From: Spirochaetaceae bacterium
GTDB lineage: Bacteria > Spirochaetota > Spirochaetia > Treponematales > Rectinemataceae
DNA: 64,000 bases
Reading direction: 5' to 3'
Assembly (NCBI GenBank): GCA_025355995.1
Contig: JANXYQ010000075.1
Location: 62,001-126,000 of the forward strand
A model generated the notes under the pieces. That model was not told the DNA's origin, searched no databases, and saw only the letters and a program-made list of their open reading frames with translations. Position 1 is the first letter of the stretch. Each line of letters starts with the position of its first letter. The position numbers were made by a program, and so were the translations under genes. Positions 1 to 64,000 of the stretch are shown here, piece by piece.

Positions 1-2474
1 CTCGTTCGGAACTCGACCCTGGCTGAGCCCCGGCGCAGCCAAATCTCCTGGACGAGGTCCGAGCCCGCGAGGGCGCGCTCGACTCGAAGGACGGCGAATA
101 GGGGGCCCGACGCGACGACGCCGATCGAGGCATGCCCCTCGAGGGCCACCGGGACGCTCTCGTACATGCTGTCGATGTTCCAGGCGTCGTAGTTGGTCGT
201 CACGTCCCTGTACATCCTGAAATCGTTGCAAGGCTCCGCCGCGAGCTCGCGCCCCCCCGCCTTGTCGAACACGCTCGAGAGGGCGCCGCGCTCGTCGAGC
301 GCCACGCGGATGAGGCCGTTCTCGAGGGAGCGGCCATCCGCCCCGGCGATCGCGATTGCCTCGCCGCCCGGTCCGTCGGTCCCGCGGCCCGCCCCCTCGA
401 CGCCGTGGGCGAGGTAGGCGGTCGTCCAGCCGCAGGAGGGCAGGGCGAGCTCCGCGTAGGCAGTGCCGCCGGATGCCTGGACCGGCAGCTCGGAGCCGTC
501 GGCCGCGAAGGCCGAGCTCAGGCCGGGGGGCAGGGCGACTAGCTCCCTCCTCGTCCAGGAGAGCGAGTTGAAGGCTCGCAACGCGCGCGTCTCCGCGCCT
601 TCGCGCGGCGCGCGTGGGGCCACGTCCGTTCGCGTCTCCGCGCTCGTCGCGCCGAAAGAGCGCCGGGCCGAGTCGGCTACGCCCTCCGCGCAGGCTCGCA
701 CTTCGCCCAGCTCCGCCTCGGCCTCCTCGTGGACCCGGCGGATCGAGGTGCCGGTGACGATATCGTGGAAATGGTTGAAGAGCAGGCGCTTCCAGCTCGC
801 GTCGATCGCGGCTCGGGGATACTCGAAGTCTCCCAAGGCCGAGGCGAGGGTCCCCCAGAGCTCGGCCTCGCGCATCGCGAGCTCGGCCTTGCGGTTCGCG
901 CGCTTGGTACGGGCTTGCGAGGTGTAGGTCCCGCGGTGCTCGGTAAAGTAGAGCTCGCCGACGTAGGAATTCCCGGGCTCGCCGTTCCGCTCGATCTCCT
1001 CGAAGAACTCGAGGGGTCCGCCCATCCTCGCCTTCGGGCTGCCCTCGAGGTCTACCAGCCGCCTCGCGGCCTCGAGCATGACCCGGGAGGGGCCGCCGCC
1101 GCCGTCGCCGTAGCCGAAGGGGAAGAGATAGAGAGAGATGCCGTCCTTCTGTATCCGATCGGTCTCCCACCTCTTCGCGAAGGTAGCCGGATCGATCGAC
1201 GAGTTGCATTTGCGGTAGACGTGCGAGAGGACTCGCGAGCCGTCGAGTCCCTGCCACATGAAGGTCGTGTAGGGGAAGGGGTCCGAGTCGTTGTAGTCGT
1301 CGATGAGCTTCTTCGTCGCGAAATAGTCGACGCCGCAGGACTTCATGATCTGGGGCAGGGCGGCCGAGAATCCGAAAGTGTCGGGGAGCCAAAGGAGGCG
1401 GGTCGCCTTCCCGAGCTCCTCCTCGAAGAACCTGCGCCCGAAAATGAACTGCCTGACGAGGCTCTCCCCCATGGGGATATTCGTGTCCGGCTCGAGCCAC
1501 ATCCCTCCCTCGGCCAGAATCCGTCCCGAGGCGACGTTGGCGAGGACGCGATCGTAGATCTCGGGATAGCTCTCCTTGAGCATCAGGTACAGGGGGGCTT
1601 GGCAGAAGAAGTACTTGTACTCGGGGTACTCCTCCAGGAGGGCGAGCTGGGTGGACATCGTGCGGGCGGACTTGCGCAGGGTCTCTTCCCTCGGCCACTG
1701 CCATGCCAGGTCTAGGTGGGACTGCCCGAAGACCTGGAAGGTGGGCGCGGTGGGCCCGTTGGCGCGGGCGAGGAGGGGCTTGAGCCTCTCGCGCCCCGCG
1801 GCGAAGCTCCGGCGCCGCCCTTCGGGGCCCTGCTCGAAGTCGACGATTCGCGTGAAATCCCTGAGGCCGTCATCGATCTCCGAGACGCGGAGGCTGCTCC
1901 CGGGAAGCGCGTTGCGGAGCCTGTAGAGGGTCTCCGCGTCCACCCAGAGCAGGAAGGCCGCGTCGTCCCAGGCGCCGAAGCCGCTTTCGGCGACCACCCG
2001 CAGCTTCGACCCGGGTTCGGGGATGGGGACGCGGCCAGGCGGCACCGGACCCACGCTCTCCTCGATGGCCCCGTGTCCCGCGTAGAACTCGGCGGCTATG
2101 TCGTATAACGCGCCGGGCACGCCGGACATCGAGAGCGTGAGCTCCTGGTGCTCCCTGTCGCTGGCGCCCGCGGCGCGGCCGTCCACGAAGACCAGCCCGT
2201 CGTTGCCCGGGTTGGCCATGAGGACGATGCGCCTTCCCCGCGCAGCCTCGGGGAGGACCACCCTGGAGCGGAGCCAGCAATACTCCCACTTGGCTCCCCA
2301 GGCGGTCCCCGGGGGCATGGGAGCGTACGGGAGGCGCATCGCGTCCTCGAGCGAGAGCCTCTCCATCGTCGGGCAGCCTTCGAATTCCACCTCGCCCAGC
2401 GGCTCGAAGTAATGCCGGGGGAGCTCGTCGATCCAGAGCCGGATCCTGTTGTCCCATTCCCTAGTCAGAGCCAT
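1..2474 (-). CDS. Alpha-mannosidase, GH38 (C-terminus beyond left edge)
   Basis: Glycoside hydrolase family 38 enzyme that removes alpha-linked mannose. About 824 residues are visible and the frame is still open at base 1, so the C-terminal beta-sandwich is incomplete. An N-terminal domain of about 240 residues precedes the catalytic domain. The catalytic domain opens with GQSHLDLAWQWP, whose His253 and Asp255 match the family zinc ligands. WLPDTFGFSA carries the expected nucleophile at Asp365. The HFHDIVTGTS segment, also typical of the family, lies further on. The start ATG overlaps the end of the upstream gene by 14 bases, indicating translational coupling. It is the last visible gene of the unit that begins with the AraC-type regulator, so it probably acts on oligosaccharides taken up by the neighbouring importer. 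The product may be cytoplasmic, since no signal peptide is seen. Confidence 0.93.
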   Translation of the reverse strand, partial: MALTREWDNRIRLWIDELPRHYFEPLGEVEFEGCPTMERLSLEDAMRLPYAPMPPGTAWGAKWEYCWLRSRVVLPEAARGRRIVLMANPGNDGLVFVDGRAAGASDREHQELTLSMSGVPGALYDIAAEFYAGHGAIEESVGPVPPGRVPIPEPGSKLRVVAESGFGAWDDAAFLLWVDAETLYRLRNALPGSSLRVSEIDDGLRDFTRIVDFEQGPEGRRRSFAAGRERLKPLLARANGPTAPTFQVFGQSHLDLAWQWPREETLRKSARTMSTQLALLEEYPEYKYFFCQAPLYLMLKESYPEIYDRVLANVASGRILAEGGMWLEPDTNIPMGESLVRQFIFGRRFFEEELGKATRLLWLPDTFGFSAALPQIMKSCGVDYFATKKLIDDYNDSDPFPYTTFMWQGLDGSRVLSHVYRKCNSSIDPATFAKRWETDRIQKDGISLYLFPFGYGDGGGGPSRVMLEAARRLVDLEGSPKARMGGPLEFFEEIERNGEPGNSYVGELYFTEHRGTYTSQARTKRANRKAELAMREAELWGTLASALGDFEYPRAAIDASWKRLLFNHFHDIVTGTSIRRVHEEAEAELGEVRACAEGVADSARRSFGATSAETRTDVAPRAPREGAETRALRAFNSLSWTRRELVALPPGLSSAFAADGSELPVQASGGTAYAELALPSCGWTTAYLAHGVEGAGRGTDGPGGEAIAIAGADGRSLENGLIRVALDERGALSSVFDKAGGRELAAEPCNDFRMYRDVTTNYDAWNIDSMYESVPVALEGHASIGVVASGPLFAVLRVERALAGSDLVQEIWLRRGSARVEFRT

Positions 2475-3147
2475 GGGGACCTTTCTTGCCGCGGCTTCTC
2501 GCGGAGAGTCCGTCGATGAGGTCGAGGAAGAGAGAGGGGAGGGCGGCATCCAGCTCGTCCCAGGGCACGAATTGCCCAGGTTCCGGGCGGAAGGGACGAT
2601 ATTCGAGCGCGGGCTCGAAGGCCCGCCCGCGGAGGTACTCCCGCGCCGCCTCGTCCCACCATGCCTCCCGTTCGACCCTGCCCTCGAGGGGGCCGGTGAC
2701 GAGGGCTCCCTCGAGGCCCGCGCCGGCGCCGGTCGCGTAGGCGAAGTCGGGAAGGAGCCGGAAGATCGGGGGGAGGGGGGCGAAGGCGTGCTTGCCCGGC
2801 TGGGAATAGGCCGTGACCTGGTCCCCGGCGAGGTTCGAGCGGTCGGGCAGGAGGGCCTTGATGTATTGACCGTGGAAGGAGCCCTCCGCGTCGACGACAG
2901 TCCCCTCGGCGTCCACGAAGACCCAGAGGTGCTCGAGGTCGTAGAGGTGCTGGATGTCCCAATCCCAGAAGACCGCGTACTCCACGGCGAGGCCTCCCGG
3001 CGGGACCTCGATGGAGCGGCGGAACGAGGGCGACCTTCCCGAGGCTCGCAGTATCGAGGTCCCGATGAAGCGCGGCATGAAGGGCTCGCGCTCGTCGAAC
3101 ATGATGCGTGGCGCGTAGCGGAGCGCGGTTTCCCTATCGAAGCCCAT
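2461..3147 (-). CDS. Conserved protein of unknown function, 228 aa
   Basis: No family is recognised with certainty. The protein starts MGFDRETALRYAPRIMFDER and has no signal peptide or membrane segment. The central part (VEYAVFWDWDIQHLYDLEH, followed by WVFVDAEG and a Gly-Ser-Phe-His stretch) faintly recalls Vps62-like/DUF946 domains, in which Trp and His residues surround a Glu-His-centred fold; this is only a resemblance. The start at 3147 is chosen because the protein pattern begins there; the frame stays open further upstream but overlaps the solute-binding protein gene. The gene sits between the binding protein and the mannosidase and overlaps the latter, so a role in handling the same mannosides is likely. 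It ends with TAG. Confidence 0.75.
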   Translation of the reverse strand: MGFDRETALRYAPRIMFDEREPFMPRFIGTSILRASGRSPSFRRSIEVPPGGLAVEYAVFWDWDIQHLYDLEHLWVFVDAEGTVVDAEGSFHGQYIKALLPDRSNLAGDQVTAYSQPGKHAFAPLPPIFRLLPDFAYATGAGAGLEGALVTGPLEGRVEREAWWDEAAREYLRGRAFEPALEYRPFRPEPGQFVPWDELDAALPSLFLDLIDGLSARSRGKKGPHGSD

Positions 3148-3164
3148 CGATGGCCTCCTCGCCC

Positions 3165-4730
3165 TCAGCCTTGCTTCGATTGGGCGTCGTAGTAGGCTTG
3201 GGCTTCCTGCTGGACCTCGGCGTAGCCGGCGGCCGCGTACTTCTGCGCGAACTCGTCGAAGGCCGAGACGGGCAGGGCGCCGGTGATGATGCGGATGTAG
3301 TACTTGTCGCGGATCTTCTGGAGCTCGGCCTTGCGCTTCATCAGCTTCGGGAGGCCGACCTGGATCAGGGACTCGATGCCGTACTTGTCGTAGTGGAGGG
3401 TGTTGATAGCCCATTGGGCGCTCGGGTCCTTCTGGGGGAAGGGCACGGCCATCCACATCTCGCAGCCGATCTTGCTCGCGTAGGCCAAGTTCTTGTCGTA
3501 GGGCGGGAGGGTCAGGCCGGTCTCCATGTCGGCGTCGAGGACCTTCCAGTATTTACCGACGAGGCCGGCCTGCAGGGTCTGGCGCGTCGGCCAATCGGGA
3601 TTGGCGCTCTCGTTGAGTATCTGGAGTATCTTCTCGACCTTAGCGGGATCCTTCTCGGCCAGCTTCCCGATGGTGATGAAATTCATGAGGCGGTTGTATT
3701 CCTTGATTCCCTGCTTCCCGGTGGGGCCCTTGAGGGAATTGCCGAATACGATCCTGGCCTTCTTGTTCGCGGCGGGAATCTCCTGGCCGTTGGCGAAGGC
3801 CTGGCAGGGCGCCTTCGTTCCGTCCTTGCCGACTACCTGGAAGGCGCCGGCCGTCGTCCAGTGGTAGTAATTGCCGTGAGCGCTGAAGCCGATGCGGCCC
3901 TTGATGAAGGCGTGGGAGAGGGCCCAGTAGCCTCCGTGGTTCTCGCCCGTGACGAACTCCGGATCGATGACTCCGTCCTTGTACCACCTGGCCAGGATGG
4001 CGAGGGCCTGCCTCGCCTCGGGGGCCACGGAGTGGCTGACGACCTTGCCGTCCTGGAGCATCCAGTAGATCTCGGTCCGGTCGATGGGGACGAGGCCGAA
4101 GGCTCCGAACACCGCGTTCGAGCCGTCCAGGGAGAGGCCGTAGGTGTCTTTCTTGCCGTTCCCGTCGGGGTCCTCGTTGGCGAACTTGTACATGAGGGTC
4201 TCGAACTCGGCCAGGGTCTCGGGAACCTTGGCGACGCCGACCTTCTCCATCCAGTCGCCGCGGTAGACCAAGGGGATGTGCAGAGCGTTGCCCGAGGCGA
4301 CGGCAGGAATCCCGTATTGGATCCCGTTGACCTTGCCCATGTCCATGTAGCCGGGGGCGTAGGCATTGATGGCGTTCCAGAGGTCGGGGGCGTTCCTCTG
4401 GATGAGCTCCGGCGAGAGCTTGGCGAGGACTCCCTGCCTCACGTAGGAGCCGAGGGTATCGGCGCGGGCGAGGTAGAGGAAGTCCGGGATCTGGCCCGCC
4501 GCGAGCTTGACGTTGAGGATCTCGTGGTACTTGTCGTTGTCGATGTTGTAGACCTCGAAGTCGACTCCCCATTTATCGCCGAAGTACTTGAGCATCTCGC
4601 CCTTCGGGTCCGTCGGCCCCTTTTGGTAGTTCGCCACCGTGATCTTCATCCTGGGCTGCGACCAGGCGGCGCCGGCCATGCAGAGGCCGATCGCCAGGGC
4701 CGCCAAGGCCCCGCTAGCTCTTCCTTTCAT
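3165..4730 (-). CDS. Sugar ABC transporter solute-binding protein (LplA/LipO type)
   Basis: Extracellular solute-binding protein of family 1, 521 residues, in the long LplA-like class that pairs with LplB/LplC permeases. The N-terminus (MKGRASGALAALAIGLCMAG) is a cleavable signal peptide ending near Ala-Trp-Ser-Gln, without a lipobox. The mature protein shows the usual opening beta-strand (MKITVANYQKGPTDPKG) and the aspartate-rich stretch DEDPDGNGKKDTYG-like that binds calcium or lies at the hinge in this class (here NEDPDGNGKKDTYG). The gene follows its two permeases on the minus strand and is followed by an unknown gene and an alpha-mannosidase, so mannose-containing oligosaccharides are the probable ligand. 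A good ribosome site (AGGAGGAGAC) precedes the ATG. Confidence 0.93.
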   Translation of the reverse strand: MKGRASGALAALAIGLCMAGAAWSQPRMKITVANYQKGPTDPKGEMLKYFGDKWGVDFEVYNIDNDKYHEILNVKLAAGQIPDFLYLARADTLGSYVRQGVLAKLSPELIQRNAPDLWNAINAYAPGYMDMGKVNGIQYGIPAVASGNALHIPLVYRGDWMEKVGVAKVPETLAEFETLMYKFANEDPDGNGKKDTYGLSLDGSNAVFGAFGLVPIDRTEIYWMLQDGKVVSHSVAPEARQALAILARWYKDGVIDPEFVTGENHGGYWALSHAFIKGRIGFSAHGNYYHWTTAGAFQVVGKDGTKAPCQAFANGQEIPAANKKARIVFGNSLKGPTGKQGIKEYNRLMNFITIGKLAEKDPAKVEKILQILNESANPDWPTRQTLQAGLVGKYWKVLDADMETGLTLPPYDKNLAYASKIGCEMWMAVPFPQKDPSAQWAINTLHYDKYGIESLIQVGLPKLMKRKAELQKIRDKYYIRIITGALPVSAFDEFAQKYAAAGYAEVQQEAQAYYDAQSKQG

Positions 4731-4755
4731 GTCTCCTCCTGGATCCGCCGGCGCG

Positions 4756-5658
4756 CTAGCCCTTGATCGAGCCCAGCATGACGCCCTTGACGAAATATTT
4801 CTGGATGAAGGGATAGGCGCAGAGGATGGGGAAGGTGGTGACGAGTATCGTCGCCGCCTTGAGGCCCTCCGGCGTGATGTATTCGTCCTGTTGCATCGCC
4901 ATCCCCCTGCCCAGCATCTCCGTGAGCTGGTCGGAGCCCTGGATGACGATTCGGCGCATGACGAGCTGGAGCACCTCGCCCGCGGGCTTCGTGATGTAGA
5001 TCAGGCAGTCGAACCAGGCGTTCCAGTGCCAGACGGCGACCCAGAGGGCGATCGTCGCGATGATGGGCTTGCAGATCGGAAGGATGATCCTGAAGAGGAT
5101 GGCGATGTCGTTCGCGCCGTCGATCCTGGCCGACTCCTCGAGGCTGTCGGGGATCGTCTGCATGTAGTTGCGGACGATGACCAGGTTGTAGGCGCTCACC
5201 AGCTCGGGCAGCACGAGGGACCAGGGGCTGTCGACGAGGCCGACTCCACGCACTAGGAGGTAGGTCGGGATGAGGCCCCCGGAGAAGAACATGGTCAACG
5301 CGATGAGGGCGGTCCAGAACCCTCGGTTCGGGAAATACTTCTTCGAAAGGGGATAGGCCAGGGCGAAGACTGCGATCAGGGACAGCCCGGTGCCGAGGAC
5401 GGTTCGCACGATCGTGTTCTCGAAGCCCGAATAGATCAGCTGGTCCGACAGCACCCGCGCGAAGTTGTCCGTCGTGAACGACCGCGGAATCAGCGACAGG
5501 CCGCCGGCCGACGCGTTGAAGGACGATAGCGAGGAGGCGACGATGAAGAGGAATGGGTAGAGCGTGCAGGCGCATAGGAGGACCATGAAGGCCCCGTTGA
5601 TCGCGCCGAAGGCGTCCGGGCTCCCGCTCTTTCGCCGCGTCGATCCGATCCGGCCCAT
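4756..5658 (-). CDS. Carbohydrate ABC transporter permease, LplC type
   Basis: Inner-membrane permease of 300 residues with six predicted helices, of the binding-protein-dependent CUT1 class. The first helix (INGAFMVLLCACTLYPFLFI) follows a short basic N-terminus. The cytoplasmic loop EESARIDGANDIAILFRIIL is the EAA motif that contacts the ATPase. The start at 5658 (MGRIGSTRRKS) gives the usual family length. It lies 11 bases after the partner permease and 25 bases before the binding-protein gene. No ATPase gene is present in this cluster, so a shared MsiK/MalK-type ATPase encoded elsewhere must energise it. Confidence 0.92.
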   Translation of the reverse strand: MGRIGSTRRKSGSPDAFGAINGAFMVLLCACTLYPFLFIVASSLSSFNASAGGLSLIPRSFTTDNFARVLSDQLIYSGFENTIVRTVLGTGLSLIAVFALAYPLSKKYFPNRGFWTALIALTMFFSGGLIPTYLLVRGVGLVDSPWSLVLPELVSAYNLVIVRNYMQTIPDSLEESARIDGANDIAILFRIILPICKPIIATIALWVAVWHWNAWFDCLIYITKPAGEVLQLVMRRIVIQGSDQLTEMLGRGMAMQQDEYITPEGLKAATILVTTFPILCAYPFIQKYFVKGVMLGSIKG

Positions 5659-5669
5659 ATTCGCCCGCC

Positions 5670-6602
5670 TCACCAAATCCCGAATTCGTTGATTCGCTTC
5701 GAGATCGCGTTGGATAGTAGCACGATCGCGAAGGCGAGGACGTTCTTGAAGAGTCCCATCGCCGTCGCCAGGCTGTATTCCATGTCCTCCAGGCCGCTGC
5801 GATACATGTAGGTGCTCAGCACGTCGCCCACGGAATAGACGGCCACGTTGTACATGTTGAACACCTGGTCGAAGTTGTCCTCGACTAGCTGCCCCGTCGC
5901 GAGGATGAGCATGATGGTGATCACCGGCGCGAGCGAGGGCAGGGTGATGGACCTCATCTTGGCCCATCGCCCGGCCCCGTCTATTTCGGCCGCCTCGTAG
6001 AGCTCGCTGTCTATGGAGCTCAGGGCGGCGAGGTAGATGATCGAGCCCCAGCCCGCGGACTTCCAGATGCCGGTGGCGACGAGGACCCCCCTGAACCAGC
6101 GCGCGTCGCCGAGGAAAAAGATCGGCTCGCCTCCCAGCGCCTTGATCACATAGTTGACCGGTCCCGAGGAGGGCGACAGGAATTGCAGGAAGAGTCCGCC
6201 GAGGATCACCCAGGACACGAAATACGGCAGGTAGCTGATCGTCTGGACGGTTTTCTTGAATCGGGCGCTTCGGACCTCGTTGAGGAGGAGGGCGAGGATT
6301 ATCGGCGCGGGAAAGCCGAAGGCGAAGGTCAGGGAGGCGATGACGACCGTGTTCCGGAAAACCTCCCAGAAGCTCGGCGAGGCGAAGAGCTCCCTGAAGA
6401 CATCGAGCCCGACCCAGGGGCTTTTTAGGATGCCGTCCGCGAAATTGTAGTCCTTGAAGGCGATGGTGAGCCCGTAGATCGGTATGTACTTGAAGACGAT
6501 GAAGTAGAGCATGCCCGGGGCCATGAGGACTACGAGGTATCGGCAGTCCCAATAGCGGCGGGCCAAGCCCTTCGCTCGCGCCCGACTTCGAATGGCCGTC
6601 AT
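5670..6602 (-). CDS. Carbohydrate ABC transporter permease, LplB type
   Basis: Inner-membrane permease of about 310 residues with six helices, partner of the downstream LplC-type permease. The first helix (YLVVLMAPGMLYFIVFKYIP) and the EAA loop (ELYEAAEIDGAGRWAKMRSI) are typical. The start at 6602 (MTAIRSRARAKG) is preferred because family members begin with a short basic stretch just before helix one; the frame is open to an ATG at 6674, but the extra 24 residues look unrelated. Neither start has a clear Shine-Dalgarno. Possible promoter elements (TTGTGC, 17 bases, TATGGA) lie directly upstream, so the transport genes may be transcribed separately from the regulator. Confidence 0.9.
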   Translation of the reverse strand: MTAIRSRARAKGLARRYWDCRYLVVLMAPGMLYFIVFKYIPIYGLTIAFKDYNFADGILKSPWVGLDVFRELFASPSFWEVFRNTVVIASLTFAFGFPAPIILALLLNEVRSARFKKTVQTISYLPYFVSWVILGGLFLQFLSPSSGPVNYVIKALGGEPIFFLGDARWFRGVLVATGIWKSAGWGSIIYLAALSSIDSELYEAAEIDGAGRWAKMRSITLPSLAPVITIMLILATGQLVEDNFDQVFNMYNVAVYSVGDVLSTYMYRSGLEDMEYSLATAMGLFKNVLAFAIVLLSNAISKRINEFGIW

Positions 6603-6692
6603 AGGGGGAAGTTGGATCCATATCCCGAAACGCGCAATAGCACAATCTTTCGAAAATAGAAAAATACCGGGCATTTCCCCCGCCGGGCGCCG

Positions 6693-9083
6693 TTATCCCG
6701 GCCTATGCCCGGCGTTCCGCCTGTAACCGGTCGGCGTGGCGCCGTACCTCGCCTTGAACTGCTTGATGAAGTAGGCCGGGCTGTTGAAGCCGACGAAGCG
6801 TCCGATCTCCAATACGCTCGCCTCGCCCTCGACGAGCAGGCGCTCGGCCCTCGCGACCCTCGCGCCCGTGACGTAGGCGACGTAGCTCTCCCCGGCCGTT
6901 TCCTTGAATACCGAGCTCAGGTAGCTCGGGCTGAGGCCCACCACCTCGCTGACCCTGTCGAGGGAGAGGTCCCCGTCGAGATGCCCGCCGACGAAGGCCT
7001 TCACTCTCTCGACGAGGATGCTGCCCCGGTCCTCCGAGCGCTCCTCGATGGCCGCCAGGAGCCCGGCGGCCTCCGCCGAGAGGGCCGAGGAGAATTCGCC
7101 CAGGTCGCGCGATGCGGCGAGGAGACCGAGGACCCGCTCGCGGAATGCCTGCGATCCCCGGGGCAGCAGCGCCGTCCCGACGTCCGCGACGAGGTGGAGG
7201 ATCCTCGAGAGCTCCGTCCTGCAACGCTCCGCCGAGGCGCGGTCGGAGCGCGCGAACGCCGCGACCGCGGAAAGCGCCTCGTCGAATCTTTTCCCGCTCC
7301 CGAGCCGCAGCGCCTCCGCGATCGAGTCGAGGATCGCTTTCGGCAGTTCCTCGGCCCTGCCCTCGCGGAGGAGGAGATCGGCTCGCCCGAAGAAGGCGCG
7401 AAGCTCGGGGAAGAAGAAGCGGTAGGCGGCGAGGGACCTCGCCTCCCGGAAGGAACGCGCGAGCTCCGCCCCGCGCTCGACCGGCGCGCCGGCGCAGAGC
7501 GCCATCGAGGCTCCGAAGAGCCCGTCCGCCGCGGAGGACCAGGAGCGCAGGAGCTCTCCTACCCCCTCCGACCCGAGATCGGCGATCAGGCCCAGCTCGG
7601 CCCCCGTGAAGGTAGCGACGAGGACCGAGCCCCGGCCGCCCAGCTCGAGGGCCTCGGCGAGGCGGTATTTTAGGACGCCAAGGTCGCCCGTGGCGGCGCC
7701 CCCGGGAACGCTTCCCCCGTCCAGGAAGGCGAGGGCGGCTACGCAGGGTCCCTCGAACGGGGGGGCGCCTATGAGCCTCAGGGTCTCCCGGAGCTCGTCG
7801 GGACCGGGAGGATCGCCGCCGAGGAATCGCGACATCAGCTCGTGCTTCAGCATCGGGCGGTTCTTCTTGAGCGTTGCGTCGAGCTCCTCGGTCCGCGCGG
7901 ATAGGCCCTCGATCGCGTAGTCGAGGACGCCATACTCGTCCCTCGCTCCTGGCAGGGCGGGGAGGACCATCCCGAAAAGCCCTCTCACCCGTTCCATGAG
8001 GCGGCCGAGAGGATCGTACATCCTGGCGCCCATGATGAGGGCGAGCGCGGCTCCGGCGAGTATAGCCGCCATCCAGATGCCGAGGAGGCCGAGGCGAACG
8101 CTGTCCCCGCGGCTATAGAGGATCGCGCTCCGGGTGATATTGACGAGCGTCCAATCGCTGTCGGGTATGCGTAAGGCGGAGACGAGGCTCCTCGCGCCGC
8201 GGTAGGATCGGATGTAGCCCGATACTCCCTCGCTCGCGCGGGCTGCCGCCTCGCGAGCCGCCGATTCGAGTTCCGCGTCGCGGGCGACATCCCCTGAGGC
8301 CGCGATCACGGCGCCTGATCCGGCGACGAGCAGCGTGAGCCCCGTGCCCGGGGAGGGCGGCCCGGAGATGTCGGCCCGCAAGGCGGCCAGGCTGAAATCG
8401 ACGGCGATGACGGCGCTGCACTCGGCTGCGCCGGAGAGGATGGGGAAGGCGCGTATCAACCTGAGGAAGGGGCCCGAGCCGGCCGCCGTGACGTCGTCCG
8501 GGCTGGAGGCTCCGTCCGTATCGCCCTGGATCCAGGCTTGATGCGCCCCGGCGGATTCGAGGGCCTCGACCCACGAGGAGCCTATATCCCGCCCGGCGGC
8601 CCCGTTCCGGAGATGGACCCCAGAGGCCGACGAGACGATGAGGCCGGCCCCGCGGTAATAGATGTGTATGCCGATGACGCGGTCGGTGTAGCGGCCGGCG
8701 AGGTCGCGCAGGTACTCGTAGGTCGCGTAGATTTTATAGGCGTCCCCGTCCGCCCCTTCTCCCTCTCCGAGGAAGTCGGGGGTCGAGCGCAGCATCTGGG
8801 TGGCGCATTCCATATAGACGCTCGCCGAGGCCTCCACGACCTTGGTCTCCACCTCGCGCTCGGCGCGACGGACGATGTAGTCGTGCACGCTCTCGATCTC
8901 CCGGTTGAACTTGCCCTGGAAGAAGAGGTAGGAAGAGAGGGCCGTGACGAAGGTGGCGATCGCGACGAGGACGATATACGAGACGACGAGGCGCGAGAAG
9001 ACGCTTCCGGCATGATGCCTCCTCGAGGAATCCTCGAGGGCGAAGGCCTTCGGCTTTTTCCGCATGCGCGACAGTATACCCAT
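6693..9083 (-). CDS. Membrane-anchored AraC-family transcriptional regulator
   Basis: Regulator of about 796 residues that senses an extracellular signal and binds DNA in the cytoplasm. The first helix (VFSRLVVSYIVLVAIATFV) lies near residues 30-50. A periplasmic, Cache-like domain follows to about residue 320, then a second helix (LLGIWMAAILAGAALALIMG). A cytoplasmic linker leads to the C-terminal AraC/XylS double helix-turn-helix (SLDRVSEVVGLSPSYLSSVF and VLEIGRFVGFNSPAYFIKQF). This architecture is common next to LplABC-type importers, whose operons such proteins usually activate. The start MGILSRMRKKPK at 9083 is preferred over 9140 because it begins just before the basic membrane-proximal segment. 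The gene heads the mannoside uptake cluster. Confidence 0.92.
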   Translation of the reverse strand: MGILSRMRKKPKAFALEDSSRRHHAGSVFSRLVVSYIVLVAIATFVTALSSYLFFQGKFNREIESVHDYIVRRAEREVETKVVEASASVYMECATQMLRSTPDFLGEGEGADGDAYKIYATYEYLRDLAGRYTDRVIGIHIYYRGAGLIVSSASGVHLRNGAAGRDIGSSWVEALESAGAHQAWIQGDTDGASSPDDVTAAGSGPFLRLIRAFPILSGAAECSAVIAVDFSLAALRADISGPPSPGTGLTLLVAGSGAVIAASGDVARDAELESAAREAAARASEGVSGYIRSYRGARSLVSALRIPDSDWTLVNITRSAILYSRGDSVRLGLLGIWMAAILAGAALALIMGARMYDPLGRLMERVRGLFGMVLPALPGARDEYGVLDYAIEGLSARTEELDATLKKNRPMLKHELMSRFLGGDPPGPDELRETLRLIGAPPFEGPCVAALAFLDGGSVPGGAATGDLGVLKYRLAEALELGGRGSVLVATFTGAELGLIADLGSEGVGELLRSWSSAADGLFGASMALCAGAPVERGAELARSFREARSLAAYRFFFPELRAFFGRADLLLREGRAEELPKAILDSIAEALRLGSGKRFDEALSAVAAFARSDRASAERCRTELSRILHLVADVGTALLPRGSQAFRERVLGLLAASRDLGEFSSALSAEAAGLLAAIEERSEDRGSILVERVKAFVGGHLDGDLSLDRVSEVVGLSPSYLSSVFKETAGESYVAYVTGARVARAERLLVEGEASVLEIGRFVGFNSPAYFIKQFKARYGATPTGYRRNAGHRPG

Positions 9084-9158
9084 CGATGGATCGAGCGGGC
9101 AATGCGGGAAATCGCGCGCCGGCGCGCGGAAAGGGGGCATCCTTCCCGCGCTCGACCA

Positions 9159-9737
9159 TTACTTCGCCGAAGGCGGCCTCAGGTCCATGGCGGCCTTCGC
9201 GGTCGGGCTGATTCCGCCGGCGTCGCTCGGAATGTAGTCGAAGGAATCGAGAATCAGGTCCTGTGGACTCCAAATCGGATAGGTGATCTCATGTATCCCA
9301 AGCAGCGCATGGCGGTGATGCACGTCGCAGAGGACCCATAGGTTGTCCTCGTGATGGTCGATCCATTCGAGCAGCTGTTCCTGAGTGAAGTCTGCGTCGT
9401 ATATCGGATCGTGGTATTTTTTTGCTCGTATATGGCGGACCACCCTATCATTGAATTTCTTGAGGTCGATCGCATTCGCCAAGGCCCACTCGACTATATG
9501 GTGATGCGTTTCCATCTGTTTCGCGCCAGCAGGGTTTTTTCCCGGATCGCCGAGGGTCTTTTTCGTTACTCCGCAGACCAGGCACGGCAAGTTCAGCTCG
9601 TCGACCAGGTGTTTATGCGCTTTCGAGTACTCGGGCGAATTCTTTCGAGCCGCATGCCCGGGATAGTTGACGATTTCCCTAAGCAACCGACTTACCGCAT
9701 GTACCTTCGAAATATCCACGCTTTGTGTCGACGGCAT
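9159..9737 (-). CDS. HNH-like nuclease domain protein, possibly phage-derived
   Basis: Small cytoplasmic protein of 192 residues with an HNH-like layout: a CLVC pair (Cys52, Cys55), a His triplet (78-80), then an Asn-Leu-Trp-Val-Leu-Cys segment ending in His140-His141. Such His/Cys patterns bind zinc and a catalytic metal in phage and mobile HNH nucleases, but the family is not certain and activity is unproven. The start at 9737 has a strong ribosome site (GAGGAGGAGCC), and a sigma-70-like promoter lies 39 bases upstream. The gene is visibly more AT-rich than its neighbours and lies just downstream of the ssrA 3' end, a classic integration point for mobile elements, so recent acquisition is likely. 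Confidence 0.7.
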   Translation of the reverse strand: MPSTQSVDISKVHAVSRLLREIVNYPGHAARKNSPEYSKAHKHLVDELNLPCLVCGVTKKTLGDPGKNPAGAKQMETHHHIVEWALANAIDLKKFNDRVVRHIRAKKYHDPIYDADFTQEQLLEWIDHHEDNLWVLCDVHHRHALLGIHEITYPIWSPQDLILDSFDYIPSDAGGISPTAKAAMDLRPPSAK

Positions 9738-9775
9738 AGGCTCCTCCTCAATTATTGAATAAAAGGTTGAGGTGG

Positions 9776-9803
9776 ATTCTATCCGGTATTCGAATAAAGT
9801 CAA
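9776..9803 (-). promoter_or_regulatory. Sigma-70-like promoter of the HNH-like gene
   Basis: On the minus strand, TTGACT (9798-9803) and TAGAAT (9776-9781) are separated by 16 bases. The promoter lies in an AT-rich stretch upstream of the gene that starts at 9737. The rest of 9738-9972 shows no gene, only an 8-bp inverted repeat (CGAAAGGC at 9909-9916 with its complement at 9935-9942) of unknown meaning. Confidence 0.6.
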
Positions 9804-9972
9804 TATATATTTACGTTACAATATAGTCTCTGCGCCGCGATGGGTGGGGGGGGAGCCGACCCTTCAGGCCTCGTCATCCTGTCTCGGCGCCGTCCATGGC
9901 CCCTCGACCGAAAGGCTTCCTCAAATGATCGGATGCCTTTCGGAGCGTTTCCCCGTTCATCTCCCGCCACCG

Positions 9973-10007
9973 TAAAAATGCGAGAACCTCCCGAATGGGA
10001 GGTTCTC
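9973..10007 (-). terminator. Rho-independent terminator of ssrA
   Basis: A perfect 11-bp stem (GAGAACCTCCC paired with GGGAGGTTCTC) with a four-base loop spans 9982-10007. On the minus strand it is followed by GCATTTTT. It begins seven bases beyond the mature 3' end of the tmRNA and ends that transcript. Confidence 0.9.
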
Positions 10008-10012
10008 AGGAA

Positions 10013-10367
<355 letters not shown>

Positions 10368-10405
10368 TTTGGGGATTCGCCGGGCAGTTTCGGATCGCTC
10401 CTTAA

Positions 10406-10434
10406 ACTATACTTACTAATCGGTCGAGGGTCAA
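10406..10434 (-). promoter_or_regulatory. ssrA promoter
   Basis: On the minus strand, TTGACC (10429-10434) and TATAGT (10406-10411) are separated by exactly 17 bases. The -35 box overlaps the stop codon of mnmA (10431-10433). Transcription should begin near 10400, giving a leader of about 30 nt that RNase P would remove to create the mature 5' end. Confidence 0.8.
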
Positions 10435-11588
10435 TGAAGGCGCTGGAGCGAACCTTCGATGATCCCGCCGCCAAGGACGAAGCCCTCGACATCGTAAATG
10501 ACGATCGATTGGCCGGGGGCGAGGGCCCTCTGGCTATCGTCGAAGGACACGCGGCAAGCCCCCTCGGCGCCGGGCTCGAAGGAGCAGGCGACGGGCTTCT
10601 GGTTTTGCCTGACTTTGGCGAAGCCCTTGAACGGCGCCTCTCCGGCGTCGGACCCGGCGTAGAAGCGGAAATCCGAGGCGACGAGGCCGTCCGCGAACAG
10701 TCCGCTATTCGGCCCGACTATCACACGATTCCTCGCGGCGTCGAGGCCGACGACGTAGAGGGCCTCCGAGTCCGCGCATCCTGCTTCGGTCGACGCGCTG
10801 GCGCTGGCGCTTGCGCCGGCGCTCGCGCCGATACCCAGGCCCCGCCTCTGACCGATGGTGTAGAAGGGCAAGCCGCGATGCCGGCCGAGGACCCTGCCCT
10901 CGGCGTCGACGATATCTCCGCTTTCCGGGGACTGGTCCGCGAAAAGGGCAGAATAGTCCCCGCCCGCGATAAAATCCTGGCTCTCCGGCTTGTCTGCGAG
11001 TTCGAGCCCGTATCGTCGAGCGAGTTCCCTAACCTGGGGCTTAGTAAGTTCGCCGAGGGGGAAAAGCACCTTCGCGAGAATTTCCGGGCCCAATTTGTAA
11101 AGGAAATAACTCTGATCCTTGGCCGGGTCGAGGGCGGCTCGAAGACGGGGCCTGCCTTCTGTGCCCTTGCCTATCCGAGCGTAATGACCGGTAGCGAAAT
11201 ATTCGAAATCGAGGCCGAGTTCCTGTGCCCTCTCGGTTAAAAAGCCGAATTTCAACTCGCTATTGCATACGATGCAAGGATTTGGCGTTCTTCCCGCCAA
11301 GTATTCCTTACGAAAATATTCAAGCACTCGCTTTTCATATTCCGCGCAGAGATCGATTGCCTTGTATTCGATTCCGAGTTTTATACAGAGCTCTTCGCAG
11401 GCCGCGACGTCCTCGGCCTCGCCGGGACCGTAGCAGGCCTCTTTGGCGCTGGCGGGAATGGATATAGTCCCGCTCCAGATCTTCATCGTAATGCCTACGA
11501 CCGAATGACCCTCCTCCACGAGGAGGGCCGCCGCGACCGCCGAGTCTACGCCGCCCGAAAGGCCGACGGCAATCTTCTTTGGGCTCAT
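10431..11588 (-). CDS. mnmA: tRNA-specific 2-thiouridylase MnmA
   Basis: Adds sulfur to the wobble uridine (U34) of tRNA-Lys, Glu and Gln in the cytoplasm. The N-terminal PP-loop ATP site GLSGGVDS is at residues 9-16. The tRNA-binding and sulfur-accepting segment GRTPNPCIVCN gives Cys105 and Cys108, and DQSYFLYKL follows. The usual third cysteine in SQDICF is absent: the sequence reads KPESQDFIAGGDY. A low-complexity Ala/Ser insert (GASAGASASASASTE) lies in the C-terminal half. Length (385 aa) is normal. No Shine-Dalgarno precedes the ATG; a TACACT hexamer ends eight bases before it, suggesting a leaderless message. Confidence 0.95.
   Translation of the reverse strand: MSPKKIAVGLSGGVDSAVAAALLVEEGHSVVGITMKIWSGTISIPASAKEACYGPGEAEDVAACEELCIKLGIEYKAIDLCAEYEKRVLEYFRKEYLAGRTPNPCIVCNSELKFGFLTERAQELGLDFEYFATGHYARIGKGTEGRPRLRAALDPAKDQSYFLYKLGPEILAKVLFPLGELTKPQVRELARRYGLELADKPESQDFIAGGDYSALFADQSPESGDIVDAEGRVLGRHRGLPFYTIGQRRGLGIGASAGASASASASTEAGCADSEALYVVGLDAARNRVIVGPNSGLFADGLVASDFRFYAGSDAGEAPFKGFAKVRQNQKPVACSFEPGAEGACRVSFDDSQRALAPGQSIVIYDVEGFVLGGGIIEGSLQRLH
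10793..10830. repeat. GCGCTG/GCGCTT short tandem repeat inside mnmA
   Basis: About six imperfect copies of a six-base unit (GCGCTG, GCGCTT, GCGCCG and so on) encode the Ala/Ser-rich insert of MnmA. The repeat keeps the reading frame, so copy-number changes would only lengthen or shorten the loop. Confidence 0.7.
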
Positions 11589-11736
11589 CTGGATTTAGTG
11601 TAGCACGAGCGCCTATAACGAGTTAATATGCATACTGGGCAAAGGGCTGCAGGGGTGATATAGTGTCGGCGTGGATTGTTTTACATGGGTAGGCAAAAAA
11701 TCCGCCAGCAAGGGCGCGGGCCCCGGAGAAAAAAAA

Positions 11737-12936
11737 TTGAATAGACCCGGTCGCACGATCGTACTCGTTTCCATCGCCATCCTCTCGCTATCGGCGTGCC
11801 TCCTCTCGGCGAGCGCCGAGGCTTCTCCCGCGATTGCGAAGTTCGCGGCCAAGGGTTTCCCCGACAATTCCGACCTTCGCGGCCGGCTCTTCGCGTACGT
11901 GATCGGAGCCTCTCGCGAAGTCGCCCTCGCCTACGGCGAAAAGCAGCTCCAGTCCTCCGCCGGGCCGGTAACCGTCCGGGTAGAGAAGCGGAGCGCCGAT
12001 TTCATCGTCGAGTTCCTGAACTCGGGCTCCGCGGGCCCCGGCGCGGCCGGCCGAGGCTCGGTCTTCATCCAACGCGGGAACGCGAAAGGCAATTACATCC
12101 TGCAGGCGCGCATCCTCCTCGAGGACGACCCTTCCTGTTATCTCACCCTGTATCCATCGGGCTCGGGCACGAGGGGCGACGTTGTCATGTACGGCGCCGT
12201 GGTCAAGAAGGGCCTGTTCCTCTCGGACATGATCTATAGGATACTCCTCCTCTCCTTCTCCGACATCGTCGACGCCACGAGCCGATCCTTCGACTGGGGC
12301 GGGATATTCAAATTCGGGACCAAGGACGATGATTACGCGACCGAGATTCGGTCGGCCCTCGCCGCTGCCGCCGAGCAGGCGCCCGTGGCTGCCGCGGCGA
12401 GCGCCGCGCCGATAGCCCTCGGCGCCGCATCCGGGAGGATCGCCCTCGCGGCCTCCCCCTCCATCCCCGCCGCGAGTTCCCAGGACGCCGCCGCGAAGGC
12501 GCCGCGTCCCCTCAAGATAGCCTCCTCCATCGATCGCGCGGCCTCGCCGGAAGCCCTGGTGCTCGATCTTTCGGCCTCGGGCGAGTCGGGGGTCCGCGAG
12601 ATTTCCGTCGCGGCCGATGCGGCGCCTGCCTTCGCGGACGACAGGGGCGATCCTCTCGCCAAGGCCGCCTACGTGGATTTCCCGCGCTACGACTCGAAGG
12701 GCCTCTCCCTCGCCGCGGCCCGCGCCGCTCTCTTCCTCGACCTCCAGGCGAACCCCGGCTCGGCCTACGCCCTCATCGGCGAGGGCTTGCGCGCGACGAT
12801 CGTCCCCGCCTACGACGAGGCGGGAAGGCTCGCCTTCTCCGTCTTCTCGGGCGGCAAGGAAACGGGCTGGGACGAGCTCGCCGCGGGCAAGCGCGACCTG
12901 AAAGTCCGGATAATCCGCGTGCCCGCGCGAGGCTGA
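11737..12936 (+). CDS. Secreted or periplasmic protein of unknown function
   Basis: No family is recognised. The TTG start at 11737 is preferred: it has GGAG seven bases upstream and begins a normal signal peptide (LNRPGRTIVLVSIAILSLSA, cleavage near Ala-Ser-Ala-Glu-Ala). The frame is open to a GTG at 11671. The mature part has a globular domain of about 190 residues (DLRGRLFAYVIGASREVALA is its start), an Ala/Pro-rich linker of roughly 90 residues, and a short C-terminal domain with alternating beta-strand patterns. This suggests two periplasmic domains joined by a flexible tether. It stands alone between mnmA, which is divergent, and the decarboxylase genes 49 bases downstream. Confidence 0.8.
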   Translation: MNRPGRTIVLVSIAILSLSACLLSASAEASPAIAKFAAKGFPDNSDLRGRLFAYVIGASREVALAYGEKQLQSSAGPVTVRVEKRSADFIVEFLNSGSAGPGAAGRGSVFIQRGNAKGNYILQARILLEDDPSCYLTLYPSGSGTRGDVVMYGAVVKKGLFLSDMIYRILLLSFSDIVDATSRSFDWGGIFKFGTKDDDYATEIRSALAAAAEQAPVAAAASAAPIALGAASGRIALAASPSIPAASSQDAAAKAPRPLKIASSIDRAASPEALVLDLSASGESGVREISVAADAAPAFADDRGDPLAKAAYVDFPRYDSKGLSLAAARAALFLDLQANPGSAYALIGEGLRATIVPAYDEAGRLAFSVFSGGKETGWDELAAGKRDLKVRIIRVPARG

Positions 12937-12985
12937 GCGGAGCGAATCGGCCGGCCTCAATAATTCGTCCTCCCGGAGCCCAGCA

Positions 12986-14119
12986 ATGCACGATCTCTTC
13001 GTCGGTTTCACCTCCGTGACGTGGCAGAACTTCGTCATGTACGCGGTAGGCCTCGTCCTGATCTGGCTCGCCGTCAAGAAAGGCTACGAGCCGATGCTCC
13101 TACTGCCGATCGGTTTCGGAGCCATACTCGTCAACCTGCCCCTGGCCTCGGTCTGGTCCTACGGGGAACAGCCCGGCTTCCTCGGGGTGCTCTACTCCGC
13201 CGGCATCCGGACCGAGCTCTTTCCCCTGCTCATCTTCATCGCGGTGGGCGCGATGATCGACTTCGGCCCCCTCTTCAAGAATCCCCTGATGATATTCTTC
13301 GGGGCCGCGGCCCAGTTCGGCATCTTCGCCACGATGGTCATCGCGACCCTCCCGCCCTTCAATTTCAGCCTCAAGGAGGCGGCGAGCATCGGGATCATCG
13401 GGGCCGCCGACGGGCCGACGAGCATCTTCGTCGCCAGCCTCTTCGCGCCCAAGTACCTCGCGGCCATCTCGGTGGCTGCCTACTCGTACATGTCCCTCGT
13501 GCCCCTCATCCAGCCGCCGGTCATAAGGCTGCTTACGACCAAGCGCGAGCGCGGCATCCACATGGAATACAAAGAGTCCACGGTGCCCAAGTGGCTCAAG
13601 ATACTCTTCCCCATAACGGTGACCTGCGTCGCGGGCTTCGTGGCCCCCATGTCCGTGCCCCTCATCGGGAGTCTCATGTTCGGCAACCTCATCCGGGAGT
13701 CCCTGGTGCTCGAGCGCCTTTCCCAGACGGCCCAGAACGAGCTCGCCTACCTCGTCACCCTCCTGCTCGGCATCACGATCGGAGCGAGCATGACGGCGGC
13801 CAATTTCCTCGACCTCAAGACCCTCATGATCATGGGCATGGGCCTCGTCGCCTTCGTCTTCGACACCGCGGGAGGCGTGCTCTTCGCCAAGCTCGTGAAC
13901 CTCTTCCTGCCCAAGGGCAAGAAGATCAACCCGATGATCGGGGCCTGCGGCATCTCGGCTTTCCCGATGTCGGCGCGCATCGTGCAGAAGATGGCGAGCG
14001 AGGAGGAAAGGGGCAATATCATACTGATGCACGCCATCGGTTCGAACGTATCCGGGCAGGTGGGATCGGTGATCGCGGGCGGGATGATCCTCGCCCTCGT
14101 GCCGCTCCTGGCCAAGTGA
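12986..14119 (+). CDS. Sodium-translocating decarboxylase beta subunit (OadB/GcdB/MmdB type)
   Basis: Multi-pass inner-membrane subunit of 377 residues that couples decarboxylation of a carboxybiotin carrier to sodium export. The family signature GIIGAADGPTSIFVASLFAP is intact near residues 137-156; its Asp is essential for sodium movement in studied members. The second conserved helix (NPMIGACGISAFPMSARIVQ) is also present. Whether the substrate is oxaloacetate, methylmalonyl-CoA or glutaconyl-CoA cannot be decided because the carboxyltransferase alpha subunit and biotin carrier are not in this window. A small gamma-like gene follows nine bases downstream. Confidence 0.93.
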   Translation: MHDLFVGFTSVTWQNFVMYAVGLVLIWLAVKKGYEPMLLLPIGFGAILVNLPLASVWSYGEQPGFLGVLYSAGIRTELFPLLIFIAVGAMIDFGPLFKNPLMIFFGAAAQFGIFATMVIATLPPFNFSLKEAASIGIIGAADGPTSIFVASLFAPKYLAAISVAAYSYMSLVPLIQPPVIRLLTTKRERGIHMEYKESTVPKWLKILFPITVTCVAGFVAPMSVPLIGSLMFGNLIRESLVLERLSQTAQNELAYLVTLLLGITIGASMTAANFLDLKTLMIMGMGLVAFVFDTAGGVLFAKLVNLFLPKGKKINPMIGACGISAFPMSARIVQKMASEEERGNIILMHAIGSNVSGQVGSVIAGGMILALVPLLAK

Positions 14120-14128
14120 GGCGGAATA

Positions 14129-14281
14129 ATGGATAGCCTAATCGAGAGCCTGAAATCGGCGAGCGTCCTCGTCCAGGCACTGGCGGTCAGCGCTGGCGGC
14201 CTCATCGGGGTCTTCTCCACCCTGGCGCTCTTCTTCGCGATGATCCTCGTCGCGGGCAAGCTGGCCAAGGAAGGGAATTGA
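14129..14281 (+). CDS. OadG-like small membrane subunit, 50 aa
   Basis: A 50-residue protein with one central hydrophobic helix (GGLIGVFSTLALFFAMILVA) and a short basic tail ending KLAKEGN. Small single-helix proteins with this layout are the gamma (OadG-type) subunits that tether the sodium-pump decarboxylase complex in the membrane. The gene begins nine bases after the beta-subunit stop with a ribosome site (GAGGCGG), and a strong hairpin terminator follows immediately. It is too short for most gene callers. The function rests on position and shape, since gamma subunits are poorly conserved. Confidence 0.75.
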   Translation: MDSLIESLKSASVLVQALAVSAGGLIGVFSTLALFFAMILVAGKLAKEGN

Positions 14282-14317
14282 GCGGGGGAGGAACCTTCAG
14301 GGAAGGTTCTTCCCCGC
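14282..14317. terminator. Hairpin between convergent genes
   Basis: An inverted repeat (GAACCTTC with GAAGGTTC, extended by GC-rich arms GCGGGG and CCCCGC with one bulge) starts right after the OadG-like stop codon and covers the stop codon of the converging Nudix gene. It can end transcription from both sides. There is no long T run. Confidence 0.65.
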
Positions 14318-14869
14318 GTATCCTCGCGGCGCGTATCCTCGCGAGCCCCCCACTTTCAAGAGGCGGTAAGCGCCGATCGCCCGCGCGAGCGAAGGGAAGG
14401 CCAGGTCCTCACTTCTCAGCTCGGATAGCGCGACCATCCTGATCGCCGTCGCCTCCCCGTCCGCCGGCGCGAAACCCGGCAGCGCGGAGCCGCTCGGGAA
14501 CCGATAGTAGAAAAAGAAATCGCAGGTGCTGTACGAAACGCTGCCGTACTCGTAGGAGTTGGGGAAGCTGCCGAGGAAGGCCAAGGCGGGCGGTGCCCAG
14601 CTTATCTCTTCGAGGCACTCCCGCAGGGCGGCGTCCTCCGCCCGCTCGCCGGGATCGACGAAGCCGCCCGGCAGGCCCAGTTTGCCCCTGCTGGGCTCCC
14701 GCGCCCGTTCGAGGAAGACGATCTCGCCCGCCAGGTCGATGATCACCCCTGACGCCGTCGCGACATTATGGAAGTATTCGAAGCCGCAATACCGGCAATG
14801 CAGGCGCTTGCCCTCGAGGAAGGAAGGATCGCCGGCGCCGCAGGAAGGGCAGAATTTGAAGGAATTCAT
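14297..14869 (-). CDS. Nudix hydrolase with N-terminal zinc ribbon
   Basis: Cytoplasmic hydrolase of nucleoside-diphosphate-linked compounds, 190 residues. The N-terminus carries a zinc ribbon (CPSCG and CRYCG), as in NudC/YfcD-like and related proteins. The Nudix box GGFVDPGERAEDAALRECLE continues with EI, giving the complete metal-binding REXXEE pattern. The substrate cannot be read from the sequence. The start at 14869 (MNSFKFCPSCG) places the zinc ribbon at the very N-terminus. It has no Shine-Dalgarno, and TATACT ends six bases before the ATG, so the message may be leaderless. Confidence 0.9.
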   Translation of the reverse strand: MNSFKFCPSCGAGDPSFLEGKRLHCRYCGFEYFHNVATASGVIIDLAGEIVFLERAREPSRGKLGLPGGFVDPGERAEDAALRECLEEISWAPPALAFLGSFPNSYEYGSVSYSTCDFFFYYRFPSGSALPGFAPADGEATAIRMVALSELRSEDLAFPSLARAIGAYRLLKVGGSRGYAPRGYAGKNLP

Positions 14870-14875
14870 GGCGCG

Positions 14876-14881
14876 AGTATA
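14876..14881 (-). promoter_or_regulatory. -10 hexamer of a probable leaderless Nudix transcript
   Basis: TATACT on the minus strand, six bases before the ATG at 14869. A second overlapping TATACT is at 14881-14886. No good -35 box is seen. The stretch 14870-14927 also holds the promoter of the divergent small membrane protein. Confidence 0.5.
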
Positions 14882-14927
14882 GTATACTAACGGCGATAGC
14901 GACCATATCGTTCCATCCGAGGCGAAA

Positions 14928-15242
14928 ATGCGTTCACTTCTCATCGGCCTATGCGTCGGCGCCGTCGCCGGCATTCTGGACATCCTGCCCATGGTCCTGA
15001 AGAAGATGCCCGCGCGGGCCGTGCTATCGGCCTTCGTCCAATGGGTGGCGCTCGGCCTGGTCATCGCGCACGTCCGCAGCCCCCTGCCCCAGTGGCTTAG
15101 CGGCCTCGCGGTCGGCCTCCTTTGCTCCGTCCCCATAGTCCTTATCGTCTCCGAGAAGGAGCCGGCATCGGTCCCGATAATACTGGGTACATCGACGGCG
15201 CTCGGCGCCCTTTGCGGGCTCGCCGTAGGCCTCATCGGCTAG
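14928..15242 (+). CDS. Small multi-pass membrane protein, unknown function
   Basis: A 104-residue protein with about four short hydrophobic helices and almost no soluble part. It opens MRSLLIGLCVGAVAGILDIL, with a Gly-rich helix interrupted by an Asp. A later helix is WLSGLAVGLLCSVPIVLIVS. No family is recognised. It is divergent from the Nudix gene and ends four bases before the end of carB, which lies on the other strand. Confidence 0.75.
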   Translation: MRSLLIGLCVGAVAGILDILPMVLKKMPARAVLSAFVQWVALGLVIAHVRSPLPQWLSGLAVGLLCSVPIVLIVSEKEPASVPIILGTSTALGALCGLAVGLIG

Positions 15243-15246
15243 CGGC

Positions 15247-18200
15247 TCAGCGGTACTCCTCCCAGGCCTTGACCTCGAGGCCGCGCTCGCGCGCCTGGGC
15301 GAGGGCCTCGGTGAGCCGCCGCGCCACCTTGATGTCGGTGACGAGGGGGATGTCGAAGTCGATGGCCATCCTGCGGATGATGTAGTCGTTGCGCAGTTCC
15401 TTCTCGCCGTTGTTCTTCGGGATGTTGATGACGAGGTCGAACTCGCGGGCCCGGAGCATGGTCGCGATGTTGGGCTCGCCCTTCTCGAGGGGCCAGTGCA
15501 GGGCGGTCGCCGCGACTCCGTTGTCGACGAGGAACTTGGCCGTGCCCTTCGAGGCGTGTATCTCGTAGCCCATCGCCGCGAGGCTGCGCGCGCCGCCCAG
15601 GAACTCGACCTTGTCGCTCATCGGTCCCGTCGAGAGCAGGATGCGCTTTTTGGGGACGCGCACGCCGACCGACAGCATGGCCTTGAGGAAGGCGTCGTTG
15701 AGGTCCCGCCCGATGCAGCCGACCTCTCCCGTGGAGGCCATCTCCACGCCGAGCACCGGGTCCGCGCCGTGCAGGCGCGAGAAGCTGAACTGCGCGGCCT
15801 TGACGCCTACCCACTCGAGGTCGAGCGAGGAGGAGGCGGGCTTCTCGTAGGGCGCGTCGAGTATGGCCTTCGTGGCCAGATCGATCATGTTCACGCGGGC
15901 GACCTTGGAGCAGAAGGGGAAGCTCCGCGAGGCGCGCAGGTTGCATTCGATGACGCTCACCCGGTTGTCCTTCGCGATGAACTGGATGTTGAAGGGACCG
16001 GTGATCCTCAGGGCCCGCGCTATGTCCGTCGCGACCTTTCGCACCTTGCGCACGGTCTCGATGTACAGGCGCTGGGGCGGCATGACGACGGTCGCGTCGC
16101 CCGAGTGCACGCCGGCGTTCTCGACGTGCTCGGTTATCGCCTGGAAGACGATCTCGCCGCGATGCGCGACCGCGTCGATCTCCACCTCCTTTGCGTCCTC
16201 GACGAACTTGGTGATGACCACGGGATGGTCGCCGCTGATGAGCGCGGCCTCGCCGAGGGCCGTCTTCAGGCTATCACGGTCCCAGGCGACGCACATGGCG
16301 GCGCCGGAGAGCACGTAGCTCGGGCGGACCAGCACGGGATAGCCCACCTCGTCGGCGAAGACGTAGGCCGTGCCCAGGTCGGTGAGCTCCCTCCAGGCCG
16401 GCTGCTCGATATGCAGGTCCTCGAGGAGGGCCGAGAATTTGTGCCTGTCCTCGGCCTTGTCGATGTCGCGCGCGTCCGTCCCGAGTATCACCGCGCCCGA
16501 GTCGAACAGGCGCATGGCCAGGTTGTTCGGTATCTGCCCGCCCATCGAGAGGACGATGCCCGAGGGGCGCTCGAATTCGTAGATGTCGAGCACGCGCTCG
16601 AGGGTGAGCTCCTCGAAGTAAAGCCGGTCGCAGACGTCGTAGTCAGTGCTGACGGTCTCGGGGTTGCAGTTGACCATGATCGAGGTCCGGCCGAGGGCGC
16701 GAGCGGTCTGGACGGCGTTGACGCAGCACCAGTCGAACTCGACGCTCGAGCCGATGCGGTAGGCGCCGGAGCCGAGGACTATCACCCCCGCGTCGGAGGG
16801 CTCCACGTCGTGGTCGACCCCCGCGTAGGTCGCGTAGAGGTAGTTGGTCTTGGCGGGATACTCGGCGGCGAGGGTGTCGATGCGCTTGAAGGCCGGCCTG
16901 ATGCCCTTGGCCTCGCGAATCGACCGCACCGCGGCCTCGCTCGCGCCCAGGAGCTCGCCGATCCGGGCGTCGGAGAAGCCGAGGCGCTTGGCCTCGAGGA
17001 GGAGCTCGCGCTCGGGGCGCGGCGTCGCTGCCGCGCCCGCGACTACCGTCGGCGTCGCTACCGCGACGATGGCCCTCTCGCAGCGCAGAACGTTGGCCAT
17101 CTTGCCCAGGAACCAGCGGTCGATCTTGGTGAGGCCGTGGATCTTGTCTATGGACCAGCCCTCGGAGAGGGCGCGGTAGACGGCGAAGAGCCGGCGGTCG
17201 GTGGGCCGCGAGAGGGCCCCTTTCAGGCCCTTGGCGTCGAGCCGGCTCAAGGCGGGGTCGGCGGACAGCCCCGGCGCACCGATGCCCGTCATCCTGAGGG
17301 CCTTCTGTAGGGCCTCCTCGAAGGTGCGGCCAATGGACATGACCTCGCCGACGGACTTCATCTCGCTCCCGATGCTGTCGTCGACGTCCTTGAACTTGCC
17401 GAGGTCCCAGCGCGGGACCTTGACGACGCAGTAGTCGAGGGCCGGCTCGAAGCAGCATCTGGTGGCGCGCGTTATGCGATTCTCGATCTCCTTCATTGTC
17501 CGGCCGAGGGCGAGCTTGGCGGCGACGAAGGCCAAGGGGTAGCCCGTGGCCTTGGAGGCGAGGGCCGAGCTTCGCGACAGCCTCGCGTTCACCTCGATGA
17601 CGCGATACTCCTCGGAATAGGGATCGAGGGCGTACTGGATGTTGCACTCTCCGACGATGCCGAGGTGGCCCACCACCTCGAGGGCCACGCGCCGCAGCTT
17701 GTGGTACTCGGAGTCGGTGAGGGTCTGGGACGGCGCGACGACTATGCTCTCTCCCGTGTGTATGCCCAGGGGGTCCAGGTTCTCCATGTTGCAGACCGTG
17801 ATGCAGTCGCCGGTCCTGTCGCGGACGACCTCGTACTCGATCTCTTTCCAGCCGCCGAGCCACTCCTCCACGAGGACCTGGGGCGAGACGGCGAGGGCCT
17901 TCTCGCAGCGCGCCCCCAGGCTCGCCTCGTCCTCGCAGAGTCCCGAGCCCGAGCCGCCGAGGGCGTAAGCCGCGCGGAGCATCACGGGGTAGCCGATCCG
18001 GCCGGCCGCCGCCAGGGCGCCTCCCAGGTCCGAGGCCGCCTCGCTGCGCGCCGTACACACGCCTATCTCCGCCAGCTTCTTAGCGAAGAGGTCGCGGTCC
18101 TCCGTCTCCTCTATCGCGCGCACCGGGCTTCCGAGGACGCGCACGCCGTGGCGGGCTAGCGCGCCTGAGCGGTCGAGGGCGACGCCGCAGTTGAGGGCGG

Positions 18201-18471
18201 TCTGGCCGCCGAAGGAGAGGAGGATGCCGTCGGGCTTCTCCTTCTCTATGACGCGCTCGACGAATTCGGGGGTGACGGGGAGGAAGTAGGTGGCGTCGGC
18301 CATGCCCTCGCTCGTCTGGATGGTGGCTATGTTCGGATTAATGAGGACCGTCGCCACGCCCTCCTCGCGGAGGGCCTTGAGGGCCTGCGAGCCGGAATAG
18401 TCGAACTCCCCGGCCTGGCCGATCTTGAGGCCGCCGGAGCCGAGGACGAGGACTCTTCTGATGTCGCTCAT
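15247..18471 (-). CDS. carB: Carbamoyl-phosphate synthase large subunit
   Basis: Makes carbamoyl phosphate from bicarbonate, ammonia (delivered by CarA) and two ATP, for pyrimidine and arginine synthesis. The 1074 residues match the usual length. Two homologous ATP-grasp halves are visible: the first begins VLVLGSGGLKIGQAGEFDYS, the second VIVLGSGAYRIGSSVEFDWC after an oligomerisation domain near residues 400-550. The C-terminal MGS-like allosteric domain ends VKAWEEYR. The ATG overlaps the carA stop in an ATGA arrangement, so the subunits are translationally coupled. Confidence 0.98.
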   Translation of the reverse strand: MSDIRRVLVLGSGGLKIGQAGEFDYSGSQALKALREEGVATVLINPNIATIQTSEGMADATYFLPVTPEFVERVIEKEKPDGILLSFGGQTALNCGVALDRSGALARHGVRVLGSPVRAIEETEDRDLFAKKLAEIGVCTARSEAASDLGGALAAAGRIGYPVMLRAAYALGGSGSGLCEDEASLGARCEKALAVSPQVLVEEWLGGWKEIEYEVVRDRTGDCITVCNMENLDPLGIHTGESIVVAPSQTLTDSEYHKLRRVALEVVGHLGIVGECNIQYALDPYSEEYRVIEVNARLSRSSALASKATGYPLAFVAAKLALGRTMKEIENRITRATRCCFEPALDYCVVKVPRWDLGKFKDVDDSIGSEMKSVGEVMSIGRTFEEALQKALRMTGIGAPGLSADPALSRLDAKGLKGALSRPTDRRLFAVYRALSEGWSIDKIHGLTKIDRWFLGKMANVLRCERAIVAVATPTVVAGAAATPRPERELLLEAKRLGFSDARIGELLGASEAAVRSIREAKGIRPAFKRIDTLAAEYPAKTNYLYATYAGVDHDVEPSDAGVIVLGSGAYRIGSSVEFDWCCVNAVQTARALGRTSIMVNCNPETVSTDYDVCDRLYFEELTLERVLDIYEFERPSGIVLSMGGQIPNNLAMRLFDSGAVILGTDARDIDKAEDRHKFSALLEDLHIEQPAWRELTDLGTAYVFADEVGYPVLVRPSYVLSGAAMCVAWDRDSLKTALGEAALISGDHPVVITKFVEDAKEVEIDAVAHRGEIVFQAITEHVENAGVHSGDATVVMPPQRLYIETVRKVRKVATDIARALRITGPFNIQFIAKDNRVSVIECNLRASRSFPFCSKVARVNMIDLATKAILDAPYEKPASSSLDLEWVGVKAAQFSFSRLHGADPVLGVEMASTGEVGCIGRDLNDAFLKAMLSVGVRVPKKRILLSTGPMSDKVEFLGGARSLAAMGYEIHASKGTAKFLVDNGVAATALHWPLEKGEPNIATMLRAREFDLVINIPKNNGEKELRNDYIIRRMAIDFDIPLVTDIKVARRLTEALAQARERGLEVKAWEEYR

Positions 18472-19664
18472 CGCTGGCCTCCTTGGATCCCGGTGGAGGC
18501 GGGCGCCTTCGCCAAGGCGAGGGCCGCGCCGGGAGTGGACCCGAAGCCGAGATTGGAAGAGCCGAGCCTGGCGGCGCTCGCCCGCGCCCGGGCCATGAAG
18601 TCGTCGAAGAGGAACTCGGTGTCCCTTGGGCCCGGGCAGCCCTCGGGGTGGAATTGAACGGCCGAGAAGGGCCCGCGAGTCGAGCGGATCCCCTCCACCG
18701 TGCCGTCGTTGCCGTTCGTGAACCAGACCTCCCAGCCCGCCGGCAAGCTCTCGGCCCTCACCGCATAGCCGTGGTTCTGGCTCGTGACGTAGCAGCGGCT
18801 GGTCGATGCGTCGATGCAGGGTTGGTTCTGGCCGCGGTGGCCGTAGGGCAGCTTGTAGGTGTCCGCGCCCGCCGCCAGGGCCATGATCTGGGCGCCCAGG
18901 CAGATGCCGAAGACCGGCCTGTCGCCGGCGCTTCCCCCCGCCAGCAGGCGGCGTACCGTCGCGATGGTCTTGGTGCAGGCCTTGGGATCGCCGGGCCCGT
19001 TCGAGAGGAAGACGCCGTCGTATTCGACGCCCTCGAGAGCGGCGTTCCAGGGCAGGACCCTGACCTCGGCGCCGCGGGCGAGGAGGCAGCGGATGATGTT
19101 GTTCTTGGCGCCGCAATCGACGAGGGCTACCTTGGGCGAGCCGCCGGCCCCGTAGAGGGCCGGCTCGTGCCGCGATACGGAGTCTACGGCATGGGCGGAG
19201 GCCGCGGGCTCGGGACTCGGCCTGCCTTCGATCCTGATGGAGCCGCGCATGACGCCGCGCTCCCTGAGCCGGATGGTGAGCGCCCTCGTATCTATGCCCT
19301 CGATCCCGGGAACGCCTTGGGATTCCATCCAGGCGGCGAGGCTGCGTACGGAGGCGTAGTGGCTGGGCAGGGCGCAGGCTTCGGAGACGACCAGGCCCGA
19401 GGCCCAGATCCGGGAGGATTCGAAATGCCTGGATAGGCCGGACGCGTCGACCTCGTCGCCGGGGATTCCGTAATTGCCGACCAAGGGGTAGGTATTGACG
19501 AGTATTTGGCCGAAGAACGATGGATCCGTCAGCGATTGCGGGTAGCCTGCCATGCCGGTCGTGAACACGACTTCGCCTTCGATTCCGCTCGGGGCGCCGA
19601 AGGACCAGCCCTCGAACTGAGCGCCGTCCTCAAGTACTAAGCGTGCCCGCTTTCGCCTGGACAT
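18468..19664 (-). CDS. carA: Carbamoyl-phosphate synthase small subunit
   Basis: Glutamine amidotransferase subunit of 398 residues that releases ammonia for CarB. The N-terminal CarA-specific domain (LVLEDGAQFEGWSFG) is followed by a class I amidotransferase domain. The catalytic Cys is in GICLGAQ and the His-Glu pair in FHPEG. The ribosome site AAGGAG precedes the ATG. A short Gly/Ala-rich tail after the amidotransferase domain is longer than usual and carries no recognised motif. Confidence 0.98.
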   Translation of the reverse strand: MSRRKRARLVLEDGAQFEGWSFGAPSGIEGEVVFTTGMAGYPQSLTDPSFFGQILVNTYPLVGNYGIPGDEVDASGLSRHFESSRIWASGLVVSEACALPSHYASVRSLAAWMESQGVPGIEGIDTRALTIRLRERGVMRGSIRIEGRPSPEPAASAHAVDSVSRHEPALYGAGGSPKVALVDCGAKNNIIRCLLARGAEVRVLPWNAALEGVEYDGVFLSNGPGDPKACTKTIATVRRLLAGGSAGDRPVFGICLGAQIMALAAGADTYKLPYGHRGQNQPCIDASTSRCYVTSQNHGYAVRAESLPAGWEVWFTNGNDGTVEGIRSTRGPFSAVQFHPEGCPGPRDTEFLFDDFMARARASAARLGSSNLGFGSTPGAALALAKAPASTGIQGGQR

Positions 19665-19726
19665 TTACAGCTCCTTGCTCCGGACGCTGTCTGGCCGTCA
19701 ATGGCGAACGCCCGGGGCGCGGGCCC

Positions 19727-19756
19727 AACCTAGCGTGATTTACGGGTGGATTTCAA
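19727..19756 (-). promoter_or_regulatory. Possible carAB promoter
   Basis: On the minus strand, TTGAAA (19751-19756) and TAGGTT (19727-19732) are 18 bases apart, upstream of carA at 19664. An AT-rich inverted repeat (CCAATT and AATTGG around 19778-19810) lies further upstream, after the flavodiiron gene, and may end that transcript. Confidence 0.4.
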
Positions 19757-19839
19757 GTGGGAAATGTGAATATATGCCAATTATATGCATAAAAATACAG
19801 AAAATTGGTTGGCGGGCCCATCCCCGGCCACCTCCGCGG

Positions 19840-21057
19840 TCATTTCGCGGCTTTCACCCTTCGGGCCAGCTCCCGGCCCCGCTCGCGCAGGTCGGCGAGG
19901 ACCGCCTCGTCCGGCACGCCCGCCCATTCGAGGCTCTCGATCGAGTCCCACTTGAGCGCGGCGATGGCCTCGTCGTATTCCTTCTTCGCGCCTCCGACCC
20001 AGCCCCATGAACCGATGCGCAGCGCTGAGCGCCCGTTCACGTGCTTGCGCGCGAGCATGTCGAGGACGTAGGCCATGGGCGGGAACATCTTGTACTCGTA
20101 GGTGGGCATCGCCACCAGGATGCCCTCGCTCTTGTAGGCGTCCGACAGGATGTAGGACAGGTCCTCGTTGGGGACCCGGTGCATCGTGAAGCGGACGCCC
20201 TCGTCCTCGATGCCGCGGATAGCCGCGGCGAGTCCGCGCTCGGTGTTGCCGTACATCGAGCCCCAGATGACGCAGATCTCCTTCTCGCGGTTGCCGTCGA
20301 GGTAGGAGGCGTACTTCGAATAGAGCTCCACGATGCGCCGCGGTTCCTTCCTCCATACTATGCCGTGGCTGGGAGCGACGACCCGGACGTCGAGGCCGGC
20401 CAGCTTATCGATCGCGCGCCTCACGAAGGGGCCGAAGCTCGCGACGATGTTGGAGTAGTAGCGCAGGGTCTCAGCCTCGAAGCGCTCGAGCTCCCGCGGG
20501 TTGAACTGATCGTCGAAGACGCGGTCGCCGAGCATGCCGAAGCTCCCGAAGGCGTCGCAGGAGAAGAGGGTCCCGGAGGAGGGCTCGAAGGTCACCATGG
20601 TCTCGGGCCAATGCACGTTGGGCGCCTCCACGAAGGAGAGGACCATGCCCGAGCCCAGGTCGAGGCTGTCGCCCGTCTTCACGGCCTCGAGCCCGTCCTC
20701 GACCTTGTAGAAAGCCTTGACGAGCTCCACGCCCTTCGCCGTCGCGAGGATCCTGACCTTCGGGTTGATCCTCCTGAAATCGGCGAGCCAGCCGGTGTGA
20801 TCGGGCTCGAGGTGGTTGAGTACGAGGTAATCCACGTCGGCGAGCATCACCCCGGCCTGGGACAGGCCGGTCTCGAGCGCGGCGGGCGCCCCGCCCCAAT
20901 CGCGGACGAGGTCTATGAGGGCGATCTTGTCGCCTTTGACTAGGTAGGAGTTTAGGGAGACGCCGTCCGGTATAGGCCAAATCCCTTCGAAGAGATCCTC
21001 GGTCTTGACGTCGGCGTGCAGCGCATAGATCCTGTCGCTTATCTTGTGGGCCTTCAT
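19840..21057 (-). CDS. Flavodiiron protein (FprA-type A flavoprotein)
   Basis: Cytoplasmic enzyme of 405 residues that reduces oxygen (or nitric oxide) to protect anaerobes. The N-terminal metallo-beta-lactamase-like half holds the diiron ligands: HLEPDH, His in NVHWPET, Asp in SCDAFGS and His in APSHGI. The C-terminal half is a flavodoxin domain beginning ICVIWGSMYGNTERGLA, which binds FMN. There is no extra rubredoxin or reductase domain, so electrons come from a separate rubredoxin-type partner. It is a single gene with no obvious operon partners. Confidence 0.95.
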   Translation of the reverse strand: MKAHKISDRIYALHADVKTEDLFEGIWPIPDGVSLNSYLVKGDKIALIDLVRDWGGAPAALETGLSQAGVMLADVDYLVLNHLEPDHTGWLADFRRINPKVRILATAKGVELVKAFYKVEDGLEAVKTGDSLDLGSGMVLSFVEAPNVHWPETMVTFEPSSGTLFSCDAFGSFGMLGDRVFDDQFNPRELERFEAETLRYYSNIVASFGPFVRRAIDKLAGLDVRVVAPSHGIVWRKEPRRIVELYSKYASYLDGNREKEICVIWGSMYGNTERGLAAAIRGIEDEGVRFTMHRVPNEDLSYILSDAYKSEGILVAMPTYEYKMFPPMAYVLDMLARKHVNGRSALRIGSWGWVGGAKKEYDEAIAALKWDSIESLEWAGVPDEAVLADLRERGRELARRVKAAK

Positions 21058-21084
21058 GTGCCTTCCCCCCTGACGGCGTGGATT

Positions 21085-22152
21085 CTAACCCGGCGCGCGG
21101 CCTAGCTTCAACCGCGGCGCGCCGTCGGGGGCCCGTCCGGCCCGATCCTCGAGGTAGGCCTTGGCCGTACGGACGAGGCCCTCCTCGAAGAAGACGGTCG
21201 GCTCGAAGCCCAATAGCTCGCGCGCCTTCGCGTTCGAGAAGTGGTAATTCCGCGAGCCCTGCTCGATGGGGTACAGCGTGAGGAGCGGCCTCGTTGGGCT
21301 GCGGACTGCCAGGGCGGCGGTCGACATGAGCCATGCGGCCGCGAAGGCGAGGGGCTTGGGCGCGCTCACGGGCTTTTTTTTCGATCCGACGGCGGCGTAC
21401 ATGACGCGCGCGTAGTCCTTCCACGAGACCTTCTGGCCGTCGGTCAGCAGGATGGCCTCGCCTCCGGACTCGCTCTTGTCGAGGGCGGCCAGGACGCCTG
21501 CGCAGAGGTCGTCGATGTAGATGGGACAGGTGAGGGCGCTCCCGTCCCCGATGTACCCGAAGACGCCGCCCATTATCTGGTCGAACATCTGGTAGGTGCT
21601 CATATGGTCGCCGGAACCGTAGACGTTGCACGGCCGTATCGCGGTGGTCCTGAAGCCGCCCGCGTTCTGGGCGAGGACGTACTCCTCGGCCATCAGCTTC
21701 GTGATCGGGTAGGGATACTTTAGGGGATAGTAGGGGCCGCGCTCCGTGGTGTCCACGTGCTGGCCGAAGCCATGTACGGTCGCGGAGCTGAAGTAGACGA
21801 AGGTCGCCGCCCCCGCCTCGCGCGAGGCCTCGAGGAGAGTGACCGTGGAGTCGTAGTTCGCCCTCACGAAGAGCTCGAGGCTGCCCCAGTCCGAGGCGAG
21901 GGCGGCGGCGTGGATCACCGCGTCGACGCCCCTGACCGCCTCCCTGGCGCGCTCGGCGTTCGAGAGGTCCGCGTTGAAGAGCTCCACACGGCCCCTGCCG
22001 GCGGCTCCGGCGAGCGCGAGCAGCTCGGGGGGCGGCTCCTTGCGGCGGTACAGCGCGCGCACCGAGTCGCCTCGGGCCGATAGGGCCGCGCAGAGGTGGG
22101 ATCCGATGAAGCCAGAGGCGCCGGTGACTAGGATGAGCCTGGGTGCGGCCAT
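21085..22152 (-). CDS. NAD(P)-dependent epimerase/dehydratase, extended SDR (1 of 4)
   Basis: Extended short-chain dehydrogenase of 355 residues. The Rossmann motif ILVTGASGFIGSH is at the N-terminus and the catalytic YPITK (YXXXK) near residue 150, after the FSSATVHG serine strand. A hydrophobic stretch near residue 265 (LAFAAAWLMSTAALAV) is typical of the 3-beta-hydroxysteroid dehydrogenase/HpnA-like subgroup acting on lipid-linked or sterol-like substrates. Its ATG overlaps the stop of the upstream CPBP gene by one base (TGATG). The substrate is unknown; it is one of four different SDR genes clustered here. Confidence 0.88.
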   Translation of the reverse strand: MAAPRLILVTGASGFIGSHLCAALSARGDSVRALYRRKEPPPELLALAGAAGRGRVELFNADLSNAERAREAVRGVDAVIHAAALASDWGSLELFVRANYDSTVTLLEASREAGAATFVYFSSATVHGFGQHVDTTERGPYYPLKYPYPITKLMAEEYVLAQNAGGFRTTAIRPCNVYGSGDHMSTYQMFDQIMGGVFGYIGDGSALTCPIYIDDLCAGVLAALDKSESGGEAILLTDGQKVSWKDYARVMYAAVGSKKKPVSAPKPLAFAAAWLMSTAALAVRSPTRPLLTLYPIEQGSRNYHFSNAKARELLGFEPTVFFEEGLVRTAKAYLEDRAGRAPDGAPRLKLGRAPG

Positions 22153-22931
22153 CAGATCAGCCCCGAGCCCTTGAGGACGATGAGCGCGTCGGTGCCTATG
22201 CCGAGGCAGGCGTGCAGGATGAGCCCCGGCACTATCGACCTCGTCCTCCAGGCGAGGACGCCGAAGGCTATCCCGGCCGCGACCGCTCCGGCGAGCTCCG
22301 TGAGGGGATGCCCGTAATGGAGGAGGGTCGAGGGTATGGTCTGGAAGAGGACGAAAGCCGCGATGACCGTGCCCCTCGCCGCGGCGTCGTCCTCGGCTCC
22401 CGCGGCCCCCAGCGCGCGCTCCGCCGCGAGGGCGAAGGGAAACAGGAGGAAGCCCCGGAAGAAGAATTCCCAGGGCACGTAGTAGAGAAAGAAATAGGCG
22501 GCGAGGTGGCCTATGAGGGGGCCCACGCCCGCCGCGTGGACGCGGCCGATGAGGTCGCGCGAATACGGGTAGAAGCTCCCGAGTTCGGAGTATGCGCCGC
22601 CTAACGCGCCGAAGCCGATCGCGACGGGGACGAGGAGCCAGAAGAGGGGCTTCCTGAGGAGGGGAGCCTTGAAGCTGATCCCGAGGTCGGCGGGCTTCTC
22701 GCGGAAGGCGAGGGCGAGCAGGGCCGGAGCCAGTCCCAGGAGGAGGAAGGAGAGGGCGAATCGCGCCCAGTAGCCGGGCAGGTCGCCCGGCAGGGAGCCT
22801 ACGAGGGGCAGCCTCGCGGCCGCCTCGGGACTGAGCAGCGGGGGGGTGAGGGCCGAGAAGAAGAGGCAGGAAAAAGAGGCGAGGGCGAGATACGAGGCGC
22901 CCTTGATCGAAGGCCTGATGCTCGGGATCAC
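22152..22931 (-). CDS. CPBP (CAAX/Abi-like) intramembrane protease family protein
   Basis: Membrane protein of 259 residues with about seven helices. The segment YVPWEFFFRGFLLFPF fits the first CPBP motif, though the usual EEXXXR is EFFFR preceded by Trp, so only one of the two glutamates is present. Later histidines in STLLHYGHP and LILHACLG match motifs two and three. Bacterial members are putative intramembrane proteases or membrane scaffolds. The start is GTG at 22931, with AAGGAG seven bases upstream. It is translationally coupled to the SDR that follows. Confidence 0.8.
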   Translation of the reverse strand: MIPSIRPSIKGASYLALASFSCLFFSALTPPLLSPEAAARLPLVGSLPGDLPGYWARFALSFLLLGLAPALLALAFREKPADLGISFKAPLLRKPLFWLLVPVAIGFGALGGAYSELGSFYPYSRDLIGRVHAAGVGPLIGHLAAYFFLYYVPWEFFFRGFLLFPFALAAERALGAAGAEDDAAARGTVIAAFVLFQTIPSTLLHYGHPLTELAGAVAAGIAFGVLAWRTRSIVPGLILHACLGIGTDALIVLKGSGLI

Positions 22932-23004
22932 TAGCCGCTCCTTGCGCGATTCATGTCCCCTCGATACTATCATGCCGCGACGATTCGAGGAAACGGGAGG
23001 CTCC

Positions 23005-23982
23005 ATGAGGATAGCGGTCACGGGCGGTACGGGTTTCGTGGGCAGCCATGTCGTGGAGCTCCTCCTCGCGCGCGGCGACGAGGTCAATTGCCTGGTCCTC
23101 CCCGAGGAGGGGCCGCTCTGGCTAGAGGGGTCGAAGGTGGTCTTCTTCGAGGGCAGCATCACCGACCGCGCCTGCCTGGGACCCTTCCTGAAGGGCTGCG
23201 ACGCCATCGTCAATATCGCGGGCCTCACGCGCTGCCATACCGAGGAGGGCTTCATGGCCGTCAACGCCGGCGGCGCGGTCAACCTCGTCGAGGCCGCCCT
23301 CGCACTGCCCGACGGCCCGCGAGACATCGTCTCGATGAGCTCCATGGCTGCCTCGGGCCCCTGCCCGGAGGGCGCCTGCCTCGACGAGGACGACGAGCAG
23401 CGGCCGCTGACGCCCTACGGCCGGAGCAAGGCCGCCCTGGAGACCTGCCTGCGACCCTACGAGGGACGCATGCATTGCAGCTTCATCCGCGCCCCCGGGG
23501 TCTACGGGCCGCGCGACCGCGACTTCCTCCAGTACTTCAAGCTCGTCAAGCGCGGCTTGCGCGTCATCGTCGGCGACCGCAACGTCATGTCCCTGGTCTA
23601 CGTGAGGACCCTCGCGGCGGCGATAGTCTCCTGCGTCCTCAACCCCGCGGCCTACGGCCAGGCCTTCTTCGTCGCGGACGAGGGCGAGCACGACTGGGAC
23701 CAGTTCTCCGGCATGGTCGAGGCCGCGCTCGGCAAGAGGACCCTGCGGGTCCACGTGCCCGAGTGGCTCGTGACCGTCGTGGCCTTCTTCTCCGAGGCCG
23801 CGAAGCCCTTCATGAAGCGCCCGCCCCTCCTCGACAAGCACAAGCTCCTCGAGGCCCGACAGCACCGCTGGGTGCTGTCCACCGCGAAGGCCGAGCGCCT
23901 CCTCGGCTTCAAGCCCCTCTGCAGCACCGCCGACGCGTTGGCCGAAACCGGACGCTGGTACGAGGAGAAGGGCTGGATATAG
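23005..23982 (+). CDS. NAD(P)-dependent epimerase/dehydratase, extended SDR (2 of 4)
   Basis: Extended SDR of 325 residues with an N-terminal Rossmann motif (RIAVTGGTGFVGSHV), a serine strand (VSMSSMAASG) and the catalytic YGRSK. A hydrophobic segment near residue 255 (WLVTVVAFFSEAAKPFM) resembles the membrane-associated region of 3-beta-HSD-like relatives. The ATG at 23005 has a good ribosome site (GGGAGG). It is divergent from the CPBP gene with only 73 bases between, so they probably share regulation. The substrate cannot be named. Confidence 0.87.
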   Translation: MRIAVTGGTGFVGSHVVELLLARGDEVNCLVLPEEGPLWLEGSKVVFFEGSITDRACLGPFLKGCDAIVNIAGLTRCHTEEGFMAVNAGGAVNLVEAALALPDGPRDIVSMSSMAASGPCPEGACLDEDDEQRPLTPYGRSKAALETCLRPYEGRMHCSFIRAPGVYGPRDRDFLQYFKLVKRGLRVIVGDRNVMSLVYVRTLAAAIVSCVLNPAAYGQAFFVADEGEHDWDQFSGMVEAALGKRTLRVHVPEWLVTVVAFFSEAAKPFMKRPPLLDKHKLLEARQHRWVLSTAKAERLLGFKPLCSTADALAETGRWYEEKGWI

Positions 23983-23999
23983 TCCGCTGACGCGGGAAC

Positions 24000-24079
24000 A
24001 ACCGCGAGGAGACGCCAAGGAACGCGAATAGGGCTGGGACTCCTGAAATTTCCTTCGCGTTCGTTAGCGGTTTTCCTCG
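24000..24079. terminator. Imperfect inverted repeat between convergent SDR genes
   Basis: GAACGCGAA (24020-24028) is complementary to TTCGCGTTC (24054-24062), with outer arms AACCGC (24000-24005) and GCGGTT (24067-24072). The structure fills the 99-base gap between two converging genes and may end both transcripts. No clear T run follows on either strand. Confidence 0.4.
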
Positions 24080-24081
24080 AC

Positions 24082-25086
24082 CTAATCTTTTCCCCTCAGG
24101 AAGGTCCTCTCGTAGTACTCGCAGCCGTCCGCTATCGTCTCCTCGAGGGGCCTGTAGCTTATCCCGAGCTCCCGGCGGCTCTTCTCGCTCGAGTAGTAGG
24201 CCGTCCAGCCCGAGAGCTGGCCGTAGCCCACCGTGATCAGGGGCCGCCTTCGCGTCAGGCGCGAGACGAGCTCCGCAACCCAGCCCGCCGCCACGAGGGC
24301 GAAGGAAGGAGCCACGACGGGTAGGAAGCGCTTGCACGCGCCCTTCGCCATGAGCTCGAGGACGCGCGTATAGGGCACGTTGGCCCCCACCGAGAGATAG
24401 GCCTCGCCCGCGCGGCCCTTCTCCGCGGCGGCCAGGATCGTCTCGACGAGGTCCCGGACGTCGACGACGGCGAGGCCTCCGCCGAAGGTCCCGACGAAGA
24501 AAGGCTTGCGGTACATGTCGGCGTAGAGGCGGTTGTGGGCGGTATTGGGGCCGGGATCGCCGGGGCCCATGACCGAGGCGGGATTGACGATGACGGCGTC
24601 GAGGCTGCGGTCGCGGACGGCGTCCATGACCGCCCTCTGCCCGTCGCGCTTGGTGGTCATGTAGCCGAGGCTCTCGGGCCAATTGAAGGCCGTCTCCTCG
24701 TCGGCGAGTCTCCCGTCGGCATGGAAGCCTATGGCCCCCACCGAGGATACGTGGACGAGCCGCCCGACCTTGAACTCGAGGCAGGCGTCCACGATCGCCT
24801 TGGCCCCGCCGACGTTCACGGCCTCCATGATCCCCGCGTCCAGGACCCAATACGATATGAAGCCGGCGACGTGGAATACGAGCTCGGCGCCGCGCACGGC
24901 GTTGCGGACGGCGGTCGCGTCGCGGAGGTCCCCGCGGCGCTCGTCCACCCTGCCCGCGAAGGCCGCGGGCAGCTCCTCGCCCGGCAGGAGGAAGACCGAG
25001 ATCCGGTCCCGGGGCCGCGTTTCGAGCAGCCGCTCGACGAGGCGCCTGCCAACGAAGCCGGTCGCGCCCGTTACCATGATATTCAC
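24082..25086 (-). CDS. NAD(P)-dependent epimerase/dehydratase, extended SDR (3 of 4)
   Basis: Extended SDR of 334 residues. The Rossmann motif IMVTGATGFVGRRL starts at residue 3, the serine strand is VHVSSVGAIG and the catalytic pair is in YMTTK. NPASVMGPGDPGPNTAHNRL and a late hydrophobic segment (FALVAAGWVAELVSRLT) resemble dihydroflavonol-reductase/HpnA-like proteins. The start is GTG at 25086, with GGAGG seven bases upstream. It diverges from the fourth SDR across 42 bases. Confidence 0.87.
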   Translation of the reverse strand: MNIMVTGATGFVGRRLVERLLETRPRDRISVFLLPGEELPAAFAGRVDERRGDLRDATAVRNAVRGAELVFHVAGFISYWVLDAGIMEAVNVGGAKAIVDACLEFKVGRLVHVSSVGAIGFHADGRLADEETAFNWPESLGYMTTKRDGQRAVMDAVRDRSLDAVIVNPASVMGPGDPGPNTAHNRLYADMYRKPFFVGTFGGGLAVVDVRDLVETILAAAEKGRAGEAYLSVGANVPYTRVLELMAKGACKRFLPVVAPSFALVAAGWVAELVSRLTRRRPLITVGYGQLSGWTAYYSSEKSRRELGISYRPLEETIADGCEYYERTFLRGKD

Positions 25087-25128
25087 GATGAGCCTCCGAG
25101 TAGCTTATAATATTGCAATGAGGAACAA

Positions 25129-26244
25129 ATGAAAATCGGCGTGACGGGGGCTTTTGGTTTCCTGGGGGCTAATTTCGTCGCCGCCCTCCTCTCCGAAAGG
25201 CGGGATGGCTTATTCCCCGGCGAAGCGATCGAGGTCACCGCCTTCGCCTCCAAGGTCGCGTCCAATCCCCTCTTCGACCCCGCGAAGGTCGAAGTGAAGA
25301 GCCTCGACGTCCTGAGCCGGGGGGATATGGCCGTGAAATTCGCCGGCCTGGATGCGCTGGCCCATTTCGCGGGAAGGGTCGACTATAGGAAGTCCCAGAG
25401 ACGGGCGGTTTGGGACACCAATACGCTCGGAGCCAAGGCGGTATTCGATGCCGTCCTGGAGGCGGGCGTTCCCAGGCTCCTCTACGTATCCTCGATAAGC
25501 GCCCTCGGTTCGGGCTCGGCGGGGCATCCGGCCGACGAGGGCTCCCTGCCATACGGAGATCCGCGTTGGCCGATCTCGTTCGCCTCGCCCGAGGCGGCCC
25601 TCGCCGCGGTCGAGGCCTCCTCAGCCGGCGATTACCGTTTCCTGGATGGCATGCGAGTGGCCTACTTCGACTCCAAGCTCGCGGGCTGGGAACTCGCCAA
25701 GGCCTATGCCCGCGGCAGGAGCCTGCCCGTGGTCACCGTCTTTCCAGGCACGGCGGTCGGCGCGGGCGACCTGCATTTCGCGATTTCCAGGCTCGTGGAC
25801 AACGTATGGGAGGGCAGGCTCCCGTTTTCCTTCGGAGGAGCGACCACCTTCATGGCCGCGCGCGACCTCGCGGAAGGCGCCGCGCTCGCGCTCTCGAGGG
25901 GCCGCGTCGGCGAGGGCTACGTCATCGCGGGGAGGGAGGAGCATAGCCTGAGCTACGTGGATTTCCAGCGCCTCGTCGCCGGCCTCGCGCGGCGCGCGGA
26001 TTCGCGGCCCGCGGTCCTCCCTATCGGCCTCCTCCTCGGCATCGCGGGAGCGGCCGAGGCGGTGGCGCCGCGGGGCGGTCTCGCCAAGGCCCTCGTCCTA
26101 GCGGGGAGCGCGCGCAACGTCGCGACCTCCGCCAAGGCGCGCTCCGAGCTCGGCTACGAGCCCTCCCCGAGCCTGGAAGGCGCGATCCTCGAGTGCAGGA
26201 AATTCAGCGAGGGATTGAGGCTTCGGCGGAAATCGATCGGATAG
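25129..26244 (+). CDS. NAD(P)-dependent epimerase/dehydratase, extended SDR (4 of 4)
   Basis: Extended SDR of 371 residues with an N-terminal GVTGAFGFLGANF motif, YVSSISALGSG strand and catalytic YFDSK. An insert of about 40 residues before the catalytic Tyr (rich in Pro, Ala and acidic residues) is longer than in its three neighbours. A TATAAT hexamer 17 bases before the ATG and an AGGA ribosome site mark its promoter and start. It converges on the acyltransferase gene, 12 bases downstream. The substrate is unknown. Confidence 0.86.
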   Translation: MKIGVTGAFGFLGANFVAALLSERRDGLFPGEAIEVTAFASKVASNPLFDPAKVEVKSLDVLSRGDMAVKFAGLDALAHFAGRVDYRKSQRRAVWDTNTLGAKAVFDAVLEAGVPRLLYVSSISALGSGSAGHPADEGSLPYGDPRWPISFASPEAALAAVEASSAGDYRFLDGMRVAYFDSKLAGWELAKAYARGRSLPVVTVFPGTAVGAGDLHFAISRLVDNVWEGRLPFSFGGATTFMAARDLAEGAALALSRGRVGEGYVIAGREEHSLSYVDFQRLVAGLARRADSRPAVLPIGLLLGIAGAAEAVAPRGGLAKALVLAGSARNVATSAKARSELGYEPSPSLEGAILECRKFSEGLRLRRKSIG

Positions 26245-26256
26245 GGCCTCGGCCTG

Positions 26257-26997
26257 TCACCAAGCGACGCGGTACCTCGAGCCGCCCCTGCGGCGCAGGG
26301 GCGCGAAGCGTTCGCGGTTGTCCGCCAGGAAGGTCTCGTAGCGGGACTCGACTTCCCCGGCCTTGGTATCCAAGGCCTTGGCCACCTCGAAATACTCCTC
26401 GTAGCCGGGTTCCCCCGGCAGGGCGGAGAGGTCGACGGGCTTGAGGAACTCGATGAAGTAGAAGGTGTTCTTGAAGGTCGTGTAAGGGTATTCGGTTCCG
26501 TTCACGCCCTTGAAGCTCAGCCGCCGTATCCGGTCATCCTCGACCTTGAGGAAGATGGGATAGAGCTTGGCCCCCGCGAGGTGGGCAAGGCGGATGCCGC
26601 CCGTGCGGGGCTTGCCCCAGTCGCCGAGGGTCGAGTCTCCCTCGTGGAGCGAGATCAGGAGGGGCCGCCCGTCGTCCAGGGCCTTCGCGCAGGCGTCGAC
26701 CGCGGTCTTCGAGTCGTCCTTGTCGAGGGGGATGAAGCCCGCGCCGCGGAGGATGTGGCGGATGATCGGGAAGGTGAAGGCTCCCTTGTCCATCATGATC
26801 GCGAAGGGCTCCTTGGACACGTGCATGAGGGCGACGACGTCGTAGGTAGTCGAGTGGTTGAGGAGGAGGTAGACCCGCTTCTCGCCCCGCGCCCGAGGCG
26901 GAAGGTCGTCGAGTCCCTTGACGATCACCCGCGCCTTCGCCCGCATCCAGATCGTGGAGTAGATATTCATGATCTTGAAAGGAATGTTAAGCCGCAT
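26257..26997 (-). CDS. Lysophospholipid-type acyltransferase (PlsC-like)
   Basis: Membrane-associated acyltransferase of 246 residues. The catalytic NHSTTYD is the HX4D motif near residue 47. The expected FPEGTR block appears as LHEGDST, an altered version in which Glu and Gly are kept. FIPLDKDD corresponds to motif two. The altered third motif suggests a substrate other than the usual lysophosphatidic acid. The gene lies beside four SDR genes, so a role in building or remodelling an unusual lipid is plausible but not shown. Confidence 0.85.
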   Translation of the reverse strand: MRLNIPFKIMNIYSTIWMRAKARVIVKGLDDLPPRARGEKRVYLLLNHSTTYDVVALMHVSKEPFAIMMDKGAFTFPIIRHILRGAGFIPLDKDDSKTAVDACAKALDDGRPLLISLHEGDSTLGDWGKPRTGGIRLAHLAGAKLYPIFLKVEDDRIRRLSFKGVNGTEYPYTTFKNTFYFIEFLKPVDLSALPGEPGYEEYFEVAKALDTKAGEVESRYETFLADNRERFAPLRRRGGSRYRVAW

Positions 26998-27128
26998 GCC
27001 GTCGCCCTCGCGCCAGAAGGATATCCAGGGGCCCAGGAACCCGTCTTTAACTATAGAGCGGCCGCGCGTCGGGTCGGTTGCGGTTATCGGAATTTATTTT
27101 GCGTTTGGATACCCCGTACGAAATGGAA

Positions 27129-27166
27129 GGGGCGGCGGATCGGAGAGAGTTCCGAGCCGCCGCCCC
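27129..27166 (-). terminator. Terminator hairpin after the exporter operon
   Basis: GGGGCGGCGG (27129-27138) pairs with CCGCCGCCCC (27157-27166), extended by TCGGA with TCCGA; the loop is about six bases. It lies 25 bases beyond the stop of the beta-barrel gene on the minus strand. The following tract CCTTCCATTT is only moderately T-rich. Confidence 0.65.
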
Positions 27167-27191
27167 TTAAGTCTGGCGCAGGAGCGACCGG

Positions 27192-28673
27192 CTAGAAGGC
27201 GCCGGTGCCCACGGTCATGGTCAGGTTGAGGGCGGCGCTGGGCTTGCCCGTGAGGGAGAAGCCCGATACGGGGTTCGCCACGATGAATTCCGTCCCGTCG
27301 GCGCCCCAGTTGAAGGTGGCGCCCAGCTGGAGACTGATGTAGTCGAAGAAGGTCCAGGTCAGGCTCGGCATGACGAAGCCCGAGAGGTCCGAGAGGTTCG
27401 CGACCCCGATGACCGATGCGGCGAGCTTGTTCGACCCGAGGAGCGAGGGGAGGATGTCGCTCTTCGAGAGCGAGGCGAAGCCGTAGTGGGCGCTGAATTT
27501 CGCCCTGTCGATCTGGTCCGCATGCATGCCGAAGTAGGTGTAGGTCTCGCTGGCGCTCACCCCGTCCTGCGCCTCTCCGTTGTACATATACGACAGGGAT
27601 ATCGTCACATTGTCGTCGGAGTTCATGTAATAGCCGCCGGCGGTACCGGTGAAATAGAGCTTGTCGGCGGCCTTGGCGCCGACGAGGCCCGTGGGATTAG
27701 TAAAGCTCGGCGCGACCTTCGCGACGAAGTAGCGCTCGCTGCCGTACTTGAGCACTCCCTCGCCGAAGAGGTTCCAGGAGCCGAGGCCCGTCGTGGCCAT
27801 GAGGAGGCCGCGAGGGTGGTCGTTGTAGGCGTAGAAGGCGGCGGCGGCGAGCTCGGTGTTGGCGAAGCCGTACTCGCCCTTCACCGCGAGCCGGGCGTCG
27901 GCAGGGTCGACTTTCGGGCTCCCGCTCGAATCCGAGGGCAGCCCCGCGAAGAAGTACAGGTTGTTCGTGACGCTCATGGGCACGGTGGTCTTCAGCGATA
28001 CGGGCCCCTCCCTTTCCGCGCCCGTGTTGGTCGGGTCGATGGCCGCAGAGAGTGCGAAGATGTCGTCCGCGGGCTGGAAGTAGCCCTTGCTCACGCCCCA
28101 GGAGATGGGCTGCTTGCCGAAGCTGAAGTAGACCTTGTCCTGCCAGTTGAATTTCGAGTACAGGGACCACACGGAGATGTTCGGCGCGGAGTACGTATCG
28201 CCGCCCGAGTCCTTCGAAATCGATTGGAAAGGCCAGCTGGTGCGGAAGTCCATGTTGACGCCGAAGTCCGTGCTGGGCTTGGCGACGAGGGTTATCTTGC
28301 CCTCCAGGTCGGGCGAGAGATAGTAGCTCGTCGGGGCGAAGAGCGAAGCGGGGCTCCCCGAGCCCGTGTCCCAGGCGGGGGCCCAGACCGAGTTGAAGCC
28401 GAGCTTGCCCGTGATCGAGCCCCCTATCTTCACCTGGTCGTACTTCAGGAAGCTGCTCTGGCCCTCCGCCTCCTTGGAGACGTTGTTGGCCTGGGTTACC
28501 GTCTCGGGCGAGCCGAACATGTCGTCTTCGCTTGAGGCCGCGTCCGCGCTGGCCGCGGCGGGAGCCGGCGCGGCGTCCTGGGCGCCGATCAGCGAGGCGC
28601 CGCCGAGCGACAGGGCGGCGGCGAGCAGCCCGGTCCGGAACGTGGCGCTTGTAATGCGTAATATATTCATCAC
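27192..28673 (-). CDS. Outer-membrane beta-barrel protein
   Basis: Probable outer-membrane protein of 493 residues. A signal peptide ends near SLIGAQ, followed by an Ala/Asp-rich linker and then repeated amphipathic strands rich in Tyr, Phe and Gly (IGGSITGKLGF, YFSFGKQPISWG, YFFAGLPSD, ISLQLGATFNW). The chain ends in Phe, as barrels inserted by BamA do. It is the last gene of an ABC exporter operon, just after a LolA-like protein, so it may be the outer-membrane end of the export path or its cargo receptor. No specific porin family is recognised. The start could also be the second Met. Confidence 0.82.
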   Translation of the reverse strand: MMNILRITSATFRTGLLAAALSLGGASLIGAQDAAPAPAAASADAASSEDDMFGSPETVTQANNVSKEAEGQSSFLKYDQVKIGGSITGKLGFNSVWAPAWDTGSGSPASLFAPTSYYLSPDLEGKITLVAKPSTDFGVNMDFRTSWPFQSISKDSGGDTYSAPNISVWSLYSKFNWQDKVYFSFGKQPISWGVSKGYFQPADDIFALSAAIDPTNTGAEREGPVSLKTTVPMSVTNNLYFFAGLPSDSSGSPKVDPADARLAVKGEYGFANTELAAAAFYAYNDHPRGLLMATTGLGSWNLFGEGVLKYGSERYFVAKVAPSFTNPTGLVGAKAADKLYFTGTAGGYYMNSDDNVTISLSYMYNGEAQDGVSASETYTYFGMHADQIDRAKFSAHYGFASLSKSDILPSLLGSNKLAASVIGVANLSDLSGFVMPSLTWTFFDYISLQLGATFNWGADGTEFIVANPVSGFSLTGKPSAALNLTMTVGTGAF

Positions 28674-28680
28674 TGGCCTC

Positions 28681-29445
28681 CTACCGAGCGCTCTCGAGGA
28701 AGGTTTTCTGGAAGTACTTGTCCTCCAGCTTGCCCACGAAGACGTTCGAGATGGTGAGGACGCTCTGCGTGCCCTTGTTCACCTCGTCGACCATCTTCAT
28801 CTTGGCCGGGATGAGCTTGTCGCCGGCCTGGACGTAGGTGGGCAGGAAGAAGGTGGTGCGCATGGGCCGGTCCGATACGGAGAAGTCCTCCTCCTTGAGG
28901 GGCAGGGGCTTGTCCTTGCGGACGGTGAGCCTGATCTTCTGGTAGGAGACCTCGGCGTTCTTGGCCGCGAGGGTGAGCACCCAGGTGTCGAAGGCGCCGA
29001 GCTTGCCCTCCTCGGTCTTCACGATGTCGAAGTCGTCCGCGAAGGTGTACTTCTTGAAGTCGGAGTTCTTGGCCTGCGAGCCGTTGATGTTCTCCTTCAT
29101 CGTGGAATGCGAGTAGTTGCCGCTCTCCGGGTCGTAGAACCAGACGTTGTCGTCGATCTTGAGGTAGCCCTGGCCCTTCTGCTTCTCGGGCTTCTGGAGA
29201 AGGATCACCATCTGGTCGTGGTCGTCGCGCCGGAAGATCTGCACCTGCGTCGTGGCGGCATTCTCCCCGGGCTTCTCGGAGACGATGTCGTAGACGGCGC
29301 TGTAGTCCTTCTTGCCGAAGGTGGAGAGCTCGTCGATGGACTTGAGCAGGGCCTTGAAGTCGGGCGTGGCGGCGGCGGCCGATGCTATGGAGGCAGCGAG
29401 AATCAGCGCGCCGAGGGCGCCGCGCTTGAAAGATAATGGTTTCAT
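28681..29445 (-). CDS. LolA-like outer-membrane lipoprotein-sorting protein
   Basis: Periplasmic protein of 254 residues, of the COG2834 lipoprotein-sorting group. A signal peptide (RGALGALILAASIASAAAAT) precedes an open-barrel pattern: VQIFRRDDHDQMVILLQKPE, then GYLKIDDNVWFYDPE, and a late KIRLTVRKDKPLPLKEEDF strand. These are the hallmark segments of this LolA/LolB-like fold, which carries lipid groups across the periplasm. It follows two FtsX-type permeases and an ATPase, and probably receives hydrophobic cargo from them. Confidence 0.88.
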   Translation of the reverse strand: MKPLSFKRGALGALILAASIASAAAATPDFKALLKSIDELSTFGKKDYSAVYDIVSEKPGENAATTQVQIFRRDDHDQMVILLQKPEKQKGQGYLKIDDNVWFYDPESGNYSHSTMKENINGSQAKNSDFKKYTFADDFDIVKTEEGKLGAFDTWVLTLAAKNAEVSYQKIRLTVRKDKPLPLKEEDFSVSDRPMRTTFFLPTYVQAGDKLIPAKMKMVDEVNKGTQSVLTISNVFVGKLEDKYFQKTFLESAR

Positions 29446-29457
29446 TCGGGTACTCCT

Positions 29458-30768
29458 TTACTTGACCGTGCGCAGGGCGACGGCCGGATCGAGCCGAGCG
29501 GCGTTCCTCGCGGGGAAGAACGCGGCGGATAGGGTCAGGCCCGTGACGATGAGGACGTTCACGATGGTCCTGAGCATGGGCAGCTTGAAGGTCATGTGCC
29601 CGTTCTTGAGTATGATGAAGAGTGGGCTGTCGATCCCGAAGTTCACGATGGAGATGATTCCCATCGCGAGCAGGGCCAGGAGGATCCCCGCGAGGACGCC
29701 GCCGATCGCGAGGAAGCTGGCCTCGTATAGGAAGAGGTTCCGCACCTCTCCCCTCTGCATCCCGATCGAGCGCATGGTCCCGATCTCGCGTATGCGCTCG
29801 TACATGATGATCCGGAAGGTGTTGGTTATGCCCACCATTATTATCAGGAAGAGCACGATGAGTATCACGAGGCTGGCCGAGTTGAGTACGTTGACGATCT
29901 GCTGAACCTGCTGGAGCATGTCGTTCAGCGTGAGCACGCGGTACTTGATGCCACTCCAGGTCTCCGTCTTGGCTTGGCTCATCATGGCGCGGACGAAATT
30001 CTGCGACTGGTCGGCCGCGGTTCGGTCGAAGACCTGGGCTTTCTTGCGCAGGCTCGCGTAGAGGTCCAGACCGTACTTGTCCATGCCCGCTAGGGAGGGC
30101 AGGTAGAAGCCCAGGCTCTGGTAGTCGCCGGGTCCGAGATTGAGGAGCTCGTTGACGTAGGGCTTGTTGGCGTAGCCCGCCATGGACCCGAGGATGCCCG
30201 GGTCTACGGTGATGCCGGCGATCGCGAATTCGCCGACGTTGTTCTGGCCCGTGTAGGTCTTCATCTGCACGAGGACACGGTCGCCTACCTGGACGTCCAG
30301 CCTCTTGGCGATCGGCTCGGAGATGACGAGGCCCTGCTTATCCGACATCCCCGCCATGCTGCCCGACTTGAAGATGAGCCGCTCGGGCAGGAAGGTCTCG
30401 TTGGAGAAATCCACCCCGTCGATGCTGAGCTGGGCGGTCTTGCCGGCGAACACGAGGGTGCCCTGGAAGGAGGAGCGCTTGGTCACGTACTTGGCGGGTA
30501 TTCCCGCCTCCTTGGCGGCGGCGAGGAGGGTGCTGTCGTCGCGGATGATGTCGTATTCCTTGCCCGAGGCCGATTTCTCGATGCCCTGGATGAACACGTG
30601 CCCCGCGGCCAGGTTCGCGAAGTTCTCGCTGATATTGGAGACGAAGGCGCCGACGAAGCCGTTTATGATGGTGACTATCATGATGCCGAAGGCTATGGCT
30701 CCCCCGAGGAGGAAGGTCCTCTTCTTCTGGCGCGAGAGGTTGCGCAGCGCGAGTTTTATTGTTTCCAT
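29458..30768 (-). CDS. ABC transporter permease, FtsX/LolE-MacB type (second)
   Basis: Inner-membrane permease of 436 residues with the FtsX layout: one N-terminal helix (TFLLGGAIAFGIMIVTIING), a large periplasmic domain of about 230 residues, and three C-terminal helices starting at SLVILIVLFLIIMVGITNTF. The cytoplasmic segment ERIREIGTMRSIGMQRGEV is the coupling region to the ATPase. It pairs with the preceding permease to form a heterodimer, as in LolCE. The ribosome site GGCGGAAAGAC precedes the ATG. Confidence 0.92.
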   Translation of the reverse strand: METIKLALRNLSRQKKRTFLLGGAIAFGIMIVTIINGFVGAFVSNISENFANLAAGHVFIQGIEKSASGKEYDIIRDDSTLLAAAKEAGIPAKYVTKRSSFQGTLVFAGKTAQLSIDGVDFSNETFLPERLIFKSGSMAGMSDKQGLVISEPIAKRLDVQVGDRVLVQMKTYTGQNNVGEFAIAGITVDPGILGSMAGYANKPYVNELLNLGPGDYQSLGFYLPSLAGMDKYGLDLYASLRKKAQVFDRTAADQSQNFVRAMMSQAKTETWSGIKYRVLTLNDMLQQVQQIVNVLNSASLVILIVLFLIIMVGITNTFRIIMYERIREIGTMRSIGMQRGEVRNLFLYEASFLAIGGVLAGILLALLAMGIISIVNFGIDSPLFIILKNGHMTFKLPMLRTIVNVLIVTGLTLSAAFFPARNAARLDPAVALRTVK

Positions 30769-30778
30769 GTCTTTCCGC

Positions 30779-32266
30779 CTATTCCACTTGCATCGCGCGC
30801 ACGGGCTGGACCTTGAGCGCTAGCGACACCGGGTAGAGATGCGCGACGATCGCAACGATGCTGACGAGGACGAGGCTCCACAAGGCCGAGAAGGCGTTGA
30901 TGGAGGGGTGAAGCACGTTGCCCGCGAAGAGGATCTTGAGGAAGGAGTTGGTTGCCTTGATATGGGCCACGTTGATTATCCCGATTGCCCCGAAGGCCAG
31001 CGCCGTCCCGATGATGCCGAAGACGAGGGCTATCGTCAGCGTCTCCACGAGGAACATCTTCCTCACGAAGCCCTTTGGCGCCCCGAGGGCGCGCATCGTG
31101 CCTATCTCGCCCGTGCGCTCGATCACCGAGATCACCAGGGTGTTGGTCATAATGATGACCGCCACGATCGCGACGATGATGATGGCGATATTGAACACTA
31201 TGCGGATGACGTCGATGCTCGCGGCGAAGGGTCCGGCCGCCGCCTTCCAGTCCGCGGCTTGGGCCTCGATGCCCTCCTTCGTGAACCAGAGGTTGAGGGA
31301 GGCTATGACGGCGGGGGCGGCGGCGGGGTTCTTGAGACGCGCCATCGCGAAGTACCAGGCACCCGTGTCCACGACGGCCGCCTTCCTGGGGGCCGATGCC
31401 GCGGCTTTGGGCGCCGAGGCGGGCTTGGACGAGAGTCCTTGGGTGACTACGGTCTCGCCGCCGAAGAGGTCGTCGCCCGAGGCGGCGAGGAGGCTCTTCT
31501 GCTCGTCCGAGACGGGAGTGTCCTCGTCGTTGCCGAGGGTGAGGCCCATGAGGATGCGTGCGGTGTTGACGTCGGTATAGGAGATGAAGTCCGTCGCCTC
31601 GCTCTCGTTCTTGTACTCGACCACGCCGACCAGGGGGACTTTCCTGATCTTGAAGCCCGACTTCCCGATGCCGGTGAGGAGGATCTCGTCCCCCACCTTG
31701 GGCTCGGTCCCGAGGCTTTTTTTGAGCCTGTCGACCGTAGCCTTGGACACGACGATGCCCTCCTCTCCGGGCTGGAGGAGCCGCCCCTGGATGGGGTGGG
31801 CGTTGGTGAATTCTTTATAATAGGTCGCGGGATCGATGCCGAAGAAGAGGACGAAGCCAGGCGTACCGTCAGGGTTCGTCGCCACTGAGGCGGCCAGGTC
31901 CTCGGGGGCGCCCTCGATCGAGGCCATCGCGAACCCGGTCACCTGGTTTGTCACGCCCGTGACGCCCGGTTCGGAGCGGAGCTTCTCCATGACCTTGTCG
32001 TAGTAGGGCAGGGTCTGGGTAGTCTCGGCGCCGCCGAAGGACTGGGCCCCGAAGAGACTGACCGGGGTCTTGGCCTTGGCCGCGACGAACACGTCGCCCG
32101 TGTAGTTGCCGATGAAGGTGTCCTTCACCCCGAGGGCCGCCGTATCCATGAAAGCGTTGCCTACGATGAGGATCACGACGCCGAGGGCGAGGAGGACCCC
32201 GATGATGAGGCTCTTCGCCTTGTGCTCCAGGAGATTCCTGAAAGCTATGCGTATGAGTACCGGCAT
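30779..32266 (-). CDS. ABC transporter permease, FtsX/LolC-MacB type (first)
   Basis: Inner-membrane permease of 495 residues. The first helix (SLIIGVLLALGVVILIVGNA) is followed by a periplasmic domain of about 310 residues, including an Ala/Ser/Lys-rich loop (SSKPASAPKAAASAPRKAA). Three C-terminal helices follow, with the coupling segment ERTGEIGTMRALGAPKGFVR. The start at 32266 (MPVLIRIAFRNLLEHKAKS) matches the family N-terminus. It begins four bases after the ATPase stop. Confidence 0.92.
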   Translation of the reverse strand: MPVLIRIAFRNLLEHKAKSLIIGVLLALGVVILIVGNAFMDTAALGVKDTFIGNYTGDVFVAAKAKTPVSLFGAQSFGGAETTQTLPYYDKVMEKLRSEPGVTGVTNQVTGFAMASIEGAPEDLAASVATNPDGTPGFVLFFGIDPATYYKEFTNAHPIQGRLLQPGEEGIVVSKATVDRLKKSLGTEPKVGDEILLTGIGKSGFKIRKVPLVGVVEYKNESEATDFISYTDVNTARILMGLTLGNDEDTPVSDEQKSLLAASGDDLFGGETVVTQGLSSKPASAPKAAASAPRKAAVVDTGAWYFAMARLKNPAAAPAVIASLNLWFTKEGIEAQAADWKAAAGPFAASIDVIRIVFNIAIIIVAIVAVIIMTNTLVISVIERTGEIGTMRALGAPKGFVRKMFLVETLTIALVFGIIGTALAFGAIGIINVAHIKATNSFLKILFAGNVLHPSINAFSALWSLVLVSIVAIVAHLYPVSLALKVQPVRAMQVE

Positions 32267-32270
32267 AAGC

Positions 32271-32969
32271 CTATTTCCTCTCCTGCCGGGAATTCTCCGT
32301 GACCAGGCCGTCGCGGAGGCGGATGATGTGGTCGGCAAGCTCGACTATCTTGGCGTCGTGGGTGGAGAAGATGAAGGTCGTCTCCATCTCGCGGTTGATC
32401 TTCTTCATGAGGTCGAGGATCTGCTCGCCGGTGGCCGAGTCGAGGTTGGCCGTGGGCTCGTCGGCGAGGACGATCTGGGGCTTGGTGACGAGGGCGCGGG
32501 CGATCGCCACGCGCTGCCTCTGGCCGCCGGAAAGCTCGTTCGGCTTGTGGGTCCGCCATTGGTCCAGGCCGACCTCGGCGATGAGGTAGTCGATCCACTC
32601 GCTCTTCGCCTTGCCCTTCGGGCCGTTCTTCCCGAGGAGGAGGGGGAATTCGATGTTCTCGTAGACCGAGAGCACGGGGATGAGGTTGAAGGACTGGAAG
32701 ATGAAGCCGAGCGTCTCGTGGCGGAGGCTGGTCAGCTCCTTGTCGTTCAGGTCCTTCGTCGGCCTTCCGTCGATGAGGACGGTGCCGGCCGTCGGCCTGT
32801 CCACGCAGCCGAGCATGTTGAGGATGGTCGTCTTGCCCGAGCCCGAGGGCCCGGCGATGGAGATGAAATCGCCCTTCTCAATAGAGAAGGACACGCCCTT
32901 TACCGCCTCGACCTCGACCTTGCCGAGGGGATAGACTTTTCGGACGTCCTGGAGCTCTACGATTACCAT
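32271..32969 (-). CDS. ABC transporter ATP-binding protein, LolD/MacB type
   Basis: Cytoplasmic ATPase of 232 residues that drives the two FtsX-type permeases downstream. Walker A is GPSGSGKTT, the Q loop FQSFNLIP, the signature LSGGQRQRVAIARAL, Walker B VLADEPTANLD and the switch His in FSTHD. The tail is short and basic. The start MVIVELQDVRKVYPLG at 32969 is supported by an AGGAGT ribosome site. It opens the five-gene exporter operon. Confidence 0.95.
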   Translation of the reverse strand: MVIVELQDVRKVYPLGKVEVEAVKGVSFSIEKGDFISIAGPSGSGKTTILNMLGCVDRPTAGTVLIDGRPTKDLNDKELTSLRHETLGFIFQSFNLIPVLSVYENIEFPLLLGKNGPKGKAKSEWIDYLIAEVGLDQWRTHKPNELSGGQRQRVAIARALVTKPQIVLADEPTANLDSATGEQILDLMKKINREMETTFIFSTHDAKIVELADHIIRLRDGLVTENSRQERK

Positions 32970-33042
32970 ACGTACTCCTTGACTCGCGCGTTTTTTGGTC
33001 CCCGATGGGGCACCTCTGGGCGCATTTTCGCATTCGCTCCAT

Positions 33043-33072
33043 AAGATATTCACTCGGGCGGCCCCAGTTCAA
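33043..33072 (-). promoter_or_regulatory. Possible promoter of the LolCDE-like operon
   Basis: On the minus strand, TTGAAC (33067-33072) and TATCTT (33043-33048) are 18 bases apart, in the gap between the ATPase gene and the divergent response regulator. Confidence 0.45.
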
Positions 33073-33159
33073 GGACGGCCGGCCGATTCCTGGCCCTCGC
33101 GACGGCAAATTCATCGGCCGTTCATCGCTTCCGTATGGAGGGATCCGGGGACCGAGGCG

Positions 33160-33165
33160 TATACT
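33160..33165 (+). promoter_or_regulatory. -10 hexamer of a probable leaderless response-regulator transcript
   Basis: TATACT lies six bases before the ATG at 33172, and no Shine-Dalgarno is present between them. The -35 region is weak, as at activator-dependent promoters; self-activation by the regulator would fit. Confidence 0.5.
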
Positions 33166-33171
33166 TCCGAT

Positions 33172-33888
33172 ATGGGAACGGGGGAAGTCGAGCTCGCGCG
33201 GGTGCTCATCGTGGAGGACGATCGCGAAATAGCCGAGCTCGTGGCCGCCTACCTCACGAGGGAGGGCTTCGCCGCGGCGATAGTCGGCTCGGCCGAGGAG
33301 GCCATCCTCGAATGCTCCGGCCGCATGCCCGAGCTCCTCCTCCTCGACCTCGGCCTTCCCGGGGCGGACGGCCTCGACCTGCTCCGCTATTTCCGGGAAC
33401 GGAGCACGGCTCCCGTGATCATCGTCTCCGCCAGGGAATCCGACGAGGACAAGGTAATCGGTCTCGGCCTCGGGGCCGACGATTTCGTGTCCAAGCCCTT
33501 CTCCCCGAAGGTGCTCGCGGCCAGGGTGAAGGCCCAGCTCCGCCGCGCCTCCTACGGATCGACGGGTGAGCGCGTGGCCTTCGGGTCCTACGTGCTCGAC
33601 TTCGAGGGCAAGCTCCTCGAGCGACGCTCCGGGCCTAGCCCGGAGCGAGTGCCCTTGAGCCGCAGGGAATTCGAGCTGCTCTCCTTCCTGGTGGCGAACG
33701 AGGGAAGGACCTACGGCCCCGAGGAGCTGTACAAGGCCGTATGGGGCCTCGAGCATGGCGACCTCTCGACCGTGGCCGTCCACGTCCAGCGCGTTAGGCG
33801 CAAGATCGAGGAGGAGGGCTCTCCCCCGAAATGGCTCGTCACCGTGCCCGGCGCGGGCTACCGATTCCTGAGGGATCGGAAACCATGA
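33172..33888 (+). CDS. OmpR-family response regulator
   Basis: Two-component response regulator of 238 residues. The receiver domain starts VLIVEDDREIAELV; the phosphoacceptor Asp is in LLLDLGLPG, the Thr/Ser position in IIVSARE and the Lys in VSKPFSP. The C-terminal winged helix ends AVHVQRVRRKIEEEG and VPGAGYRFL. Its stop overlaps the start of the histidine kinase gene (ATGA). It is divergent from the exporter operon, so it may control that operon, which is common for MacB/LolD-type neighbours. Confidence 0.95.
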   Translation: MGTGEVELARVLIVEDDREIAELVAAYLTREGFAAAIVGSAEEAILECSGRMPELLLLDLGLPGADGLDLLRYFRERSTAPVIIVSARESDEDKVIGLGLGADDFVSKPFSPKVLAARVKAQLRRASYGSTGERVAFGSYVLDFEGKLLERRSGPSPERVPLSRREFELLSFLVANEGRTYGPEELYKAVWGLEHGDLSTVAVHVQRVRRKIEEEGSPPKWLVTVPGAGYRFLRDRKP

Positions 33889-35231
33889 GGACCCCCAGCC
33901 TCAAGCTCATCCTCGGGGGCCTCGCGGCCGGAGCCCTGGCCCTGCCCATCGCCCTGGTCCTCGTCGTGAGCCTCGTCCTGAGCACCACTTCGCCGAGGCC
34001 TCCCTTCTTCCGCCTCGAGTCGGTCGGGGAAGAGCTCCGCAAGGCCGTCTCGGTGGCGGAGGACGGCTCCATCTCCCTGCGTCCCGGCTACCGCGCCCCC
34101 GCGGGCATCGAGTTCGTCATCGAGGGCGTCGACGAGAGGGTTCTCTTCTCGACTCTACCGACCTTCGTCGTGGGGGAGAGGGCGGGCATAGCGGCAGTAT
34201 CGGCCGTTCTCCGCGCGGACGCCGCCATCTCGAGCTTCTTCTTCGACGGCATCCAGAGGAAGGGGAGGGTGCTCGGGCGCTATTACGCCTGGTTCTCCGG
34301 GCCCGACCCCTCGTACGCGGCGCGGGGCTCCCCCGCGGGCATACTTTTCCTCGTCGGGCTCTTCGCCCTCGCCTTTTCGGGGGGGGCCGTCATCGCGGCC
34401 CAGCTCGCGAGGGCGGTGTTGAGGCTCGAGGGGGCGGCGGGACGCATCGCGGCCGGCGATCTCGAGGGCGAGGTGCGCGTCCGCGGCATCCGCGAGATCG
34501 AGGACCTCGCCCGGGCGATGGACGGGATGCGCTCCGCCCTGCGCGAGGACCGCGACCGCCAAGCCCGCTTCCTGGCCGCCGTGTCCCACGACCTGCGCAC
34601 GCCCCTCACCTCGATCGGCGGCTACCTTGAGGCGGTGGACGACGGGCTCGCCTCCGATCCCGGCACCCTCGCCCGCTACGTAGGGATCATGCGCGACAAG
34701 ACCCGGCTCCTCGAGGGGAGGATCGCGAGCCTCATCGAATTCGCGCGCATGGAGACGGGCGAATGGCGCATGGGCTTCGAGGCGATTGAGCTCGGGCCAT
34801 ACCTCGAGAATCTCTCACGCGGCTTCCGCGAGGACGCCGAGCTGATGGGACAGCGCTTCGAGGCGACGCTCGACGGCTTGGAGGGACAGAGCCTGCAGAT
34901 AGACAGGAGCCTCCTGGCGCGGGCGCTCGAGAACGTCGTCTCCAACGCCCTCCGCTACGCTCCCGAGGGCGGCCTCGTCCGGCTCTCCGCCCGGGGCGGA
35001 GTGGGCGGTCTCAGCCTCGACATAGACGACGAGGGGCCCGGCATAGCCCCCGCCGACAGGGAGAGGGTCTTCGAGCCCTTCTATCGCGCGGGCAATCCCC
35101 ACGGCGAGGGCTCGGGGCTCGGCCTTTACATCGCCCGCTCGATCGTGAGGGGCCACGGCTGGGAGATCGAGGCGGGGGAATCGCCCTCCGGCGGAGGCCG
35201 AATAAGCGTGATCATTTCCCGCGGCGCGTAA
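33885..35231 (+). CDS. Sensor histidine kinase
   Basis: Membrane histidine kinase of 448 residues. Two helices (ALALPIALVLVVSLVLS and ILFLVGLFALAFSGGAVIA) flank a small periplasmic domain of about 110 residues. A HAMP linker, the H-box SHDLRTPLTS, the N-box NVVSNALRYA and the G boxes DEGPGI and GSGLGLYIA follow in order. It is translationally coupled to the response regulator upstream and would phosphorylate it. The signal is unknown. Confidence 0.95.
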   Translation: MRTPSLKLILGGLAAGALALPIALVLVVSLVLSTTSPRPPFFRLESVGEELRKAVSVAEDGSISLRPGYRAPAGIEFVIEGVDERVLFSTLPTFVVGERAGIAAVSAVLRADAAISSFFFDGIQRKGRVLGRYYAWFSGPDPSYAARGSPAGILFLVGLFALAFSGGAVIAAQLARAVLRLEGAAGRIAAGDLEGEVRVRGIREIEDLARAMDGMRSALREDRDRQARFLAAVSHDLRTPLTSIGGYLEAVDDGLASDPGTLARYVGIMRDKTRLLEGRIASLIEFARMETGEWRMGFEAIELGPYLENLSRGFREDAELMGQRFEATLDGLEGQSLQIDRSLLARALENVVSNALRYAPEGGLVRLSARGGVGGLSLDIDDEGPGIAPADRERVFEPFYRAGNPHGEGSGLGLYIARSIVRGHGWEIEAGESPSGGGRISVIISRGA

Positions 35232-35266
35232 ATATCCGTATATTGCACAGCATGCAGGGGGAGCAC

Positions 35267-35974
35267 ATGACATCACCGCTCGCGGCGGCCCTGGCGGCCT
35301 TTTTGGCCCTGAGCCCAGCCTTTCTCGCGGCGGAGGCCCCGTCGATCACGCCCGCGCTGCCCTCCTCGGAGCGGTTCCTGTATTCGAGGACGGTGGGCGA
35401 CAAGCGCGACGAGGTCGAGCAGCGCACGCGCCTCGTGTCGGGCAAGGATGGAAGCTGGTACGAGCTGACCGCGCATTCGGCGGAGCAGGACAGCCTCATG
35501 AGACTGGACCCGGCCACCCTCTTCGCGAGCTACATCGAGGTGACGAGCAGGGGCAAGGACGCGACCCTGCTGCGGGTGACCTCCGTCCTCGAGAACAGGA
35601 GCTCGGCGGCCGCCGACGAGTTCCTTGTCTCCAGCTTCGAGGCCCTGCCCTATTCCCTTCGGGCCTTTCCGTGGGGCTCGCGGCAGAAGGCCAAGCTGGC
35701 CTTCGTCGGCTCCGGCAGCGCGGGCGGCGGGGGCAACTTCCGCTTCGACATAGCCGTCACCGGGAAGGAGACGATTCCCGTAGCCGGCCTCGGCGTGGAG
35801 TGCTGGAAGGCCCAGCTCTCCCTCGGGGGCATCTTCGGCTCCTTGGTCGGCAAGAGCTACCTCTGGTACTCGACCGCCTACCCGCACTACCTCGTCAAGT
35901 CCGAGGGCGCGTCGGGACCGCCCGGCACGCCCACGATCGTGCTGACCCTCCTGAGTTACGCTTCCGGAGGCTAG
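35267..35974 (+). CDS. Periplasmic protein, possibly DUF3108-like
   Basis: Exported protein of 235 residues. The start at 35267 is supported by GGGGGAG five bases upstream; two more upstream ATG codons are in frame. A signal peptide (LAAALAAFLALSPAFLAAEA) precedes a beta-rich domain. The late segment YLWYSTAYPHYLVKSEG and the mid-region VECWKAQLSLGG recall DUF3108/LolA-like periplasmic proteins that carry hydrophobic ligands. It follows the kinase by 35 bases and may be the sensed or regulated factor. The family call is tentative. Confidence 0.75.
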   Translation: MTSPLAAALAAFLALSPAFLAAEAPSITPALPSSERFLYSRTVGDKRDEVEQRTRLVSGKDGSWYELTAHSAEQDSLMRLDPATLFASYIEVTSRGKDATLLRVTSVLENRSSAAADEFLVSSFEALPYSLRAFPWGSRQKAKLAFVGSGSAGGGGNFRFDIAVTGKETIPVAGLGVECWKAQLSLGGIFGSLVGKSYLWYSTAYPHYLVKSEGASGPPGTPTIVLTLLSYASGG

Positions 35975-35979
35975 GGAAA

Positions 35980-37263
35980 TCAGCTCCCGCGCGCGATTCC
36001 ATCGCCCGCGATTCCATCGTGAGCGATTCCATCGCGCGCGATCGTGGTGCGAATGACGCCGGCCAGCCGCTCGACTCCCTCGTCGATCTGCTCGAGGGAC
36101 GGATAGGAGAAATTGATGCGCATCGCGTTGCGCTCGGGCTCGTCGAAATAGAAGGCCGAGCCGATCACGTAGGCGACCTTCTCGGCTATCGCCGCCGGGA
36201 ACATGGCCTCCGTGTCGATGAAGGAGGGCAGTCTGATCCAAAGGAAGAGGCCTCCCTCGGGCTCCGTCCACGTGAGGTCGTGGCGGCTCGGCATGCATCG
36301 CGCGAGGGCCTCTATCATGTGATTGCGCTTCTCGCGGTAGAGGGCGCGGGTCTGCTCGATATGGGCGTAGATGGCGGCCGTCTTGAGGTACTCGGCGACC
36401 CAGGCCTGGGTGAAGACATTGGAGCAGAGGTCCATCGCCTGCTTGGCGACCACGAACTTCGAGATGAGCTCCGGGTTCGCGATCACCCAGCCCATGCGCG
36501 TCCCGGGTGCGAGTATCTTGGAGAAGGTCTTGAAGCCGATAACGTTGCCGCGGGCCTCGCCCTCCTGATCCAGCTGGAAGATCGAGGGCCTGGCCTCCCC
36601 GAGGAAGCGTATCTCCCGGTAGGGCGCGTCCTCTATTATGAGGAGGTCGTTCTCGTAGGAGAACGCGAGGAGCTCCTTCCGCTTCTCAAGACTCCAGCAG
36701 ATGCCCGTGGGATTCTGGAAATCGGGAATGACGTAGACGTATTTCACTTTCTTCCCTGCCGCCTTCGCTGTCGTATAACGCGCGCGCAGCTCGCCCATGT
36801 CGAAGCCGTCGTCCCCGTTCCCGAAGGGCACGCCGAGGATCTCGGCCCTGTAGGACTGGATCGCCTGGATCTCCCCCAGGTAGGTCGGTCTGCCGGCGAT
36901 CACCAGGTCGCCCGGGTCGAGGAAGACCTTGCAGGCTATATCGAGGGCCTGCTGGCTGGCAGATACGATGAGCAGGTCGTCGCGTCCCAGCTTCAGCCCC
37001 TGCCGCGCCTCGAAGGCGATGAGCTGGTCCTTGAGCTCGGTGTCGCCCTCGGTCGTCCCGTACTGCAGGGCGGACGCGGGGCGCTCCCTGAAAACCTTGT
37101 CCGCCGCCGCGCGCAGGCCCTCGACGGGGAAAGTCTGTGGAGCCGGAAGCCCGCCCGCGAAGGAGATGATGCCCGGCTGGCCCGTGAGCTTGAGGAGCTC
37201 GCGGATGACCGATTTCTTCATATTATTGGCATTCGCGGAATACAGGGACTCCAGATCGAGCAT
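35980..37263 (-). CDS. PLP-dependent aminotransferase, class I/II (2-aminoadipate/LysN-like)
   Basis: Cytoplasmic aminotransferase of 427 residues. The chain opens MLDLESLYSANANNMKKSVI and carries SFAGGLPAP, the aspartate-type PDFQNPTG substrate-binding loop, and the PLP lysine in FKTFSKILAPGTRMGW. This subgroup includes LysN-type 2-aminoadipate and branched or aromatic amino acid aminotransferases, so the amino donor cannot be fixed. The C-terminus is odd: after the family end it carries three copies of a Asp-Gly-Ile-Ala unit encoded by a 15-base tandem repeat. The ATG at 37263 has AAGGAG nine bases upstream. Confidence 0.92.
   Translation of the reverse strand: MLDLESLYSANANNMKKSVIRELLKLTGQPGIISFAGGLPAPQTFPVEGLRAAADKVFRERPASALQYGTTEGDTELKDQLIAFEARQGLKLGRDDLLIVSASQQALDIACKVFLDPGDLVIAGRPTYLGEIQAIQSYRAEILGVPFGNGDDGFDMGELRARYTTAKAAGKKVKYVYVIPDFQNPTGICWSLEKRKELLAFSYENDLLIIEDAPYREIRFLGEARPSIFQLDQEGEARGNVIGFKTFSKILAPGTRMGWVIANPELISKFVVAKQAMDLCSNVFTQAWVAEYLKTAAIYAHIEQTRALYREKRNHMIEALARCMPSRHDLTWTEPEGGLFLWIRLPSFIDTEAMFPAAIAEKVAYVIGSAFYFDEPERNAMRINFSYPSLEQIDEGVERLAGVIRTTIARDGIAHDGIAGDGIARGS
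35993..36044. repeat. 15-base tandem repeat at the 3' end of the aminotransferase gene
   Basis: Three full units of GCGATTCCATCGYSM-type sequence start at 35993, 36008 and 36023, with a partial fourth. Because 15 is a multiple of three, copy-number change would add or remove five residues (Arg/His/Gly-Asp-Gly-Ile-Ala) without shifting the frame. Confidence 0.8.
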
Positions 37264-37297
37264 GGTGGATCTCCTTGCAATCATCCTATATTGCTCG

Positions 37298-37325
37298 ATT
37301 TTATCTGTAAAGCGGAATGTATCAA
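37298..37325 (-). promoter_or_regulatory. Promoter of the aminotransferase gene
   Basis: On the minus strand, TTGATA (37320-37325) and TAAAAT (37298-37303) are 16 bases apart, upstream of the ATG at 37263. The surrounding divergent gap is much more AT-rich than the genes. Confidence 0.6.
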
Positions 37326-37338
37326 ATATTAAAGTATA

Positions 37339-37357
37339 CGTTTCATTTATTGAAACG
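37339..37357. promoter_or_regulatory. Inverted repeat in the aminotransferase/ychF divergent gap
   Basis: CGTTTCA and TGAAACG flank a five-base TTTAT spacer, a 19-bp dyad typical in size of a dimeric regulator site. It lies upstream of the aminotransferase -35 box and about 90 bases before ychF. No regulator can be assigned. Confidence 0.4.
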
Positions 37358-37445
37358 ACCTCCGCGGATTCCCTCGACGTTGACCACACAGCCGGTGGCG
37401 GGATACATTGATCTGAGAGATAATCCCTACAACGCGAGGTATCGC

Positions 37446-38546
37446 ATGGCCCTTAATTGCGGCATCGTCGGCTTGCCGACCGTCGGCAAGAGCACCATCT
37501 TCACCGCCCTTACTGCCGTGAAGGCCGAGACCTCGAATTTCTCCTCCTCGAACAAGAACCCCAACCTCGGCATAATTGCCGTCCCCGACCCCCGTCTGGA
37601 CAAGCTCACCGAAATGTTCAAGCCCAAGAAGAAGGTACCCGCCACCGTCGAGTTCGTCGACATAGCCGGCCTCGGCTCGGCCTCCTCCAAGAAGGAGGGC
37701 TCGAACCTCATCCTCGCCGCGGTGCGCGACGCCGCCCTCCTCGTCCACGTCGTGCGCTGCTTCGACGATCCCGACATCCCCCACGTCTCCAACAGGGTGA
37801 GCCCCGCCGACGACATCGAGCTCCTCCACCTCGAGCTGGCCCTGGCCGACCTCGAGACCATAGACAAGCGCCACGAGAAGCTCACCAAGGAGCTCAAGGA
37901 CCCCGCCCGCAAGAAGGAGGCCGAGCGCGAGCTGGCGGCCTACGCCAAGATCAGGCCCGCCCTGCAGGACGGGAAGAGCGCGCGCTCCGTCGCCTTGAGC
38001 GACGAGGAGTCCGAGGCGGTGAAGAGATCCTTTCTCATCACCATGAAGCGGGAGCTCTACGTCTGCAACGCCGACGAGGCGGGCATGAAGGGCGGGAGCG
38101 CCCATATCGAGGACGTGAAGAGGATCGCCCAGGCGGAGGGCGTCGACTGCGTCGTCATCTGCGGCAAATTCGAGGCCGATCTCGCCGACCTCGAGAGCGA
38201 GGAGGAGAAGCGGGAGTTCCTCTCCGAGCTCGGGCTCCAGGAGTCGGGGCTTTCCGTCCTCATCCATGCCGCCTACCACCTCCTGGGCCTTCGCACCTTC
38301 TTCACCGCGGGCGAGGACGAGTGCCGCGCCTGGACCATCAAGGCCGGCGACAAGGCCCCCGCCGCGGCCGGCGTCATTCACACGGATTTCGAGAAGGGCT
38401 TCATCAAGGCCGAGGTCTACCGCTACGACGACCTCGTCGCCCTCGGCTCCGAGCGCGAGGTCAAGGTCGCGGGCAAGCTGCGCCAGGAAGGCCGCGAGTA
38501 CGTCGTCCAGGACGGCGACGTGATCTTCTTCAAATTCAACCTCTAG
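37446..38546 (+). CDS. ychF: YchF/Ola1-family GTP/ATP-binding protein (divergent)
   Basis: Ribosome-associated Obg-related nucleotide hydrolase of 366 residues. G1 is GLPTVGKST (residues 9-17), G3 is DIAGL and the NXXE-type G4 is VCNADE. The C-terminal TGS domain is complete (TDFEKGFIKAEVYRYDDL). The switch I region, NFPFCTIEPN in most members, reads NFSSSNKNPN here, and the conserved GEGLGN segment is KEGSNL. The start at 37446 matches the family N-terminus, with GAGG just upstream. It could be a lineage-specific variant of YchF or a paralogue. Confidence 0.92.
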   Translation: MALNCGIVGLPTVGKSTIFTALTAVKAETSNFSSSNKNPNLGIIAVPDPRLDKLTEMFKPKKKVPATVEFVDIAGLGSASSKKEGSNLILAAVRDAALLVHVVRCFDDPDIPHVSNRVSPADDIELLHLELALADLETIDKRHEKLTKELKDPARKKEAERELAAYAKIRPALQDGKSARSVALSDEESEAVKRSFLITMKRELYVCNADEAGMKGGSAHIEDVKRIAQAEGVDCVVICGKFEADLADLESEEEKREFLSELGLQESGLSVLIHAAYHLLGLRTFFTAGEDECRAWTIKAGDKAPAAAGVIHTDFEKGFIKAEVYRYDDLVALGSEREVKVAGKLRQEGREYVVQDGDVIFFKFNL

Positions 38547-38557
38547 GCGGAGGACTT

Positions 38558-39622
38558 ATGCCGACTAACCCGTACGAGCCTCTGTCGCTGCGTGGCGTCG
38601 AGCTGCGCAACCGCATCGCCCTCTCGCCGATGTGCCAGTACTCGGCCGTGGACGGCTACCCCGCCGACTGGCACGTCCGGCACTACGCCGAGCGCTCGAT
38701 CGGCGGTGCCGGGCTGGCGGTCGTGGAGGCCACGGCGGTCCTCCCCGAGGGGCGCATAACGCCCGGCGACCTGGGCATCTGGGACGAGGAGCACGCCGAT
38801 TCCCTGGGCGAGATAGCTCGGGTGATCAAGTCGGGAGGTGCCGCAGCCGGGATACAGATCGCCCACGCCGGCCGGAAGGCCTCGACGGCCGTCCCCTGGG
38901 AGGGCGGAGCCTGGCTGCCGCCCGAGAGGGGCGGCTGGCCGACCGCGGCGCCGAGCGCCCTGGCTTTCGGCCCCGGTTACGCGTCGCCCCAGGCCCTGTC
39001 GGAAGGCGCGATGCGCGACATCGCCGCTGCCTTCGCCTCCGCCGCGCGCAGGGCGGCCGACGCGGGCTTCGACCTCGTCGAGCTGCACTCCGCCCACGGC
39101 TACCTGCTCCACGAATTCCTCTCGCCGCTGTCGAACCAGCGCGCCGACCGCTACGGCGGTTCCCTCGAGAACAGGATGCGCTTCCCCCTCGAGGTCGCCG
39201 CGGCCGTGCGCGCGGCCCTCCCGGATTCCGTCCCGATGCTCGCTCGAGTCTCGGCCTCGGACTGGGTGGAGGGAGGCTGGGCCACGGAAGGCTCCATCGA
39301 GTACGCCAAGGGACTGAAGGCGATCGGCGTCGACCTCGTCGACTGCTCCTCCGGCGGCTTGGTGCCTTACGCCAAGCCCGCGGTCGGGCCGATGTACCAG
39401 GTGCCCTTCGCTCGCGCCATCAGGGAGGGAGCGGGCATAGCGACGGGCGCCGTCGGCATGATCACCGCCATCGAGGAGGCGCGGTCGATCATCGAAGGGG
39501 GAAGCGCCGACCTCGTCTCGCTGGGAAGGCTGTTGCTGCGCGACCCCTACTGGCCGCTCCGGAATGCCCCGGCCGATAGGCGAAGGGCCCCGAACCAGTA
39601 CCTTCGCGCCTTTTCGACCTGA
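38558..39622 (+). CDS. NADH:flavin oxidoreductase, old yellow enzyme (YqjM-like)
   Basis: FMN-dependent ene-reductase of 354 residues. The N-terminal SPMCQYSA contains the redox-tuning Cys of the YqjM subgroup, QIAHAGRKAS holds the conserved Arg, and HSAHGYLLHEFLSPLSNQR is the FMN/substrate block. SLGRLLLRDPYW near the end binds the FMN phosphate. Such enzymes reduce activated double bonds in aldehydes, ketones and maleimides; the natural substrate is unknown. The gene begins 11 bases after ychF with a GGAGG site, so they may be co-transcribed. Confidence 0.95.
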   Translation: MPTNPYEPLSLRGVELRNRIALSPMCQYSAVDGYPADWHVRHYAERSIGGAGLAVVEATAVLPEGRITPGDLGIWDEEHADSLGEIARVIKSGGAAAGIQIAHAGRKASTAVPWEGGAWLPPERGGWPTAAPSALAFGPGYASPQALSEGAMRDIAAAFASAARRAADAGFDLVELHSAHGYLLHEFLSPLSNQRADRYGGSLENRMRFPLEVAAAVRAALPDSVPMLARVSASDWVEGGWATEGSIEYAKGLKAIGVDLVDCSSGGLVPYAKPAVGPMYQVPFARAIREGAGIATGAVGMITAIEEARSIIEGGSADLVSLGRLLLRDPYWPLRNAPADRRRAPNQYLRAFST

Positions 39623-39634
39623 GAGGGGAAACCT

Positions 39635-40315
39635 ATGGCAAGGGTCCGGCTTCTCGCTCTCTCACTCCTCCTCGCCGCCTCGGCGAGCCCGCTCGCGGCG
39701 CAGGCCTCGCCCAAGGGAGAGCCGAGCGAGGCCGCCTCTCCCGCGGGCCTGCCGGCCATCGGCCTATGGATGCTGCGCGAGGGCAAGGTCGCGGATTGGC
39801 TCGGAGGCCCTCATCTGGGCAAGAGGCTACTCGAGCCGATCAACGTGATCATCGTCGATCCCTTCGCTGCCTCGGCTGCCGACGCGGTGGCCCGGCTCTC
39901 CGCAGCCTGCGAGAAGGCCGAGTTCGAGCTGCGTGAGGGGCACTCGAGCGGCTATTCGGCCCTCATCGGGGGCGAGGTCCGGCGGCAGAGCCCGCCGGGC
40001 ACCGAGGAATCCTACTCCGACGCGCCCTTCGAGGTGAGCAACAACCACGGCAGGATCTTCGGCCCCGTCGCGTGGATGGGGTCCTACGTGTTCACCGGGG
40101 CCTTCTCGCGGGAAAGCGTCGACCTCGTCTCGAAGGTGAAGCACCAGTACGAGTCCTTCGACCGCGCGCGCGACGCCTTCACCCAGAAGCTGTCCGCCAA
40201 GTCGGACTACCGGATCGCGTCCTTCGTCCTCCTAGGCAGCGCCATCCTGGGCGACCCGGCCCTGACCACCGGGGACCACGACGGGATGGCGGTGCTGCTC
40301 GAGGCGATCAAGTAG
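39635..40315 (+). CDS. Exported protein of unknown function, 226 aa
   Basis: The protein has a clear signal peptide (LLALSLLLAASASPLAAQA) and a compact domain starting near residue 60 with INVIIVDPFAASAADAVARL. His and Ser residues recur (EGHSSGYSALIGG and NNHGRIFGP), and the pattern faintly recalls LssY C-terminal-like domains. No catalytic motif can be assigned. It follows the old-yellow-enzyme gene by 12 bases and is convergent with the next membrane protein gene. Confidence 0.7.
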   Translation: MARVRLLALSLLLAASASPLAAQASPKGEPSEAASPAGLPAIGLWMLREGKVADWLGGPHLGKRLLEPINVIIVDPFAASAADAVARLSAACEKAEFELREGHSSGYSALIGGEVRRQSPPGTEESYSDAPFEVSNNHGRIFGPVAWMGSYVFTGAFSRESVDLVSKVKHQYESFDRARDAFTQKLSAKSDYRIASFVLLGSAILGDPALTTGDHDGMAVLLEAIK

Positions 40316-40316
40316 G

Positions 40317-41213
40317 CTACTTGCCCGCCCCCGCGAAGGCCAGGCCGTAGACTTCCTCGCCGAAGGCCAGCCGCTTCTTGGCCGCGACCTTCCTGAAGTG
40401 GACGAAGGCGAAGGCCCCGTTGAGCGCGAGGCTGGCACCGCTGACGAGTATCAGGGCGAAGGGCGCGTAGGGCAGGGAGATGTAGTGGCCGGGAGCGTCG
40501 ATGAAGGGCGTGACCGCCATCACGTACATCATCCACCCCGCGAGGGTATAGGCTCGAGCCTGGAGCCAGGTCCCCTTCTTGATGAGGAGGCTGGGGATCG
40601 TGCAGGCGAGGAGGACCATGGCGCCGAAGGCCGCGTGGATGGGCACGCAGTTGTAGATATAGGCGAAGTTCCAGAAATCGTAGGCGATGATCCACAGGAG
40701 CTGCATGTCCGGCCAGATCATGTCCGTGCCGCTCTTGTTCTTCTCGCTCCTCATCCCGTGCCAGCCCGAGAGGGTCACGATGGAGAGGATGCCGGCGATA
40801 GCGTTCATGAGGTGATAGATGCCGAATTGCCCGATCGGCGCTTGGCCGAGCCCGAACATGCCGATCTGGTCGCCCGTGAAGAAGAGCTGCATGTCGCGAA
40901 TCACCGCTTCCAGGATATTCACGGCGAGGATGCCCATGGCGAGGAATTTCGCCCAGTTCCGTTCGCCGAGCTTGGTATAGTTGATGGCGGTGAAGAGGAG
41001 ACAGGCGCAGAGGACGGAGTAGACCTTCGCCCAGTCGAACCAGCTATTCACGCTCGATCCGGGGGCGGTCGCGTTACGCGGAAAAAGAGTTACGCTGAGT
41101 ATGAGGGGCAGGACGAAGAAGAAGGCTAGAGTTAGCCACTTCGAGCGGCGGCAGAGCTCGTTCAACGCCACTAACGCGACGAGGACGAGAAGGGTGTGCA
41201 CGATGGAGAACAT
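40317..41213 (-). CDS. Multi-pass membrane protein, DUF5692-like
   Basis: A 298-residue protein with eight to nine hydrophobic helices. Segments such as NSWFDWAKVYSVLCACLLFT and ILAVNILEAVIRDMQ resemble the DUF5692 family, which has no known function. Conserved-looking Trp, Asn and Asp residues in helices (DFWNFAYIYN) could line a pore or bind a cofactor. AAGGAG lies before the ATG and a good promoter lies upstream. It is convergent with the preceding gene. Confidence 0.75.
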   Translation of the reverse strand: MFSIVHTLLVLVALVALNELCRRSKWLTLAFFFVLPLILSVTLFPRNATAPGSSVNSWFDWAKVYSVLCACLLFTAINYTKLGERNWAKFLAMGILAVNILEAVIRDMQLFFTGDQIGMFGLGQAPIGQFGIYHLMNAIAGILSIVTLSGWHGMRSEKNKSGTDMIWPDMQLLWIIAYDFWNFAYIYNCVPIHAAFGAMVLLACTIPSLLIKKGTWLQARAYTLAGWMMYVMAVTPFIDAPGHYISLPYAPFALILVSGASLALNGAFAFVHFRKVAAKKRLAFGEEVYGLAFAGAGK

Positions 41214-41268
41214 GCTAACTCCTTATAGGGGAAGGTATAATGTGAGGCTGACCCTGAGATCGGCGGAT

Positions 41269-41297
41269 AGGATATCATGATCAGATTTTTCAGTCAA
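41269..41297 (-). promoter_or_regulatory. Promoter of the DUF5692-like gene
   Basis: On the minus strand, TTGACT (41292-41297) and TATCCT (41269-41274) are 17 bases apart, 55 bases upstream of the ATG. Confidence 0.65.
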
Positions 41298-41305
41298 TTT
41301 ATATC

Positions 41306-41317
41306 GACATATATGTC
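41306..41317. promoter_or_regulatory. Perfect 12-bp palindrome GACATATATGTC
   Basis: The palindrome lies nine bases upstream of the -35 box of the DUF5692-like gene and 30 bases before the DNA glycosylase start. It could be an operator shared by both divergent genes. No second copy was noticed. Confidence 0.4.
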
Positions 41318-41347
41318 AGATAAAACTGTCCATAAAGGAGCGCTCTG

Positions 41348-41941
41348 ATTCGCCTCCGCGGCTTTGCTCCTGCCGGCTCCGAGGATCCTCGAATTCTCAT
41401 TTTAGGGTCCTTCCCCTCGGCGAAGTCCCTCGAGCGCGGCGAATACTATGGCCATGATCGCAATCATTTTTGGGTCTTGCTCGGCAGAATCCTCGGCTTC
41501 GATCCATCCCTGCCCTACGCTGACCGGCTTTCCTCCTTGGATCGCGCAGGGATAGCCCTTTGGGACGTGATCGGATCCTGCGAGCGCGAGGGGAGTCTCG
41601 ACCTGAATATCCGGGCCGAGAGGCCCAACCCCCTGGCCGGATATCTCGACGAGAGGACGAGGATCGAGAGGCTGGCCTTGAACGGCGGGAAGGCGGCCGC
41701 CTCCTTCCAGGCCCAGCTCCTTCCCGAGCTGATCGTCCGAGGCGAGCCTCGGCTAGGGAGCCTCGCGGCGCCTCTCCTCGCGATAGGCGAAACAGCTCGC
41801 TGGCGAAGGCCGTCCGCCCCGGGCCGGGACATCCTCGTCGCGAGGCTGCCTTCGTCCAGCCCCGTGCCGACCAAGTCCTACCGCCGCGCCTCGGACAAGC
41901 TCCCCGCCTGGTCGGCCTTTATCGCGAATACGGCTTGTTAG
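41348..41941 (+). CDS. DNA-deoxyinosine/uracil-DNA glycosylase family protein, probable ATT start
   Basis: Base-excision repair enzyme of about 197 residues in the uracil-DNA glycosylase superfamily (deoxyinosine/mismatch-specific type). The family N-terminus is complete: RGFAPAGSEDPRILILGSFP, followed by SLERGEYYGHDRNHFW. No ATG, GTG or TTG exists in this frame before the conserved block; the frame opens after a TAA at 41333, and the codon ATT at 41348 lies seven bases after AAGGAG. ATT is therefore the likely start codon. A TTG at 41477 would remove the catalytic strand. The family C-terminal block LPSSSPVPTKSYRRASDKL, near the end, is intact. Confidence 0.85.
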   Translation: MRLRGFAPAGSEDPRILILGSFPSAKSLERGEYYGHDRNHFWVLLGRILGFDPSLPYADRLSSLDRAGIALWDVIGSCEREGSLDLNIRAERPNPLAGYLDERTRIERLALNGGKAAASFQAQLLPELIVRGEPRLGSLAAPLLAIGETARWRRPSAPGRDILVARLPSSSPVPTKSYRRASDKLPAWSAFIANTAC

Positions 41942-41970
41942 CCCGGTCGCCCTGGGTTAGCATCCTCCGC

Positions 41971-42591
41971 ATGGACATACGCGAGTTCTCCCTCGCCTAC
42001 GCGAGGAGTCCCTTCGGGATCGGCTCCTGCCTCGCCGCGCTTGCCGCCGGGGCTGCCGCGAGGCTGCTCGGCTCGTCCCCCCTCGGCTCCGTCCTCGCCG
42101 CGCTCGGCGCCTTCGCGGCCCTGCTCGCCCTCGCCCTCGCCTTCGGCGTCGGGCAGCGCGCCGCCGTCGCCGAGCTCGGGCGGGAGTCGGGCTCCAGGGC
42201 CGCCGCGCGCCTCGCCGAGGCGGCCTCCGCCCGCGCCCGCCTCGCGGCCCTGAGGCTCGCGCAGCCGGAGGTGGCCGCCGCTCGCGACCTCCTCGTGCTC
42301 GAGGCGGGCAGGCTCGTCGAGGACTGTCGCCGGGCGGGAACCTACGACCCCGAGGGCGTCCAGGCCGTCGTGGACTCCCTAGCCCTCGTGGACGCCTGGC
42401 TTAAGGAGGCGGACGAGAGCTCGGTCGAGCGGCGCTTCGAGCTGCCCGACGCCAATCCCTTCCCCGAAGCCGCGAAGAGGACGGCGCAAGCCCTGCGCGA
42501 GAAGGCCATCGTCGTGTCGGCGCGCCGAGCGGCCGCCGTCGGCGAGATCCCGGGAGCCGACCGCATAGCCATCGAGGAGGAGCTCAAATGA
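41971..42591 (+). CDS. Two-helix membrane protein of the Cys-repeat/radical SAM operon
   Basis: A 206-residue protein of no recognised family. Two closely spaced hydrophobic helices near residues 12-52 (GIGSCLAALAAGAAARLLGS and VLAALGAFAALLALALAFGV) are followed by a long helical cytoplasmic region, partly coiled-coil-like, with many Ala, Arg and Glu residues. Its stop overlaps the start of the Cys-repeat protein gene (ATGA), so their products should be made in step and probably form one membrane complex. It begins 29 bases after the glycosylase stop. Confidence 0.75.
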   Translation: MDIREFSLAYARSPFGIGSCLAALAAGAAARLLGSSPLGSVLAALGAFAALLALALAFGVGQRAAVAELGRESGSRAAARLAEAASARARLAALRLAQPEVAAARDLLVLEAGRLVEDCRRAGTYDPEGVQAVVDSLALVDAWLKEADESSVERRFELPDANPFPEAAKRTAQALREKAIVVSARRAAAVGEIPGADRIAIEEELK

Positions 42592-44336
42592 GATCTACGT
42601 CGCGCGAGGCGCTGGCCCTGGCCGCCCTCCTCTCCCTCCTCGTGGCCGCCTTGCCGGCCGCCGCCCTGACCGCCAAGCTCGCGTCCGACGAAACGACCGT
42701 CGTGCTCCGCGGCGACGGCAAGGCCACGGTGACCTACCGACTCGAATGGAGCGCCTCGGGCGGGAAGATGCACGGCTTCTACTTCCAGGGAGAGGCCTTC
42801 GCGCCCGTATGGGACCTGGCGCGCTGCTGGGCCGACCTCCCCGACGGCGGCCGGAGCGCCCTCTCGATCAAGGATCTCGGCGGCGGGAAGTACGACGTGG
42901 TCCTCGCGGCGGGCTTGGGCTTCTCGGGCAAGGCCTACTACAACCTGACCTACGGCGGGGACTTCGCGGCCGACGAACTCATCGGCCGCACGACCTCTGG
43001 CGAGGGCACGAAGCTCGTCTACTTCGACTGGGGGCCGGTGTGGTGGGACGACGCCCTGGACTATCGGGCGGTGCGCCTCGTCCTGCCGGTTACCGTCAAG
43101 GCCGCGAGCCTAAGCGACGACGAGAAGGCGACGGTGCCCGTCCAGACCGAGAAGCTCGTCAACGCGCAGAACAAGATCGATTGGTACGGGACCAGGGGAG
43201 AGGACGGCCGCTACTATCTCACGGGCCTCTTCTACCAGAAGGACGTCCCGAGCCAGGGAGCGCAGCGCCTCCAGCTCTATTTCCCCGAGGGCTACCTGGG
43301 CCTCTCCGCGAGCCTCGCGTCGGTCGAGGGCAAGGCCGCCACGTCCGACGAGGCCGCCGTCGCTGAGGAGAATTCGGCCGAGGCGACCGCGGCCGCCGAT
43401 GATACGGCCGATCACGCCGCGCCGACGTCCTTCGACTACCTAGAGAACAACCTGCGCGCCAAGCCCCTCCTGGATGTCGCCATCTTCCTGCCCCTGATCG
43501 CGATCGCGCTCTTCCTGTACTCGCGGAGGCTCGCCGCCTTCCGCCGCAAGAAGGCCCTCCTCGCGGGCATGGCCTGGGCGGGCGACGCCTGGTCGCCGCC
43601 CAAGATACTCGTCGGCTCCTACCAGGTGCCGGGCAAGGTTGCCGAAGGCCTCCATCCCCTCGAGGTAGCCCTCCTCATGGAGCTTCCCCTGCCTCGCGCC
43701 GCGGCCGTCATGGTCGAGGGGCTGCGCCGGCAGGGCCTCGTCGAGCTCGTCACCGAGGATCCGCTGCAGATCAAGATCCTGAGCGGCGCCAAGGCCGAGA
43801 GCGGGTACGAGGAGGACTTTCTCGGAGCCTTCGACGCCGAGGGCCGCGTCCTCTCCGGCCTCATGGCCGACTTCTTCGAGTCAGCAATAAAAAAATTACA
43901 GGAAAAAATCTGGGACTGCGACCTCGAGGCGACCAAGGCCTTCTATCGGAAAAAAATCGAGGAAGCAGAAGCGGAGCTCTCCGCTACTACGGCACTCCCC
44001 GCCGATTCGGCCGGCAAGCCGGCCGCGACGGGCGTCGTGGTCTCCCACGATCCGTATTTCAATTACTGGATGGGCTACGGCTATATGAGCCATCACTCGA
44101 CCTACTACGCGGCCATGTCGCTCCCGAAGGACCTGAACACCGGCTACACCGAGTTCATGCGCAGCGCCGCCTGCTTCTCGGGCTGCTTCAGCCCCGCCGG
44201 CGGCACCGTGGACGCCTGCTACTCGGCCTGCCACAACGCCTGCCACGACGCCTGCCATTCGGCCTGCCATTCGGCCTGCCATTCCGCCTGCCACTCGGCC
44301 TGCCACTCCGCCTGCGTGTCCGGGGGCGCCCATTGA
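42588..44336 (+). CDS. Membrane protein with C-terminal Ala-Cys-His-X repeat (candidate radical SAM substrate)
   Basis: A 582-residue protein. It has a signal peptide (to about residue 26), an extracytoplasmic beta-rich domain of about 240 residues resembling the N-terminal part of DUF2207-type proteins, an acidic linker, one membrane helix near residues 293-313 and a cytoplasmic part with a winged-helix-like segment (HPLEVALLMELPLPRAAAVM). The tail is remarkable: ACFSGCFS near 528-535, then nine tandem Ala-Cys-X-X units at residues 543-578, seven of them Ala-Cys-His-(Ser/Asn/Asp), ending SGGAH. With 11 cysteines in about 50 residues in the cytoplasm and a radical SAM gene overlapping its stop, the tail is a likely site of thioether or related modification, or of metal binding. 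AT-rich codons cluster near 43880-43980. Confidence 0.85.
   Translation: MRSTSREALALAALLSLLVAALPAAALTAKLASDETTVVLRGDGKATVTYRLEWSASGGKMHGFYFQGEAFAPVWDLARCWADLPDGGRSALSIKDLGGGKYDVVLAAGLGFSGKAYYNLTYGGDFAADELIGRTTSGEGTKLVYFDWGPVWWDDALDYRAVRLVLPVTVKAASLSDDEKATVPVQTEKLVNAQNKIDWYGTRGEDGRYYLTGLFYQKDVPSQGAQRLQLYFPEGYLGLSASLASVEGKAATSDEAAVAEENSAEATAAADDTADHAAPTSFDYLENNLRAKPLLDVAIFLPLIAIALFLYSRRLAAFRRKKALLAGMAWAGDAWSPPKILVGSYQVPGKVAEGLHPLEVALLMELPLPRAAAVMVEGLRRQGLVELVTEDPLQIKILSGAKAESGYEEDFLGAFDAEGRVLSGLMADFFESAIKKLQEKIWDCDLEATKAFYRKKIEEAEAELSATTALPADSAGKPAATGVVVSHDPYFNYWMGYGYMSHHSTYYAAMSLPKDLNTGYTEFMRSAACFSGCFSPAGGTVDACYSACHNACHDACHSACHSACHSACHSACHSACVSGGAH
44214..44321 (+). repeat. Nine-unit 12-base tandem repeat encoding Ala-Cys-X-X
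   Basis: Nine in-frame 12-base units of the form GCC TGC CAY TCS. The encoded units are ACYS, ACHN, ACHD, five ACHS and ACVS. Third-base differences between units (CAT/CAC, TCG/TCC) show that the protein repeat has been kept by selection rather than copied very recently. Confidence 0.95.
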
Positions 44337-45730
44337 AGGTTCGCCTCTCGCGCGGGCTCAAGGATCGGCTATCAACGGCCGAGTCCTTCTACCGGGGCAT
44401 TCGGCCCTGGCTCCTCGTCCGCGAGGAGGACGCCGTCCTCATCGTCCCTCCCAATCGCGTCTACAAGCTCGGCGGCTCGGCCCTGGGCGTCTTCTCCTGG
44501 CTCGACTCGGGCGGGCATCTCGCGGAGATGCCGGGCTTGGCAGGGCTGCCGCGGGCCGCCGGGATCGGGGCGGGCGAGGGGAGGGCCGCCGATGATAGGG
44601 CCGGCGAGCTCCTCTCCTTCTTCGAGGAGCTCCGCGCCGCCTATGAGGGCAGGGCGCCCGCGGGACCGACTGGCTTCGGCCGCGTCGCCTACGACTTCTC
44701 CTTCACGAAGCTGCCCATCCTCGGCGAGCTCGCCCTGACCTACCGCTGCAACGAGCGCTGCCTCTTCTGCTACGCCGCCTGCGGCGATTCCTCCTGCAGC
44801 TCGCCCTCTCTCGTAGACGCGGCCGCGGAGGCCGGCTCTGCGGAGGAGCTTTCTACCGAGCAGTGGAAGGCGATCATCCGCGTCTTCAAGGACGAGGCCA
44901 AGATACCATTCTTCTCGTTCACGGGCGGCGAGCCCCTGCTCAGGAGCGACCTCGAGGAGCTGGCGGCCTACGCGGCGAGCCTGGGCCTTCGCGTCAACCT
45001 GATCACGAACGGCAGTCTCGCGACTCCCGCGAGGGCGGCCTCGCTGAAGGCCGCGGGAATAGACACGGCTCAGGTGAGCCTGGAGAGCCCGGAGAGGGCG
45101 ATCCACGACGCGTTGTGCGGCGTCGAGGGCGCCTGGGAGCGCACGGTCGCCGGCATCGGGGCGCTCCGGGAGGCCGGGGTCGCGGTGCAGACCAACAGCA
45201 CCCTCACGACCCTCAATCGGGAGAGCCTCCTCGCCCTGCCCGCCTTCCTCGCGGGCCTCGGCGTGGATCGCTTCTCGATGAACCTCTTCATCCCCGCGGG
45301 GCGCGGCCTCGAGGCGGACTCCCTCTTCGTGAGCTACGCCGAGGCCGGTCCCCTCGTCGATGCGGTGCGGCGCGCCGCGCACCTGGCCGGCAGGACCTTC
45401 TTCTGGTACAGCCCGACCCCCTATTGCCTCTACAACCCCGTCGCCAGGGGCCTCGGCAACAAGAGCTGCGCGGCGGCGGATGGCCTCGTGCACGTCAATC
45501 CCCGCGGCGAGATCCTGCCCTGCTCCTCCTGGCCCGAGAGCCTGGGCTCGCTGACCTCGGGCATATTCAAGGACATCTGGTTCTCGCGGCGGGCCGAGTT
45601 CTTCAAGAAGAAGCGGTTCGCGCCGGAGCGTTGCTCGGCCTGCGATACCTTCGTCGCCTGTCAGGGCGCCTGCCCCCTCTACTGGGCCTACGCGGGCGAG
45701 TCCGAATTGGCAGAAAAGGGGAGTGCTTGA
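44333..45730 (+). CDS. Radical SAM/SPASM protein with PqqD-like N-terminal domain
   Basis: Probable peptide or protein maturase of 465 residues. Residues about 20-70 (VREEDAVLIVPPNRVYKLGG) resemble a PqqD-like RiPP recognition element that would bind its substrate. The radical SAM domain has CNERCLFC (Cys139, Cys143, Cys146) for the SAM-binding cluster and the FTGGEPLLR motif. A SPASM-type C-terminal domain carries Cys379, Cys397 and the set Cys434, 437, 443 and 447 for auxiliary iron-sulfur clusters. The start is a TTG that overlaps the stop of the Cys-repeat protein gene, and its own stop overlaps the next gene. SPASM enzymes with a recognition domain form thioether or carbon-carbon links in neighbouring peptides, so the Cys-repeat tail is the obvious target. 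Confidence 0.92.
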   Translation: MKVRLSRGLKDRLSTAESFYRGIRPWLLVREEDAVLIVPPNRVYKLGGSALGVFSWLDSGGHLAEMPGLAGLPRAAGIGAGEGRAADDRAGELLSFFEELRAAYEGRAPAGPTGFGRVAYDFSFTKLPILGELALTYRCNERCLFCYAACGDSSCSSPSLVDAAAEAGSAEELSTEQWKAIIRVFKDEAKIPFFSFTGGEPLLRSDLEELAAYAASLGLRVNLITNGSLATPARAASLKAAGIDTAQVSLESPERAIHDALCGVEGAWERTVAGIGALREAGVAVQTNSTLTTLNRESLLALPAFLAGLGVDRFSMNLFIPAGRGLEADSLFVSYAEAGPLVDAVRRAAHLAGRTFFWYSPTPYCLYNPVARGLGNKSCAAADGLVHVNPRGEILPCSSWPESLGSLTSGIFKDIWFSRRAEFFKKKRFAPERCSACDTFVACQGACPLYWAYAGESELAEKGSA

Positions 45731-46629
45731 TGCAGGACGACTTCAGGTTCTTCAAATTGGGCTTCGCCTCCAGGCTCATCCTCGCGGGCGGCCTCTTCGC
45801 CGCCGGCATCGCTCTCGAGCTCGCGCTCCGAGCGAGCATGTTCTTCCCCGGCCTCGCGGTCCTCGCCGCCGGATGGCTGCCCCTCATGCTCAGGAAGGCC
45901 ACGAACAAGCCCGAGGACCAGGGCCTCGAGGAATGGCGGCCCGTGCCCCTGTCCGAGGTGGACAAGCTCGACGACGCCCTGCGCGAGTCCAAGAAGCTGC
46001 GGTCCAAGACGAGGAGCCTGTCCTCGGGAGTCGCCCTCGGCCTGGGCATCCCCGTCCTCGTCGTGTTCCTCGGCCTCTGCGCGGCCTTCGACCGCACCGA
46101 TGCCTATTTCGTCGGCGTGAACGCCGCCGCCCTCCTGGTTCCCGCGCTCTTCTTCGGCCGGGTCAGGGTCTTCACCCCCGCCGATATCGCGATGAAGATG
46201 CCCTGCTTCCGCGCCCTCCTGGCCGAGATGCCGGCCGAGGGCGTCACCGTCGCGCCCTACCTCCGCTTCGACAAGGACCGCTCGGGCGCGGACGTGCCCG
46301 AGGACCTTCGGCTCCTGTACGAGCTCAAGCGCCCTCCGGCCGACCTCGTCGGCATACAGGTGCAGGCCGCCGTCAACAACGGCCCGAACGGCGCGGTGCC
46401 CTACATGTACGCGGTCATCCTCACCAAGGGAAAGGACGGCCCCTCGTACAAGGTCGCGCAGCGCATCAAATCGGCGGGCTACGAGATCGAGGTCGGCGGG
46501 GACGAGCAGTACGGGACCGTCGTGCTGCGCCAGGCCACGGACGACGGCGGCTACGAGACGAGCCCCGACGACTGCAGGAAGCTCCTGCGGCTCTGCCTCA
46601 AGGCCCTGGCGGCGCTGGCCGCGGCCTAG
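45730..46629 (+). CDS. Membrane protein of the Cys-repeat/radical SAM operon
   Basis: A 299-residue protein of no recognised family. Four hydrophobic helices lie in the first half as two pairs (SRLILAGGLFAAGIALELAL, FFPGLAVLAAGWLPLML, then VALGLGIPVLVVFLGLCAAF and VGVNAAALLVPALFFG), separated by a charged cytoplasmic loop. The C-terminal soluble domain of about 150 residues is a mixed alpha/beta fold (VGIQVQAAVNNGPNGAVPYM). Its ATG overlaps the radical SAM stop by one base (TGATG). It ends the four-gene unit and converges on the isomerase gene. Confidence 0.78.
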   Translation: MQDDFRFFKLGFASRLILAGGLFAAGIALELALRASMFFPGLAVLAAGWLPLMLRKATNKPEDQGLEEWRPVPLSEVDKLDDALRESKKLRSKTRSLSSGVALGLGIPVLVVFLGLCAAFDRTDAYFVGVNAAALLVPALFFGRVRVFTPADIAMKMPCFRALLAEMPAEGVTVAPYLRFDKDRSGADVPEDLRLLYELKRPPADLVGIQVQAAVNNGPNGAVPYMYAVILTKGKDGPSYKVAQRIKSAGYEIEVGGDEQYGTVVLRQATDDGGYETSPDDCRKLLRLCLKALAALAAA

Positions 46630-46638
46630 GGTCGGTTG

Positions 46639-47961
46639 TTATTCTATTACCTTCCAGCCCGTGATGCGCGCCAGGGCCCGGAAGGGGCGCATGAAATCCC
46701 CGTAGACCACCGAAGCGTGGTGGGCGATCCCGTTGTCGACGACCTTGGCCAGCACTTCCTTCACGCTGTCCTCGAAGGTGGCCTTCATGTAGGTGCCGCG
46801 CAGCTCCTTGTCCATGGGCACCGCCTCGGCCTTCTGGATGAAGAGGCGGTACTCGGTACCCGCCGAATCGAGGCGGAATATGGAGAGCTCGCCGCTCTTC
46901 AGCACGAAATCGGCGGTCACGCCCTTGCCCCCGGCGAAGTAGGTGTCGAGGGATCGCACGCACCTGCCGTCCCATAGATTGCAGGGGGCCACTCCGCAGT
47001 GCCAGAAGAGGGCGTAGTTTTGCTCGAAATTCACCTGGGAGAAATCGAATAGGAAGGGCGTCTCGGCCCCTATCGCGCGATGGCCGAGCATGGAGAGGGC
47101 TCCCTCCAGGTCCCCCTCGCAGGCCAGGATGCGGTCCTCGGACTGGAGCAGGGACATGGCCGCGCAGGGCGATATGCCGTAGCCGGCGGCGAACTCGGGC
47201 CAGCAGCGGATGGCCAGGGCGTCGATGCCCTTCGCGTCCAGGAAGGAGGCGAGCTTGGCGCTGAGCTCGGCGACCTTGTCGAGCTGGACCTCCGTGATCC
47301 CCGAGGCGTCGAAAACCTCGAGGAGGCGCTTTCTCCGCGCCTCGACCGCGGATGCCTCGACCGCCTGGCCCCAAACGTCCTCGAGCGCGTAGTGGTCGAT
47401 GAGGATGCCCAACTCCTTGTAGACGTTGGGGTCGTAGACGCCGAGGTTGAAGAAGCCGTGGGCCCTGTACCCGAGGATGGCGACGCGAGCCGTCCGGAAG
47501 CGCGCGAGGATGCGGATCGCGTCGACCCAATCCTCGTCTATCCTCGAACCGATCGTGACCGTGTAGTTGCGGATCCCGGATTTGTAGAGGTTCGAGGCGT
47601 TCAGGTTGACTCCGCAGACCGAGTTGAGCCGGATCTTGCCCCCGTCGTAGGGGAGCTCGTCGAGGCCCCACAGCAGGACCGGCTTGGCCAGCACCTTCTC
47701 GATCTCGAGAACGAGATGGCCTAGGTGAAAGGTGCCGCTTATGCAGACGAGGCCGTCCACGTTTCTCGCGTTCAGGAACAGGGCGGCGCTCCGCGCCTCC
47801 TCCGGCTCGATCACGAGCCCCTCCACGACAGCCCACTCCACGTCGGAGAGACTCGAGAGCTCCTTCTTGAGTCCGGCGAAAATCTCCTCCGCGGCCTTCC
47901 AGTCGAAGGTTTTTCTCGCGAGGCAGACCAGTCCGAGGGTAATTCGATGTTTCTTCGCCAT
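46639..47961 (-). CDS. L-fucose/L-arabinose isomerase-like protein, probable sulfoquinovose isomerase
   Basis: Ketol isomerase of 440 residues in the L-fucose-isomerase-like superfamily (COG2407). The N-terminal Rossmann-like half carries GLDELPYDGGKIRLNSVCGV. The metal-binding region includes RCWPEF and later acidic and His residues (FWHCGVAPCNLWD). In several sulfoglycolytic clusters a relative converts sulfoquinovose to 6-deoxy-6-sulfofructose, the substrate of the transketolase encoded next door; that role is inferred from context. The ATG has AAGGAG upstream, and a promoter with two operator-like sites precedes it. It is transcribed apart from the main sqw genes. Confidence 0.85.
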   Translation of the reverse strand: MAKKHRITLGLVCLARKTFDWKAAEEIFAGLKKELSSLSDVEWAVVEGLVIEPEEARSAALFLNARNVDGLVCISGTFHLGHLVLEIEKVLAKPVLLWGLDELPYDGGKIRLNSVCGVNLNASNLYKSGIRNYTVTIGSRIDEDWVDAIRILARFRTARVAILGYRAHGFFNLGVYDPNVYKELGILIDHYALEDVWGQAVEASAVEARRKRLLEVFDASGITEVQLDKVAELSAKLASFLDAKGIDALAIRCWPEFAAGYGISPCAAMSLLQSEDRILACEGDLEGALSMLGHRAIGAETPFLFDFSQVNFEQNYALFWHCGVAPCNLWDGRCVRSLDTYFAGGKGVTADFVLKSGELSIFRLDSAGTEYRLFIQKAEAVPMDKELRGTYMKATFEDSVKEVLAKVVDNGIAHHASVVYGDFMRPFRALARITGWKVIE

Positions 47962-47999
47962 ATGAGCGCTCCTTGCCGAGCGGGGGAAAGAAAACCACT

Positions 48000-48011
48000 T
48001 GTTTTCGATAC
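48000..48011. promoter_or_regulatory. Degenerate ROK operator downstream of the isomerase promoter
   Basis: Minus-strand ATCGAAAACAAA keeps the first nine bases of the full site 50 bases upstream. It would lie about 16 bases after the -10 box, where a bound repressor could block transcription or form a loop with the second site. Confidence 0.45.
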
Positions 48012-48026
48012 CCCGCTAGAGGCCAG

Positions 48027-48055
48027 TATAGGGGCTCGATGGGAAAGACGCAATT
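48027..48055 (-). promoter_or_regulatory. Promoter of the isomerase gene
   Basis: On the minus strand, TTGCGT (48050-48055) and TATACT (48027-48032) are exactly 17 bases apart. Operator-like sequences flank it on both sides. Confidence 0.7.
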
Positions 48056-48061
48056 ATAAAA

Positions 48062-48073
48062 ATCGAAAACGAT
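48062..48073. promoter_or_regulatory. Operator-like site ATCGAAAACGAT
   Basis: A dyad of the type ATCGAWAWCGAT, seven bases upstream of the isomerase -35 box. The same motif occurs at the transketolase/regulator promoter and upstream of the binding-protein gene. Confidence 0.65.
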
Positions 48074-48091
48074 ATAAAGCCAAGTCCACGC

Positions 48092-49279
48092 TCAATCCGC
48101 CTTCCAAGCCCAGTCTTCCTCTATAAGGGAGTAGCAGAGACCGATAGCCGCGGCCTCCGCGCCGCTGCTCCTGTATAAAAACTCGCGGGGGAGCCAGGAG
48201 GGAGGCCGATCGAGATCGATCATTCCGCCGATCCAGGAGCGGATCATGGCTATGGGCTCGCTCAGGATCGAAAAAAGCTCCCCGGAGACGACGACGAGAT
48301 CGGGGGAAAAGGCGGCGCAGATATCGAGGAGGGCCTCGCAGAAGGCCTTATAGGCCGGTTCGATCAGCCGCAGGGTTTCCCCCCCTCCGTTTTCCGCGTC
48401 CTGCCGCAGCGAGGAGGCGATGTCCTCCCTGGAACGGCCTGGCAGGAGTCGCCTAAGCTCCCGGGCGGAGAAAACCGTGTCGAGGCAGCCGATTCGGCCG
48501 CATTCGCAGCGCATTTCCGAGGAAGGGACTCGAATGTGGCCCATCTCGCCCTCGTCGAGGAGGATGCGGCCATCTTGTATCAAGGCATGGGCGGCTCCCG
48601 CCCTCGCCGAGACGTAGAGGATCCTTTGGTAATCCTTGCCGAGGCTGCCATCGCTCAAGAGTTGCCGCGCGAGGCCGGCGACATTGTGGCGGCAGGCGAG
48701 GGGTAGTCCCGCGAGATGCCTGCGAATCAGCCTTCCCAGGTCGAGGTCCTTGAGGAAGGGCATGAGCCCATAGTGGAGGAGTATTCCCTTTTCCGGATCG
48801 TGCTGCCCCGGAAGGGCTAGGCCGATTCTCCGGATGCGGGGAATCCGTTGGCTGTTCCGCAACAGGAATCCAAGGAGGTGGCTGACGAAGGCGGCCTCGA
48901 GCGAGGCCTGGTCCTCGAGGATAGGCAGTTCGTCCCTGGAGACGTCCAGGACCGCCCCCGAGAAGCTGACGAGGGCCGAAAAAATGCCCGATTGATTGAA
49001 GGTTATCCCGAGATAGAGTTCCCGCTCGCCACTGAGGGCGTAGAGCTCGGCGGGGCGGCCCTTGGAGCGGATCGTCTCATCGGGCGACGCGGGCTGCCGT
49101 AGCGGAAGGACGTAGCCCTCATCCTCCAGCCACTTGAATAGGCTGATGAGGGTGTCCATGGAATAGCCGGAGAGTTGACGGACGCGCGCCTTGGAGAGGG
49201 GGCCATGGTCGCGGAGCAGGGCGACGACGTGGTTGCGCTTGTTAAGCTTCCGCTGATCGATGAGTTGGCCGAATGCCAT
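48092..49279 (-). CDS. ROK-family transcriptional regulator
   Basis: Repressor-type regulator of 395 residues. The N-terminal winged helix (GPLSKARVRQLSGYSMDTLI) is followed by a ROK domain with IGLALPGQHD and the zinc motif CECGRIGCLD. The sugar-kinase active-site block is altered, as expected for a sensor rather than a kinase. It is divergent from the transketolase genes across a promoter that holds the palindrome ATCGATATCGAT. It most likely represses the sulfoquinovose genes until a pathway sugar or sulfonate binds. AAGGAG precedes the ATG at 49279. Confidence 0.92.
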   Translation of the reverse strand: MAFGQLIDQRKLNKRNHVVALLRDHGPLSKARVRQLSGYSMDTLISLFKWLEDEGYVLPLRQPASPDETIRSKGRPAELYALSGERELYLGITFNQSGIFSALVSFSGAVLDVSRDELPILEDQASLEAAFVSHLLGFLLRNSQRIPRIRRIGLALPGQHDPEKGILLHYGLMPFLKDLDLGRLIRRHLAGLPLACRHNVAGLARQLLSDGSLGKDYQRILYVSARAGAAHALIQDGRILLDEGEMGHIRVPSSEMRCECGRIGCLDTVFSARELRRLLPGRSREDIASSLRQDAENGGGETLRLIEPAYKAFCEALLDICAAFSPDLVVVSGELFSILSEPIAMIRSWIGGMIDLDRPPSWLPREFLYRSSGAEAAAIGLCYSLIEEDWAWKAD

Positions 49280-49304
49280 GGGGCTTCCCGACTCCTTTCC
49301 ATTA

Positions 49305-49334
49305 TTGACAAATAATCGATATCGATATTAATAT
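49305..49334 (+). promoter_or_regulatory. Promoter of the split transketolase operon
   Basis: TTGACA (49305-49310) and TAATAT (49329-49334) are 18 bases apart. The operator palindrome lies wholly between the two boxes, so its bound regulator must exclude RNA polymerase. A divergent promoter for the ROK gene probably overlaps it. Confidence 0.7.
49315..49326. promoter_or_regulatory. Perfect operator palindrome ATCGATATCGAT
   Basis: A 12-bp perfect palindrome in the gap between the ROK gene and the transketolase genes. It is the most symmetrical copy of the motif found in front of three transcription units in the sulfoquinovose cluster. Confidence 0.7.
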
Positions 49335-49420
49335 GCAATCACAATAAGTGGAAGTGCTAATCGATGATACCCTGTGGCCCGTACTTTAGCCAGGTAGTCA
49401 TCTCGAGGAGGGGCTCACGG

Positions 49421-50242
49421 ATGAATGAGGCTGAAGTCCTGGCGATAGAGGCCCTCGCCAGGGAGATGCGTATCCTTACGATCGAGATGATCGCGACTCT
49501 AGGCGTCGGGCATATAGGCGGTTCCCTGTCGATAATAGAGCTCCTTGCCCTCCTCTACGGCCGGCGTCTCCGCGTCGACGGCGCGAGGCCGTATTGGCCC
49601 GAGCGGGACCGCTTCGTGCTTTCAAAGGGCCATGCGGGCCCCGCCCTCTACGCGGCCCTAAGCCTCAGGGGCTTCTTCCCCCGAGAATGGCTATCGACCC
49701 TCAACAAGGGAGGCACGCGGCTTCCCTCGCACTGCGACCGGACCAAGACTCCGGGCATCGACATGAGCACGGGCTCCCTCGGCCAGGGCATTTCGGCGGC
49801 CTGCGGCATGGCCAAGGCCCTCCTTATGAACGGCTCCGCCTCCCGCGTGTACTGCGTCGTGGGCGACGGGGAGTGCGACGAGGGCCAGGTTTGGGAATCC
49901 GCGCAGTTCGCGGCCCACCAGAAGCTCGGCAACCTGATAGCTTTCACCGATCGCAACCGTCTCCAGATAGACGGCTATACAGACGAGGTTCTGGGCCTTG
50001 GCGACCTGGCGGCGAAATGGGGGGCCTTCGGTTGGTTCGCGCAACGCGTGGACGGCCACGACATCGCCGCCATGGACGTCGCGTTGGATACGGCCATAGC
50101 CGAGGCCGGGGACAGGCCCTCGATGATCGTCCTCGATACGATCAAGGGCAAGGGCTGCTCCTTCTGCGAGGGCGATCCCGGCAACCATAACATGAGCATG
50201 AGCATGGTCCAAGCGAGAGCGGCCATAGCCGCCCTGGGATAA
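49421..50242 (+). CDS. sqwG: Transketolase N-terminal subunit, probable sulfofructose transketolase subunit
   Basis: Thiamine-diphosphate-binding half of a two-gene transketolase, 273 residues. The N-terminal HIGGSLSIIELLALLYG, the cofactor motif GDGECDEGQVWE and the Asn-containing TDRNRLQIDG are typical. The start at 49421 follows GAGGAGGGG. In this context, beside a sulfoquinovosidase, an RpiB-like isomerase and an iron alcohol dehydrogenase, it matches SqwG of the sulfo-transketolase pathway, which cleaves 6-deoxy-6-sulfofructose and later sulfoerythrulose, transferring two-carbon units to glyceraldehyde 3-phosphate. Symbol assignment by order (G then H) is tentative; a plain pentose-phosphate role is less likely. 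Confidence 0.85.
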   Translation: MNEAEVLAIEALAREMRILTIEMIATLGVGHIGGSLSIIELLALLYGRRLRVDGARPYWPERDRFVLSKGHAGPALYAALSLRGFFPREWLSTLNKGGTRLPSHCDRTKTPGIDMSTGSLGQGISAACGMAKALLMNGSASRVYCVVGDGECDEGQVWESAQFAAHQKLGNLIAFTDRNRLQIDGYTDEVLGLGDLAAKWGAFGWFAQRVDGHDIAAMDVALDTAIAEAGDRPSMIVLDTIKGKGCSFCEGDPGNHNMSMSMVQARAAIAALG

Positions 50243-50253
50243 GGAGAGAATCC

Positions 50254-51204
50254 ATGGCGGAAGGGCCGCAGGAGATGAGGGCGGTCTACGCCCGGACCCT
50301 CGTGGAGCTCGGGGACGAGAATCCCGAGCTGGTGGTAGTGGAGGCCGACCTGATGAAGGCGACCGGCACGGGCGTCTTCGCGAAAGCCCATCCGGGGCAA
50401 GCGATCAACGTGGGCGTCGCCGAGGCCAGCCTCGCGAGCGTCGCGGCGGGACTCTCGGTCGAGGGCAAGATTCCCTTCGCCGCGACTTTCGCCTGCTTCG
50501 CGAGCCGGCGCGCCTTCGACCAGTTCTTCCTCTCGGCCAACTACGCCCGCCTGAACGTGAAGCTCGTCGGCACCGACCCGGGCGTGACCGCAGGCTTCAA
50601 CGGCGGCACTCACATGCCCTTCGAGGACCTGGCCCTGATGCGGGCCGTACCCGGCCTGCGCATCGTCGAGCCCAGCGATCCCGTGTCGCTCGCGGCCTTC
50701 GTCCGCCTCGCCGCCTCCACCTACGGCTGCGTCTACCTGCGCCTCCAGCGCAAGGCCGCGCCCGCGCTCTATGACGCGGGGGAGAGCTTCGAGTGGGGGA
50801 GGGCCAAGATCATCCGGGACGCGCGGCAGTCGGGACGCGAGGACGCGGTCGTCGTCGCCCTGGGCGCGCTGATGGTCGGGGAGGCGCTGATGGCGGCGGA
50901 TATCCTGGCGGCCGGGGGGCTCGGCGTTACGGTCATCGACGCCCTCTGCCTGAAGCCCCTCGATACGGCCCTCATCCTGGAGCGGGCGAGACTCTGTCCC
51001 AAGCTCGTCACGGCGGAAAACCACCAGGCCTCGGGCGCCCTGGGCTCGGCCGTGGCGGAGGCGGTCGCCGAGGCGGGGCTCTCGCTGCGCTTCGCGCGGG
51101 TCGGCGTGAAGGACGAGTTCGGCGAGGTGGGCACGCAGGATTGGCTGCAGGAGCGCTTCGGCCTCACGGCCGCCAATATCGCCGCGACGATCCGGTCGCT
51201 CTAG
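50254..51204 (+). CDS. sqwH: Transketolase C-terminal subunit, probable sulfofructose transketolase subunit
   Basis: Pyrimidine-binding and C-terminal half of the split transketolase, 316 residues. The conserved Glu that activates thiamine lies in NVGVAEASLASVAAGL, and the domain continues with TDPGVTAGFNGGTHMPFEDL, where a His faces the substrate. The last domain (GLGVTVIDALCLKPLD) is the usual transketolase C-terminal fold. It begins 11 bases after the first subunit with AAGGAGAG upstream. The two products must assemble to be active. Confidence 0.86.
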   Translation: MAEGPQEMRAVYARTLVELGDENPELVVVEADLMKATGTGVFAKAHPGQAINVGVAEASLASVAAGLSVEGKIPFAATFACFASRRAFDQFFLSANYARLNVKLVGTDPGVTAGFNGGTHMPFEDLALMRAVPGLRIVEPSDPVSLAAFVRLAASTYGCVYLRLQRKAAPALYDAGESFEWGRAKIIRDARQSGREDAVVVALGALMVGEALMAADILAAGGLGVTVIDALCLKPLDTALILERARLCPKLVTAENHQASGALGSAVAEAVAEAGLSLRFARVGVKDEFGEVGTQDWLQERFGLTAANIAATIRSL

Positions 51205-51227
51205 CGAACAAAGGAAAGGACGGACCA

Positions 51228-51713
51228 ATGGCTCAGAAGATGAAGATCGCGATCGCCTCGGATCTCTCGGGCTTTCCCCTCAAGCAGGAGATAGCGAAGT
51301 ACCTCGCCGAGAGGGGCGATGTAGAGCTCCTCGATTTCGGAATCGAGAGCGCCGACGCGCCCAAGCCCTATTTCGAGCAGGCGCCAAAAATTGCCAAGGC
51401 CATCCAGTCCGGCGAGGCCGAAAAGGGCATCCTGGTCTGCGGGACGGGCCAGGGCATGGCCATCGTCGCCAACAAGCACAAGGGCGTGTACGCCTGCGTG
51501 GTCGACGACCTCTTCTCGGGCGAGAGGGCGAAGATCGTCAACAACGCCAACGTGATTACGCTGGGCGGGTGGATCACCGCCCCCTTCCTCGGCTGCCAGA
51601 TCGTGGAAGCCTGGCTCTCGGTGGCCTTCGCCCAGAAGATGGAGTTCAAGAGGGACTTCCTGACGAACGCCTTCAACCAGGTCGTAGAGATCGAGAAACG
51701 CAATTTCTCCTGA
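51228..51713 (+). CDS. sqwI: RpiB/LacAB-family isomerase, probable 4-deoxy-4-sulfoerythrose isomerase
   Basis: Small isomerase of 161 residues. The RpiB-type active-site segment GILVCGTGQGMAIVANKHKG is intact with its Cys. The segment that normally reads REHNDANV in ribose-5-phosphate isomerase B is KIVNNANV here, so a conserved His that helps in phosphate-sugar isomerisation is missing. This fits a substrate with a sulfonate and no phosphate. In the sulfo-transketolase route SqwI converts 4-deoxy-4-sulfoerythrose to sulfoerythrulose, which the transketolase then cleaves again. The assignment comes from gene context plus this change. Confidence 0.84.
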   Translation: MAQKMKIAIASDLSGFPLKQEIAKYLAERGDVELLDFGIESADAPKPYFEQAPKIAKAIQSGEAEKGILVCGTGQGMAIVANKHKGVYACVVDDLFSGERAKIVNNANVITLGGWITAPFLGCQIVEAWLSVAFAQKMEFKRDFLTNAFNQVVEIEKRNFS

Positions 51714-51723
51714 GCGCGGCGGC

Positions 51724-52959
51724 ATGGATACGATGCTGAACGCTCTCGCGACCCCGACCCGCATCGCCCGGGTCGACGCCCTATGCGGCGCCGCCCTGGC
51801 TCGGACGGTCTTTTACCTGAGCGGCTCGCCCTCCTCGCGAGTCCTCGTCGTGCGGGACCCGCGGCCCTTCCCGACCCTCGATCCGGCCCTAGCGGAGCTG
51901 GCGGCGCGGCGGCCCCTCTCGGTCCTGGACCGAGTCGTGCCCAATCCGCGCAGCGAGGACGTCGCAGCCATGGTCGCCGCGGCCATGCGCGCGGCCGCCG
52001 CGGCGGGCGCGCCGCCCGGCCTCGTCATCGGGATAGGCGGCGGCAGCGCCCTCGACTCCGCCAAGGCCCTGGTCTTCATGCTCGCGAACTCCGGCGACCT
52101 CGACGACTACCTCGGCCCGAGCCCGCGCCGGAAACCCGAGACGAAGGGGCCCAAGCTCCTCCTCATACCCACGACGACCGGCACGGGATCCGAGGTCACG
52201 CGCTTCGGCGTTTATACGATGCGGTCCGGGCGCAAGGCCACGCTCGCCTCGCCCTTCCTCCAAGCCGACGCCGCCCTCCTCGTCGCCGAGGCGGTCGCGG
52301 ACATACCGCCCGCCCTCCTCGCCGCGACGGCCTACGACGCGATCACCCACGCCCTGGAAACGCTCTGGAACCGCAACGCGACCGAGCTCTCGGACGCCCT
52401 CGCCGAGGACGCCCTCGCGAGCCTGATGTCCCTCGTACGTCCCGCCTACGAGGCGCGCTCGGGGGGTAGGCGCGATCCGTCGGTCGGCCTCCTCCTCGAG
52501 GCCGCCTGCGCCGCGGGGGTCGCGTTCAACCTTACGGGCACGGCCGCGATCCACGCCCTCTCCTTCATCCTCTCCGAGGAGTGGCACCAGAGCCACGGCG
52601 TCGCCTGCGCCTTCTTCGTCGACTCGGTCTATGCGGCCAACCTCGCCGACGCGGGCGCCCTCGCCAAGCTCGCGAGGGCGGCCCGCGCGATCGCGGACGC
52701 CTCCGGGGCCGCGGGCTCTGTCGGCGGCGCTAGCGACGCCGAGGCCGCCGCCTGGCTCGGCTCCCGCCTCGTCGAGCTGCGGGCCTTCCTCGGCCTTCCC
52801 GGCAGCTTTCCCGAAATAGGGGTGGGCCGGGCCGAGCTCTCCGATGCCCGCATCGCCGAGCTCTTCGACAAGGCGCAGGACGACGCGAAGCTCAAGAACA
52901 ACATCCGGGCCCTGGACGCCGCCGCTATACGGGAATTGGTGCGGGCCAAGCTCGGATGA
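51724..52959 (+). CDS. sqwF: Iron-containing alcohol dehydrogenase, probable sulfoacetaldehyde reductase
   Basis: NAD(H)-dependent, iron-type alcohol dehydrogenase of 411 residues. The nucleotide-binding IGIGGGSALDSAKAL and PTTTGTGSEVTRF motifs are intact. The metal ligands fit the Asp in SFLQADAALL-like position (here FLQADAA), the His in DAITHALET and later His residues (EWHQSHGVA). In sulfo-transketolase clusters such an enzyme reduces sulfoacetaldehyde to isethionate, regenerating NAD. Some tail sequence is Ala-rich. It is followed by a TauE/SafE exporter whose ATG overlaps its stop. Confidence 0.85.
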   Translation: MDTMLNALATPTRIARVDALCGAALARTVFYLSGSPSSRVLVVRDPRPFPTLDPALAELAARRPLSVLDRVVPNPRSEDVAAMVAAAMRAAAAAGAPPGLVIGIGGGSALDSAKALVFMLANSGDLDDYLGPSPRRKPETKGPKLLLIPTTTGTGSEVTRFGVYTMRSGRKATLASPFLQADAALLVAEAVADIPPALLAATAYDAITHALETLWNRNATELSDALAEDALASLMSLVRPAYEARSGGRRDPSVGLLLEAACAAGVAFNLTGTAAIHALSFILSEEWHQSHGVACAFFVDSVYAANLADAGALAKLARAARAIADASGAAGSVGGASDAEAAAWLGSRLVELRAFLGLPGSFPEIGVGRAELSDARIAELFDKAQDDAKLKNNIRALDAAAIRELVRAKLG

Positions 52960-53726
52960 GTCTCACCCTCATCCTGACCGGCCTCGTAGTCCTCGTCACC
53001 CACGGCCTCGAGGCGGTTACCGGCTTCGGCTGCACCGTCCTCGCCCTGCCCTTCGTCACCCTCCTCCTCGGCATCGTCGAGGCGAAATTCCTCCTCGCGA
53101 TCCTCGCCTGGGCCCTCGCCCTGTATTTCGCCGTCTCGAAGTTCAGGCGCATCGTTTGGAAGCAGTACGCGATCATCCTCCTCTTCGTGGGGGCGGGCAT
53201 GCCGATAGGCATGTACGCCTTCGCGACCCTGCCCCGCTCCCTGCTCATCAGGCTCCTCGGCGCCTTCATCACCCTCAGTTCTGCCCTGCAGCTCTGGAAG
53301 CTCGTCGCATCGCCCCTATTGGCGCGCCGAAGCGGCACCGGTTCGCCCGGCGCATCCGCTCCAGCCTCCCCGCCGCGATGGTTCCATTTCGCCCTCCTCT
53401 TTCTCGGGGGCATCGTGCATGGAGCCTTCGCCTCGGGCGGCCCCCTCGTGGTCCTCTACGCCTCCAAGGCCCTCCCCGAAAAGGGTAATTTCCGGGCGAC
53501 CCTCACCCTGCTCTGGGCTAGCCTGAATATCGTCCTCATCCTCGGTTTCGCGCGCTCGGGACTCTTCACGTCAGAGCGTTGGGTCCTCCTCGCGGAGTTG
53601 ACCCCCTTCCTTCTAGTCGGCATCGTCGCGGGTGAGCTCATACATAATCGCGTCCGGGGAGAGCTCTTCGCCATCATAGTTTTTTCGACTCTCTTCCTGA
53701 CCGGAATATTCATGTTTACGGTCTGA
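52956..53726 (+). CDS. TauE/SafE-family membrane exporter, probable isethionate exporter
   Basis: Membrane protein of 256 residues with about eight helices. The two family repeats begin HGLEAVTGFGCTVLALPFVT and HGAFASGGPLVVLYASKALP. TauE/SafE proteins export sulfite or organosulfonates such as sulfoacetate and DHPS. Its ATGA overlap with the alcohol dehydrogenase gene indicates that it carries away that enzyme's product, most likely isethionate. It ends the plus-strand transketolase operon. Confidence 0.9.
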   Translation: MSLTLILTGLVVLVTHGLEAVTGFGCTVLALPFVTLLLGIVEAKFLLAILAWALALYFAVSKFRRIVWKQYAIILLFVGAGMPIGMYAFATLPRSLLIRLLGAFITLSSALQLWKLVASPLLARRSGTGSPGASAPASPPRWFHFALLFLGGIVHGAFASGGPLVVLYASKALPEKGNFRATLTLLWASLNIVLILGFARSGLFTSERWVLLAELTPFLLVGIVAGELIHNRVRGELFAIIVFSTLFLTGIFMFTV

Positions 53727-53734
53727 TATATATA

Positions 53735-53746
53735 ATCGATAACGAT
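53735..53746. promoter_or_regulatory. Operator-like site ATCGATAACGAT
   Basis: Third copy of the ATCGAWAWCGAT dyad, ten bases upstream of a TTGACA box and overlapping a TATAAT-like hexamer at 53731-53736. It places the importer and sulfoquinovosidase genes under the same probable ROK control. Confidence 0.65.
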
Positions 53747-53755
53747 AAAATAAAA

Positions 53756-53784
53756 TTGACAGCCTGATCAACTCATGGTTCACT
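53756..53784 (+). promoter_or_regulatory. Possible promoter of the importer operon
   Basis: TTGACA (53756-53761) and the weak TTCACT (53779-53784) are 17 bases apart. An alternative -10 (TATAAT at 53731-53736) lies upstream within the operator. Confidence 0.45.
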
Positions 53785-53823
53785 AGGGCATGGGGTCGCG
53801 CGCGAGCCCCAAGGAGGCAGGCC

Positions 53824-55104
53824 TTGAAGAAACTACGGGTCATGGTCATTCTGGCGCTAGTGTCCCTGGCTACTCTCGGAGCTCAGACTATCAATGTTTT
53901 ACTGTGGGACGATCCTTATCCCAAGGCCCTGCAGCAGATGCTTCCTGAATTCGAGAAGGCCACGGGTATCAAGGTAAACATCGAGATGCTCCAGCCGCCC
54001 CAGGTCTACACCAAGACCTCGGTGGCCGTGACCAAGGACTCCTCCGATTACGATCTCGTCGCCATGGACGAGGGCAATGTGCCCGTCTTCGCTGGGCTCA
54101 TGTCTCCCTACGAAACCTGGCCCGCCGGCCAGAAGTACCCCAAGGTCGACAAGTCCACGGTGACTTCGGCCATGCTCGACGTCGGCATGTGGGACGGCAA
54201 GCTCGTGGCCCTCCCCATCAACGGCAACCTCTACGTCTGGATGACCCGCAAGGACCTCATCGAGAACCCGCAATACCAGAAGGACTTCAAGGCCAAGTAC
54301 GGCTACGAGCTCGGCGTGCCCAAGACCTACCAGGCCGTGCTGGACATGGGGACCTTCTTCAACGACCGCGGCATCGCGGCCGGTTTTGGCCCTTTCAACG
54401 GCGGACCCGCCGGCGTCCTGGGCGAGGCCATCTTCATGTGGGAAGGCTTCGGAACCCATTTCATCGATTTCCAGGGCGGCAAGTACAAGGTCGTCCTCGA
54501 CAAGGCCAAGGCGGTGCAGGGCCTCGAGTTTTACAAGAAGCTGATGGCCATCTCCCCCAAGGGCGCCGAGACCATGGCCCACGTCGAGCGCCAGGCGGCC
54601 TTCGCCGCGGACCCCAAGGGCGTATTCTCCATGTTCATCTGGCCGGCCCAGATAGCGGCCTACGAGGACCCCGACAAGTCCTTGGTCGCCGGCAAGATCG
54701 CCTACTCCGCGCCTCCCGCGGGCCCGGCCAAGACGGCGGCCGTCCGCGGCACCTGGGCCCTCGGCATTCCGACGGCCTCCAAGCAGAAGCAGGCGGCCGC
54801 GGAATTCGTCTACTGGTGGGCCTCGAAGGACATAGCGTCGCGCCTGGTCGACGCCAATACGGTTCCCGCCCGCACGGACGCCCTCACGGATCCCAAATTC
54901 GCCAAAACAAAGCCCTGGCTCGCCGCCATCGCCGAGTCCATGAAATCGGCGACCGCGCGCCCGCGGCTCAAGGAGATCGCGCAGATCCAGGACGTCGTGA
55001 AGAAGTACTGGATCATGGGCATCACCGGCCAGTCGCCCGCGGCCGACGCCATCGACTCGATCATCGCCGAGACCAATGCGATACTCGCCAAAGCCGGCTA
55101 CTGA
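53824..55104 (+). CDS. ABC transporter solute-binding protein (probable sulfoquinovose glycoside binding)
   Basis: Extracellular family 1 solute-binding protein of 426 residues. A short signal peptide (LRVMVILALVSLATLGAQ) precedes the first strand TINVLLWDDPYPKALQQMLP. The start is TTG at 53824, after AAGGAGG. In the middle the usual SBP elements (SDYDLVAMDEGNVPVFAGLM) appear. Its neighbours are two permeases and a sulfoquinovosidase, so the ligand is probably sulfoquinovosyl glycerol or a related sulfolipid fragment. No residues for sulfonate binding can be named from sequence alone. Confidence 0.9.
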   Translation: MKKLRVMVILALVSLATLGAQTINVLLWDDPYPKALQQMLPEFEKATGIKVNIEMLQPPQVYTKTSVAVTKDSSDYDLVAMDEGNVPVFAGLMSPYETWPAGQKYPKVDKSTVTSAMLDVGMWDGKLVALPINGNLYVWMTRKDLIENPQYQKDFKAKYGYELGVPKTYQAVLDMGTFFNDRGIAAGFGPFNGGPAGVLGEAIFMWEGFGTHFIDFQGGKYKVVLDKAKAVQGLEFYKKLMAISPKGAETMAHVERQAAFAADPKGVFSMFIWPAQIAAYEDPDKSLVAGKIAYSAPPAGPAKTAAVRGTWALGIPTASKQKQAAAEFVYWWASKDIASRLVDANTVPARTDALTDPKFAKTKPWLAAIAESMKSATARPRLKEIAQIQDVVKKYWIMGITGQSPAADAIDSIIAETNAILAKAGY

Positions 55105-56026
55105 GGGCGCGCGGACGGCGACGAGGAGGAGAGGGGCGCGCCGCCTGGCGGCGCCCCTCTTTTTCCTGGCCCCCTCCCTCCTCGTCGTATTCGCCGTCCT
55201 CGTCTTCCCCATCCTCTTCTCCCTCTTCGTCTCGACCTTCGACTGGCCCCTCTCGGCGGGCGGAGGCGATCGGCGCTTCATCGGAATGGGCAACTACGTC
55301 GAGCTCTCCGTCTCTCCGGAATTCTGGAACAGCCTCAAGCTCCAGCTCGGCTTCATATTCATAGCCCTGCCCGTCGAGCTCCTCTTCGGCTACGTAGCGG
55401 CCCTCCTCCTCAACCGCGAGTTCTTCGGCGCCCGAGTGGTGCGGACCCTCCTCCTCCTTCCAGTATTCTTCCTTCCCATCATCTCGGGCATGACCTGGCG
55501 CTTCATGCTGCAGCCGCGCTACGGCCCCCTCAACGCCCTCCTGCTCAAGCTCGGCGCGCCCGAAGTCACCTGGCTCAGCGATCCGACCTTCGCCTATCTC
55601 GCCGTCGTGGCCCAGGACATCTGGCGGATGTGGCCCTTCATGTTCATGATCCTCTATGCCGGACTCACGAACATCCCGAACGAGCTGCTCGAGGCGGCGC
55701 AGATAGACGGCGCCGGCTTCTGGCGCAAGCAACGCTCGCTCATAGTGCCCCTCATGACGCCGACCATCCTCACCGCGCTGCTCCTGCGCATCATCGACGC
55801 GCTCAGGATCTTCAGCGAGGTCTACGTCATGACCGAGGGCGGGCCGGGCGACGCGACGCAGCTGTTCTCCCTCTTCACCAACCGGGTCGCCTTCGGCTAC
55901 GGCAAGGTGGGGCTCGCGAGCGCCATGGCCATTTTCCTCCTCGCCCTCTCTATACTCTTCGCGACCACCCTCGTACGGAAGAACATGAGCCTCGACGTCC
56001 TCGAGGAGAAGGCGGGCGGGCGATGA
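55076..56026 (+). CDS. Sugar ABC transporter permease (first)
   Basis: Inner-membrane permease of 316 residues with six helices, of the UgpA/MalF type. Its ATG at 55076 lies inside the end of the binding-protein gene (29-base overlap); no later ATG, GTG or TTG exists before the basic N-terminus. The EAA loop is NELLEAAQIDGAGFWRKQRS. It overlaps the second permease start in an ATGA. Confidence 0.88.
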   Translation: MRYSPKPATEGARTATRRRGARRLAAPLFFLAPSLLVVFAVLVFPILFSLFVSTFDWPLSAGGGDRRFIGMGNYVELSVSPEFWNSLKLQLGFIFIALPVELLFGYVAALLLNREFFGARVVRTLLLLPVFFLPIISGMTWRFMLQPRYGPLNALLLKLGAPEVTWLSDPTFAYLAVVAQDIWRMWPFMFMILYAGLTNIPNELLEAAQIDGAGFWRKQRSLIVPLMTPTILTALLLRIIDALRIFSEVYVMTEGGPGDATQLFSLFTNRVAFGYGKVGLASAMAIFLLALSILFATTLVRKNMSLDVLEEKAGGR

Positions 56027-56859
56027 ACAGGAAACAGCGAAAGAAAACGGCCATCAATCTCCTCATCGCCCTGGCCGCCTTGGCGATCCTCGTCGTCGAG
56101 CTCTACCCGATAGGCATAACCTTCATAAACGGCTTCCGCCGCGACCTCGTGATACTGAGCGGCCGCCCCTTCGCCCTCTCCCAGCTGACGCTGCGGAGCT
56201 ACGAGCTCATCTTCAAGAATCCCGGATTCCTCCTCGGCCTGCGCAACTCCATACTCGTCGGGCTCCTCGCGACCGCCGTCTCGGTGGTAGTCGGCTCCAT
56301 GGCCTCCTACGCCATCTCCCGCTATCGCTTCCGCGGCAGGAACGCCCTGGCCTACGGCTTCCTCGTATTCCGCATGTTGCCGCAGGTGTCCCTCGTCATC
56401 GCCCTCTACCTCATGTTCAAGGCGGTCCATCTCCGGGATACGATACTCGGCCTCACCCTCTCCTACGCGAGCTTCAACGTCCCCTACGTGATCTGGATGC
56501 TCCTTCCCTTTTTCACGGCCATAGACCGCAGCTACGAGGAGGCGGCTATGGTCGACGGATGCACCCCCCTCATGATCTTCCGCATCGTGTTCCTGCCTCT
56601 CGCGGCCCCGGGGCTCGTCGTCAGCGCGGTCTTCGCCTTCATCAACAGCTGGAACGAATTCCTCTACGCTTTGATACTGACGGGAGTGAACGCGAAGACC
56701 GCGCCCATCGCGATCAACGGCCTCATCGGCGGGGATACGCTCACCTGGGGCCAGGCCTGCGCCGCGGGTACGATCATGCTCGTGCCGGTCTTCATTTTCA
56801 CCGTAGCCATGCAGCGCTTCCTCGTGCGCGGCATCTCGGCCGGGGGAGTGAAGGGCTGA
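56023..56859 (+). CDS. Sugar ABC transporter permease (second)
   Basis: Inner-membrane permease of 278 residues, of the UgpE/MalG type, partner of the previous gene. Helix one is LLIALAALAILVVELYPIGI and the EAA loop is RSYEEAAMVDGCTPLMIFRI. The tail RFLVRGISAGGVKG is typical. The sulfoquinovosidase gene starts one base after its stop. No ATPase gene is nearby. Confidence 0.92.
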   Translation: MNRKQRKKTAINLLIALAALAILVVELYPIGITFINGFRRDLVILSGRPFALSQLTLRSYELIFKNPGFLLGLRNSILVGLLATAVSVVVGSMASYAISRYRFRGRNALAYGFLVFRMLPQVSLVIALYLMFKAVHLRDTILGLTLSYASFNVPYVIWMLLPFFTAIDRSYEEAAMVDGCTPLMIFRIVFLPLAAPGLVVSAVFAFINSWNEFLYALILTGVNAKTAPIAINGLIGGDTLTWGQACAAGTIMLVPVFIFTVAMQRFLVRGISAGGVKG

Positions 56860-56860
56860 C

Positions 56861-58945
56861 ATGGGAAGCGTCATAGAGCTCCGCGAGAACGGGGCCGGGT
56901 TCGACCTGGACTACCGCGGCCTCCGCCTGATCGACGGCCCCTTCGCCTACGCAGGCATCGGCCGCGAGTCTATCGACATGTACCGCGGCAACTTCGACGT
57001 CAGGGACTACGTCGAGGAGCGCGTTCCGCTCGCTCCGGACACGATAACCGAGTCGGGCGACGGATATCGCATAACGCTCGCCGCCGGGGCGGAGGGGCCG
57101 AGGCTCGTCGTTCTCGTCCGCGAAACCGGGGGCCGGCTCGAACTCTCCTTCCCCGAGCCCTGCCCCGGCCGCAACCGCTTCTGGTTCCGCTTCTCCGCCT
57201 AGGCGGCCGAGCACGTATACGGCTGCGGGGAGCAGTTCTCCCATTTCGAGCTCCGCGGGCGGCGCTTTCCCCTCTGGACGAGCGAGCAGGGCGTGGGCAG
57301 GAACAAGTCCACGTACGTCACCTTCCAGGCGGACGTCGCCGATAGGGCGGGCGGTGACTACTGGTGGACCTTCTACCCCGAGCCGACCTACGTCTCCTCG
57401 CGGCATTACCTCCTTCACGCCCAGACGAGCGCCTACGCCGCCTTCGATTTCCGCGACGCCTCGTTCCACGAGCTGGAGTTCTGGGCCCTCCCCGAGAGGA
57501 TCGTCGTCTCGACGGCCGGCACGATGCGCGAGGTCGTCTGCTCGGCCTCGGCCCTCCTGGGCCGGCAGCCCGAACCGCCGGACTGGGTGCACGACGGCAT
57601 CCTCCTGGGCATCCAGGGCGGCACCTCTGCCTGCCTGGCGAAGCTGGAGCGGGCCCTGTCGCGCGGCGTGAAGGCGGCCGGAGTCTGGGCACAGGATTGG
57701 GAAGGCATCAGGATAACGAGCTTCGGCAAGCGCCTGATGTGGAACTGGGAATGGGACCGCGAGCTCTATCCCGCCCTGGACGAGGCCATCAAGGGCCTGC
57801 GCGCGCGGGGGCTGCGCTTCCTCGCCTACATGAATCCCTACGTGGCCGAGGGCCAGGGCCTCTACCTCGAGGCGGAGCGGCTCGGCTACCTGGCCCTCGG
57901 CGCCACGGGAGCGCCTTACCTGGTGGACTTCGGCGAATTCTTCGCCGGCATAGTGGATTTCACGAACCCGGCCGCCGCCTCCTGGTACAAGCTCGTCGTA
58001 CGGAAGAACCTAATCGACCTCGGCGTCTCGGGCTGGATGGCCGATTTCGGGGAGTACCTGCCCACCGACGTCGCGCTCCATGACGGCAGCGACCCGATGA
58101 TGGCGCACAACGCGTGGCCGGCCCTCTGGGCCAGGGTTTGCCGCGAGGCCGTCGAGGAGTCCGGCGCCGCCGGGGGCCCGGGCCTCGAGGAAGTGACCTT
58201 CTTCATGCGCGCCGGCTACGCGGGCAGCCAGCGCTACAGTCCGATGATGTGGGCGGGGGATCAGAACGTCGACTGGAGCGAGGACGACGGCCTGCCCTCG
58301 GTGATACCGGCGGCTCTCAGCCTCGCAGTCTGCGGGCACGGCGTCCACCACTCGGACATCGGCGGCTACACGACCCTCTTCGGGCTGAAGCGCGACCGCG
58401 AGCTCTTCATGCGCTGGGCGGAGCTGGCGGCATTCACGTCGATGATGCGCAGCCACGAGGGCAACCGCCCCGGCGACAACTGGCAGTTCGATTCGGACGA
58501 GGCCACCTTGAGCCACCTCGCGCGGATGACGCGGCTCTTCGTCGCGCTCAAGCCCTACCGGAAGGACATGCTCAAAAAAAACTCGTCCGAAGGCTTGCCC
58601 CTCCAGCGGCCGCTATTCATGGCCTTCGAGTCGGACGAGGCGGCTTGGACCATCAAGGACGAGTTCCTCTTCGGGGACGACATGCTCGTCGCGCCCGTCA
58701 TCGAGAAGGGGGCGGTCTCGAGGCGGGTACACCTGCCGCCGGGAGCCTGGATCCACTGTTGGAGCGGCCGCGAGTACTCCGGCGGCGATTACGAGGTCGA
58801 GGCTCCCCTGGGCGAGCCCCCGGCCTTCGTAGCGGCGCTCTCCGCGAGGCGGCGCGAGATCCTCGGCGCTTTCGCGGAGGCGGGCCTGGATCAGGCCACG
58901 TCCCCCGTCCGCGAGAGCCCGAATCGGGTGATCCTGCGCTCGTAG
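56861..58945 (+). pseudogene. yihQ: Sulfoquinovosidase (GH31, YihQ family) interrupted by one in-frame TAG
   Basis: Hydrolase that releases sulfoquinovose from its glycosides. Read through, it has about 694 codons, close to E. coli YihQ. The catalytic half is complete: AQDWEGIRITSFGKRLMWNW holds the sulfonate-binding and sulfoquinovose-specific residues, GWMADFGEYLPTD the nucleophile Asp, and MWAGDQNVDWSEDDG the acid/base Asp. The frame is broken by TAG at 57200-57202, between FWFRFSA and AAEHVYGCGEQFSHF, both of which align with the family without a shift. The gene is thus a single nonsense mutation away from intact. It may be a recent mutation, a sequencing error, or a read-through gene. 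A GTG at 57293 could restart translation of the catalytic domain but would lack the N-terminal domain. Confidence 0.9.
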
Positions 58946-61101
58946 GTCTCGAGGAGCTTCCATTCGACTATGGGCACGTTCCGGATGGTCTCGCGCGGGA
59001 TCGAGAGGAACTCGCCTTCCTCGACGGCGGTCGCCGTCATGAGGGAGGGCCTGCCGAAGAAGACCGACTCCTCGCCGAAGACGCCGCCGGGACCGATCGA
59101 GTCCACCTCGGAGCCCTCGATGAGGACGCTCGCCCTGCCCGTGCGCGCGACGACGAGGGAGAGGCCGTCGAGCGTGGTGAGGGCCTCCCCCGCGGCGAGG
59201 CTCTGGTAGGAGAGGGAGCGCGACATGGCGCTATGCACCGCGCTGGACACCATCTCGCCGAAGAGCCGCGTGCCCTGGAGGAAGTGCTCGATCTCTAGCC
59301 GCTTGAGCATGGCCGCGAGGTCGTAGTTGCGCTTGGCGAACTCGAGGAAGAGGCGGTTGGGTATCCGCAGGAGGGTGACGGCGCTCTTGGCGCGGTAGGT
59401 GCGCGCGGAAGTCGCGCGCGCGAGGGCGTTCACCTCGCCTATCATGGTGCCCGTCGAGAGCATGTGCTGCGCGCCGATCCCCGAGTCGATCATCTCGACG
59501 ACGCCGCAGGCCACGAGGTGGACGTCCGCGGCCTCGGCGCCCTTGCGCAGGATGACGTGGCCGGTATTCAGGCTGACGAGGGGGCAGTTGAGCAGCATCC
59601 CGAGGTCCTCGGGGTGGGCCTCGGGGAAGTGGGCGGCGAGGTGCCGCTCCACGGAGCGCCGGGTGTAGTCGATGTGCGATTCGATGAGGACGTCCTGGAG
59701 GCCGAAGGAGGCGTTTGAGCCGATCTCCTTGTCGGCCGCCGGCAGGTCGCCCGAGATGTGCGAGAGCACGACCTTGGCCGACTGGTCGCCCGCGAAGTCC
59801 GACGCCCTGCCGTGGATCAGGCCGCCCCCGACGTCGATCTTCTTCAGGTCGACGGCGAGGTGGAGGCTCTTCATCGAGCTCTCGTAGAGCTTGGGCGAGA
59901 GCTCGGAGGCTCCCGGATCGTCGATGAGGTAGTCCTTGAGCACCGAGCCGGGCGGGATGTCGGCGAGGTGGGCGTAGGTCTTGTACCCGTCGGTGCCGAG
60001 GGCGCGGAAGTACAGCACCGTCGTCTCGAGGGGGTGGAGCGAGAGGAAGGGCTGCACCTCGAGCCCGCCGATGTCGTTCCACTTTCCGAAGGCGAGGTCG
60101 TGGAACTCGAAGGCGTTCTCGAAGCTCTTCTCGGGGAGGGACATGACGGCGGATAGCTTCTTCATCACCGAGGAGCGCACGAGGGGCGTGGCGAAGTACT
60201 TGATGCGGTGGTCGGTCCGCACGAGGGAGGTGAGGCCCGCGAAATGGTCGTCGTGGGCGTGCGTATGGAAGATGCCCTCGAGCTCGTTGACCGAGATGCC
60301 CAGGGCGGTGAGGGAGTCGAGGACGTAGGGCCCCGTGTCTATTAAATAGATCTTCCCCTGGAACACGACGACGCTCGACATGCAGGGGCGGTCCTTGTCC
60401 CAGCCATTGCCCTCGCCCGAGTGCACGACGGAGAAGTAGTCCCGCTCAACCCGGTGGGAGTCCAGCCGGACGGGGCTCTCGTAGGTCTCCCCGGGGGCGA
60501 GGTTCATGTCAACCTCGACCTCCTCCTCGCCGCGGCGGAAGGCGTACACGTTGAGCGATTTCCTGAGCACGGTCACTCCGCCCGGCAGCTCGGCGCGGCC
60601 GGTGTCTGTGGGCGCGAATTCCGCCGTTTCGCCGAGGCCCCGCGGCTTGCCGCCCGCGAAGCGCGTCTTGTAGCGCATTATCTCCTTGGCGAATTCGGGG
60701 CGGATGCCCGCGGCCTCGATCTCGGCCTCGCTCTCGAGGCCGAAGGTCCCGCGCAGGATGTAGGCCGACTGGGCGACGAGCTGGGAGAGCAGGCCGATGA
60801 AGATGGGCTTGCGGCCCGAGTTGTTCACGTGGCCAGGAATAGTGAGGCCCTGCCGGTAGAACATCTGCAGCAGGGGGAACTCGGCCATGTTGCAGAAGGT
60901 ACCGCCCTGTATCGCCACGTCGGAGAGCAGGATCGCGTTGGGCCCGGTCTCGAAGGTGCTGCCCTTGACGCTGGTCTCCGCGATCGCGCCGCGGCGCATC
61001 AGGTGCTTGACGACGTCCGGAGGGCAGCCGCAGAGCACCGACAGGCCCGCCTCGGGAATGCGCACGAACCAAACGCCGTTAGTTACTTTGGTAGCGTCCA
61101 T
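58891..61101 (-). CDS. Metallo-beta-lactamase-fold protein with two cyclic-nucleotide-binding-like domains
   Basis: Cytoplasmic protein of 736 residues. An N-terminal region of about 250 residues (VWFVRIPEAGLSVLCGCPPD at the start) is followed by a metallo-beta-lactamase fold with FHTHAHDDHFAG, whose His/Asp cluster binds two metals, and further ligands in LSHISGD. Two C-terminal cNMP-binding-like domains follow: one with GTMIGEVNALARATSARTYR, one with GGVFGEESVFFGRPSLM. Such a combination suggests a hydrolase or sensor controlled by a cyclic nucleotide. No Shine-Dalgarno precedes the ATG, and GTGACA, 17 bases, CATACT ends eight bases before it. Its last 55 bases overlap the 3' end of the sulfoquinovosidase gene on the other strand. 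Confidence 0.88.
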   Translation of the reverse strand: MDATKVTNGVWFVRIPEAGLSVLCGCPPDVVKHLMRRGAIAETSVKGSTFETGPNAILLSDVAIQGGTFCNMAEFPLLQMFYRQGLTIPGHVNNSGRKPIFIGLLSQLVAQSAYILRGTFGLESEAEIEAAGIRPEFAKEIMRYKTRFAGGKPRGLGETAEFAPTDTGRAELPGGVTVLRKSLNVYAFRRGEEEVEVDMNLAPGETYESPVRLDSHRVERDYFSVVHSGEGNGWDKDRPCMSSVVVFQGKIYLIDTGPYVLDSLTALGISVNELEGIFHTHAHDDHFAGLTSLVRTDHRIKYFATPLVRSSVMKKLSAVMSLPEKSFENAFEFHDLAFGKWNDIGGLEVQPFLSLHPLETTVLYFRALGTDGYKTYAHLADIPPGSVLKDYLIDDPGASELSPKLYESSMKSLHLAVDLKKIDVGGGLIHGRASDFAGDQSAKVVLSHISGDLPAADKEIGSNASFGLQDVLIESHIDYTRRSVERHLAAHFPEAHPEDLGMLLNCPLVSLNTGHVILRKGAEAADVHLVACGVVEMIDSGIGAQHMLSTGTMIGEVNALARATSARTYRAKSAVTLLRIPNRLFLEFAKRNYDLAAMLKRLEIEHFLQGTRLFGEMVSSAVHSAMSRSLSYQSLAAGEALTTLDGLSLVVARTGRASVLIEGSEVDSIGPGGVFGEESVFFGRPSLMTATAVEEGEFLSIPRETIRNVPIVEWKLLETYERRITRFGLSRTGDVA

Positions 61102-61109
61102 TTCTGCCC

Positions 61110-61138
61110 AGTATGCCCTACTACGCGCGCGATGTCAC
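61110..61138 (-). promoter_or_regulatory. Promoter of a probable leaderless metallo-beta-lactamase transcript
   Basis: On the minus strand GTGACA and CATACT (61110-61115) are 17 bases apart, and the ATG at 61101 lies eight bases after the -10 box, with no ribosome site between. Confidence 0.55.
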
Positions 61139-61175
61139 TTTTTTTCGGGACTTCTTCGGGTCGAATCGCCCCGTT

Positions 61176-62042
61176 TCAGGACGAGAAACCGCTTCGCTGG
61201 CGCGTCAGCCTCTCGCTGAGCTCCCAGAGATCCGCGGCCAGCTTCGGGTCCCGCGCGCGCTTCGAGGGCGAGGCGGGGAGGCATTTATAGCAGTAGGCTC
61301 CCCTGAGTCCGGCGGCGTCGGGCGATGTAGCGAGCCAGATCGCCGTGCGAGCGCCCTCTTCGCTCGTGAGGAAGAAGGGGCGCAGCAGCTTCATGATGCC
61401 GCTGCCGAAGCCGGTGGTCCTGTCGACGCCCATCGAGGTACCGACCGCGCCCGGGTGGCAGGAATTCGCCGTCGCCCTCGTGCCCTCGAGCCTCCGCGCG
61501 AGCTCGGAGGCGAAAAGGACGTTGGCCAGCTTGGACTGCGAGTAAGCCTTGAAGGCCGAGTAGCCGCGCCTCAGGTTCGGATCCGCGAGGTTGATGGCGC
61601 CGATCTTGTGCGCGCCGGAGGCCACGACGACGACGCGCCCCGCCGGGGCGGCGACGATGGCGTCGCGGAGGAGGGAGGTAAGCAGGAAATGGGCGAGGTG
61701 GTTCACCCCGAACTGGAGCTCGAAGCCATCCTTGGTCTCGCGGCGGTCCATCGTGATCACTCCGGCGTTGTTCACGAGGAGGTCGAGGGGAACTCCGCGG
61801 GCGAGGACCGAAGCGGCCCCGAGGCGGACGTCGGCGAGGTCGGCCAGGTCGCAGAGGAGGAGCTCGGCGTCCCCGGCGCGGGCGCCCGAGGCGGCGGTCG
61901 CCTCCCGGAGGGCGGCCAGGCCCCTGGCCGCGTCGCGGCAGAGCATGAGGACGCGGTAGCCCGCGCGCAGCAGCGCCGTCGAGGTCGCCCTCCCCATGCC
62001 CGAATTGGCGCCCGTCACCAAGGCAAGCCCGTTCTCCCTCAA
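61176..62042 (-). CDS. Short-chain dehydrogenase (retinol dehydrogenase-like SDR)
   Basis: Classical SDR of 288 residues. The NADP-binding VTGANSGMGRAT, the NNAG motif (LLVNNAGVITM) and the catalytic YSQSK are intact, with the preceding Ser in VVVASGAHKIG. The layout matches retinol-dehydrogenase/WW-domain oxidoreductase relatives, whose bacterial substrates are mostly unknown. The likely start is TTG at 62042, overlapping the stop of the AAA ATPase gene (TTGA), with GGAAGG upstream. It is the second gene of that operon. Confidence 0.87.
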   Translation of the reverse strand: MRENGLALVTGANSGMGRATSTALLRAGYRVLMLCRDAARGLAALREATAASGARAGDAELLLCDLADLADVRLGAASVLARGVPLDLLVNNAGVITMDRRETKDGFELQFGVNHLAHFLLTSLLRDAIVAAPAGRVVVVASGAHKIGAINLADPNLRRGYSAFKAYSQSKLANVLFASELARRLEGTRATANSCHPGAVGTSMGVDRTTGFGSGIMKLLRPFFLTSEEGARTAIWLATSPDAAGLRGAYCYKCLPASPSKRARDPKLAADLWELSERLTRQRSGFSS

Positions 62043-63796
62043 TTTAGCGGTCCTTCCCCGAGCAGGGCCTTCAATTCCTGGATGTCCTTGACGAGCTTGG
62101 TCCTGTTGAGGTTCTGCAGCCGCCTCGGGACCATCTCCTTGGAGGTGCACTCCACGACGGCTACGAGGTTCTGCAGCTCGATCTCGAGGGGATAGGCCGG
62201 CGGCACGAAGTCGGCCATCGTCTCGTCCATGTCCTCTTTGGTGACGAAGGTGCGGCCCTCCATGGCGGCCTTGAACTTCGCGCGGATGAGGACCGCCTCG
62301 AGGTCGGCGCCCGAGAACTCGTGCGTGAATTTCTTGAGGAGGTCTCCCACGGGGAAGCGCCGTATCGAGAGGTCGAGCTTGCGCACGAGGGTCTCGAAGA
62401 GGGCGATCTTCTCCTCGTCGCTCTCGGGATAGAAGAGGGCGAGGTGCTCCTCGGCCCTGCCCTGGCGCTTGAGGTCGATGGGCAGGAGGTCGGGGCGGCA
62501 GGTGATGAGGAACCAGATGATCTTGCCGCGGTACTCGGTGTTGCCCATGAACGAGGCTATCTGCGAGAAGACGCGGTTGGAGACGCCCGAGTCCCCGTCC
62601 GAGTCCCTGTTTCCGAGGAAGGCGTCGGCCTCGTCTATCATCACGGCGACGGGGGACATGGCCTTCAGTATCGACAGCACCTTTTCCAGGTTGGACTCGG
62701 TGACTCCCTGCCACTTCGAGCGGAAGTTCTTGAACTTGACCATCGGAACGCCTATCTCGCCGGCGAAGGCCGAGACCATGAAGCTCTTGCCGGTGCCCAC
62801 CGGCCCCGCGATGAGGTAGCCCATGGGCAGGACGTCGAGCCGGCCCTGCTTGATCGCGCGGGCGGCGTTCTTGAAGCGGCGCTTGACGAACTCGTGGCCG
62901 GAGACGTAGGAGAGGTCGTGCTCGGTCTCGAGGAACTCGAGGAGGCCCGCGGCCTCGGACTCGATGATCTCCTTCTTCTTCTGCCTCATGTACTCGAGCG
63001 AGATGGGCCTGTCCTCCTGCCAGCTCTCGGCGGCGAGGCGGTTCAGGTTCATCAGGTTCAGGCCCGAGGAGAGGGCCGCGACCTGCTCGGCCCCGAGGCC
63101 CTTGTCGAGGAGGAGCTGGCCCTTGCCCTCGAGGAAGCCCAGGAACTGGGCGCGCACGTTCTCGTCGGGGATCGGGATCTCGACCTTGACCGTGCTCGGG
63201 CTCGAGGAGATGCGGGGATTGAGGTCGGCGAGGTTCTCGGTGAGGAGGATCACGGACACGTCGCCCCGCGTGAACACCGGCTCGTGGGACCAGCGGTTCA
63301 GGGTGACGAAGCAGTAGCGGTCCTCGTCGGAGAGGCGGGCGACGTCGCTCGCCGGCGCCACCGTCTCGGCGTAGTCGACTATGAGGACTATGCGGCGCTT
63401 GAGCGGTATCTGGGTGAGGAAGTACTCCTCCAGGTAGGAGAAGGCCTCGGCGGGGTCCCTGGCCAGGAAATCCCCGTCGCCAGAGTCCGGATGCTTGCCG
63501 CGCATGGCGGAGAGATAGTCCCGCTCCATCTGCTTGTCGCAGAAGCTCACTCCGCTCGAGCGGTCGAAGTAGGCTATGACGTCCTTGTTCCCGAAGAGGA
63601 CCTCGGATATGTACTCCTGGATCTTCACGAAGAGGAACTCGCCCTCGTTCATCTTGTGGGGCAGGAAGTCCCTGATGTTGCCGTGCACGATATAGAGGTT
63701 GGCCGTCTTGGAGCAGTACTTGTAGGAGAGCTCCTGGGCCCAGGATGGAAGGATCTTGATGAAGGGCAGGTTCTTCAGGATCAGTTGCTCTTTCAT
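62039..63796 (-). CDS. AAA ATPase, possibly membrane- or complex-remodelling
   Basis: Cytoplasmic protein of 585 residues. The N-terminal 300 residues form a degenerate, P-loop-like module without a Walker A (VLIVDYAETVAP resembles a Walker B strand). The C-terminal AAA domain is complete: AGPVGTGKSFMVS (Walker A), VAVMIDEADAFLGN (Walker B) and FLITCRPDLLPIDLKRQGR (sensor and arginine finger). This two-part layout resembles Ycf46-like or spastin-related ATPases. Its target is unknown. It is followed by the SDR with a TTGA overlap. The ATG at 63796 has GGAGAG upstream and a promoter. Confidence 0.88.
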   Translation of the reverse strand: MKEQLILKNLPFIKILPSWAQELSYKYCSKTANLYIVHGNIRDFLPHKMNEGEFLFVKIQEYISEVLFGNKDVIAYFDRSSGVSFCDKQMERDYLSAMRGKHPDSGDGDFLARDPAEAFSYLEEYFLTQIPLKRRIVLIVDYAETVAPASDVARLSDEDRYCFVTLNRWSHEPVFTRGDVSVILLTENLADLNPRISSSPSTVKVEIPIPDENVRAQFLGFLEGKGQLLLDKGLGAEQVAALSSGLNLMNLNRLAAESWQEDRPISLEYMRQKKKEIIESEAAGLLEFLETEHDLSYVSGHEFVKRRFKNAARAIKQGRLDVLPMGYLIAGPVGTGKSFMVSAFAGEIGVPMVKFKNFRSKWQGVTESNLEKVLSILKAMSPVAVMIDEADAFLGNRDSDGDSGVSNRVFSQIASFMGNTEYRGKIIWFLITCRPDLLPIDLKRQGRAEEHLALFYPESDEEKIALFETLVRKLDLSIRRFPVGDLLKKFTHEFSGADLEAVLIRAKFKAAMEGRTFVTKEDMDETMADFVPPAYPLEIELQNLVAVVECTSKEMVPRRLQNLNRTKLVKDIQELKALLGEGPLN

Positions 63797-63813
63797 TGGC
63801 TCTCCGCCCGGGC

Positions 63814-63842
63814 AGTATGGCCTGCGGAATGGGAAAGGGCAA
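63814..63842 (-). promoter_or_regulatory. Promoter of the AAA ATPase operon
   Basis: On the minus strand TTGCCC (63837-63842) and CATACT (63814-63819) are 17 bases apart, ending about 18 bases before the ATG at 63796. Confidence 0.5.
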
Positions 63843-63871
63843 TGCCGCGCGCCGAGCCGCTCATTATGCCC

Positions 63872-63900
63872 TTGACAGATCAGATAGATGGCCTTATACA
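63872..63900 (+). promoter_or_regulatory. Strong sigma-70-like promoter at the right edge
   Basis: TTGACA (63872-63877) and TATACA (63895-63900) are exactly 17 bases apart, in an AT-rich stretch. It points to the partial gene at 63960. Confidence 0.75.
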
Positions 63901-63959
63901 AAAATGAACAAGATGTATAAAATTAAATTGAATGTATATTTTGTATGGAGGGCTGGGAG

Positions 63960-64000
63960 ATGGCGAATGGCGCGTATGTAGCCCATCGGGAAAACCAGAG
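63960..64000 (+). CDS. N-terminal start of a gene cut by the right edge
   Basis: An ATG at 63960 lies seven bases after GGAGGG and is open to the end of the window, giving MANGAYVAHRENQ. A strong promoter lies 60 bases upstream. Thirteen residues are too few to name the product. Confidence 0.5.
   Translation, partial: MANGAYVAHRENQ

Follow-up and report, generated by a model that had tools for sequence, protein, structure and literature searches.

Four consecutive genes on the plus strand overlap start to stop within the window (by which is meant the whole stretch of spirochaete DNA that was analysed, 64,000 nucleotides in length). The overlaps of 4, 4 and 1 bp (ATGA, TTGA, TGATG) bear out the gene arrangement given in a preliminary description of this DNA. 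The second gene encodes a membrane protein with a tail of Cys/His repeats, referred to here as the tail protein, and the third encodes a radical SAM/SPASM enzyme. The pertinent features are these:

41971..42591, plus strand: gene 1, 206 aa, with two predicted N-terminal hydrophobic helices
42588..44336, plus strand: tail protein, 582 aa, DUF2207-like, with a signal helix, an ectodomain, one long transmembrane (TM) helix, a predicted cytoplasmic domain and the Cys/His repeat tail
42660..43295, plus strand: ectodomain of the tail protein, residues 25-236, a beta fold by structure alignment
44169..44192, plus strand: ACFSGCFS pre-repeat of the tail protein, residues 528-535, with one aromatic-x-x-Cys unit (F530-C533)
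44214..44321, plus strand: repeat tail, residues 543-578, nine ACXX units that amount to one YxAC (Y545-C548) and seven HxAC (C552 through C576)
44333..45730, plus strand: radical SAM/SPASM enzyme, 465 aa, with a TTG start overlapping the stop of the tail-protein gene
44747..44770, plus strand: CX3CX2C motif of the enzyme (C139, C143, C146), for the SAM-binding cluster, invariant in 65 orthologues
45425..45673, plus strand: SPASM motif of the enzyme, CX12GX4C ... CX2CX5CX3C plus C365, with seven further invariant Cys (365, 379, 397, 434, 437, 443, 447)
45730..46629, plus strand: gene 4, 299 aa, with membrane helices and a C-terminal alpha/beta domain, a third gene that is conserved in type I systems

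The AlphaFold model of the tail protein (pLDDT 81) is good apart from the linkers and the tail, the repeats being modelled at low confidence and with no confident fold. The ectodomain resembles the N-terminal domain fold of ribophorin I and M1 aminopeptidases (VIA-align to 8agb_E: Z 16.2 over 182 residues, rmsd 2.8). A basic stretch follows the TM helix, and by the positive-inside rule the C-terminal domain and the tail would lie on the cytoplasmic side. Members of the family are about 490-930 aa long; 16 of 52 match PF09972 (DUF2207), with a best E of 4e-7, and 10 of the 52 match TIGR04222. The window member does not match PF09972, and the one member whose score was examined reaches 22.2 bits against a gathering score of 24.4. 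Within the protein, conservation is highest in the tail, with a mean top-residue frequency of 0.85, as against 0.45 for the ectodomain and 0.26 for the linkers, and the Cys and His of the core repeat are invariant across the 52 aligned tail proteins. In the window, the tail reads ACFSGCFS, PAGGTVD, ACYS, ACHN, ACHD, then five units of ACHS, then ACVS and GGAH, in agreement to the residue with the nine ACXX units (seven of them ACHX) and the ACFSGCFS first noticed in this large membrane protein.

The enzyme matches PF04055 (E 6.7e-26) and PF13186 (E 1.2e-6), and the radical SAM and SPASM Pfam domains are found in 65 and 64, respectively, of its 65 orthologues, which are 35-60% identical across phyla. 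Its CX3CX2C motif (CNERCLFC) and its auxiliary-cluster cysteines had both been recognized earlier, rightly so: ten Cys, three in the core motif and seven further, are invariant among the orthologues, which places the family in the radical SAM/SPASM superfamily. The PqqD-like N-terminus that had also been proposed is below detection in the window enzyme alone and evident in the family, as 19 of the 65 orthologues match PF05402 (in the two examined at residues 25-83, with 32.9 and 37.6 bits, the gathering score being 23.4). By this measure the family belongs with the RiPP-type maturases that contain an RRE/PqqD domain. Among NCBIfam equivalogs, none comes near its cut-off for the enzyme family (best 139 bits against 500), the best named scores being with the AhbD, NirJ2 and PqqE types, and neither NCBIfam nor Pfam has a family for the pair of tail protein and enzyme.

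Distribution of the pair and its neighbours

A protein search of 296 genomes of Spirochaetota found the tail protein in 12 (two further matches were low-complexity frames). The genomes bearing the enzyme are the same 12, the reverse of the situation envisaged in the preliminary description as damaging, in which homologues of the enzyme would consistently lack a neighbour with Cys repeats. Genomes carrying the family-proper enzyme were also found in Thermodesulfobacteriota, Chloroflexota and Asgard archaea, and all of those followed up (every one but two Asgard genomes) have the tail. In viral contigs, a protein search found no relative of the tail protein; 12 pattern matches there were short low-complexity frames.

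A pattern scan of GTDB genomes gave at least 116 stretches, from which chance frames (about ten) and an unrelated match in Pseudomonas were removed. There were at least 96 genuine tail proteins in at least about 30 named phyla of bacteria and archaea, nearly all in metagenome-assembled genomes, where single odd placements may be binning errors but the overall breadth is not. A cultured strain, Desulfobulbus alkaliphilus DSM 24258, also has the pair. The phyla include Spirochaetota, Chloroflexota, Myxococcota, Bacillota, Planctomycetota, Acidobacteriota, Elusimicrobiota and Thermoproteota, and the Asgard carriers include Thorarchaeota, Lokiarchaeota and Heimdallarchaeota. The preliminary description had called for a search for repeat-tailed proteins beside radical SAM genes, and among the matches listed, in 84 of the 96 tail loci the next gene downstream, on the same strand, is that of the orthologous enzyme. 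In four more it lies nearby in some other arrangement (divergent in three Asgard loci, upstream in a Thermoproteota locus). The other eight comprise second copies where the pair is already present in the genome, loci at contig ends or at an assembly gap, and truncated Asgard loci; the enzyme is present in all seven of their genomes that were searched.

When mapped onto a tree of 79 enzymes, tail architecture, of which there are four kinds, requires 3 changes, the minimum, while phylum requires 43. Spirochaete enzymes are scattered over the tree, each place with its own tail type. The pair therefore moves as a unit, with enzyme type and tail type changing together, as is to be expected of an enzyme and its substrate but also of genes that merely travel together. 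Adjacent genes do travel together, so co-inheritance alone is no proof of an enzyme-substrate relation. There is strong support for a dedicated pairing, in which the enzyme and the tail protein are inherited together.

The scores of the enzyme profile split into those of full-length family members (>540 bits) and those of a sister clade (273-360 bits) that keeps the same ten invariant Cys. The sister enzymes adjoin similar membrane proteins with C-terminal CACACACAGCACACAGGGR, that is, alternating CACACA tails; of the 31 sister loci with flanks, 28 carry such a gene immediately upstream of the enzyme, its product terminating in GGGCACACACAGCACACAGGGR or a sequence very like it. Neither the sister enzyme nor the sister membrane protein reaches the cut-off of a named NCBIfam family.

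Within the 8-kb loci, the recurrent neighbours of the pair include gene 4, gene 1, and coiled-coil and small membrane genes. Gene 1 has relatives in only 10 loci, close to the window's clade, and is a clade-limited accessory gene with no Pfam or NCBIfam match; a LemA partner was considered for it, and no family supports LemA. Of 74 type I loci, 61 contain a relative of gene 4, which almost always follows the enzyme gene immediately; many of the others are truncated where the contig or the locus ends. In its place, loci of types II and III often carry a gene for a coiled-coil protein of about 400 aa, followed by one for a small membrane protein. The model of the gene 4 product has a pLDDT of 90, and the protein falls in no named family. 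Its fold matches are unconvincing (Foldseek best E 0.09), and its likeness to Spa15 (VIA-align Z 7.2 over 100 residues) is one of a common arrangement. The coupling of enzyme and tail put forward in the preliminary description stands, while the scope given there was too narrow: the system extends over bacteria and archaea and, in type I, usually includes a third gene.

The neighbours bear on two ways of viewing the enzyme. One is that it sits beside the tail for some other reason, its substrate being the gene 4 product or a small molecule; some of the types with which it scores best do use small molecules. However, gene 4 is absent from all type II, type III and Asgard loci, while the enzyme and the tail stay, and the type of enzyme follows the type of tail. 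This view is very improbable. The other is that the tail is a RiPP core on a large leader, to be modified, cut off and then released or exported. A RiPP-type enzyme with a recognition domain would suit such a scheme, as would the position of the repeat at the extreme C-terminus. Against it, no obvious protease or exporter for the tail was found among the recurrent neighbours in the 8-kb loci, and what would be left of the protein, a membrane protein that is itself conserved, hardly looks like a leader to be discarded. The scheme is very doubtful.

The grammar of the repeat

At the DNA level, the pattern for CHxACHxACHxAC is present 5 times in the window, whereas 100 shuffles yielded none. The codons of the window array are mixed and synonymous (CAC/CAT, TCG/TCC), and the same is seen more widely: among the tails of the matches listed, both His codons are used in 92 of 96 arrays and both Cys codons in 87, and residue-identical ACHS units differ at 20% of bases on average. 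Selection thus acts at the level of the protein, and recent duplication of DNA is not the source of the repeats.

The arrays consist of blocks of Cys at a spacing of four. The preliminary description had read them as A-C-H-x units; the four-residue repetition of Cys and His stands, but the repeat unit is H-x-A-C rather than A-C-H-x. Among the tails of the matches listed, Cys is found at +3 for 797 of 802 His and at -1 for 742, numbers to be read in the knowledge that the genome scan demanded three CHxA units, so that the invariance inside those units arises partly by construction (runs of 7-10 and pattern-free sets escape this bias). At register breaks, where the spacing between blocks is not four, the +3 relation of His to Cys is kept 56 times and the -1 relation once. 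These counts come from related sequences and are not independent events, but tails of different types show such breaks (in type I spacers, in type II and in Asgard archaea). In a pattern-independent set of 23 tails from protein or enzyme searches, a few of them shared with the first set, Cys lies at +3 for 205 of 205 His, and the relation is kept in 34 of 34 register breaks. The residue following the last Cys of a block is His in only 3 of 180 cases, as opposed to 741 of 778 after other Cys.

At position -3 of the 876 Cys that are not first, His is found 795 times, Phe 16 times and Tyr 16 times. Together with the restoration of the +3 relation at register breaks, these counts imply that the functional unit is best written aromatic-x-(Ala/Gly)-Cys, nearly always H-x-A-C. 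In the window, the units that obey the rule are F530-C533, Y545-C548 and the seven His-Cys pairs. The earlier suggestion that Cys and His are aligned on one face of a helix fails when residue phase is followed, as a four-residue period turns 320 degrees over nine units. A metal site with unmodified HxxC ligands would be equally consistent with the HxAC rule.

Perhaps the enzyme alters single residues with no cross-link, converting Cys to formylglycine or a dehydro residue, epimerizing Ala, or altering His. There is precedent in anSME-like SPASM enzymes, which act on a single Cys (PMC8326336). Furthermore, Ala precedes Cys almost invariantly (883 of 977 cases), and an Ala adjoining Cys is the feature that HxAC tails have in common with the CACACA tails of the sister system. 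However, one would not expect the His at -3 to remain coupled to Cys through register breaks if Cys or Ala were altered alone, and a modification of this sort is unlikely.

What the enzyme may do to the tail

Modification of the tail by the enzyme very probably takes place. The best explanation overall, and one that seems reasonably probable, is that the enzyme most likely links each Cys to the aromatic residue three places before it. Might the tail instead bind metal or Fe-S unmodified, at His-x-x-Cys sites, while the enzyme acts elsewhere? HxxC pairs and invariant Cys and His are suited to metal ligands, and a tail to which AlphaFold gives no confident fold is in keeping with the idea. Yet among the genomes checked, none was found with the tail and without the enzyme; moreover, the enzyme's clade predicts the architecture of the tail, and the Cys repeat is different in the sister family. 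An unmodified tail is therefore quite improbable.

Linkage of Cys to the upstream aromatic residue could proceed as follows. The tail protein would sit in the membrane such that its C-terminal domain and its Cys/His tail face the cytoplasm. There the enzyme, with its PqqD-like recognition domain, would bind it and modify the tail unit by unit. The 5'-deoxyadenosyl radical would abstract a hydrogen at Cys minus 3, where His and occasionally Phe or Tyr stands; the C-beta hydrogen of these three residues, being of benzylic type, would be a plausible site of radical attack. The Cys thiolate, bound to a SPASM cluster, would be joined to the residue at -3 as a thioether. Seven to nine small rings would result, arranged as a ladder. 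NxxcA provides a known case of an i-3 thioether (Cys23-Asn20, S-Cbeta), and QhpD forms thioethers on a protein instead of a free peptide (PMC8326336). The chances that the modification is of the thioether type are a little below even, and the residue at Cys minus 3 is proposed as the acceptor with slightly less assurance. In the (CA)n tails of the sister system the residue at -3 is not aromatic; an aromatic acceptor cannot be a requirement if the two kinds of enzyme share their chemistry. As for the finished tail, it is possible, if somewhat doubtful, that it gives the membrane protein a metal or redox array; more speculatively, it might act as a membrane sensor.

One enzyme family and a nearly invariant tail are common to Asgard archaea, Chloroflexota, Clostridia and Spirochaetes. 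Sharing across such distant organisms suggests a basic cell function, probably in anaerobes, and not a niche natural product. The H-x-A-C rule provides a precise, testable prediction of the residues that are joined, and the sister system, with its other Cys repeat, provides a built-in comparison. In its fullest form, the proposal is of a pan-prokaryotic ladder of Cys-to-His links (i to i-3), a new covalent cofactor-like array on the tail of a membrane protein, with Asgard archaea included and with a Cys-Ala version in the sister system; in that form it is tentative and rather unlikely.

Comparison with known systems

Radical SAM enzymes with Cys-repeat targets are already known (ACGX, CXXX, SCIFF), and the substrates of known radical SAM peptide maturases are mostly short peptides. 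Undescribed in searchable open-licence sources are a substrate class of membrane proteins, the HxAC rule, the range over two domains of life, and the sister tail; among open-licence papers, no description was found of the repeat or of DUF2207 with a radical SAM enzyme, nor did ACGX and CXXX queries produce one.

The ACGX system (TIGR04340, rSAM_ACGX) also has a radical SAM/SPASM enzyme, named for the four-residue Ala-Cys repeat of its target. However, the window enzyme scores 63.5 bits against that profile's cut-off of 400, and HxAC is found here on a large membrane protein. The Cys-Xaa-Xaa-Xaa repeat target of TIGR04117 likewise has Cys at every fourth residue and a radical SAM partner, but the profile, of 98 positions, includes no membrane domain, and only the repeat region of the tail protein matches it. 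Three of the 52 tail proteins do so weakly (best E 3e-4; the member examined has 13.6 bits, the cut-off being 50). A search with TIGR04117 found nothing above cut-off in the window genome, where controls were silent too, or in 148 genomes of the phylum of Desulfobulbus.

Ranthipeptides (SCIFF/CteA, freyrasin/PapA, NxxcA) share with the present system an RRE and a SPASM enzyme, and NxxcA links Cys to the residue at -3. They are made from short peptides, whereas the candidate substrate here is a membrane protein (of a length unlike the short precursor, leader plus core, of ranthipeptides and sactipeptides) and the acceptor would be His. The window enzyme scores 49.9 bits against a PapB cut-off of 340. 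His-Xaa-Ser (Hxs) systems have a His-containing repeat tail and radical SAM partners, and all 65 enzymes match the HxsC profile TIGR03977 (cut-off 267.9 bits) with E at most 1e-10 and a best of 9.7e-33, the comparison being in E-values only. Hxs systems, however, have paired HxsB and HxsC, while here there is a single enzyme and the invariant is H-x-A-C. QhpD, acting on quinohemoprotein amine dehydrogenase, parallels the role proposed for the present enzyme, being a SPASM enzyme that makes thioethers on a protein and not on a released peptide, but it joins Cys to Asp or Glu on an enzyme subunit that has no tandem repeat tail. Finally, DUF2207 and TIGR04222 proteins have the same plan as the tail protein: an extracellular N-terminal domain, a TM segment, and a cytoplasmic C-terminus with a low-complexity tail. 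That tail is usually rich in Gly and Ser (PMC10457818); here, it is replaced by Cys/His repeats that come with a dedicated enzyme.

Genes around the tail-protein and enzyme pair

Two genes flank the four-gene locus in the window:
40317-41213, minus strand: DUF5692 membrane protein (E 1.1e-85)
46639-47961, minus strand: distantly related to SftI, a sulfoquinovose isomerase (196 bits, cut-off 700); the protein carries a C-terminal fucose-isomerase domain

Loci of tail types II and III lack gene 4, the third membrane-protein gene of type I loci, and often have instead, downstream of the enzyme gene, a gene of which the product is a coiled-coil protein about 400 aa long (L066, L074, L077, L113, L121, L131, L135 and L179). 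In many cases the next gene encodes a small membrane protein, about 180 aa in length.

One Myxococcales MAG carries two copies of the tail protein (L067 and L073), one with the enzyme and gene 4, the other with gene 4 alone directly downstream. Only one enzyme is encoded in this genome, and the two copies may share it.

Upstream of the tail gene in L064, L116, L119, L124 and L169, loci from both Asgard archaea and WOR-3 bacteria, lies a gene for a small protein of about 120-140 aa with the motif LPYGxI...LxMxFS.

Systems outside the enzyme family

Pseudomonas mucoides P154a has an independent CHxA-repeat system:
L110, 860-1225: candidate precursor, 122 aa, C-terminal end GYCHSACHGACHGACHGARGWR
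The SPASM/radical SAM genes that follow it, several in number, score at most 58 bits and are unrelated to the tail-protein enzyme family.

That family has a sister clade of radical SAM enzymes. In the following loci its genes lie directly downstream of those for membrane proteins with a C-terminal tail of alternating Cys and Ala (CACACACAGCACACAGGGR):
L203-L206, L212-L222, L236-L245, L247, L249-L250: sister-clade loci with the Cys-Ala tail protein upstream
The hosts are Thermodesulfobacteriota, Chloroflexota and Asgard archaea. Sister enzyme and Cys-Ala tail together constitute a companion system, undescribed in the open-licence literature searched.
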